Assembly: GCF_029227915.1 (NCBI RefSeq)
Contig: NC_079887.1
Location: 22,317,650 to 22,381,649, forward strand
Source of the DNA: Hydractinia symbiolongicarpus
Taxonomy: Eukaryota; Cnidaria; Hydrozoa; Anthoathecata; Hydractiniidae
Reading direction: 5' to 3'
Length of the DNA: 64,000 nt
Position 1 is the stretch's first letter. Every line of letters starts with the position of its first letter. Positions 1 to 64,000 of this stretch are shown here, in pieces. The translations under genes were made by a program, and so were the position numbers. Below the pieces are notes generated by a model, which was not told where the DNA came from, did no database searches, and was given only the letters and a program-made list of their open reading frames with translations.

Positions 1-529
1 ATATTTAGCGATCATACATTTGCAAACAAGCGGTTTTATTAAGAAAAAAAGAGGAATTTAAGAAAATAATTTTTTTTGTAGGATTAAGTTTTTTCAATTG
101 GTTTTTTTGCTAAGCTTTTTTTTTGAGATTTTTTGAATATTGACCAAGGTCGCAAATGCAAACCCTAGCCCTCTTAAGTCTAAAATCCCTGACTAAATGC
201 CAAGATGCATCATACCCTTGCCTAGTCAAATTTTGAAAGAAGTCAAAACAACTCTTTAAAGATAAATGTTAATGAAGAAAAATTATTTAATAAACACATT
301 TATTTTTTTTGAGTCATTTTTTATTGTCCTAACCTTAATTAAATATAAATACCTTTGGTTGATTATTTTTCATTGCTGTTTGGATGAGAGCTAAATGATT
401 TCTCGCTCTTTTTAGGACTGTTTTTAATTATAGCAGAGGGCATGACATGTTTGAAACACATCAGCTTGCATATTAACTGTGAAGAAAACCCTGTTTTTGG
501 TACTTAATGTTTTATTTTTGTTGTTTTAG
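1..529. other. AT-rich stretch, probably intron of the gene ending at 530-655
   Basis: No convincing coding segment or RNA gene was seen. The stretch ends in a pyrimidine-rich acceptor (TTGTTTTAG, ending at 529), so it is most simply the last or second-last intron of a plus-strand gene that begins left of the window. Confidence 0.5.
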
Positions 530-655
530 TTGGAGAAAGCTAAAATCAAATATCGTCTTCACATCTCTTCATATATATTTTTTGTTGTCCTGTTATCCAT
601 GTTGATATTTGCTGTGTTAAAAAGCCGATCAAAACAGGACCAAAAGGTTAGATAA
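530..655 (+). CDS. C-terminal exon of an unidentified membrane protein (partial)
   Basis: After the acceptor at 528-529 the frame TTG GAG AAA GCT stays open for 41 codons to TAA at 653-655. It gives a basic stretch (KAKIKYRLH), a hydrophobic segment of about 17 residues (YIFFVVLLSMLIFAVL) and a short basic/polar tail (KSRSKQDQK). That is the layout of a C-terminal membrane anchor or last transmembrane helix. The exon could instead end at the donor AAG|GTTAGA (646) and splice to the strong acceptor at about 1034, which would add only ILQS and a stop. A polyadenylation signal AATAAA lies at 1316-1321. The family was not recognised because the rest of the gene is outside the window. Confidence 0.55.
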   Translation: MEKAKIKYRLHISSYIFFVVLLSMLIFAVLKSRSKQDQKVR

Positions 656-2579
656 GATTGCACATCTTTTATTTACTATTGTATATTATTTTTACTTCAA
701 AGTTTTTGACTGTTTACAACTTCGCAAGCTTATCACCTGACACTTCTACGATGCTTATAGGCCTGACCATGTTATTTTAAGCAGTTGTTAAAGTCAGTAA
801 TTTGAACCTGTATTTTCAAAAAAGTCCTAGATAACCATAATGGTGGTTGTAGTGGAAACTATTTTTATTTTGCATTTATTCTAAAAGACAATCCATTCAC
901 CTTTTTTTAAAAATTAACTAACTACAGTATTTTAGTCAACCCATTGTTGAGTTGAGAAGCAACCAACATTTGCACAGAATATAAATGAGACCCTTATATG
1001 GTTCTTTTTGTATTTCTTTTTCTTTTTTTTTTAGATCTTACAGAGTTAGTACAAGAAACCTCTTCTATGTGAAAATTTTAAAGAGCTTATATGTAATCGG
1101 ATTTTTCTGAATTATTTATTCTTTATTTATAATATGTGTTTACTATATGGTGGTGTATTTTTTTCTATTTCAAAATGAATAATTAACTTATATTTCTTTT
1201 ATGATAATATATTTTAGGAAGTTTCGCATATGTGTATAAAAATATGTTGTTTCTTATTAACTAAGATGCTAATTATGAATTTTTATAATATAAACAGATT
1301 ATGTTGAATTTATAAAATAAAGTTTTGCAAAAATGAAAGTAGCTTATTTTTACTTGAAAGAATAAAAGTATGGAATTATGAAATTAATAATTTTAATGGA
1401 CCTTATTTTTAAAACATGAATGAAAAGTAGCGTTATCAAGTTCAATCAACTCTTTTTAAAATATAATCTGAAGTGCATGCAGGTTTGTAACTTACTGAAC
1501 TAAATGTTATAAATTTAGGATTTTTTTTTCACTGTCTAGTTTTGAATTCTGCTTTGAATGGTAAAATTACATTTATGTTGTAATAAAATAAAAGGAAAAA
1601 AAATGGCGATGAACAGTCAAAGTAACAAGAAGAACTAAACCCGGTAATCACTAAAGTTAGCACGAAAGAAATCGTTGTCAGTGTTTCCTTTGAAGTCAGA
1701 TTTATTTTTTATTGATAACATGAAAATATTTTTGTCACATATCAGTCTTTCCAGAATCCTTTTTGAAAAGAAACAGCTATTTACTTTTTTAATTTCCTGG
1801 ATTTTTGGGAGTTTTCGGAATAGAATAGTATTTGTGAATATAATATTTTATATAAGCCGGTCTCTGTTGTGACTAGATATCATCACAAGTGCTTGTATCT
1901 GATTGGTTGACAAATAAGTTAAAATAGATTTTAGTATCTTTTTTTCTCAATGTTTACTCTTGACCCTTCAAAATAATACACAGATAACATTTTATCTGTT
2001 TTAAAAGCTTTGATGACTCCACAGTGAACTCTGATTGGATAATCATAAAATAAACTGTGATTGGATAATTACTCCATGAGCTCTGAATGGATGATATGCA
2101 GTGAAATCAGATTGGATAATCTCTATGTTAAACTTTTTTTATTTAAGCTTTATTTTACTCAACTCAAATGGACAAACTATTTACAATTGGCATTTGTTTG
2201 GAACGATTAACTTTCGTTTTTGGACTACGAGCAAGTTACAAATACTCTTCTTTGAGTTATTTTGTTTATTCATTTCCTTGTTATCATGGTTAGATAAGAG
2301 TATTACTTTCAAAAAATTGAAGTAATCTTTTGGTGAGGTTGTCATGGTAACATGACTTGATTATTTATCATACTCACGTATTGATTATATAATTATTTTT
2401 CCAACATTTCATATTTTTATACTTTTCCTAGTTAGATCTTGATACTGTATGTTTCTAAACTGTCTATTATAATTGCACTATGTTGGTATTTTATTTCACG
2501 AATCTTGAGAATTTATTAATTACCTGTTCTGCTAAAAGGTTGTTCCTTTTTGTTTTGATGTTTTAGATATACATTAAAG
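656..2579. other. 3' UTR and intergenic AT-rich DNA
   Basis: This holds the probable 3' UTR of the upstream gene (polyA signal at 1316-1321) and then AT-rich DNA. Near 2030-2110 there are three imperfect repeats of the phrase TCTGATTGGATAAT. A pyrimidine-rich acceptor ends just before the heparanase start (TGATGTTTTAG, ending at about 2566). No gene was seen. Confidence 0.5.
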
Positions 2580-4010
2580 ATGAAGCTTGTTTTCATTGCA
2601 GCATTTGTGCAGTTGTGTTTGGGCTTGGATATGCCCATCAAAATTGACCTTTCAAAACCAGCTGCAATTGTGGATAACAATTTCTTATCGCTGACTCTTG
2701 GTTCTGATGCACTTAAATTTGATTTTAAACACATAGATTTAGACTCAGAAAAGTTGCTTTCGTTGGCTAAAGGATTAACTGGTCATGAAAACCGAGCCGA
2801 GTTTTACTTTCGAATTGGTGGCACAGCAGCTGATCATATTGAGTTTGAACCTACGATGTATCGTTTTAATGCCACAGAGTTTGATGAATTATGTAAGTTT
2901 TCCTATGATGTTAGATGGAAACTTATTTTTGACCTGAACTCTTTGGAAAGAAAACCTGATGGGTCTTGGGATCCAACCAATGCAGTGGAGCTTATCGATT
3001 ATATTATAGAGAAGGGTTATTTTGTACAGTTTGAATTGGGTAATGAACCTGACTTGTACCCTAGTCATCTTAATATAACAATTCCTCCTGAACAATTAGC
3101 TAAAGATTTTTATTTGTTGCGTCTAATTTTAAATGAAAAGACACGAAACCAAGCCATGCTTGTCGGTCCCGATGTGGCTACTCTGGACCGTTATCATTAT
3201 TTTGGAAAGTTTTTGTCAAGTGTGCAAGAAAATGTCCTTGACGCTGTCACGTTTCATCACTATTATTCATCAAGCAATAATATTACCACAAAAAATTTTA
3301 CATCAGTGACATATCTTGACAAGTTTTTAGGTTATTGCAGAGAAGCATTGTCAATAATTAAATCATCCTTTACAAAATTCCCCGCTCCACCTGTATGGAT
3401 TGGCGAAACCTCCAGCACCTACGGTGGAGGGAGTCGCCAAGTTGGAGAATCGTTTGCTTCAGGTTTTGTTTGGCTTGATAAGTTAGGGATTGCAGCACAG
3501 ATGAATATTAGCATTGTGATGCGGCAATCTTTAAAAGGTGGGTATTACTCCTTGCTGGACAGTCATTATAACCCGAATCCCGATTACTGGAGTTCGTTAC
3601 TGTACAAGCAACTTATGGGAAGAACGGTCTTAAAAATTACCGGTTACCTTGAATCTGGGAGGGAAATCCGTGTGTATGCGCATTGTGTCAATCGGTTCAG
3701 TGGGCGTGGTTATCAACCTGGATCTGTAATTTTGATGGCTTTGAATATAAACCCAACAGAAGAAGCAAGAATTTATCTTCAAAATGATTTCAAGTCTTTA
3801 AATGCTGACCAATATTTATTCACACCTGCAAATGGAAGGCTAACTGATAATTCTGTAAAGTTAAACGGACATGTTTTAAAAATGGTTAATGACACTGTGG
3901 TCCCTGATTTGGATCCTGTCCGAGTTAAACAACCATTTATTTTACCAGCTTTATCTTATGGTTATTTTGTTGTTATTGGTTCGTATGCCTCTGCTTGTAA
4001 TGTTGTGTAA
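2580..4010 (+). CDS. HPSE: Heparanase-like glycoside hydrolase (GH79), single coding exon
   Basis: The 476-residue protein starts with a signal peptide (MKLVFIAAFVQLCLGLDMP) and continues as a GH79 endo-beta-glucuronidase. The acid/base motif FELGNEPD puts the proton donor at Glu156. WIGETSSTYGGG puts the nucleophile at Glu276, about 120 residues later, as in animal heparanases. Heparanase cleaves heparan sulfate chains in lysosomes and the extracellular matrix. Human HPSE is 543 aa; I did not try to define the linker that is excised from the human proenzyme. Several N-glycosylation sequons (NATE, NITI, NISI) fit a secretory protein. The whole coding region is one exon, which is unusual beside the intron-rich neighbours. 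An acceptor-like TGATGTTTTAG lies about 13 bases before the ATG, and a polyA signal AATAAA is at 4237-4242. Orthology to HPSE rather than HPSE2 is inferred from both catalytic Glu being present. Confidence 0.9.
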   Translation: MKLVFIAAFVQLCLGLDMPIKIDLSKPAAIVDNNFLSLTLGSDALKFDFKHIDLDSEKLLSLAKGLTGHENRAEFYFRIGGTAADHIEFEPTMYRFNATEFDELCKFSYDVRWKLIFDLNSLERKPDGSWDPTNAVELIDYIIEKGYFVQFELGNEPDLYPSHLNITIPPEQLAKDFYLLRLILNEKTRNQAMLVGPDVATLDRYHYFGKFLSSVQENVLDAVTFHHYYSSSNNITTKNFTSVTYLDKFLGYCREALSIIKSSFTKFPAPPVWIGETSSTYGGGSRQVGESFASGFVWLDKLGIAAQMNISIVMRQSLKGGYYSLLDSHYNPNPDYWSSLLYKQLMGRTVLKITGYLESGREIRVYAHCVNRFSGRGYQPGSVILMALNINPTEEARIYLQNDFKSLNADQYLFTPANGRLTDNSVKLNGHVLKMVNDTVVPDLDPVRVKQPFILPALSYGYFVVIGSYASACNVV

Positions 4011-5206
4011 TACTGTTTTCTAAGGTTGTCCATTACTGATTTAAACAGCCTTTGTTTAGATAATATTTCTGGAAATATCATTAGGATTGTAAAAATTAGA
4101 ATTTATTAGAAGCACCTTTGTGTATTTCATGCAATATGCACTCTAAACAGATTAGTATGTGTAACATTTTTGTACTGTTGCGGTCTGTTTACTTGAATTT
4201 GTTAGATTCCCAGATGTATATATATTTTGAGTTTTAAATAAAATTTATATATTGTAAACCTTTTTTATATAGCCTTTTGTGTGTGTCAAAGTATTATTTG
4301 CAGACCAGAAGTTTTATGTTCTGCAATATTTGTTTTTTAGATAAAAAATTTTAATTTTGTAAAATTTTTACTAGCTGTTGTTAAATTTAGCTGTAATACA
4401 ATCACAAAGTTGTGTGTTGATGACCTTTGTTATATAGTGTTATCTGTCTGTGTATAAACACATTTTTGCAAACCAGAAGTTTTGTGTTCTGCAATGTTTA
4501 TATTGGATACGTTTTGTCTACTTTCTATTTAAGAAAAGGATTAGCAATGTGAAAGGACATGCTTTACACCTAACTGTGACGTTGTTTTTATAAATGCGAT
4601 TGTACTTTTGTTATGTCAATCTTGCAAGATTATTTTAACAAGATATGAACTGTTCAGAAATCGCAATGGTGTTATGTTTTTTTTTTATGATACAGTTAGT
4701 GTTGTATGTTGTTATGTGGTTGTTGTGTGAAAATACAAGTTGTTAATACAAAAGAGGAAGTGCATATTTCTTTCTAAATAAGAAGCTATGAGTTTAGCCT
4801 AGATGTTCTTTAACTTGGGTTTAGCCTGGATATTTGTAAATTGTAATTCAGTTTTTTGAAACAACTAATAAACAAACGTATATTCTTTTCTATTTGTGCT
4901 CTGTTCTAGATTCTGTAAAGCTTTAATTTCGCCAATGTTTCGTGAGTTAGTAGTTTGGTTTAGCCTGGATGCTTGTAACTTGTAATGCAGTCTTTTAAAA
5001 AAACACGTACACTCTTCTTTATTTGTGCTATGTTCTAGATTCTGTAAATTTTGCTAATATTTTGTGTGTTAGTAGTTTGCAGTATGTATGCCCTGAACCT
5101 TATATTTCCTATAAACGAGTTTTTAAAAAAAATGTGTGTTTTGTTGGCATGGCTGTGAATGTTTTCTTCCTTATAATCTGGATAGGTAATAAAATACAGA
5201 ATAAAG
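4011..5206. other. Intergenic, heparanase 3' UTR and duplicated T-rich segments
   Basis: The region contains the heparanase 3' UTR and then DNA with imperfect direct duplications. The phrase CAGACCAGAAGTTTTATGTTCTGCAATATTTG at about 4300 recurs near 4470. The TTTAGCCTGGAT...TTGTAA...CAGT segment at about 4810-4900 recurs at about 4960-5045. No gene was seen. Confidence 0.5.
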
Positions 5207-7589
5207 ATGGCGTTAGTAGATTATGTGGTGCATTGTTTTTTTGGTTGTATTCTTGTTCTCTACACATTTCACTTTTTACTGAGGACGTTGTTACAAACGA
5301 TGACTAATAGTTTAACGTATGGACAGCGTTATGTTATATCGACAAAGTAAGAGAGTTGTTCTGGAAAGTTTGTTGAGTATAATTAAATTATTTTTTTGAA
5401 TTTGTTCAATCCTCTGTTAAATGTTAAAAGGGTGATCACTTTTAAAAAATGGATTTTCTTGTGGCTGTTGCAAATGCCTCGAAAGATATTTTGTTGTGTT
5501 ACTCCTAAGAATTTTTTGGCACTAATTCATCGGCACTAACTTTTTTTCATTTTTTTTAATGGGGTGACCAGAGCCACCTTTGGAAGAAGGGCCAACGAAT
5601 TATAATACATATTTTGACCATTTTCCAAGATTACTGGTGGTAACTGCTCAAGTCTGTATAATTATCTCCATCTTTTACGTTTTAGAATCGTGTCAGGTGT
5701 GTTCGCATTAGTGACCTCCGTCATAGCTGCTCGAACGCTCGTTTCAACAACAGACATTATGCATCAACCAGACACCGTGTTGGAGACCTACACTATCTTA
5801 ATGTGCGGTTACTTTGCGTATGACATTATAGTCATGTATAGAGGGTTCGTCGAAAAGCTAAGAGACGCGAAAAAACTTAATAATCGCAATATGAAGCAGT
5901 TAGTGAAAGCGTTTCTACGTCGCGAATTATTTATCGTCATTCATCATGCTGTTTTACAGTGTTTAGGCTTGCCTGTTGCAGTCGTCATGGTAATAAGTTT
6001 ATTTTTGCACATTTGTTCAAATCGTGTGACATGTTAAAGGTGTGTCTAGAGTTTTGACACTTTGGACAGTGATTGAATGTAACAGAAAAGTCGTTGATGA
6101 ATATTTTTACCCGCCTCTGTCGCTCAAAAATAAGTTAACATGTAGAAACCACCTTTTAAATTGTTAGTTAAAGGTAAATGCGAATACAGAAACAGTATAA
6201 GCATATAAACACTCACAGTTTGTATCAAAGCTTTCAGCCGTAACTGATGATGACCGCGGTTACGGCTGATAGCTTTAAAAAATATATATTTACAAAGTAT
6301 AGACAGTGTTTACATGCTTAAATACTGTTTCTGTATTCGCATTTTCTTTTAACTAACAAGTTGAAAGATGGTTTCTCTATGTTAACTTAACAGTTAATGG
6401 GAGGGGAGGGTAACACACTCTCTTTTCATAAGCAACACGAACTGGTAAGCTTGATTTCAATTGACGCGTTAACTTAATTGTGCAACAGCTGAGCCTAAAA
6501 GTACAGAAACATAATTAGGATTTAGCTAAAATTTTGTGTTGCTTATAAAAAAATCGTGTACAGTGACTATAAGTCCCGACCTACCTATTTCTGTGATTAT
6601 ATTCAGAATGTCTGTTGAACCTTAAATACCTTAGTATCAGACTAACTATTCCTAAAGAGATTGGAGGAAAAGGTTAAAAAGCGCGTTATGATAATATTGT
6701 CTTCTGATAATTTGTTGTATTTGCAGTGTTTAAGAAACTTCCCTTCATTTACGTTGGAATGGTTGGCAATGTCATTTTTGTATCTTGTAATATTTCTATA
6801 TAGATATCTTCAAATAACTTACACAAAAAATACTATCAACGACTTCTTCTTTGCCTTGACTTCTTGCTTAAGATGACGAAACTTTTATTTTTAGCTGACT
6901 AGGCGTGGTTTGGGTGTATTTTTCATGGCTGGTGTATTCATAGCGGAAATTAGCACGCCGTTTTACTCCACAAGAGGAATATTAACAACGGTAAGGGGTT
7001 CGGATGTAGTTTTTCTGCGTTAAAAAATGACTGCTTTGTTTATATTCTGCACTCAGTCTGCAATTTTTATAAAATATTTTTTGTCGTATAAAAAGGGTAA
7101 ATATAAAGTAAATCGAATTTTATTGAATTTGTTTAGATTGGCAAAACATCAGGAGTATTTTATGAAGTGAACGGGTTGTGCTTCATGATCACCTTCTTCT
7201 TCGGACGAATATGCTCGTTTCCATATTTATACTACCGCTACTCAATATATGCGAATCTCCCTCTGTATCGTGTTCCCTTTAAAATTCCACTGTTGTGCAA
7301 CGTCGCAAGTTTCGCTTTCTTTGCGTTACAATCTTACTGGTTTTACTTAATCATTCGAACAGTTTTTAATTATTTGTTGAAGAGTAAATCCGCGCAGGAG
7401 TTAAAAGTAGAAGGTAATCATGCTGACGATAGAAAGGTAACGAATGGTCATGCAGTTAATGGGAATGGTCACGTGATCAGTAAAGGCAATCACGTGGTGA
7501 ATGGTGACGGACTCGTGGTGAATGGAAATTGTCACGTGATAAATGGGAATGGTCATGTGATTGATTCTGAGAGCAAGAAAACCCATTAG
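5207..7589 (+). CDS. TLCD3: TLC domain-containing protein, TLCD3 (FAM57) type
   Basis: Coding exons: 5207-5346, 5686-5989, 6895-6990, 7137-7589 (330 aa). All junctions are GT-AG and in phase. TLCD3/FAM57 proteins are multipass membrane proteins with a TLC (TRAM-LAG1-CLN8) domain, tied to ceramide and phospholipid metabolism. Recognisable blocks are YFAYDIIVMY (89-98), RRELFIVIHHAV with the paired His133-His134, GLGVFFMAGVFIAEISTPF across exon 3, and a final YWFYLIIR membrane segment. These match the TLCD3A/B order. Start choice: ATG 5207 opens exon 1 with a hydrophobic N-terminus, and its phase-2 end joins exon 2 as K47-I48. Residues from about 275 form a low-complexity tail of NGNGHVI-like repeats that vertebrate TLCD3 lacks. 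I cannot decide between 3A and 3B; the gene may predate that split. Confidence 0.9.
6131..6389. repeat. Long imperfect palindrome (MITE-like) in TLCD3 intron 2
   Basis: The left arm (TAAGTTAACATGTAGAAACC, then TTAGTTAAAGGTAAATGCGAATACAGAAACAGTAT) is mirrored by the right arm (ATACTGTTTCTGTATTCGCATT..., then GGTTTCTCTATGTTAACTTA). The centre near 6235-6275 is itself palindromic (AGCCGTAAC...GTTACGGCT). The result is one roughly 260-bp foldback, typical of a miniature inverted-repeat element. It has no coding capacity. Confidence 0.7.
7401..7586 (+). repeat. Coding repeat tract with three CACGTG sites (TLCD3 tail)
   Basis: The last part of TLCD3 exon 4 is built from degenerate units of the type AATGGGAATGGTCACGTGAT, encoding NGNGHVI-like peptides. 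CACGTG palindromes occur at 7470-7475, 7491-7496 and 7533-7538. The repeats also keep the antisense strand open, so the antisense reading frame here is a shadow. Confidence 0.75.
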
Positions 7590-10105
7590 TTGTTTCTTTT
7601 ATTATTTTATTTGAAACACGGCTCTTATCGCGAGCCATTGTCAGTCTTAGGTAGTAGCAGTAACACTTCGTTACCATGCTCCAAAGCCAGTAGTTTAAAT
7701 TATAAACGCCTAGTTTGGGTGTTTCGGCACAAGTCTCTTTCATATTAAACATGTTCGATCGACGAAAATTTTTAGGAGAGGGAGGTGGAGCCGTGTCTCC
7801 CTCCTTCCCTGATACTCCCAGGTTGCTACATAAATTACCTCTTTGTTGAATAGTTTTATAGTTTCATTTTACTATTTCATGTAATATCTACTAGTATAAT
7901 ATTCTTTATTTATCACATTTTATATTTATTATTACAAAATGACGTCATTATTATGACGTCACAAATATGTCTGGGGTAAATATTTTTACGATTTTTTTAA
8001 ATTTTTTTTTATTAGTTATATATTTATTCAACTTATCTTTATTCATCGAGATTATCGGTATATACTCTTACGGAGGGCGGTGGGGGATTATCTTCCTCAC
8101 CCACCCTTCCATTGGGTGGGCGTAGATTGCAGTGAATGCAGTGCTTTTTAAAAGATTAGTCTCTTAAAGAGGCGTGGGAAAGAAGTTGTTTATTTATTTA
8201 TGTACTAAAATAAAATATCTTCTATTATAATTGTTCTATTATAAATCGAGTTTTTTATTTGCATGTTGTCTCGGAATTTTGTTTGCTTAATGCACAACCT
8301 CGTCCCTAGGGCTTTTTTTACTAATTATCTTAATGTTCATATAAGTCGCAGAATCTTTTTTTACGCTTTCCGTTATTTTTAGTAGCACCACATTTCAAGA
8401 AGCGAAAAATAAGATTGGAAGCGAGATTGGCTTGAATGCACGTTTTTGATTCGCAGGAATTCAGTTTTACGCAAAATCAAAAGTCATTTTTATAGATATT
8501 TAATCTTTTTAAAAATTTGCGAGCTAATGGATAATGAGAGTTTTGTCACGCCTAAAAATTTTCACCTTCGAAATATAAGATTAAATCAATTTATTTGAAA
8601 AATGTTTTGGGAAAGTATAAAAATCAATGACGTGAAATTTGTGCGATTCCTGTTATAAAATTTAAATGAAGTTCTAAAACTGTTAAAATACGTTTTTTTT
8701 AAATGCCATAATTTAAAATGTGAGAAAATTTCTGCGTCTGCTGAGTATACCCCTTGGTCTTGTGATAAAAATTTTCCTCAAAAAAAAGCACAAAACCGTG
8801 AACGCATAAATATTGATTGGGTAGATTGTTTTGATGACTCAGCATATATTGCTGACGTAATACCCTACACTGTCTTTCTAATTTATAAACACGAAATAGA
8901 AGATTTGTTCCATTCAAATGAAATATAAAAACGCTACACAACGCTTTCGTGTTTTCTTCATATAAGAACCTATTTTATAAGAACATTAAGGCTCACATGT
9001 CGCCGAAAACTAAGAACGTATTAATCCTGGAACCACTTTTTTATCAAGAAATTATTTTATTCGGAACATCTTTTTTTAACACCTTTTATTTCTTACATTG
9101 GTTTAACATCTTTATCTTCGTCCCAAAATCGGGTTATAATTTCGGATTTTCTTGTTGAGTTATCTTATTTTGTAACTTTTTCGGAGCATCAGTAAGAACA
9201 TTCGAGGCTAGAAAGTACGAAGAAAAGCTTATTCAACCCCGGGAGATTTAGACAAGGGAAGGAATTTGTTGAGGGAATTTAATCTCGCGAAGCAAAATAA
9301 AAGATTTATCTTTGCGAATTTATAAAACTCAAATTTTCCGCGAGAGTTTAATTTCGTGAAATGCTAAAACACGGATTTATTTTCGTGATCTCAGGTTTGG
9401 TAAAGTAATTTTAGGAATTTTCTATTAAAATTAAGTGTGAATCACAGTAAAGGGAAGTGCTACTTTTGCTTTTGAAACCTAACAAAAAAATGAATTTCCG
9501 GCAGTAAAAAAAACCCATTTTTTGGCCTGAAGTAGTGTTCTATTTCGTTAAAAAAAATTGGCGGAAAGTTTTGCTTAAAAAACTTAACAAACGCCCGAGA
9601 TGTAGGGCCCTACGCATTTGTAAAAACTCCCGCGCAGTCCGTTGCTTTTTAAAATTTAGAGTGAAAATTTCGTCTTTAGATTTACAATAAGGTATTTTTT
9701 ATGCGCCCGCGAATTTGCAGAACACTTCCCTCTAGACGAAATTCCAGGTACCCTTTACACCCTCCGGCAAGCAATATTTTGTCTCCTTCAGAGGTCGCCT
9801 GTATCTCTTCGCCTTTCTAATAAGAAAAGCGCAAAGAAGTCCCCAATATAAAAAAAGCGAAAAGAGTCCAAGGGTCCTAGGGACGATCTTGAGTAAACAT
9901 TAAAAACGTGTTATCGCAGCATCACAAGTACACTAGTATTCATATTTTTAGAAGAAAACAAACAAAAATTGAATAAAAAAAAGAAAAAATCTACAAATCT
10001 TCTGTATAGACACGACAAAACGTTCTGATTCATTTTGACCTAAAGGACAGGCAGTCCTTGGAGACTGGTAAAGAATTTAGCACATCTGAACGGATAAAAT
10101 CAACT
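7590..10105. other. Intergenic between TLCD3 and HPD
   Basis: This is non-coding and AT-rich. It holds the TLCD3 3' UTR, a dispersed CAACCTCGTCCCTAGGG motif at 8295-8311, and a 9260-9410 segment with several TCGCGAA/TTTCGTGAA motifs. The HPD 3' end reads in from the right. Short ORFs on both strands lack any recognisable domain. Confidence 0.5.
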
Positions 10106-15469
<5,364 letters not shown>

Positions 15470-16639
15470 GATTAATTGTAAAGGATGGTGGATACCACGA
15501 TGTTAGTATGTTTGTTACTAGTATTAGTAAAGAAAACACTGAATGGTTAGTTATTGTTCACACTTACTAAAAACAGGTGCAGATGAACTTGTGTAAGAAT
15601 ACCAATGGCTGATACAGATTTGATTAACACAGACAAATTGAGTAGAATAGACAGATAAACTATAGAATAAATCTGTTTAAGATGTTTCAGAAGTTATAAA
15701 AAAATTAGTCTTGACTGTTATGCAAGACAGTTTGATTAATTCAAAATTGTTTAAAAAATTTTTCGACATTTTTTAAGTTGATCGTTTTCCTGCGTCTTTT
15801 TTCTGCGGCAAACAAAGCTAAGCAAAAAAACAACGACAATTCTAAGTTTTTAAATATTTTCCAGGTTTATTGAACTTATAGATCGAAGAGGTTAATATGC
15901 GAAAATAAAGTTCAATGAGAATGTTAATATAACACGAAGTGGTGTCTTGTTTCACTTTAGTGGCCTACATGAAATTCTGTGAGTTTGGTAGGAATTTTAA
16001 TTAAGTTATGGCGCTATTTTAGAATCCATTTTTGTTGTAATCCTGTGATACAGTTGAAGCACTTATATTATAATATATATTTCAACTTAAATAAATATAA
16101 AAAACAAAAAAGGTAGAAAAAAAGTAAAAAAACAAAATGACATTGGTGGTGACAAGATTGTCATGAGAAAAAAACAACATGGTCGACTTGTTTACTTTTA
16201 CAAACAAGATATAACACAGAAGTTACTATCAAAATGTTTCTTTGGACATTATTTTGGATTTGATTGATGTCGGTGTATACCCAGCTGTTTGTAAAAGTTA
16301 AAAATTAAAAAAAAAATATATATTATTATATATATTATATTGAAAAGTGGTTAGAATGTGTTATTAAATAAATACCAAACAGCAAATTTTTTTATAAGTC
16401 TACTGAGACTGGACAAATCCAAAAAGTTAAACATAAATAAAGGCCACAGGAGCATAAGAACCTGAGATCTGAAAGGAATCTTCTTAAACCATAGAGGGAA
16501 TGGCAATTTCACAAACATATTCTGTTTGAAAACCTTTTAAACATATTAAAAAATTCAAACGTTGCTAAAGCATTTTGCTATTGTGAACAGAAAAAATAAA
16601 TACACCATGCTTACAAAAAGGTAAAAACAACACTTTTAT
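15470..16639. other. HPD 5' flank, no gene seen
   Basis: AT-rich DNA upstream of HPD, with homopolymer A/T runs and a TATATA tract near 16318-16340. No coding segment was recognised. The HPD promoter should lie at the left end, but no motif decisive enough to call was seen. Confidence 0.45.
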
Positions 16640-17025
<386 letters not shown>

Positions 17026-19325
17026 TTTTCATAATTCCTAAGCTGTGTTACAACAGGTAGCAAACATAGAGTTGAGCAAAATAAGTTCGATTACTAAAAA
17101 AGTTAGGTGTAAGATTACTTGCTATTTTTTCATTAACACCTCAACTTACTTAGCTAACATATTTTATTGTCACATGTAATAAATACTACAGCTCCAGAAA
17201 ACTCATTTTGAGAACTGCATACATTGATATATTATTATCGAACTAATTTTATTCCAATATTTAATACATAAACTTTCTCTGCAAGAATATAAATCAAGTC
17301 GTGAATTTCAACACATTTTTGTCTACTCAGTTCATTAAGCTATCCTAAGCAGATTGACAACTTAAATAGTGAACATAATTATCTCATTAGTTAGATTGAT
17401 TTAAAAAAAAACGTCATAAAAATTCTTTAAAAAATTTTTGTGTTTTTGTTAAATCCTGCACTTACAAAACTAATTTTAAATGCAATCAAACTGTCGAGAA
17501 TACAATGTGCATGTAAGCCTTTTTGTTACCATAGTAACCCCATAAAAACAATGCTGTCATATTTACAAAAGGGGGTGTGAAGAAGTAGTGTCACAACTCA
17601 GTAATTAAAAAATGAACTTCAAATTTAAAATTTAAAATTTAAAACCCAATAATAACTACTTAGCAGAAACAATTATTCATTCATTCATTCATTCATTCAT
17701 ATTTGCATAACGTTATTCCAAAAAATGGTAATAGCTTATTAAGACAATGTGCTTAAAAATTTAATATAAGTTTGGTTTAATTTAAACAAACCCATAAAAA
17801 GTTATTGAGGGGGGAGGGGGGGGGGGTGGAATCTGGCCTCCCCCCAGTCATAATAAGTTTGAAAAAACCTGGACTGAATAGGGTAATAGGCTTACAAAAC
17901 ACTGCTATGGGTGTATACAATATTTCTAAACGAAAGCATGCTGCAATTGCACATACACTAATAGTCATAAAAGATGTTCATATAAATCTGGATCACCTGA
18001 ATGTCTACATGTTGCAAGAAGATTCTTACTGCTGCGTGAATTAATTTTCTTCCATACTTTTCTTTTATGTTATGGTTACGATAAAGAAAAAAACTTCATA
18101 GCTATATTATGCACTGCAATGCAATGCAATGGACCTACCAACTAAGATAAAAATGTCTTTGTTAACAACATATGCCAGTTTCCACAGTCTTACATTTTAC
18201 TGACAACTAGGGTTAATGTTTGTTAATGTTGTTAATGTTTTTAACAACAATTTAAACTTTCATCATTACATATGCATTTGCTGGAACAATAAAAACCTTC
18301 TGCATCAAATACCTCTGTAGAAATGAAAACATAACATAATCTTTATTCAACTTTTTACATTATACCATCAACACAGAGATTATAAGATTTTAAAACCACT
18401 ACAGAAGACGAGTTAGTTGTGGAAAAGATGTTTTAATTATATTTGAATTTAATAAACAGTACATAAATTAAAAAAACATTAATCAAACAATTTTTTTTAA
18501 TTGCAAAGTCAAAAATGTTTGATATGAAAAAACTTTCAATCCAATTTCCCATTAATAAGATTACACCTGCAAGTGGACAAGTTCCACTACCGAAAAAATA
18601 AACAAATAGTTTGGTGACTTAATAGCAAAGCTTGTGGCTGCTGGAGCAGGGTGTAATCCATGTGTTCTCAGTATCCATTATAGGGCTATTTTCCAAATAA
18701 AATTTCAACTTAAATTTCCCAATTTAACAGGAATATAATGCATTATTATATTGACTCTCATGAGAGAAGACATGAAAGCTCAATTTTCCCTACAGAAGAT
18801 CCTATACCAAATTCTCAATGGAACCCAAACGGCTATAGTTTGAAATTTCTGGCTTATACCACGTGAAGATCACCTAAAAGAAGTACCATATGCTCCACAC
18901 ACAGCCTTGTTTAAAACTCAAAAAGAGCTGCAGAAAAGAAAATTGTGTCATTTTCTTTCATGTCTTTACCCCAACAGAAAAAAGCTTGCAAATAACTTTG
19001 ATACTGGTACAAAAAAGTACCACTCTTGACTACAGTAGCATTTGAGTGAACCACATGTTGTACACATGAGGTGCACAACAGACCATAACGTTGGCATATT
19101 TTGCTGTGATTTAATCAATTTTCTCTGCTACACTACTGTAAGATTATTATGAGTAGAAAAAGCATGGCAACAATTAAACAACAACAGAATAATTCTGAAA
19201 TCACACCACTTCTTCAATAAAACAAAAAAACTATTATAAAAAATAGCATGTTAAAAGTAAAATAAAATAGATTGACATATCTCTTTACATTTTAAAATTA
19301 ATTCGAAATATATAATTTTATACAA
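17026..19325. other. Intergenic, with simple repeats
   Basis: It holds an (ATTC)n tract near 17680-17701, a G-rich strand at 17808-17828 facing a C run at 17840-17845, and GTTAATGTT repeats near 18205-18245. The right end is the 3' flank of ABHD11. No gene was recognised. Confidence 0.5.
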
Positions 19326-22300
19326 CTAAACTTTGATATATGATGCTATACTTTCTAAAAATGCATTTGGTTGATCAGAGTGAACCCAGTGTCCTGCAGC
19401 AGGTATATGCTTAATTGTTGCCAATGGAAACAGCCTAATAATTTCAGGATACTCTTCTTCTCTAAATAGAAACACAAATATGAATCTATTTTAATGTGAT
19501 GTGTACATGTCACAGGGTGATGTGTACATGTTACAGGGTGATGTTTACATGTCACAGGGTTACCGAAACCAGAGGGCTAGTGGTGGACAATGGGCATATT
19601 TTTCAGGGATAGCTTAGATAGCTTCATTAACCCTATTTTCTCTCCATTATAACAGAATTTGAATAGTGCTATATATAGACAATGGGGGAACCTCCTTATT
19701 CACTATACTGGCTCCTCCACTTATAAGGAAATTCATTAACCCTATGTTACACAAATTACAATAAAGCTTAGAAAATCAAAAGAAAGATGCATATATTTAT
19801 CATATTGGATCATAAACATGAAGACAGGAAACCTGGTATAGTTTTCAATATGTTACAAAGGTTATTTTCACATTATAGAGTTCTTGTCATTACCTTCAAA
19901 AGATTCTGAGGTATAAAATGATGTTGGACATTTATTATAAAACTTTCAAACTTTCTCAATGCATAGATATTATATTTATGCATTGATGACTTGTTAACCA
20001 ACTTTTTAAGCTCGATAATATAAGTCCAAGATCACTTTAATATCTCGGGTTCCCTTTAAGAAAAGAAAAAATTATTAACAAAACAAACATGAAGGCTGAG
20101 TGGAAAGTTATCACAGGATTTTGTTGTATTTACTAAAACCAAAAAAAGGAATGCATACGTAATATAGTAAGATCTTTCACCACCAACAAATAAAGCTGGT
20201 TTATCAAATTGTACACCATCTTTAAACACAGGAAAGGCATGTGTGTAATGGTAGTTTTTAGCCATGGCCTTTAAGTTGATTCTCCAGTAAAAGCCGTCAT
20301 CCAATGGCTTCAAATTTTGCATTAAAAACATAAGAACAGATCTTGACTAAAAGAGAAAATAGAGTACAGAAATTTTATTTACATCTCAATTTAAAGTGTG
20401 TTATTTAAAAACAGTAATTTTTGGGAGGAAAAAATTCACAATTTTTTCCTGCATTCTGTGATTAAAAAATTTCACATATGGATGCATATCAAATTTCTTA
20501 CATCTTTTGAAAATAGTTAAATTTTTCTTTGTAAAGATTAACAATAAAATAGAAAAAATAGCAAGTTATTTATGGCAAAATGTTTGCAATATAGGTAAAA
20601 TTTGCAAAATCTGTTTCTTGTCCTAAAGTAAACACTTTACTTTGACAACTTTGTGTAATTCCTCTTCAATAGCCTGTTTTGTTTTCATTTTTGACATATC
20701 CATACCACTCATAGCATTTAGATAACGTAAAACCTCTCCAGAAGATTTCGATATTGTAGGTGCAGCATCAACACTGATAATTTTTTCAACTCTATCAGGA
20801 TAAGTTAAAGCAGATGTCATTACAGTTTTTCCACCCATACTATGACCTAAAATATTAAACAATATATATATAACAAAAAAAAGGGGGGGAGGAAAGTAAT
20901 GACTTATATTCTCATATGTTTCGAAATATTTCCTGAGGTAGAATTAACGTAACAATTAATATGCTGTTTCTTTTCCAATATTCTACAAAAGTATTGTTGG
21001 CATCTATTATTAATCTATTTTAGCTTATAACACTCAATTAGAAATGCCTGAAGTCAAATATTTTGGCTGCATTTACAAAAATTTATCTGAAACGATGTTT
21101 GGTTTAATCAGTTTTTAAGTTTGTTTCTTCACAAATAACGTCATATATAAATTAAAAGTATTTATTTTTAAATAACAATATTAAAAAAGATACAAACCTA
21201 TCAATAAAACTTTTGATATATCTAATTGATTTAACAACGCGATCAAATCATGGGCTAAATCATTATATGACATTTCATCATGGTGAGAACTGTCTCCGTG
21301 ATTCACACAGTCGTAGGTTATAACCTGCAGCAAAAATTATAAGATTATTTTAATTACTTCTGCTACAAAATCGGTCTGTCAACCAAATTTGAGTCATACT
21401 AAACCCCCAACAAAAATAGTTTTTTAAGAAAACAACAAATGTGATATATTTTCATCATCTTGGTTATGAGGGTTAAATTAAAGTGGATTTTCCTTGGTTC
21501 TATTCTATTCTATATCCTAATTATTTCTGTTTAGAGTCAAATATGGTAGCTCTGAGTAGTAACAGGAAAATTTCTAAGAATTGTTTTGCGGACTTACAAC
21601 TAGTTTTGTACAATTTAACAGGTTGATGAATCCATTGTGCAATGACAAGAAGTTTATTAATGTTTGTGGGGGAGTTTTAAGTGCTGTACATAAGAATAAC
21701 AAAAGGATTTAACTTTTCACTGCTTTTTAATTTTTTGAAGTTGTTCACAATTGGGCTTAAGTAAAGAGTATATTTCTTATTCCAAACACAGACAAGTTGC
21801 AACAATCTTTTAGGAAAACCTCACTTTTAAATTATTACATTATCAAAGTTGGTTCTACTAATTTCCAGGTTAAAAATATTTTCATATAAAAAATACTTAA
21901 ATCTAATACATGCCTTTCTACCACTCATTGTATTTATTCTTCTACCTAACGATCTCCAATTGATCTTACTGCCAAACAGACCATGACATATAACAATGGG
22001 TGATGCATTTGGATCTTTTATGTGTTGTGAGTGAATCGCATAATCTAAAGTTACATGTCTAAAACAAAGTAAACTTTTACAAACGGGTAGAGTGATGGCC
22101 CAAGACAAATGAATTAATTTTTAAAAATAAAAAAGTCAGATAAAAAAGGTGAAATTAATGACTAGAAAAAAAAACGAAATACTAACCTATTTTCATAAGT
22201 TTTAATTTTACAAAGTACTTGTGAAGATGAGTGCATAAATTTTTTGCGTCTGATCTGGCCTGTAAAATATCCACAGACACATTTCGAAGTCCTGATACCT

Positions 22301-22326
22301 TTGGCCCGTAGACACGGTGAGTTCAT
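19326..22326 (-). CDS. ABHD11: ABHD11-type alpha/beta hydrolase, probably mitochondrial
   Basis: Six coding exons in minus order: 22187-22326, 21914-22058, 21198-21324, 20641-20846, 20159-20346, 19326-19461 (313 aa). Hallmarks are the oxyanion-loop HGLFGSKINW, the nucleophile elbow GHSMGGK with Ser140, a DAAP strand, LFVGGERSYY and the C-terminal AGHWVHSDQP with catalytic His293. The order and spacing match ABHD11, a mitochondrial serine hydrolase known in mammals to protect lipoylation of the 2-oxoglutarate dehydrogenase complex. The first 46 residues are rich in Arg, Lys and Ser with almost no acidic residues, as in a mitochondrial presequence. Intron 2 uses a GC donor (AAAG|GCATGT at 21913-21912); phase and homology (SGRK-VITYD) leave no GT alternative. 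The stop codon of NR2C2AP lies only about 246 bp upstream on the same strand. Confidence 0.94.
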
Positions 22327-22572
22327 TTTACTACAAATACAGTCAAATTTACATTATAACATATGTTGGTTTCATTCTTCATAGAATTAGAAGAAATGGT
22401 CACTGCAAAGCTGTACAGCATATATTGATTGAAGGCATGATGTAAAGGCTTACTATTGATCTACAAGATATTTTATCTGAACAGGACAGAGGTCTAGTAA
22501 AATACTATTCAGAAAAATAACCATAACATTTCTACATAATACAAAACGTTTATCTATATTTTATACGAAATA

Positions 22573-23450
22573 TTACGTAACTTTTCCATAAAATTTTAAA
22601 TTATAAATAATAATCCGACCAAAAAAATCTGTATGTTTGGTAAACAAGAGCTTTATTTTACTACTTTCATCTACACTTTCTAATTTAAATTGCTGCATAA
22701 CGTTGACATCTTCTGGGTAACACGAACATAAGGTTTCCTCGTTACCATCTCGAAAAAGTTTTACATCAAACTGCTTGCATGAAAAACCACCTTGAAATTG
22801 GACGTGTATATCAGTCACACAAACAGGCTTTTCAAACTGAACAGTTACATGTTGGTATTCTCCCTGAAAGGAGAAGAAAGGATACGTCATCCTGAACATG
22901 TGTAAGTTAGTTTGGCAGAATCAGCTTAGTTATAAATATCATTTCAAATTGTTGTCAATCTTTTTCTACACTAAAAATGTTTATCTGGAAAGAGAAACTA
23001 AACACACTATTGTGTATTTTGTTCTCAATACAACCATAACAAATCAAATTCTAGTGGATCGCTGTTGTTATATTATTCATCTTTTAGCTTTTGTCCAAGA
23101 AGTGTGTTTTGTAATAAAATGTTTTATGGCTGTTATGTTCATGTAAATTTATATGTGTACTGTGATTTCTTGTATATGTAAAATTGAGGTGTATATTTTA
23201 TGCTTTAGCTTATCGTCTAACAAACAGAAAAGGCTTAAAATACCTTTAAAACTTATTAGATGTATTAAAAAACATGCTGCTGATGAGACATGACAAAGGT
23301 CCAAAAAATTATCGCAACATTGCTCACCTGATCGGAATTCCAACATGTGTCGTCATTGTTATCAAACAAAAACTTCTTTCCAAATTGCTTAACATCACGA
23401 TTTAAAACAGAGCTAACTATTGTTGAAGATATAAGATTATTCACTTCCAT
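22573..23450 (-). CDS. NR2C2AP: Nuclear receptor 2C2-associated protein
   Basis: Two coding exons, 23328-23450 and 22573-22863, joined phase 0 through GATCAG|GTGAGC and TTTCAG|GGAGAA. The 137-aa product is close to the 139 aa of human NR2C2AP (TRA16). Conserved blocks are SSVLNRDVKQFGKKFLFDNNDDTCWNSDQ split over two phrases in exon 1, then IHVQFQGGFS, YPEDVN and TDFFGRIIIYNLKFYG in exon 2. The fold is a small discoidin/F5-8C-like beta-sandwich. In mammals it binds the orphan receptor NR2C2 (TR4) and represses it; whether that role holds here is unknown. The start is the first in-frame ATG of the conserved exon, with no acceptor forcing another choice. ABHD11 follows closely on the same strand. 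Confidence 0.92.
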
Positions 23451-23535
23451 TTTATATTTTTTTGTATATCGCTAAAAAAATTTAATGTACTAGAGACACA
23501 GTAAAAAAAAATATACAAAGGTGCAGCCAAACTAT

Positions 23536-23562
23536 ATGACAGTATATATATATATATATAAA
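23536..23562. repeat. (TA)n microsatellite
   Basis: A short AT dinucleotide run in the 5' flank of NR2C2AP. Confidence 0.8.
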
Positions 23563-23719
23563 AAAAATGTAAACAAATGGAAATAAAGACATGCCACTCA
23601 ATTTCAAGTGTGAAGACTTTACATTGGAAGTTTTCAAAAAAATTGACTTTATATTGTGTCGATCATATATCGTAGCATCATCCACAAGCCAACTTAGTAC
23701 TCATACTATTCAAGAGGTA

Positions 23720-24810
23720 AAATATTTGAGACTCCTGGTTTAAAGAGAATTTTACCTCAAAACAAGTTAGTCCTGATTGAAAAGTATATACATTTTGCAG
23801 ACATCGAAAAATGCTTGGTGAGAAATATAATTGGTCTGCGAAAATTCAGTCTATTCATATATATTTTGTCAACAGATGGCAAGCTCTTCTAACACTTGAA
23901 CAGGCTTTGCTTCTTTGGAAGGGCAGGTTGAGTTGGAAACAATTCATAAGAACAAGGTGAGCAAGGTTTGGAATCAAAAGTTTTGTGCTGACAGAAGCCT
24001 GTTCCGGTTATGTTTGGAACTCAATTCTTTATACCAGAGAGGACACCTGGCTTGAAAATAATCATTTTAGTTACTAAGCAACAGATATTGTAATCACTCT
24101 AACAAGATGTTCTAGATGAGGGGAGATGTGTGTATGTAGATAATTAGTACTCTTCGTTGAAGCTTTTAGATACCCTTCGGAAGTGGGAAACTGATGTAAT
24201 TGGCACCGTACAAAAAATTAGACAAGGTTTACCAAAGCATAAAATGAATACAAAACTCAAAGCAGGAGAAAGGAGTGTTTCATATTTACCTACTTATGGT
24301 ATGGTATGGTGTGTCTTCAGTAGAAAGATAAACAAGAAGTCAGAATGCTTACTTTGTGTATGCCTGATGATGAAGTTATTGTCATACGACGAGGTAAAGA
24401 TAAGGTAGCTTGTCATCGACTGCTACAACAATGCAATGGGCGGAGTCAATCAATCAGATCAAATGATGAGCTCCTATCTAGTAGAGAGAAAAAGATTGAA
24501 GAAATGGTCTAAAAGAAGATGTGGTTACATCCGCTAAACACATATACCTTCAAAAGTCACATCTTGCATAATAAACTTGGCGGTAATCTTTAACCATATA
24601 CATTTCGCTCCACGCTAATAAGCCAAATGATAAAAAAAATTGATGTGACACTGAAGTGTTTATCCCCGTGGTGGCAGACCAAGTTTATCTGACAACCCAT
24701 TTTGATTAGTTGAAATGCATTTCTAGCCATATGTCCCCGCTACAGAGAAAAAGGCAAATGCCACCCGGAGATGTATAGTGTGTACGAAACGTTGGTCTCT
24801 GTTTTAAAAG
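23720..24810 (+). pseudogene. Degraded piggyBac transposase
   Basis: Fragments in shifting plus-strand frames match the piggyBac DDE transposase (Transposase IS4-like, DDE_Tnp_1_7) in order. First comes LVLIEKYIHFAD (about 23770). Then WKGRLSWKQFI, a GIKSFVLTEA-like stretch and GYVWNSILYTRED (about 23905-24050). Next is VIGTVQKIRQGLPKHKM (about 24190-24245), then YNNAMGGVNQSDQMMSSYL (about 24425-24480). Last is the Cys-containing C-terminus PATEKKANATRRCIVCTK (about 24735-24790). Several frameshifts and stops break it, so it is inactive. Terminal repeats and TTAA ends were not located. Confidence 0.8.
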
Positions 24811-25434
24811 ATATTGTCAATTGAAAAAATACTGACTTTTATAGCACTGACACTGTGTTTATTTTATTTGAGACATTATTTTATGTTTACGCACAATGAT
24901 ATGATACGGTAAATACGTACAATTGTATAATAAAGGTTGTAATAAAGGTTATATCATGGTTAAAAGCAATAATTAACATCATATTACTTTTTTTACAATT
25001 GCTGATACTCTCTTCCTAAATTTTTATGTAAATTTTGACATAATATGTCAGAAATTGCAAAGAATTCTCTGAAATTTAGCTGAAAAACTAAAAAATGTGG
25101 TTTCGGAGGATAACTTTTAATTACTGGGCTACCATTTTGTATTTAAAATGTGTAAAATTGATTAAGGTATCTTCATGACACCTTGCAATAGTATATTTAT
25201 TATGATATTATCACTATTTGTTAAGTTTTTAAGTTGTTAAGTCGCCATTGTTATAAATGTGCTTTTTCGCCAAATACGCCGGAAAAAAAGTATGGATTTT
25301 TATAAAAGGTAACGCTTAGGGGGTTAAGAAGTATACCTATATCTGTGAAATTTGAGATAATTGTTAAATTTATGCTGAAAATAATGGCATAAATACACAT
25401 GGCATATTCTACAAGCTTCCATCACATAACTTTG
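24811..25434. other. AT-rich spacer
   Basis: Nothing recognisable was seen between the piggyBac relic and the next TIR element. Confidence 0.4.
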
Positions 25435-26444
25435 CAGCCCTCGAAATTAGCGTCGGCAATCGGCAATTGCCTGCGCGGTTTTATTTTGCAACAGCCAAGG
25501 CTAATCTTTGTTGCGCATTCATTTTGCGGTAGAAAAGTGGAGGATGTTTTCAATTGTGAACCCCAAACACGATGATCGAGCGTCTACGTATAGCGACTCT
25601 TTCAATCTTAACTTCGTTTTCTACATTTCCGAAATAGTATGCATGACTATAGGGTCACTTTTCTAAACTTATTGTTTATTTTTCAGGATATCACTAGCAA
25701 ACAGGCAAAAACATGCTTCGTTTTCAAATTACAAAAAATCTTTATCAACGTGGCTTTAATAAAACTTCAAAATTCCTTCGAAAAGTTCAGCTACATTTTA
25801 ACAAAATTTACACAGAAAATTGTTTTTAAAATTGTTTCAATAACACTTGCGGCATAAAGAAAATCCATTAAATTCGGACCTGCTATAGTTTCCAATTGTT
25901 TTGTAAAATGAAGAAAGTATCTACAATTAAATCCATGATAAAATGTCTGTTCCGCCTGTAAGTGCAGTTTTGCAGCTCCGTCGGCGTTCACCTCCGCATT
26001 AGTTAAGAGCCGCATGGCTGGATTTCTTGTGTAAGACCTGGTTACCAACAACGAATGGGCAAGGCAAAGAGATTTATGTCTACGATAGTCGGGTTGGCTA
26101 TGAATAGGCTTGCTCGTGGATTAAAAGGATCAGGACTATTCAATAATTCTAAGACTAAAAGTTTTCGAACCAAGACAGAAAATCTACCAGACGTTTTGTC
26201 CTACGAAATGTGGCGGAAATTTTGTTTGATGAGTCTCCAAAAATTATTTCGAGGACTGTCATGGCACGCTACAAAATGGATTTTATAGGTTGATTTTGGA
26301 AACTCTATTTTTCAGGCATGCGATTAATCACACGGCTCTCCTGAAAAAGACTGATATTTAAAGGGTACAGAACTGGAATCAGGACACCTAACATCGTGGA
26401 TCGCGTATCATGTGCGTCGCGCACGATTCACGATGCTGTCGCGC

Positions 26445-26697
26445 GTGGCCTTGTGGTTATGGAGTTCGCTTCGTAATCACAAGGTCCGTGGTTCGGTCCA
26501 CAGCGCGGGCATGTTTAGCAAGTGTCTTTACTACAGCTACAGGTCAACCCATGCCATGTGAGGGAAATTGGGTAGGTAATGCCGGTGTATACTTAATGTA
26601 TACATTCTAAACACAGGACCCACATTGATAACAGTGTTTCAAACACTGAAGTGGCTATATCCTGTATAAACATTCGGAATAATAATAATAATAGTAA
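26445..26697 (+). mobile_element. tRNA-derived SINE, family 2
   Basis: A tRNA-like head (GGCCTTGTGGTTATGGAGTT A-box region and GGTCCGTGGTTCGGTCC B-box region, 26450-26505) is followed by a body containing CCATGTGAGGGAAATTGGGTAG. The tail ends CACTGAAGTGGCTATATCCTG and then (AAT)n. It lies inside the left arm of the TA-flanked element, so it inserted later. The body resembles that of the family at 58.5 kb, but the head and tail differ. Confidence 0.65.
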
Positions 26698-27369
26698 AAT
26701 TTTTTAGCATCGTGAAGGTTGTGATCCATCGTGGGGTCGCTTTCACGATGCGATCCATATCGTGACCGTCACGATACATCTTTAAACATTATAAAATCAC
26801 GTAATTAATGTCATGACAGAATAGCGCAAGTAAATATGAATAATTGTTTTTTGTTTTTTCTTAAATCAAAAATATTTTCGTTGTCGTAAGCTTTTTTCTT
26901 GTTTAGACTTACTTAGTTGTTGTACGGGCCCGCCCGACCCTAACTTTCACGATAAAAAAAAATAATAAAAATATCAACAAACAAACATTTTCTTATCCCA
27001 TCTCGTGAAAAAAAAAGATTATGAATGTCGTAACACCCTCCTTTGTTATGATTAATATATGTTTAAAATTACGCTGCTTGCTAAAATCTTAAATTTCTTA
27101 GTCGATATTATTTAGGAAAAATAATTAATATCATTAAATCTTTTTCAATGATATTAGAAAAATAATTAAAACAACGTAAAATACGCATGTCGTAACACCC
27201 TCCTCCGTTATGAATATAAATAAATAATTTTAATGTCGCGAAAGACTCTAAATATTGTCAACTAAACTATAGTCCGTGAAACTTTTTGCGCAAAAAACAT
27301 TAAAAGAACACTTAACTTTTTTATTAAAATAAATTTTGTGTTTTATTATTTTAAATGGGAAAATAATAA

Positions 27370-27530
27370 CTTGCTGTATAAATTTCAAAACAGCCTAAGT
27401 ATAATCTGCTGTATATCTTTCAAAACAACGCAGGTATATTCTGTATAACTTTCAAAACAGCACAAGAATAATTCTTGCTGTACAGCTTTCAAAACAACAC
27501 AAAAAAAACTTCCTGCATAACTTTTGAAAA
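27370..27530. repeat. Degenerate tandem repeat, about 35-bp unit
   Basis: Four to five imperfect units around CTGTATAACTTTCAAAACAG lie inside the TA-flanked element. Confidence 0.6.
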
Positions 27531-28689
27531 CAAGTTTTTTAACATGCAAGTATTTTTATCTTTTCACCTTGAGTACTAGTTACATTTTTTAGTGAGACAA
27601 ATTATTATTATTTTCCTTCGCAACTAAAAAATATAAACTGCGTGCGAAAAAATACATAGAAAACGGTTGTCGTAACACCCTCCTCTGTTGTTATTTTATT
27701 ATTATTATATTTTTGTTGTTGTTCCGACCATACATTTTATTTTTCCATGAACTTTCATTAAATCGGACATTCTCTAATTTAACATTCGCTAATTCAAGCA
27801 AAACATATGAAGAAAAATATGCTTGTCGTAACACCCTCCTCCGTTGTTGTTTTTTATTTTTTTGTTGTTCCAACCATTTATACATTCTCGATAAATTTTT
27901 TTTTTTCACCCACCGACAGACCATAAACTACTATTACTTTGCGCGTAGAACAAGTAATTGAGTTGGAGTCAACTTATTTCTAAAATCTAATTTCTAATAA
28001 AAATACAAGATCCAAAAGAATTTTTAAATGTAAAAAACAAAAACAAAGACACAAGATTAGCTATACACATCTATTGTTTAATATTTTTAATGTTATTCAT
28101 GATCCATCGCGACAATCACGACTAATAGTGACGATCGCTATAGCATCGTTAGTTTTTTATGCATCGCGACTATCACGAAGCTCTTCGTTAACATCTTTTC
28201 TATCGCGATGGTCACGATAGGATCATGGATCGTTTGTGTCGCGCATGATACGCGCTCACGATGTTAGGTGTCCTGATTCCAGTACTGTAAGTAAGACTAA
28301 CGAAGCTTAAAAAAGTAATATTTTCAAAATTGCCGACGCTTCACTCTCTCGCATCGGCAAATTATTGCCAAGGAATTGCCGCTACAAACGGCTATGTTGT
28401 CGGCAATTTATTGCCGACGGGTTTTTGGGCTAATTTCGAGGGCTGACATTGACAACATAGGGAACTGATGCAAATATAATTTTTGCAATTACCAAAACGG
28501 AATTTATCAAGTATACAAACATGCCAGCTAAAGTTGTGTTAATTTTTGCAAGGAGGGCGTTACACCAAATTTTTCTAGTGGCGAAACTATGCCGGCGTAG
28601 AGGTAGGTCAGGTAGTTTAAGTGGATGATCAAATGATGGCAGCTGACTTTGACTATGCGAGGTGTTTTAGCAAATTTTTGTAGCTAACC

Positions 28690-28870
28690 TTTTTGCGAAA
28701 AAAAATGCATCAGTACGGCACTTTACCCCGATCGGGTGAGTCTCCCCCGATCGGGGTAATCACCCGATTGGGCGAGTCGGCAGCTGACGCTAACTTTTTA
28801 GTACCCCGATCGAGTGAGTGGCGCTTTGGAGCTTTTAATCAGTCAATTGAGTGACTCTCCTCCAATTAAT
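28690..28870. repeat. Palindromic CCCCGATCGGG repeat cluster
   Basis: Three variants of CCCCGATCGGGTGAGT occur in direct and inverted orientation between 28727 and 28820. They are followed by related CAATTGAGTGACTCTCC sequence. It looks like the end of an unidentified repeat. Confidence 0.5.
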
Positions 28871-28967
28871 GTTACAACATATTTCACAAAAGTTTTGGAT
28901 TATCTTTCTAGCTACATTACATACTTTGTGCGGGACGATTTAATATGGGCAAGTGAATATTGCCACA

Positions 28968-29175
28968 GTCCTTAGGTTAACCCCTGACATGTGAGGAAAA
29001 TGAGGAGATAGCACACTGTGTGGTTCGTTTTGGATGTTGCAGGAAGTTGTCTGATAGAGCTTGGACCCTTTCGGTCTGTGTGGTGTAGCTAGCTAGCTCC
29101 TCATCAAAATCATGGATCCTCCTGGACATTATAAACAAAATATATCCCTAATATTTGTGAGGCTAGACGTAAAAT
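28968..29175 (+). mobile_element. 5'-truncated SINE, family 1
   Basis: Body and tail are closely similar to the complete copy at 58.5 kb. Matching phrases are GAGATAGCACACTGTGTGG, GGAAGTTGTCTGATAGAGC, ATGGATCCTCCTGGACATTA and ATATCCCTAATATTTGTGAG. The tRNA-like head is missing. Confidence 0.75.
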
Positions 29176-29381
29176 TTGAACATCTTTTAAAAATCTCAAC
29201 CAGCTAGCTATAATAGCACATTTGATTTGAAAACTTTCCACGTTTTATTTTACACATTTCCTCTCTTTACTAAAAGATACTATTATGATTTGATGGAGCG
29301 CCAAAAGAGTGAAAATTGCGCCGAAAGACGCAAAAATGGGAAAAAAACGAGCTGTCCAACCTCGTCCCCAGAGTAGTTTTA

Positions 29382-30494
29382 TATCAGGTGGGGGTCGGTG
29401 CCACATTTCTGGCAATCATTTTGGTGGGCGTTTAATCAGGTCGGCGGTCAATTTTTTTAATTTTAACATCAAATAAAATATATTTCAAAAAGAATCATAT
29501 CATTACAATGAAAAAACCACATATAGAAACGGGAGACATTAAGCGTGAAAAGAACTCCAGAAGTGTTTGACTCACTGTCTAAACTTAATTCGGCGGACCC
29601 AGCGGTCGTTTTTCGGGCGATGCTATGCGAGGTCGACGATAGTTTTGGCCGTTGTTTCTTTGATCCCGCGTTCTTGGTATAATGAAGTCCGCGGGTGTTC
29701 TTCTGGGCGTTTTATTGCCTGGTGGTCGTTTCAACCCCTGACTTTGCGTTTTCTCAATGGTTGCACAGAGCGCGGCGAGACGATGTAGTACTGCGGTGGT
29801 TGGTGCTTGAATGGTCGTTTGGGAAGAAACCGCTGTTTCCATAAGAGTTCCAAAGAACGAAATGCAAGGGCAATTCAAAATCGGGCGGCGGTCAAAAATT
29901 CGTTGAAGCCTCGTTTTGAATAATTTGTATAGTATTTTACAGAATGAAAACAAAACAAAAAATAAACAGAATGAACGAGATAGTTGTGTTTAGTTTTTTA
30001 TTTGTTTGGGTTTAGTTTTATATAAAGAAAAAATGGTAAAATGGTAAGTATATGGAATGATATACTAGCATGATGCCATCTTGATATGTTGCTGTTTTTT
30101 TACCAATGACCTGCACCGCCTTATCATGGCGCCTCTTTGACCTCCGCCAAATTTTAGAACGACCCCGTCAATTGACTCTACAGAGCGACGCGGTTCCATG
30201 TGTGTCGAGCACCCCCGTCAAATACCCCATCGTTTCAGTCTAAGGTGCCAGGAAGAAGCGAGGCGGTATTATCAATAGATTTGTTGGATATAGCAAAGTT
30301 TGACTGACACTTCCTCATAGGGAGGCACCGCCAGATCGTGCAAAAAAACAACGGCCAAAATGACCGCCGACGTCACGTAGCAGCGTAAAAAAAAAAGATA
30401 GCCGGGTCATCGAAACGTCCGCCGAAACGCCCGCCGACCTGATAAAACGCTGACCAAAATGATTGCCAAAATGTGGCACCAATCCCCTCTGATA
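29382..30494. mobile_element. Non-autonomous TIR element
   Basis: The left end (TATCAGGTGGGGGTCGGTGC, then CACATTTCTGGCAATCATTT) is inverted at the right end (AAATGATTGCCAAAATGTGG, then CACCAATCCCCTCTGATA). The TIRs are about 65 bp and imperfect. The interior is relatively GC-rich and carries ORFs on both strands (for example 29585-29953, minus, 122 codons) with no recognisable domain. They may be transposase remnants or chance frames. Confidence 0.65.
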
Positions 30495-30616
30495 GTTTTT
30501 TTGTCTTTTTAATATGAAAAAAAAACGACGAAAAAATTTTCGACGTCTCTTCTCACATGTCAAAAAGGCATAAAACCCTGGTGAGAAGGATGCGAGCTAT
30601 TTAACAAATGATTCTT

Positions 30617-30669
30617 ATTCTCCCTTGCTAAGAGGGATTCATCAAGAATCCCTCTTAGCAAGGGAGAAT
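30617..30669. repeat. Perfect 24-bp hairpin with 5-nt loop
   Basis: ATTCTCCCTTGCTAAGAGGG plus ATTC (30617-30640) is exactly reverse-complementary to 30646-30669. The two arms are separated by ATCAA. It could be the foldback core of a small element or, if transcribed, a stem of small-RNA precursor size. It sits about 280 bp upstream of the Rab35 start codon. Confidence 0.9.
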
Positions 30670-30946
30670 CTCTCTGTGTTTGGTCGCGCACTTTGTATTT
30701 TTTCTCGGGCGCGCGATTAGTGCATTTAAAAAAAGAGAGAAAAGAAGCTCTGGGAAATATGATTGGGCCTTAGATCCCGTTACTTCTAGGATTACTGTTC
30801 GGACCCCTAAAATCGGAATGACCAGATGAGCAGGGCGGTCTATGCCTCGATGTTTCCAACTCTGATTTATTGAGGTGAGGAAAAAACAGGATCAGGGCCA
30901 TCAACATAATGATGTTGTAAAGATTTGTTAAACACCCATGTCGAAG

Positions 30947-39876
<8,930 letters not shown>

Positions 39877-41333
39877 CAAGCTTGAATTTTATACTGGTTT
39901 ATTATGTCACACCAATCACGTAATTTAATATGGTCGCCGTGTTATAGAATCCATCAACGTAAAGAGGATCATGCTTAGAATAAAATAGATCTAAATCGAA
40001 GTATATCTTAATCACCAACACTCTGGACAACTGCTAGAGTTTATTTCTGCAACTAATAGATATTATGTAACTTTTTATAGGACAGAACTGTCTATAACCA
40101 CAATGTAGTCTGTAGCGATGCATATGGTGTAAACAGGTGGTATATATCGCCATAGGATTACTTTGCAGCAGAGGTAGATCTTTTTGAAGCAAGAGAAATT
40201 TTGTATTAATTGGAAGCCTGTCCATATAACTTCTTTGTATTCTCCAACTTTTTACAAGCGTTTCGTACTGATACAAGAATTTTTTATTTGTAATAAAGTG
40301 CACCAAACTATGTGTTTTTCCAGTAAAATATCTACTTATTAAAAAGTATATTGAAAAATATAAATTGATATTAAAGCAATAATTTGTAATAATTAGTTGG
40401 TGGTCGAATTTTAGTCTTTTTTAATAAAGATCTTTCTGTGTATTTTCGTGTTCATATAAGTCGTCATTTTGTGTCGCTTCTTCAGATTAGACTTGGCTCG
40501 ATATCCTCATACACAACACGGATGATATGCCTCGTTTTTTGTTTTATTTACAACATGCTTATTTGTTTTTCAACTTGTTTATCACACTTTACAAGAGTAA
40601 AGTTTACAGGCTTATAATTTATGGATTTTTATTTACCTTTTAAACATCTGGTATCTAAGGTACGAAATAAATACTGCGTTATTGTATATATCTATTTTTC
40701 GAAAGAAAATTTCTCTGACAATTATGTAATTGTCTTCAATCTTCGTTAAATTATTTTTAACTAATGTGGATTTGTTGCACAAAGCTTTAGTTCTTAATCG
40801 GTGTCCCTCCTCTCTGGTTGAAGATTCAGGTTGTCGTGTGTAAAGAAAGGATGTTGCATAGGTAGAGGGATGACCTAACAGACAAGAGCTCAACCTACAT
40901 TTTCCAGCGAAAATCCCGAGCTATCAGTTCAATCTAATCGCTACAAAACGATATTTCTTTCACTGTTTTTTTTTTAACGGATTTTCTCCAAACACTTATT
41001 AAAAAGCGAAATATTTCTCGCAGGACGGGCTTTTTGCACAAATACATTTTAAAGCGGAAAACTGAACGGTAAACTTTTTATTACACATGGGATAAAAAGA
41101 TTTTGAAGACTTTGATTCGGGGAAACTCCGTTTCGCGGGCGTTCATAAGAAGGTAGCGTGAAATGAGCGGTGCAGTATGGAGAGGCAGAGGGGAGGGAAA
41201 AGGGGCTTAACCTTCGTTCCCATGGTTTTTACTTAGTGCAGTCCCTGGGAACGAGATTTAATTACTTATGTCGCAACTTACGACTTCTTTGCTTTACACA
41301 GCTAATAGACATAACTAAAACCACCAAAGCAAC
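39877..41333. other. Rab35 3' UTR and intergenic region
   Basis: No gene was seen. Near 41209-41257 an inverted pair (AACCTTCGTTCCCATGG ... CCCTGGGAACGAGATTT) belongs to a dispersed motif family. A strong acceptor, CTTCTTTGCTTTACACAG (ending at about 41301), precedes the next start codon by about 32 bases. Confidence 0.5.
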
Positions 41334-44300
41334 ATGGCTGTTAGGCAAGCGATTTATCGTTTTCCTGGTAATCTGACAGCCAGTAGTGCCAAAAGGGGTT
41401 GTCTTTTTACGAGAAATTTTTCAAAGGGTACAAGGCTACAAGGTAGATGCGCTTTAAATTTTTTGCTACGCAACTTTGGTGACCTTTGATGAATTAAATA
41501 AAGTTTAATAGGACCTTATATATTAGCTAGAATGTTACCAGGAGTGCCATCCATACTCTTCTTTTCACAAATTATATTGTTTGCACGTTTGGGAGTGGAA
41601 GTGGGGTATTGATTTAGAGTTTGATAGTGTACAGAGGTACTATTTCGCCATAGGTACAATTACGCCTGGAAGAAATAAATTCTGTTCATGCCACAGTCAG
41701 GCGTTTACACTTGCTTTTATTGATTTACGGCTCTTCTATGGATTCATCTTTAATAAAGTACAAGGTTTGAATAAGCGAAGTAAACTTCCGTGGACGGCTA
41801 CACCGTCTCTTTCTCAGACTCGTGATTCGCTGATCCTTTTTTTCCTCGCGACTGGTGTACAACTTCGCCAGAATTCATTTAGATAGATCTAAGAAAATTT
41901 ACTTTGTAAACCCAATTTTTTTACCTAGGCACGTCACAAGGAACTTAGAAATTAGTATTAAGCTGAGTTACATAAATTAGGCCACCCTAAAAAATATAAT
42001 TGGTCAGCGTCACCCGACCGACTCACTTTGAAAGGCGAAAGTCAAGTCAGGGAGTCGGTAAATTTGTAAAAAATAAACCAAACAATCCACAAACAATCTT
42101 CGACATGCAACAAAATCCACCATTTACCTTTTCAGCTTCAATTTTTATCCAACCGACCAACTCACTTTTGTAATTAGAAATGATTTTTGACTGTGGCCTT
42201 ACCCAGAATATCTTGTTTCTTTTTTACAGTTAAAAACCTAGCTGGCAAAATTGTACCCATGCTGGCGAAATTGTACCACTCCGGGTTCCATTTTTCCAGG
42301 CCATTTGGGATACACTTTATTTTTAATTGTCGGTATCGGGCTATGTTTAATATCCAAAATAAGCCACAACAGGGCGGCGCAACTCAAAGCGATAAGATAT
42401 AATACTATTTTTTCGTAAAAAGTGGCGAAATTGTACCATCATACGCTAATTGTTATAGTCGTAAGTTGGTGAGTTTGCGAGGTGTGAAGTCAATGAGCTA
42501 TCAAGCTGCAAAATTTTTCAAATTTTGACATCCAGAAAAATATGCATACACTCTTCTTGTCGATCTCCACCGTAGAGTTTTAAAAGTTATTTATATTATC
42601 ATGAAATTATATTTTCAGACATGATCACTAATTTCGAAAATGTGGTAAAAAAGTTGCGAAGAGTTGTAAAAAATGTATATATTTACGAATACGGCATTCT
42701 TTTTTCTACATGGTTTCGAATAGCAAGAAACGTATCCAGTGATCACTTTTAACCCCGTTGAATTTAAATATAGTATATAAGGGGCCATCGACAAACAGTT
42801 TTTGTCTCCGTTAATGGCAAATTGGCCGGTAGGGGGGGAAGGCGTAATGTATCGTCCGTTAAAAATATAAAAATAGAGACGAATCTCACTTTCTTACCTT
42901 TTTTATTTCTTTTAGGTAAATTGAAAAAAAATCAAATTAGAAAATGTTTCCACAGTAAAAATCCGCCATAATCTAGAATTGGTTATTAAAAAAATGTATC
43001 TCGTGTTCATATAAGAATTATACGTACAAAAGTTACACATACAAAATTCTATTTAACGGCAAATTTGCCGTTAACGGACACGAAAACTAACGTAGGGGAA
43101 ATAGGCTTGCCATTAAGGGGCAGGGGGAGGGGGTTCTGAGTCTACAGCAAAGTCTGAATTTGCATGGAGGACGGCAGTCGTTTGTCTTTTATTATAATAA
43201 AATCCCTTAAGGGTTTTGCGAGTTTATATTTGCGTGTTAAAAAACAATGTGCTCGCGAAGAAAAATTGGAGCAATTATATTTCTTGTAATAACAAGATAC
43301 ATTGTGTAAATGTATTGATAAGCTATTCTCTTAAGTATTAGCGTGAAGTAATTAAATAATAAAAATATTTCGCAAAGTTTTATATTACATTGCGCGAGAA
43401 TGTATTGTTGATTTAATTACTTAAAAAGATTCCAGCGCGTTTAATTTAAAAAACATATGAGAAGCATTGGTCACAACTATCAAATGACTCCTGCGTTTCT
43501 TTATTAAAAGAATACAACTACGGTTTATTTTTGTAAAACAAATGGTGTATATTCTGAAATAAAAAACATTTCCTTCTTAACAAACAACGTAAAGTAAATC
43601 CTTCCGCATACTTTTTTATTGAAACAAATTAAAACATTTCTATCGCCGTTCTTTTTTCTTGAACTTTTAAAACGCGATCTAAAAAATCTTTTCTATGCCG
43701 CTTTTCGTTTATAAACTTTTAAAATGCGATCTAAAAAAAACATTTCTATCGCCGTTTTTCGTTTTTAAACTTTTAAAATGCGATCTAAAAAAAACAGTTC
43801 TATCGCCGTTTTTCGTTTATAAACATTTAAAATGTGATTTAAAAAAACATTTCTATCGCCGCTTTTCGTTTTTAAACTTTTAAAATGCAATCTAAACTTT
43901 TATATTTAATTACTGCAATTAAAAATTTCAAAATAGTTTGCGCAAAATAGACGTCTTAAACAATTGATCGCGTGGATTCATTGTTTATCAGCAAGGCAAT
44001 TATTTTCTTAGAAAAACAAAAGCTATCACAATGTTATTGTTCTGTGTAACTATTCATGCGAGTTTCGCGTCCGTGGTAGATTACATTCAGACTGTACTGT
44101 AGCGGTCAATTTGCCGTTAATAGAGACGAAAACTGTTTGTCAATGACCCAAAGGGTTTTCTTTAATATGGATAATTTTCCAGGGGAGTTGGATCAGGTCC
44201 TTTTTCAGTCACTCACCAACTGGTGACTCGCCAACTCACTAATTCACCGACTGGAAGATTACCTATACTCATTGATTTGTTGAGGTTGAGGTTTTTTATA

Positions 44301-47300
44301 AGTTTTGCCTGTTTTTTTGTTTTTAGTGAGTTTTGTTTATGATGCAATTATAAAGACAGGCAACATATTTGGTGGTGGCACTGACGCTAACATATTTTTA
44401 CGCATGATTGGTGAACAAGGCTCAACTGATGAGATAATGTTAGTTAGAAAGAAAGGAGATCTAGAACGAGGAATGTAAGTACAATTGTGTACTTAAAACA
44501 GGCTTTTGATACACTTATGTAGTGATTATGCACATCAATTTACATCTTTTACTGTTATTCATATTTAGAGGTTTAGTATGGTGTCATAGCAGGTTTCTCC
44601 TGTGCGACGATGACCGAATTTCCAGGAAGTAGTTGTGTGCTTTTGCATAGAAGATTAACCAAATAGCCAAAATATAGCCATTTATGCTTTTTCCAGAAAT
44701 TTCTTTTTGCATAACAATATTGAGAGTTTACTTCTGTCTTTAGGGTAAATATTTATAACTTTCCAGCTGATGATGTTGGTAAATTAAAGAAGTTAATCAT
44801 ACGTCATGATAACACAGGTTTTGGTCCTGCTTGGTATTTAGAAGAGGTAAAGTAAATTTTGTGTTTTGGAAATTGTTTTGGCTCGTTTCCATTGGACTGA
44901 AAACACCATGCAGAGTGATAGAGAAGAGTAGAGTAGAGATTATTAAAAGATTTGGACCAGCTAACAGAAATTTTTACTATGTAAAATCTTATATATTAAT
45001 TCCCTTGCGTGAGTAAAACTGTGAGTCCACGACACGGAAATCACGGGTCACTTTCTTATGACGTGGCCGTACGCTAAAATTTAACTAAAAAAATTAGGGA
45101 TGTACTGCATAGAAATCGCACATAAGGTGTAAATATATAACCCGCTGGTAATAACGATATAAATATATATACCCTTATGCCAAAAAAATCTATGTTAGCA
45201 TATATATATAGGTATCGCTACATATGAAACGGTATTAGATATTCACAAAGCATACGGACTGTTAAATGCAGTTCCTAGCATAAAACGGAAATTGTGTTTA
45301 CGAAAAAGATGGCTGTTCTTTTTTAGTATTCTCTACTCTTTCATTCAAAATAAATCTTTAAAAAAACATTTGAAGAAGAGCATGGTTTTATAAATTAATC
45401 ATAGCAAGGTTCTGTAAGGTTTTTTCATGTTTTATTTTCAGTTTTGATTATATTATTGTTGCCAGACATGTTTTATAGCTAGCATCATAAAAAGCCAACC
45501 ACCACCAACAACTAGCTAGCTAGCTAGGAATATATATATATATATGTAGCCATGTTCTTTATACCTAGCTAAGTCTCCAGTTTATATTTAAGTGACTAGC
45601 TATTAGCTGCTGTAGCTAGCTAATGCTAGCTTTAAACTAAAGATTCCCAGTATATATATTCCCACAAAACACATCAAACGTTATTAACCCTGAAAATTTT
45701 AAACATTTTCCTGGGTTTTTTTTGGTTTGCGAAGTTCTTTTCCTCCAAATATTCTGAAAATAAAGTTCAGAAATTACTTATTTTTAAAATGTAAATTTAA
45801 TTTGTTTCAAATTGTGGGCAAAAACCTTAATCAGCATGCTAAAAGAACTGACTTTTCTTAATTTAGAATTACTAAACACAACCATTTTCTTACAATTAGT
45901 GTAAACTTTTGTGCGTATGGCTTATATTTAATACACCAAAAGAGCTACTTTGTTGATTTCAATTTTATACTCTTTGTAAGCTATTTTTTTCTTCTTTTTG
46001 ACATTTCTGTTTTACCACTCAATTTTTACATTTTATAAGTTATTTGGAACAGAATGGTATGAAATAGACCAAAATACCTGATCTTAGTTGTTTTTAATTT
46101 ACAGGCTGTGTCTGTGAAACTTTAAGGGGAACATTTGGTGGAAGACAATGGCATGACATATACTGATAGAACTGATTTTTGTTGTGTTAGATGTTATATC
46201 TGAACCTTTTTGACATTTTATGTTAATTTTGCGAGGAAGGGCCATATATATATACACAGAAGAAGAATTCAATTTTACACCTTGCAAGCTTTGTTTTTCT
46301 ATATTTTGTATAAATTCTTACTGGGGAGGACTCCGTGCAATATATCGAAATGACTGATCCTTCTCGATTTAAATTTGATGTGTTCTAAATCGTATATAGT
46401 TTTGGAAATTTTGTGTAAGATTTAATGGGTAAGGGCTAGATGCAATATGTCAAAAAAACTTTTTTTTGTTGAATCAGAAGCACTCCCTACAACCATTCTT
46501 TTTTTTACAGTTTGTGAAGCTTTTGTGAGGAAAGAGTGTATGCAATATTATCGAAATAACTGATTTTTGTTGCAAACTGTTTTTCTTTGGCATTTTGGAT
46601 TAAAATATTGTTTTAGAGGGCATATGCAGTAGATATATGTACTGAAATAGTTAAATTTTGCAAACTTTGATTTTGTCGTTACCTCTCATTTTTACATTTT
46701 GATTAAACTTTTGTGGGAGACCGTCGGTATGCGAAGGACCAAAATAAGAGATTTTAGTATTATTTAGAATTTGTATTTTGTGTTGCAAAATTGGTGCAAA
46801 AAGTGACATAAAATGAACTTATATACAGATTGATTGCTGTTGTTTAACATGACTCATTATGACTTATATATATATTTTATGAAAATTTGTGACAGAATAC
46901 TATGTGAGATTTGAAATTTTGTTTACTTTATTGATGGTAAAACAGCATGCAAATTGCTAAAAGGACTTTATTAATTTTAGGTTTAAACACCGTTATTTTG
47001 TTGGCATTTTGTCTAAAGTTTGGTGAGGAGGGACTGTATGCAATATATCAAATAATGTTTTATTGCATTATAATTTGTCCTTGCAAATCCCTTTTTTTAC
47101 ACCTTAGATAAAAAATTCTGTCAGAGGCACAATTTATTGTTTATTTTTCACATTGTGTGTCAACCTTTGGCAGGGTTTGCAATAAACTAACTGATTTTAA
47201 CATATACAATGAGAGAGATTTGTGTTTGACATTGATCAGCTTTTTTGTATATATGTGGCGTTTTAAGTGATTTAAATTTTATGGGTGAGATGTATGTTGA

Positions 47301-50300
47301 AATGCTTTTGCAAACTTCTTTCCGAATAATTTTCGCATTTGTCAGATGGTCAGAGCAAGTAATTTTAGTAGATTTAGATTTTAAATGTCACATAAATACT
47401 GCAGTTGTTGAAAACCTTTAATTTTTTTGGTCATTTATATAATAATGCAGATGTAAGACGCGCACTGCTGTATTGTTTGTTTTTTGATGGACATATATCT
47501 GCTACATAAATTAAATGGAATACAGTGGATTCTTCCACGGGAAACAGCTATAATAAATTAATATTGTACTGTTGTACTGCGGAAATTTTTGCAAACCAAT
47601 CATAATGCTCAGAATTATTCTCTTTGCATCATTCCACCTAGAAATGAACCTATAAGAATAATGTTTCTGACTGTCCACCAATAATGATGCTTACAATAAC
47701 ATTTTGTGATCAATTTTTTGATTTCTAGATCAGAATACGAGATGCAAAAGGTCAGTTATATACTTTTAAATGTGACTCCTGGATTGCAAAAACCGATGGT
47801 GAGGAACCAATCAAATTACTTAAAGAAATAAGTTATCAAAGTAGCACAACAAGCAGAGAAGTTGATCGGTGAGTAAAACCAACCGAAGATGTTTCTAGAC
47901 TGTCCACACTGAATGTGAGAAATGTCAGGAATTTCATAAATATAGGCAAAATGTCAGAAAAATTTGGTCTTTTTATGAAATAGCCGGAAAAAGTCAGGAA
48001 TTTTAGGTTTAGATGGTCAATCAGAACTATCTTCATTCCCCAAAATAATAACAAGTATTTTGAAATCGTCTTAAAAAAACTAGCAACCAATCAATGAGGT
48101 AATCTAAGGTTTTAATAGTATAAACTCCCCCCCCCCCCCCAAAAAAAAAAAAAAAGCTGGAAAAGTGACGAAAATGTTAGGAATTGTTAATACTGAGTGG
48201 ACACGCTGCTTTTATATGTTGTAACATCATGATAGGGGTCCAATTTCCTTGAGAAATATCGCACAATTGCTATTGTTTACAAATGTTTGTAAAATTTTGT
48301 ATTTGTTCATACATTCATGGGATAAGGTCATGTAAGATAAATTTGCTATTTACCCTAATTTATGAATTTTTCACAAGGGAAACGTCTGAAAAGCATGAGG
48401 ATTGATTTATCTTAACAATGCTATTTCTTTGAACGTCATGCTTAGTCATTTGTTTTCTTTATCCCTAATGTACTTGTGACCATTCTCAATGCCAAATCAA
48501 AACATTGATCATGCCCAAACTTGTCATTTTTTTAAATATTTTAAAGTTTTCATCTTGATTTTTTAGGATTTTTTGTTGTTGGTGTTTTAAAATTTGATGT
48601 ATGTGTTAATGCTTCTTAGTTTAGCTGACCTCATGGCAAATGAGGAGGATGCAGATGAAGAGGAACGTCTTGAAGGTGCCATGATTGATGTTGCCATGGA
48701 AACTGAAGAAGACGAGTTCGACGAAAATGTACCTTATGAAACAGTTAACAACGGTGAGGCTAGTTTTTATTATGCAAATTCATTAATCTGGTATTGACGT
48801 AAACAACAGACCACAGAAGTCAAATAAATCCATTTGAAGAATGAAATATATTAGCTAATCATTAGTGAAACGTAGTAAAAAGACGGCATACTTAAATGCA
48901 TTTTGTTTGCTCTATAAAGCCTATATGAATTTCAATAATAGCTATATTTCTCATTGTTTTTCTTTTTTACCTGCAAGAATGCGTGCGCATGTACAAACAT
49001 CCACAAAGTTTACAAACTTTGGCGAGTCATCTACAAACTTCACTTGTTACACTTCGCTTTAAATTTAGTGGATGAAGAGTCAGCATTCGTGGAACACCCT
49101 CCATCGCTGAGACACGCATCTTCGTTATCTCCAGCAGTGAAACATCTCATAGAAACTTACGGCATTGACTTCTTTAAAATCTCCGGAACTGGACCTCATG
49201 CTCGTGTGTTAAAAGGTGATGTTTTAGACTTTATGAAAGAAGAAAATATTACCACAAAAAGGAAATTCATTTCACGTCACGAACCTGTGTTGTCAACAAA
49301 TGCAGGTAAATACGTAAATGTTTTTTTTTAATGTTTCTTTAAATATCTTACTGGCGTATGAGAAAAGTGAGACCCGATACCCTATGTGATACCTGAGACC
49401 CTGACTAGATACTAAAGACCTAATACCCCATACCCTGATACCGAGACCCAAGACCCTTATTTTTTTTATTATCTTTTTTTTTTTTATTTCTTTTTTGAAT
49501 ATGAATGATAATAAAAACACATTTTGATATGTATATTTCTTCGTTATATACAGGAATATTTTTTTCACGTAATATGCGAATATGCTGCTGCTGGCCCAAC
49601 AATACTTTTATATCGCCAGGAACTACAATGAAACTAGCATCAAAAAAATTATTGTGTCAGCTCAAACATGAATCATCATTCTCGGCTTAACGTCCGTTTT
49701 CCATGCTAGCATGGATTGGACGGGGTATATTAATGACCCTCTTCCAATCTGACCTAGACTGTGTTAGATCTAAACTCAACTTCCTCTGTATCATGTCTGT
49801 CCTTATAACCTCCTGCCAAGTCTTTCTCGGTCTGCCTCTGGGCTTTGCCCCAGGGACCATCAAGTCTCTACACTTTCTTACCCAATTATCCTCCTCCATT
49901 CTTTCCAAGTGCCCGAGCCAATTCAATCGTCTTATCTGCATAACATCTGTAATTCTACGGATGCTTAGTCTGCTTCTTAGCTCATCCGAACTCTTGCTGT
50001 CTCTCAGACTGGCGTTACACATCCACCTAACCATTCTCATATCATTCCTTTCTAAACGGTAAGATCTTCCTGCTTCACTGCCCATGTCTCACTACCGTAC
50101 AACGTAACACTTCTTACACAGGCCTCATACAACCTACCTTTTAACTCAATTGACAAGACTCTGCTAGTAAACAAAGGAAGTAACTCTGAACTTTTTCGAA
50201 GCAGAACCTATCCTGCAAGTAACACTTCTTCCAACACTCCCTTCATTGCCCAACATATCACCTAAGTAACAGAAGTTCTCAACTATCTCTAACGAGCCAC

Positions 50301-52976
50301 TGTTGTACATCATTGAAGCTGGAATTCATTCTCTATAATCTCACCTTTGCAACGCTTGCATACAAACTAAATGTCAGCTCTTAACCTTCCACTAATACTA
50401 CTACACTTCTTATGTGCCCAATGCTTGCAAGTCTGACAAAAAATTGAGTTACTACCAACCCCTTTCCTGCAAACTCTACAAGGCCACATAAATGATTGAA
50501 ATATAGTAGACTTTTTTAAATTCATTAGAGAATGTTTGCTTTTTCGTTGTAGGGTCGAAATAACGCCTTTTGGTTTTCGAAACCACGATTAAATTTTGTA
50601 TATTGTCTGATGGAATATTTGACTGAAATTTTCCTCCACAACCATAGCAAGTTGATACATTTTTGTGGGTGTAGTTAAGAAGGAACAAGACATAACCATT
50701 ATCTGTTGGTACAGGTGGTGCTGGTTTATTCACTGTTGTTGAAGGTGGTATAGGTTGCGTTGATGGTAGTATTGAAGATGTTTGTATTGAAGGTGCAGAT
50801 GATACTATTGGTTGTGTTGAATATGAAATATGTGTAGTTGAAGTAGTTGAAACAATAGTAGGCTGCAATAACGGTAGCGTAGATGGTGTTTTCGTTTGTG
50901 CAGGAGCTGATGAATCGAATAAATTGATAAAACCTTTTTTACGTTAGCCGTCCCTTTTCTTCTCTGAGTTGCCTTCGTTTTCTTTTTGCCCGCGTTTTTC
51001 TTTTTTAAAAAAGTCCATTAAGTTTCTGAGATTAGGTGTCTTTTTTTCGCACCACATTCAACTTGAATGCAATGCAGACAGTATGCGCACATATTCCGAA
51101 AATAAGAAAAATCAGGGTATCAGGGTATTGGATCTGGGGTATCGGGTATCAGCGTCAGGGTATCGGGTCTCACTTTTCTCATATCCCTATCTTACTAATA
51201 TTAAAATGAGCAGAAGTAAAAAACTACTTTGCTGAAAAGGAGTACATTATTACCCTCCTTTTTAAGAAGTACGCTTTTCACTAAACATTAGTAATCCTAG
51301 AAATTGACTGGTTGAATGACTGATTGATTAATTGATTGATTGATTGGCGGATTGATTGATTCATTAACGATGAGATAGGCGTGAAATTTCATTTATTCGT
51401 CATTGCGCGAAAATTCGTACCAGGAAGGTATTTGTTTATGGAGGAGAATGTTATTCGTGTCTTTGTGTTGTTTTTATTTAGACGTCTTCAAATCAGTCCG
51501 AACCGACAGGGTTGATAAAGCACTGAAGCCCGCCCCTTCGAATTTATACCACAATCAGACGATTCTCACCACAGAGACAATTCAGAAAAACACAGAAAAA
51601 ATACCTCAAATATACTTATCAGTAAATTGCTTTATAGACAATTTTTTAAACACCGCTGCATATTTAGACGCTGAAACTATAGCCATCAAAAGACAAGTCC
51701 TACTAGCTCGTATGTTATGTAAGTGTTTGGGTGAAATTAGAGAGTTTGAAAACATGAGCGAACATGTGAATATTGAAGTAACATCCAATGAAAAAAGAGT
51801 AGTTTTTAGTGCGTGTGAACACGACAGTTTAGAAAATATGGTTGAAAAATACAAGGTATGTTTGAAGAATATATTATAAGGAATAGTCTGGAGAACTGAT
51901 TTTTATTTTGACGTGGTTTTGTCTAACTTTGTGATTTTGTAAGATAGCTTACCATAATCTTGATTTATCAACGTATCCCTTATTGGAGAGTATGTATGAT
52001 GTTATCAAATGCATAGTGCAGGAGGTTAACATGAAAAGATTGACTGTGGGATTTAATTGCACTGACTTTGGACTTTGACCTTATATATGTGATAAATGAG
52101 CCTATTGGACTCCAAGAAATAACATTCTTCTTAATTTGACATGATTGCTGGAACTCAGCGATTACACTGGGCGCTGTGATAGCGCTTTATTTAAAACTGT
52201 AGATAAATAAGTCATTTTTTACTGTGGGACCAATCCTAACCTTATATTGACTAAACTTTACCATTATAGTCACTTTTGTTTCTTATCCACTGCTTAAAAT
52301 GAAAACGAATACACTTGCTTGTAAAATGTAAAATATATGGGCAGGAATTTAACAAATTCTCCTTTTCATAGAGCTGCAAATATGCAGGCATTTCGGCTTT
52401 TTTTAAAATAGGAAAAGTAAAAGTCGGCGGAAAGGCTTAGTTGACAAAAAAGAAGTGATAGAGGTTGGTTGGTGGCAAAAAATTTGGTCGCTACAAAATA
52501 TTAGTCAATGAAAATTTTGAGCATGTTTTATCTACTTTTTTTACTGATTAGTTAATAATTTTATGATCTTTGGTGATACTTCTTTCTGTGAAATATCAAA
52601 GTGTTATAAGGCGTCAACCAACGAAGCAAATTTGATGAGGAACTGTACATTTTTACAGTTTGGTTTGTATTGTCAAATGTAATCTTTTTTATTTCAGAAT
52701 TCGAAAGAATATGAAGACGCAACTTGCGCACCGCGTTATGTAATCAATATATCCGAAGATGGAGTATCCAGACTCTCCTCCGTATTAACTAAAGGACAAA
52801 TTTTAAATATTAACTTTAGTGGAGTAAAGTTGTGTGTCAACGCAGACGGAGACGTCAAAAAGACGGCGACACTCTCTTTATCGTGCGACTGCCGAATAAT
52901 ATCAGACGATGTTGCTGCATCGTTGTTAGGGAAACTAAAAACTTGTATATCAAACCCGTCGTTACTTAATTTGTAA
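41334..52976 (+). CDS. PLAT domain + E3-binding (PSBD) domain + degenerate E2-like core protein
   Basis: Eight coding exons: 41334-41367, 44327-44474, 44744-44846, 47729-47868, 48620-48753, 49069-49305, 51482-51855, 52698-52976 (482 aa). All seven junctions are GT-AG and in phase. Residues about 14-125 are a PLAT/LH2 beta-sandwich (TGNIFGGGTDANIF, RHDNTGFGPAWYLEEIRI, CDSWIAK), a lipid- or membrane-binding fold. Residues 143-200 are strongly acidic. Residues 205-242 are a peripheral-subunit-binding domain (LSPAVKHLI, GIDFFKISGTGP, VLKGDVLDFM), which in E2 and PDHX proteins docks E3 or E1. Residues about 310-482 resemble a shortened 2-oxoacid dehydrogenase acyltransferase core ending TLSLSCDCRIISDD, where catalytic His is Cys455. 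No lipoyl domain was seen. Function is unknown; a PDHX-like scaffold is one guess. The first exon (only 11 codons) is the least certain part. Confidence 0.75.
42782..44149. mobile_element. TIR element in intron 1 of the PLAT/PSBD gene
   Basis: The left end (ATCGACAAACAGTTTTTGTC, then TCCGTTAATGGCAAATTGGCC) is inverted at the right end (GGTCAATTTGCCGTTAATAG, then AGACGAAAACTGTTTGTCAAT). A further AACGGCAAATTTGCCGTTAA palindrome sits near 43053. The interior is non-coding and contains a tandem repeat. Confidence 0.65.
43626..43895. repeat. Minisatellite of about 55-bp units
   Basis: Five imperfect copies of a unit containing TTTCTATCGCCGTTTTTCGT and AAACTTTTAAAATGCGATCT, inside the TIR element. 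The copies keep one plus-strand frame open by chance. Confidence 0.85.
45478..45640. repeat. TAGC-rich simple repeat
   Basis: Runs of CTAGCTAGCTAG at about 45510-45527 and again near 45590-45632, with TATATA between, in intron 3 of the PLAT/PSBD gene. Confidence 0.7.
46090..47350. repeat. Degenerate tandem array, roughly 100-bp period
   Basis: The phrase TGCAATATATCGAAATGACTGATTTTTGTTGC recurs in diverged form near 46337, 46440, 46541, 46626, 47038 and 47178. It alternates with TTTTGGATTAAA.TTTTGTG.GAGGG. It is an old satellite-like array within intron 3 of the PLAT/PSBD gene. Confidence 0.55.
48127..48155. repeat. C run followed by A run
   Basis: A homopolymer C tract directly joined to a homopolymer A tract in an intron. 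Confidence 0.9.
49357..51183. mobile_element. TIR element with GGGTATC-iterated ends in intron 6, host of a LINE fragment
   Basis: The left end TATGAGAAAAGTGAGACCCG is inverted at the right (CGGGTCTCACTTTTCTCATA). Inside each end are iterations of the pentamer/heptamer GATACCC/GGGTATC (49371-49455 and 51116-51169). A minus-strand ORF at 50476-50868 has a Ser/Thr/Pro-rich start and a Cys-rich module (CYGCGGKF, LIVVSKTKRRYFD). I recall that module as a recurrent transposon-associated type, though I cannot name the family. Confidence 0.6.
49695..50480 (-). mobile_element. 5'-truncated LINE, C-terminal part of reverse-transcriptase ORF
   Basis: The minus-strand translation contains a Cys-rich finger (CRVCRKGVG, FCQTCKHWAHKKC, CKRCKG; 50480-50340). 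After frameshifts comes the typical LINE ORF2 C-terminal region: MRMVRWMCNASLRD, RRLNWLGHLERMEED, KPRGRPRKTWQEVI and DWKRVI at 49700-50085. The catalytic RT core is absent and stops are present, so it is dead. It lies inside the TIR element of intron 6. Confidence 0.8.
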
Positions 52977-53228
52977 ATTTTTATATATTTTCGTAAATTT
53001 TTGTTGAATATTTATGTTTTTTATACAGAATTGAGAAAAGTTAAAATTACTTTAGCAATAAATATCTCGCCACACGAAATTCACCAACAAAATTTTATTT
53101 AAACGAGAAGGGGGTTAACTGTTTGATGATGTTCTGATAAACGAATAATTTTTTTCAGTGTCCTATATAATAGAACAACGAGGTTTACAGAGAGAAGGAG
53201 GTACAACTCACCAGTTTTGTTTTCTTTC

Positions 53229-53640
53229 AACCAATCACACTTCACGATACGTTTTACTTTAACCAATCACATATCGTTATACGTTATGCGTTAACCAATC
53301 GCATATCGTGATACGTTTTACGTTAACCAATCACACACCATGTTCCGAACGAAACAAGACATAATTCAAATACGGGGTGAGCTCTGACAGAGGCCCCATG
53401 TATTTCACTCAACTTTTCACTGCATCCCGGATGGAGCTCCAATCTGTGCAGCAACATCTCCATTTATGTAAGATTCTGTGCTGCCATCATCTAACAGTGC
53501 ACACCACGATACGTTGTAAGTTAACCAGTTACATACCACCGTACGTTTCGCTTAACCAATTACACACTGCGATACGTTTTATTTTAACCAATCACAAACT
53601 ACGATTGTTTATCTTTCATCAATCATACATCAATATTTTT
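53229..53640. repeat. 32-bp tandem repeat with CCAAT, in two clusters
   Basis: Units of the form TTAACCAATCACACACCGTG plus ATACGTTTTACG repeat at 53229-53345 (about 3.5 units). They resume at about 53501-53637 (about 4.5 units). A roughly 155-bp unrelated segment separates the clusters and looks like an insertion. Confidence 0.8.
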
Positions 53641-54499
53641 GATTAAGCTGGGTTTGGATGCTGCATAATATATTACCTCCCACTCACGCATAAATTAATC
53701 TTAAAATGTCTAAAAATTAGACAAAAAAAGTGTTCGTTTTACAAATACATATTTGCGAAAACCAGAAATTCAACCTTAAGCTTAAAGATTGTGTTTTTCC
53801 CCACTTCGGCACTTCTCCTGTGCTATATTGAATTGCTTTCTCTTTCGAACTTATTTCTTATATCGAGATCAGCGATAGGGATTTCACAGTCGCTATACAC
53901 CCCTTTATGTTTTTGCAACTTAATTTCAGATGGAGCATCAACAAATCCTTTATGAGGGTCCTTATTCAAGATGGTGATATGATTTCCATGCACTTGTTTA
54001 ACCTTGTTAGTTTTATCTTGGTACTTTCTTATAAATGTAAATCAGGTAAAAAGTTATATTTGTATTAGTAATTAAGATGTTTTATAGTGGGCGGTGAATA
54101 TTATAATGTTTCGTGCGATCAACTTAGAAGTTAGCTTTGTCCATTATCAACCATGTCACGGGCGTAACGCATTCCAAGCATTTTCAGGCCTCTTAACATA
54201 AAAAACCATGTTCTGACAGTTATATATCAGTCAGACCTTTATGGTGGCAGGAAACCCTTTTTCGTGATTTTGTTTCCGATTTTTTCATCCTGACTCCTGG
54301 CTTTTACAGTAGTGTTTTTCTTTGAATTTAAATGTCCGTTATTTTCCAGTCCAGAACTACTGACTGCGAAAAAAACTGTGTTTCGCGAAATCAATTTTTT
54401 TCAAACCGATACTTTTCCTGATTATCAAGGGATTAAATGACTATAACCTGTAACTATGTTACATTACCGCCAGAAATGCGTATAGCATTGCTCTAACTT

Positions 54500-54645
54500 T
54501 CTTGCCTACCACTCAAGCCGTAGATGGCTCCAAATCGGTTGACAACACTTTATTTAAAGTGCGCCGAAGTGGGGACTCGAACTCGAAACCTTATGATTAC
54601 AAGCCGAATGCGCTACCACCAAACCATCTTCGCTCAAAGTCTAGG
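54500..54645 (-). mobile_element. tRNA-like sequence / SINE head fragment
   Basis: On the minus strand, GATGGTTTGGTGGTAGCGCA (A-box region) and GGTTTCGAGTTCGAGTCCCC (B-box) are spaced as in a tRNA, with a TTGTAAT anticodon-loop-like centre. Flanking arms do not pair well enough to call a functional tRNA, so a SINE head or tRNA relic is more likely. Confidence 0.5.
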
Positions 54646-55657
54646 GTTGGATTTAATTGTTATGTAATTGTATTCATTCTGACCAACAATTTGCGCAAAT
54701 AAATTCCCACGTAATCAACAATTTAATCAAAAGATCAAAAAATTTCACCAAAAAAAATTACCTGTATTAAAATATTTTTGGATACCTTTCATTTGCTAAA
54801 ACAGAAATGTCGAGCCTAAAAGGGCCTAATTAAATTAGTAGCATATGTTTCTTGTCTACGATGGGATGATCTCTAATAGGCCAAACCTTGACAAAATAAT
54901 TTTTGCAAAACTTGTTTGTGATTTTGGATCCTAATTGCAAAATTCCACTTTTAATGACAATTTCAAAAATAAGTTTGGAAAAGTAGATCAATCGCAAAAT
55001 TAAGGTCGGCGGGAAATTAGAAGAGTAGTAAAGCGTGGAGGGAGGATTTCGACGAATCGCAATTTTTTGCGGTGAAGAAACACTGGCCGCACTTTTTGAT
55101 CAGTTGGCACTCCATTTCCCTGTTTACATGGTCAATATGGGGAACCTTGCTCTTCTTTGATGTTTTGAGCGAATAGTTTTACTCACTCACCCAAACAAAC
55201 ATAATTAATTCGCTGACTATTTAGATGTAGCCCCTCCCCCCCTTGATTTGTGCTTATTGGTCGATCGATCGAATTTATTTGACATCCACGAAGAAAATTT
55301 AACTGAGTACGCAAAAAATATAAACACCCATATTTATGTGATATTTCTCAGTTTTCATTTTCATAAAATCTTGTAGCAAAAGATTCGCCTTCAGTCTACT
55401 TACTGTTCGCCGATAAAGTAGTAAAATATTTCTCTAAAGTTTTCGCGAGTTTTTTCTTTCTTGGCGTCTTTAACGCGCAATTATTTCCTCGACTTTAATC
55501 TTTACAAAAGATAAAAGAAAAATAGATCATATGATCTAATTTATTCGTGTTATATTTTTGTTAATGCATTATAATTAATATACTATAAAAATATTACACA
55601 TAAAGCATTCGATAAATTATAAGTAAAAACTAACAAAACGATAACATGATGTCTCTT

Positions 55658-58600
55658 CTATTCTTCGAACAGCATGCTCACAAGCTCGTCTTTTGAACAT
55701 TCACTGTCTCCTAATCTCTCAGGCTAAACGAAAAACAAGATACTGTTAGTTATCAAAGATCCAACCTTTGTATCTTCATCAAAAATGTCTGTCCATTGTT
55801 CTGGTAACTTTTTCACTCCCCTTCGTGTTCGAGAGTTCATTGTATGTGCATTACTGTTGTGTGCAATATTATTTTATATTATTTTGGTCAAGGCAAGGAA
55901 AAATATGCATCTGTTATGTAGTATTAAAGAGTTATGTGGAATATTATGCCATGTGTGCTTCATTTAGCCCAGTGCTAAATGAAGTTTTGTGACAAGTTGA
56001 CATAGTTGGTAACGCACACATGTAAACAGAGATATTTTTCATTATACTCTTATTTTATAAGAATTCTTTCTATAAGAGCTCTAGGCTCAAAAAGTCAAGT
56101 CAGCCAGGGAAAAATAACTTGGCAACGACTTAAACCAAGTATATAATTAAAAATGTCACTTACTGTTCCCCATTTCATCAATGTCGGTACACCCTTCAAG
56201 AGCAACTTTGGGTGAGTGCGAAAAGGGCTTGCTGGATCTTTCCATCTAAAGAAAAATTTAGCCTTTTGATATAAAATTATGCTTGTACATAATGTAGATA
56301 TCAAGAAAACTTTAAATCACAACACTGTTTACATGTGCACTAGCTTGCAATGATGATGAACTCGCAACCTTTTGTTAGCTCACTGATTGGATTTCTCTAG
56401 CATACGCTGTAGACAAAAAAAAGATCCTATCTTGATGCAACATACAACGAGGATGAGCCGCAGTCCTACTTGATTCATCATTTGCAACACTTGTTAGCAT
56501 ATAAATAAAGCTTACGTAGATCGATCACCAACTGAACACGTAATGAAGACAGCATCACTAGGTATCTTCGAAATGTTGTTTTTGATAACTGGATCAGCTG
56601 TAAAATAAGGGAAGCAAATTTTGAGGCACAAATTCCTTTTGACAGTCTCACATGTGGGCACATGATGGGACATCTCAATAATTAGTTATTGCTAGAAACC
56701 ATTGTATTATTTACTACTAGTCAATAAGGCCTGTCTAAAAATCCACTTAGGCAGAAATAAAAAAGATCCGTTATGTGAATTTTGATTACGTAAGCAATGA
56801 CCCGTCCATACGCAAAACTTTTTAGAAATTTATTTGGCCGTTGCTTCCAATGTGTAACGGTTGAGATGCTGATCAAGATAAGTATAGGATCTTGTACTTC
56901 TGACAAAAGGTTGAAGAGATATTGGTATATAAATGTATTTTGATGACGTAATTAACCAGTCTGTTCTAAAAATGGGTGATATGTCCTCAGTGGCCCCTAG
57001 TTACCCAAGCGAAACACGTTTAAGTTATTTTTAGTCATTTCTAAGATATAAAGCCTTAAACATAAAGTGCAATGCAATGGCTTTGTTCATTTCAAAAATT
57101 CCAGAACTTTAAAGAAAAATTTCAGCAGCATTAAAGGAAAACACATCCACTATGCCTGCCATTTACATTATACATATATTATACAAAATACCAGTTATTA
57201 CGAAAAATTCTGAGGATTTTGACCAAAATATCAGTTATTACACGAAATTAGGAGGATTTTGATTGGCTTATGACTCATTAAAACAGGACTTTGTATGGGG
57301 CTATACTAACCAGTTTGGGAAGCCATTATTAAAATGATACCATAAAAATGTAAACAATTTAATTGATTTTAAGGTAGCAGTAACCCTTTTTATCTTTCCA
57401 AGCAGCTGCATTAGTGAGTGTTTATGTACAAAGAAGTGTTACGGATATATAGTCTGAAAATAACTCCTTAGCATTTAATTAAATTTTTTTTTAATTTTAA
57501 CAGTATTAGTGCCACCTTAATAGCAAGCAAGAATATATTGATAACCAAAGAAAAAGTTGATTACCAAAACCCATTTTTTTTTTAAATTTTAATTTATGTA
57601 AACAACAATTTTAAATTAGCTTTGTTAACCCTATTCGGATCCCCCCTGCACCCTCAATAACTTTTAAAAAGCTTGTTCAAATTGAATCAAACTTGTTACA
57701 CTTATATTAAAAGGAAAAAATAGCAGCCATAAATTTTTTCTGATGTCAGTACTTTTATTGTTGCATCATCAAAAGCTTGAAATTTGTTAAAATACCATTA
57801 TCTGAACAAAATTCAATTACTTTAGTCCTAGACTGAATTTTTACCTTCTGTTTAAAGCTTTTACCATATTCTCCAGTTTTTACAAAGTCCACTTGAAAAA
57901 ACACCAAAAATTGCCAAGAATCAGGAAATCAGATTAATCATTAAAGATATTATTTCGGTTTGTCTATTCAGTATTCATATTACTGTGGAAAGTTTATCAT
58001 TTCTTGAACATGGAAAGATATTAGCCAATATCTAAGGCTGTGAGAGGATGGAACCTAGATATTTGGCAAATATGTGTCTAATAGGTAAATATTAAAACTC
58101 AGTAAGTATTTTATGCATCTGCAGATAGCAATAGAGTTATTAAAAAAAAAACCATCAGGGGATGGGGAGTGGTATCCCCCCCGACCAAATAGGATTAACT
58201 TATACAAAAGTTTACTTGATTAATCTCATATTACAAATCTATCAAAATCTAACATGCTTTGTGACTTGTGTTTACAAAAGATAATTTATTTATTGATTAA
58301 TGCAGTCAGAAAACAGGATTTTTTTATGTTGTACTGAAAAGTACAAAGCATTCAAGCTCTCAGTCGGAACCTTTTTAGGCTTCGTATTTATATAAGCCAA
58401 TTTCATACACCTCCTAGTATATACCCTAGGGGGAAAAATGTTATATATATATATATATATATATTAAAGTAAATTTTGATATTTTCTGTAATCAGTAAAT
58501 TTGCACCAGTGTTAATAATATTCAAAATTTATCATATATGTGTAGATTGTGGCGCCATAGATTAGTGGTTATAGCTCTTGCACTATGTGCGGGAGACCGA

Positions 58601-59869
58601 GGTTCGATTCCTCTTGACGGCGATTCGACATGGGTGAGTAAATGTTACTATAGCCCCGGGTTAACCCAAGCCGTGCGAAGGAAATTGGGGAGATGGCACA
58701 CTGTGTGGGCTGTGGATATTGCTAGGAGTTGTCTAGTATAGCACAGGTCCTAATTGGATCTGCGTAGCTAAAAATGAGCATTAAATACTCTAGGACTCTC
58801 CATCTAAGCCATGGCCCCTCCTGGAAATAATAGACAGGGTATATCCCTTGGTATTTGTGAGAATAGCTAGGTATGTAAAATATGCACATCTATCTATCTA
58901 TCTAGATATTGATTAACATTAAATTATTATATACTAAAGTTATGACTTCTTGTGCCTCCAAATATTTCCTAATGATTTGATAACTTGAATCAACGCATTG
59001 GTTTGCAATAAAAGTTAAAATTTACAAACTACGTTGTTGGAAAATGCACTTTTGCACACTTGAACCATCATTGAGAAATGAATTGATGTGACTATTACAG
59101 TATTATTTAAACACACCAGCTTTAAACCACCCTTGAAACATTCTAAATTTGTTTCATTTATTTCAAAATTTACACCAGGTTACAAATTCCTGGAATATTT
59201 GAAGATTTAAAGTTTATCAAAATTGGGGATAAAGATACTAACTGCTTAAACAAAAAGAAAAATTACGAAAGGGTTAGCTAGAGCCAAAAGGAGTTGTAAG
59301 AGCCAGAAGGAGTTGTGTAAGAGCCAGAAAGAGTTGTGTAAGAGCCAGAAGGAGTTGTGTAAGAGCCAGAAGGGCTTACCACGATAAATGTACACATTTA
59401 TGGACTGAAAATAATGTTGCTTCACCTAGCACCCCACCCATCTTTTTCCTGCTATGCAGATACAGTGCCGAAAGAGCTTAATGCTGAAAGTGTAAACAAA
59501 GAATTTTATCTAGTGTGGTGGGAAAAACAGCTGTGGTGTGTAGCTAGCTATCTAGCTATAGATTTTGTAGTTGTTGTGTAAGACTCTACATAGCTAGCTA
59601 GTCTGGTTGTTAATATATGTTAGCGTTAATTCCAGGCATGTCTTCCTACATTTCATTGCATATGCAACCAATTAATCAAAAACTTGGACCTGTAATACAC
59701 AATAAAGCGTTATATACTGACCTTTTACACAGTCAGGGCACCAGCTTTCCCCTGAATTAGAATCCTTGCTACCCGTAAATAAAACGAATATTTTAGAGGT
59801 TCCTTTTTCCCCTTCAATTAATTTAAAAAATGCATCCGTTCCTTCACAAGTTAATTGTTTGCAAGACAT
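55658..59869 (-). CDS. TXNDC17: Thioredoxin domain-containing protein 17 (TRP14)
   Basis: Four coding exons in minus order: 59722-59869, 56516-56597, 56164-56245, 55658-55723 (125 aa; human 123). The active site is WCPDC (Cys44-Cys47) within FTGSKDSNSGESWCPDC, the diagnostic TXNDC17 phrase. WKDPASPFR, the cis-Pro region GVPTLMKWG and the C-terminus SECSKDELVSMLFEE follow in the family order. TRP14 is a cytosolic thiol reductase that works with thioredoxin reductase and reduces cystine and other small disulfides. The first in-frame ATG directly precedes the conserved domain. The first intron is 3.1 kb and holds a SINE and a tandem repeat is upstream of it. All junctions are GT-AG and in phase. 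Confidence 0.96.
58440..58464. repeat. (AT)n microsatellite
   Basis: A short AT dinucleotide run in TXNDC17 intron 1. Confidence 0.85.
58545..58907 (+). mobile_element. Complete tRNA-derived SINE, family 1
   Basis: The head GGCGCCATAGATTAGTGGTT (A-box) and GAGGTTCGATTCCTC (B-box) is followed by the body (CCGGGTTAACCCAAGCC, GATGGCACACTGTGTGG, GGAGTTGTCTAGTATAGC, GGCCCCTCCTGGAAATAATA). It ends with a (TCTA)n tail at 58890-58907. It is about 360 bp and antisense-independent within TXNDC17 intron 1. It is the best copy in the window, and partial copies lie at 28.97 and 31.15 kb. Confidence 0.8.
59281..59375. repeat. 24-bp tandem repeat
   Basis: Four to five near-identical units of GTAAGAGCCAGAAGGAGTTG plus TGTA, in TXNDC17 intron 1. 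Confidence 0.9.
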
Positions 59870-61239
59870 CTTTTATTCAGTTCAGTCTCCTTCTGCCATC
59901 CGTCTCGAAATCGAAAGCGCTTTATGGCTACCCTTTTGTCTCGTCTAGCTGATATCACGCAAGATGGCAGGCACCTCAACCTCCCTCCCAGGGATTTTTA
60001 ATTTACGTAAATTACGTTTGGGACAAACAACGAGACACAAAGGAAAGGACAAAATCAATTAGCATTCATACTCAAAACAAGAATTTATAGCATTATCAAC
60101 ATAATATAACTTTGCAATCCAATAAAGCTATGGTTTTGCCTGCAAGCTCTGAGGATAAGTCTGAGCACTTCTAGTGAAGCAATCGTTTTCAGCTGAATAT
60201 AAAAGAGGTGGGGAAGAGGTTGTTATGGGGGAATTAAAGAAAACAGACAGTCATTACTTCGCCCATCATGGTTAGAGGTCCGATTGGGGGGGGGGGGGGG
60301 GGTGAACCATTCCCGGTGATTTATCAGCACAGATGTGCCATGACAAATTGTCATATACACCTGCCAACTGGGTAAGCTCAACCTCGTCCCCAGGGCATCT
60401 TGTATCTTTTCTGACATTGGGACTTTTGCCGTCCTGGTTATAGAAAAGAGACAACAGGCGCTGGGAATGAGGTCTTGTTAAGCTTTCTGTGCGCGTCTTT
60501 AATATCGGCGGCTCCCAATTTTGTGAACCGCGGCTGGAATTCCACTTGCTGGCAAGCAATATCTTACCGATGTACAAAATAGCTCTACTTTTATCTAAGT
60601 TATTTTTTTAGAGGAAAGTCCAAAATGAAAAAAGAAACTTTCTCAACGCCCATGAAATTTAAAATTTTTTTTTATCTTTTTACCGAAAAGTATGTATTTA
60701 AATGCAGACTTTTTCAGTGCATCAAAATATACGTTCACTTTTTTCTTTCGAGTGGCAATATATTTTTTAGAAAGTGGTTTATTTAGAATTTTTCTGTGTT
60801 GGAATTTTTATCTTCCGAAATACCGCCTCGTGAAAATTTTATATTCCGGCTAATTTCTTTTAAACCTTCACGGCTTTAGCAAAACTGCTCATATCGTATT
60901 ACACAGAAGAGGCTGTGCACGTAGTTCGAAAATAAAATGTAGATTATAAAATATTTTGACGAGTGATTACAGAATTACCAAGGTGTGTCCGAATATTGAC
61001 GTGTATTAAGACGTTGACGTTTTGTTTACTTTTCCTATTGTTTGTTTCAACAAATTCAAATAGTGCAACTGTGTTTATAGCCGTGACCGAAACCCGGAAT
61101 GAAATTTTAAAACATATAAATACAAGGTCATTTGAAGTTCAAGTATTTAAGTTCTTTCGAGTAAAATATAACGTTGAACATAGTTCAAACATTTTTTGGA
61201 GTTTGCAGTTTTGGAATTTCTTGCGGAAGGATTTCAAAA
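59870..61239. other. Intergenic between TXNDC17 and the SAA-like gene
   Basis: Divergent promoters should lie here. It contains a 17-G run at 60286-60302. An inverted pair, CAACCTCGTCCCCAGGG (60379-60395) and GCGCTGGGAATGAGGTC (about 60457), looks like a tiny foldback element. A GTTTGCAG acceptor-like site near 61207 precedes the SAA-like start. Confidence 0.5.
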
Positions 61240-62310
61240 ATGCGTGTTTGGGTTGTGATTTGCTTATTCTTGGTGGTAGCAGTGTGCACAGCTGATGCTT
61301 GGTGGAGTGGTGGCAGCCGCAGAAGGTAACTACTTGGCTATTTCTTTTACTTTAGGCTAGTTTTCACTAAAATAAATTTAAATTATTCTAAGTACTTCCC
61401 AAAAGACTTTTTACATTCTTTACTCTGCCTCGAAGACTAGAAAAAATAAAAATAAAAAGAGTGGTAGATTGTCATGATGTTTAAACTGGCGAAAAGTGCG
61501 ACAGTGAATTTCTTTCTAAACTTGCTGCTGATCCTGTTACCGAATCGTCCACATTCGCCTTTGCCACGTCAACCTCGCATAAGGGATTCTTATGGTTTTT
61601 AATACTGGGTGTTCCTAGTAAAAGATTAACACGAGGGATAAGTTTCATACAAAAGTTTCATACAAAAGGTTTGGATATAAGAAAAGGTTTACCTCTCAAA
61701 ATATAACTTTAGCATACTTCGTTTAGTTCATCGAGTAGATCTGGATCGCGGTCGAGCAATAGATCAAGGTCTAATATTGGATATCGGTTCAGCAGTAGAT
61801 CAAGATATAGCACTGGATATCGGTCATCACGAAAAAAAAGTACCGTTGTAAAGAAAGGACCATTTTTAAGTATCAGACCACGTGACAAAACAGGGCATCG
61901 AACAGGTAAATGTTTAAATAACTATTTGTTTTTTAAAAAATCTAATAGCCATATTTATATCATATATCGTTACATTTTAAGGTCTTGGAACACTTGCAAA
62001 GAGTCTTGTGAAGAACCCCATAAAAACTGTAGCAGCGATTGGAGCATTTGGAAAAAGTTACCTTGACATGAGAAAAGCAAATCGCAAAGGTGGTAATTTA
62101 GCTGCACATGAGAAAGCTAACTATGATGCTACGAAGATAGCTGGTTCAAAAGTTTCAAGTGCTATCAGCGCTGCTCGTGAGCAATACAAAAGGTTTCGAA
62201 TCAAAACAAACCCAGATGGATCGAAGCATTACGGTGACACTCGAACGCAGAAAGAAATCAAGGACACAATGGATGCGAACAAGAGAGGTCGTGATAATGC
62301 CAAGGGATAA
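61240..62310 (+). CDS. Secreted serum amyloid A-like protein
   Basis: Three coding exons: 61240-61325, 61727-61905, 61982-62310 (197 aa), in phase throughout. Residues 1-20 (MRVWVVICLFLVVAVCTADA) are a clear signal peptide. Residues about 21-88 are an Arg/Ser/Gly/Tyr-rich basic linker with two near-copies of SRSRSNIGYR/SRSRYSTGYR. Residues about 110-197 resemble serum amyloid A in order: SYLDMRKAN (SAA YSDMREAN), ANYDATKIAG (GNYDAA), SSAISAAREQYKRF (AEVISDARE..QR) and EIKDTMDANKRGRDNAKG (EDSMADQ.AN.WGRSG). SAA proteins are secreted acute-phase, lipid-binding helical proteins. The basic extension and the missing C-terminal DPNHFRP segment set this one apart. Function is not predictable beyond secretion. 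Confidence 0.72.
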
Positions 62311-63042
62311 AATTTTACAAAACTTATTGATCCATTTTCTTTGTATACTTTGTTTAATCGAACCTCTTTGTGACTGAGAAAAATTGTTAGACTTAGGGTG
62401 GCTCCCGTAGAAAAAATTTCTGAAATTCAAGAATTGTCATTTAGCTGTTTTCTAACAGCAAATTCATCTTAGAACACCGTGTGGCAATAGTGCTTATGAA
62501 AAATTTAGGTTTTTATTACGCAGTCTGCCACTTTTCCGCAACCGCAAATATTTTGCTTATACTTCTTCAGCAACGGGTAACCATGGAAACCAATCAAAGA
62601 AATTTTGACTTAATTTTGTCGTACCGTCACATACTGTAATATCCTGATCAATGAATGTAGGTGTCATATATTATTGATTTGCATGTAGGTGCACATGTAT
62701 TGTTGATTTCTATGGCGAAAATATAATTGACGTGTAAAACTTTACAGCGTTATATTTCTCGTGGCATTAAATGGCGTTAAACTAAAAGTTTAGCACGTGT
62801 TAATTGGGGTTACAGAAGGAAAGGTGTGTCTCCATTGACTCCTAGTATAAGGCTAACCTGGTTCACTAGTATTTTGTCATTCTGCATTATTAATTTTACA
62901 AATGCGTTGGTGACCTATGACTAATAGTCAACACTATATTAATTTAACCAAAACAATAGACTGCCTAAGCTAGTGACTTAAGGCCATTGGTCCATACCAC
63001 AAGCAGGGAGCTATAAATATGAAGTAAAACACAGTAAGCCTC
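62311..63042. other. 3' flank of SAA-like gene, no gene seen
   Basis: AT-rich non-coding DNA with no recognisable feature. Confidence 0.4.
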
Positions 63043-63261
63043 TTGCTCTTGAACAATTTTTACGTATTTATTAATGTGGATGGTGACTGGATGCACGACG
63101 CAGCGCGGTTTGATTTAGCTTCAAGGTCTCCTTGCGGAGGGGCTACGTTTCATTTGGCTGTGCTACCACAAGAAACAGTCGATGTTTTAAAATATAGTAG
63201 TGCGTACTACAGAGTACTAAAAGAAACGTCAAATATCACCAGAGAATACGGAGTGTTTTGA
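63043..63261 (+). other. Unassigned ORF segment, possible exon or gene relic
   Basis: This stretch is open for 72 codons and is noticeably richer in GC than its surroundings. It encodes GDWMHDAARFDLASRSPCGG, then ATFHLAVLPQETVDVLKYSS and REYGVF before a stop. No domain was recognised. No acceptor or start of quality was found, so it may be a relic exon or chance. Confidence 0.25.
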
Positions 63262-64000
63262 CGTGATATACGGTTTTGATGTTGAAATGTTGCCCTAGCG
63301 CGAAAAAATCAAAGTTAACTTCATAGCAACACCCATTGGAACCTTCTTCGCGTTCATAGATAGACAATTTTTGGCAAAAACACTGGACATTTTAAGTTCA
63401 AGTTGGACGTAGTATAAAAGATGTATTATTCAGTTTGTTATAATGTCAGACATACATTATAAAAAACGTAAATTGAGTCCTGATGAGAAGTCATCAGGAC
63501 TCAATTCAGGACTTAAATCAGGACTCAATTCAGGACTCAATGAGAACGAACTTTTCAGGTTTATCTAAGAATAACACAGTAGTCTCTTTAATAAGCGTAC
63601 AGCCATGGCTACAAAAGATTCTGGTCTGCTAATTAGATGTGTCCGCTTTTGGAAAAGTTGATATTGCCAGGTTTAATTGTGATAAATAAATTTTAATTCA
63701 TTTTCGAGATTTTTAGGTTTTTGGGATTGTTCCGGACAAAATAAATACAAGAAACGGAACAAGATAATGTTTAAAATAACAACGACAATAAAAAACAAGA
63801 TCGACAGAAAGCAATTTAAAGAGAAGTTGTATCATTACAAAAAAAAATTTAAAAAAATACCAAATAATTTAAAAAAACAACCAAATATACCAAATAAAAT
63901 TACCAAAAATACCAATTTAGATGTATGCCAAAATTTGTACGAATAATTCTTCTATTTTTTGAGGTGGTATAATATTGACGATACGTAAATACGTAAAAAG
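63262..64000. other. AT-rich end region with small inverted/direct repeats
   Basis: It holds the GAGTCCTGA repeat cluster (63471-63538) and an A-rich tract (63835-63910) with ACCAAATA repeats. No gene was seen. Confidence 0.45.
63471..63538. repeat. Hairpin plus direct repeats of TCAGGACTCAATT
   Basis: AATTGAGTCCTGATGA (63471-63486) pairs perfectly with 63491-63506 across a GAAG loop. CAGGACTCAATT-like units then repeat three more times to 63538. Confidence 0.9.

Follow-up and report, generated by a model that had tools for sequence, protein, structure and literature searches.

Fungal E3BP keeps its lipoyl domain. The p45 protein of Ascaris suum, which Klingbeil is said to have described in 1996, is reportedly an animal E3BP that is without a lipoyl domain, with that domain simply being absent, i.e., with no PLAT domain substituted for it as is seen with the locus considered here. 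PLAT domains themselves are found in LOXHD1 and the lipoxygenases, proteins which, unlike the one described here, are without a PSBD (E3-binding domain) or E2 core; they are not known as mitochondrial scaffolds. In mammals it is via E3BP, or PDHX, that E3 is stably integrated into the pyruvate dehydrogenase complex (PDC), with the PDC of patients who lack E3BP keeping 10–20% of its activity, and human E3BP possesses one N-terminal lipoyl domain (PMC2880790). With fungal E3BP (‘protein X’, of Neurospora/Chaetomium), a PSBD is combined, much as appears to be the case here, with a reduced and inactive E2-derived core-binding domain, and the protein binds inside of the core via a motif M2, plus a motif M3; in the sections of that account consulted (PMC10156792), no mention is made of a PLAT domain.

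The window, by which is meant the whole stretch of 64,000 nucleotides that was analysed, is contig C13, 22317650-22381649, of Hydractinia symbiolongicarpus. Within it, at 41334-52976 on the + strand, the gene model drawn from the sequence has eight exons that join in frame at AG/GT boundaries, giving 502 codons plus a stop, with no stops or frameshifts within the model and with an in-frame stop upstream of the ATG (at 41316, thus starting 18 bases before it). The first-pass annotation had proposed just such an eight-exon gene, encoding PLAT, an acidic linker, a PSBD, and a shortened E2-like core, and the exon joins along with Pfam matches, all of the latter above cut-offs for this gene, confirm it. 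The public annotation model, P0001, is of 507 aa, that is, the same protein but with exon 1 ending five residues later, and bears the name ‘dihydrolipoyllysine-residue acetyltransferase component of pyruvate dehydrogenase complex-like’.

Exon 1 (41334..41442) supplies the start codon and a basic N-terminus, with its donor at 41427 in our own model or instead at 41442 in the public one, both in phase 1. The PLAT domain, based on domain matching, then begins in exon 2 (44327..44474), continues with its middle part in exon 3 (44744..44846), and ends in exon 4 (47729..47868), in which the acidic linker starts. That linker makes up exon 5 (48620..48753) and ends in exon 6 (49069..49305), which contains as well the PSBD and the start of a second linker, the E3_binding match itself being at 49128..49226 (C13:22366777-22366875; 42.2 bits). 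Exon 7 (51482..51855) carries the second linker and the first half of the E2-like core, as seen by fold comparison, and exon 8 (52698..52976) the second half of that core, a degenerate active-site motif as seen by alignment, and the stop codon. All are on the + strand. The order consequently is basic N-terminus, PLAT, acidic linker, PSBD, and then a shortened E2-type core without the active-site His.

The pairing of PLAT and PSBD, in that order, which the first-pass annotation had put forward for this one gene, is found elsewhere as well: PLAT precedes PSBD in all six of the proteins P0001-P0006, i.e., in five beyond that of Hydractinia, one of which (P0006) is from Clytia hemisphaerica, itself a CRISPR-editable species. 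Protein and profile searches scored ~7990 candidates sharing most words with the query, and distribution among other animals is judged within these. The protein search yielded eight proteins, namely the six with PLAT plus PSBD, a PLAT-only protein (P0007), and a lipoyl-bearing E2 (P0008). The profile search yielded 29, consisting of P0001-P0006, P0007, P0009 (from Schistosoma, with PLAT repeats), and 21 E2-type proteins at E 1.8e-8 to 3.9e-4. P0007, whose contig is of 1137 bases, opens with a basic N-terminus followed by PLAT and ends in an acidic tail; it may represent a fragment of a seventh PLAT-plus-PSBD protein. Proteins of this architecture, that is, already stand in public databases, and the architecture is a clear departure from the textbook form; in searches of the open-licence literature no report was found of PLAT paired with an E3-binding domain in the PDC or with a lipoyl domain, nor of a cnidarian PDHX.

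Among the six proteins, Pfam cut-offs are passed by PLAT (PF01477) and PSBD in every case and by the E2 core (PF00198) in five, with P0005 falling below for the core. Mean pairwise identity, over 15 pairs, is 56% for PLAT, 58% for PSBD, and 35% for the core, along with 22% and 19% for the linkers and 18% for the N-terminus; invariant columns number 35/120, 14/43, and 11/180 for PLAT, PSBD, and core, respectively. PLAT is kept as strongly as the PSBD, which argues that PLAT matters to the protein.

As with mammalian PDHX, a PSBD is followed here by a presumably dead E2-type core from which the active-site His has been lost. The His of the DHR motif, an E2 acyltransferase trait, is absent by alignment from all six proteins, replaced by C, S, G, N, V, and G (human PDHX has Ser), with the motif reading SCDCRIISDD in the window protein versus SCDHRVVDG in human DLAT. 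An E2 fold is seen for the C-terminal core of the window protein upon fold comparison, and the core is E2-homologous yet, given loss of this His, predicted to be catalytically dead. It differs from the well-kept core of mammalian PDHX both in length, at ~180 aa being shorter in alignment than that of human PDHX and of DLAT, and in PF00198 score, which is 26-37 bits where above cut-off (30 for the window protein) versus 244 for human PDHX. Mammalian PDHX furthermore begins with a lipoyl domain, where here there is PLAT. The lipoyl domain (PF00364), that is, was seen in none of the six proteins, at E <= 0.01 for P0002-P0006 and at E <= 1 for the window protein, whereas human PDHX, as the positive control in the same scan (E <= 0.01), scored 65.1 bits. 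The earlier suggestion that the lipoyl domain is lacking, with PLAT found in its place, consequently holds across all six.

The linkers, too, are of a different kind. Those of human E2 and E3BP are Ala/Pro-rich (PMC2880790), whereas this E3BP/PDHX trait is absent from all six proteins, in which the linkers are instead acidic: between PLAT and PSBD they are 77-206 aa in length, 21-34% Asp plus Glu, and contain 6-10 Pro and Ala residues. The longest of these, the 206-aa linker of P0003, has repeated acidic units and compares with 77-107 aa in the other five. The N-termini preceding PLAT are, for their part, basic, with 5-10 Arg/Lys and 0-2 Asp/Glu among the six and, over the first 40 aa of P0001, 7 Arg/Lys and 0 Asp/Glu. 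This composition resembles that of a mitochondrial presequence and fits with a location in the matrix.

What these proteins may be, in a reading held here with moderate confidence and from sequence, is a divergent, non-catalytic E3BP of the mitochondrial PDC in hydrozoans, the lipoyl arm of which would have been replaced by a LOXHD1-like PLAT domain. The N-terminal presequence would in that case effect import into the matrix; the C-terminal E2-type fold, with its active site lost, would be lodged on the E2 core or within it; the PSBD would hold E3 (dihydrolipoamide dehydrogenase); and PLAT, on its acidic linker, would dock the PDC elsewhere, most simply to membrane lipid or to a partner protein. 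The transfer of acetyl groups and of electrons would then fall entirely to E2's own lipoyl domains. An E3BP lacking this domain should be workable given both the residual PDC activity of patients who have no E3BP, i.e., 10–20%, and the lipoyl-less E3BP reported from Ascaris.

Docking by PLAT could be to protein rather than to lipid, an alternative that is compatible with the E3BP reading and to which we would give not quite an even chance. By fold, PLAT being supported at that level, the best-matching PLAT rows are lipoxygenases, which speaks against this. Of 29 PLAT matches in the genome, however, eight loci were fetched for comparison, and the closest among these eight are one on contig C5 along with the repeats of a cluster on C7 (33-38% identical), with no lipoxygenase shown among the best. 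The C5 PLAT and the C7 repeats we label LOXHD1-like, and the PLAT domains of polycystin, LOXHD1, and DENND5 are candidates for protein docking. Calcium regulation, in addition, is not general among PLAT domains, with Ca2+ being associated with membrane docking in some lipoxygenases (PMC7436259). The C7 cluster itself is a dense one of PLAT exon matches, at ~6127000-6149000, and perhaps is a LOXHD1-type gene.

There is as well a further-reaching form of the E3BP reading, one that we consider to be rather doubtful. In it, the sole hydrozoan E3BP would have swapped its lipoyl arm for PLAT such that the PDC becomes tethered to the inner mitochondrial membrane, or to a fixed partner there, thereby placing the NADH of E3 beside its consumers, possibly under Ca2+ control. 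A natural swap of the arm for a domain familiar from membrane or protein docking would test whether the arm of E3BP is needed and whether the PDC can be anchored, and a bench approach is feasible as CRISPR editing is reported for Hydractinia.

Whether the E3BP position is otherwise occupied was considered by scanning the genome (480.9 Mb in 76 contigs), exon by exon and with the best candidates scored, with some stretches of that genome being N. The E2-core profile (PF00198) gave 11 exon matches corresponding to four genes. Three of these, on C2, have DBT as best match; four, on C6, have DLAT; and three, on C9, best match an oxoglutarate-type E2 and have a lipoyl exon nearby, pointing to DLST, which was not itself among the references used (human PDHX, DLAT, and DBT plus three bacterial E2s). 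In all three genes the DHR is intact. The eleventh match is the window gene. As the other three genes are DBT, DLST, and DLAT, the E3BP slot is without another occupant in the searched genome, and no lipoyl-bearing PDHX was seen in this exon-wise E2-core scan, some stretches being N. An ordinary PDHX should have shown, since with this same profile human PDHX scores 244 bits as compared with 30 for the window protein. Hydractinia thus likely is without a canonical PDHX, which answers, for the searchable genome, the question of a separate PDHX that the first-pass annotation had raised.

It would follow from a different possibility, that of an accessory paralogue, that a canonical, lipoyl-bearing PDHX exists as well, with the PLAT protein being a second E3BP specialised for a tissue, for a stage, or in some other way. 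The exon-wise nature of the scan, in which only best candidates were scored and some stretches were N, leaves a certain room for this, as does a human PDHX protein search in which, among the best 120 of 7992 matches, those with a species name were all from mammals, so that a cnidarian PDHX would not be visible there. The recovery of DBT, DLST, and DLAT exons, together with the expected detectability of PDHX, nonetheless makes the paralogue unlikely. Scans using PSBD (PF02817, E <= 0.001), which found only the window gene and DBT, and using lipoyl (PF00364, E <= 0.1), which found five places, by eye biotin enzymes plus DLST, are not used here as evidence in their silence, as each failed to pick up PSBD or lipoyl exons belonging to E2 genes known to be present.

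The partner of the PSBD can be approached using the traits distinguishing E3BP from E2 that are given in Forsberg 2023 (PMC10156792). Leu at +2 and a hydrophobic residue at +5 from the PSBD Asp, both E3BP traits, are present in 6/6 proteins, although this Leu is shared by human DBT and by one of two bacterial E2 examples having a comparable motif. The E2 trait ‘EKG’ occurs in 0/6, with its Gly alone retained in 5/6, and the E3BP trait ‘GxI’ similarly in 0/6, while Arg is found in 6/6 at the site of human E2 R383 and human E3BP I157. Mean PSBD identities, out of 38, are 13.3 to human PDHX, 13.0 to DLAT, 13.8 to DBT, and 13.3, 15.5, and 17.5 to three bacterial E2s. The traits are thus mixed, and binding of E3 by the PSBD is a prediction. 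It is considered improbable that the PSBD instead recruits E1, or that the protein belongs to a branched-chain or oxoglutarate complex rather than to the PDC. The E2-type Arg, and a PSBD as near to DBT as to PDHX, would be in keeping with that. Animal DLST is not known to carry a PSBD, so an E3 adaptor of the DLST complex is conceivable, with MRPS36 reportedly providing precedent for OGDHC. Set against this, ‘EKG’ is in none of the six, the DBT of the Hydractinia genome has a PSBD of its own, and the six-protein clade falls outside of the DBT/E2o branch in trees, albeit with long branches in play.

Descent of these proteins was approached by means of trees of PSBD plus core, of 29 rows and then of 14 of these. 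The six are placed together with full support, on long branches that give no firm joining with PDHX, DLAT, or bacterial E2p. A clade with human PDHX is neither found nor rejected (p-AU 0.418, in the 14-row, long-branched tree), and with a profile built from the six, human DLAT reaches 55.2 bits and human PDHX 50.1. Placement on PDHX, DLAT, or DBT consequently failed. Of the earlier proposal of a PDHX-like or E2-like scaffold, then, an E2-type core without the active-site His along with a PSBD stands, and orthology with PDHX is a possibility. As to how PLAT was acquired, exons 2-5, which encode PLAT and the acidic linker, total 525 nt and are flanked on both sides by phase-1 introns, forming a symmetrical 1-1 module of the sort classically moved by exon shuffling in animals. 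A single insertion plus loss of the lipoyl exons could thus have made the gene, the phases suggesting that PLAT and linker entered as one such exon module.

The contigs of P0003, P0004, and P0005 are 2314, 1873, and 1890 bases in length and have ORFs of 2028, 1674, and 1713 nt and, with the Hydractinia gene taking up 11.6 kb for 1.5 kb of exon sequence, they look like spliced transcripts. That the model fuses two adjacent genes, or describes a decaying pseudogene, is thus hardly credible despite the long introns 1, 3, and 6 (2.9, 2.9, and 2.2 kb) and divergent core, since both halves are joined in the five relatives, three on these short contigs, since PLAT and PSBD are well conserved, and since the window gene's frame is intact, all of which rules the artefact out, short of every relative being mis-assembled, and bears out the preference of the first-pass annotation for one gene.

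Inside of intron 6, at 49690-50088 (-), is a 133-aa frame that by eye resembles the C-terminal end of a non-LTR retroelement protein, with no Pfam match. Elsewhere in the window, at 37859-38787 (+), are three overlapping frames of 305, 256, and 253 aa, two of which were scanned without a Pfam match, and which possibly are a repeat array. Two ORFs at 5618-6034 and 7137-7586 (+) match the two ends of a TLC domain (TRAM_LAG1_CLN8), the first below cut-off, and possibly are exons of one gene. A 483-aa ORF at 2559-4007 (+), lastly, is heparanase-like, matching the N-terminal domain of glycosyl hydrolase family 79 at 82.7 bits.
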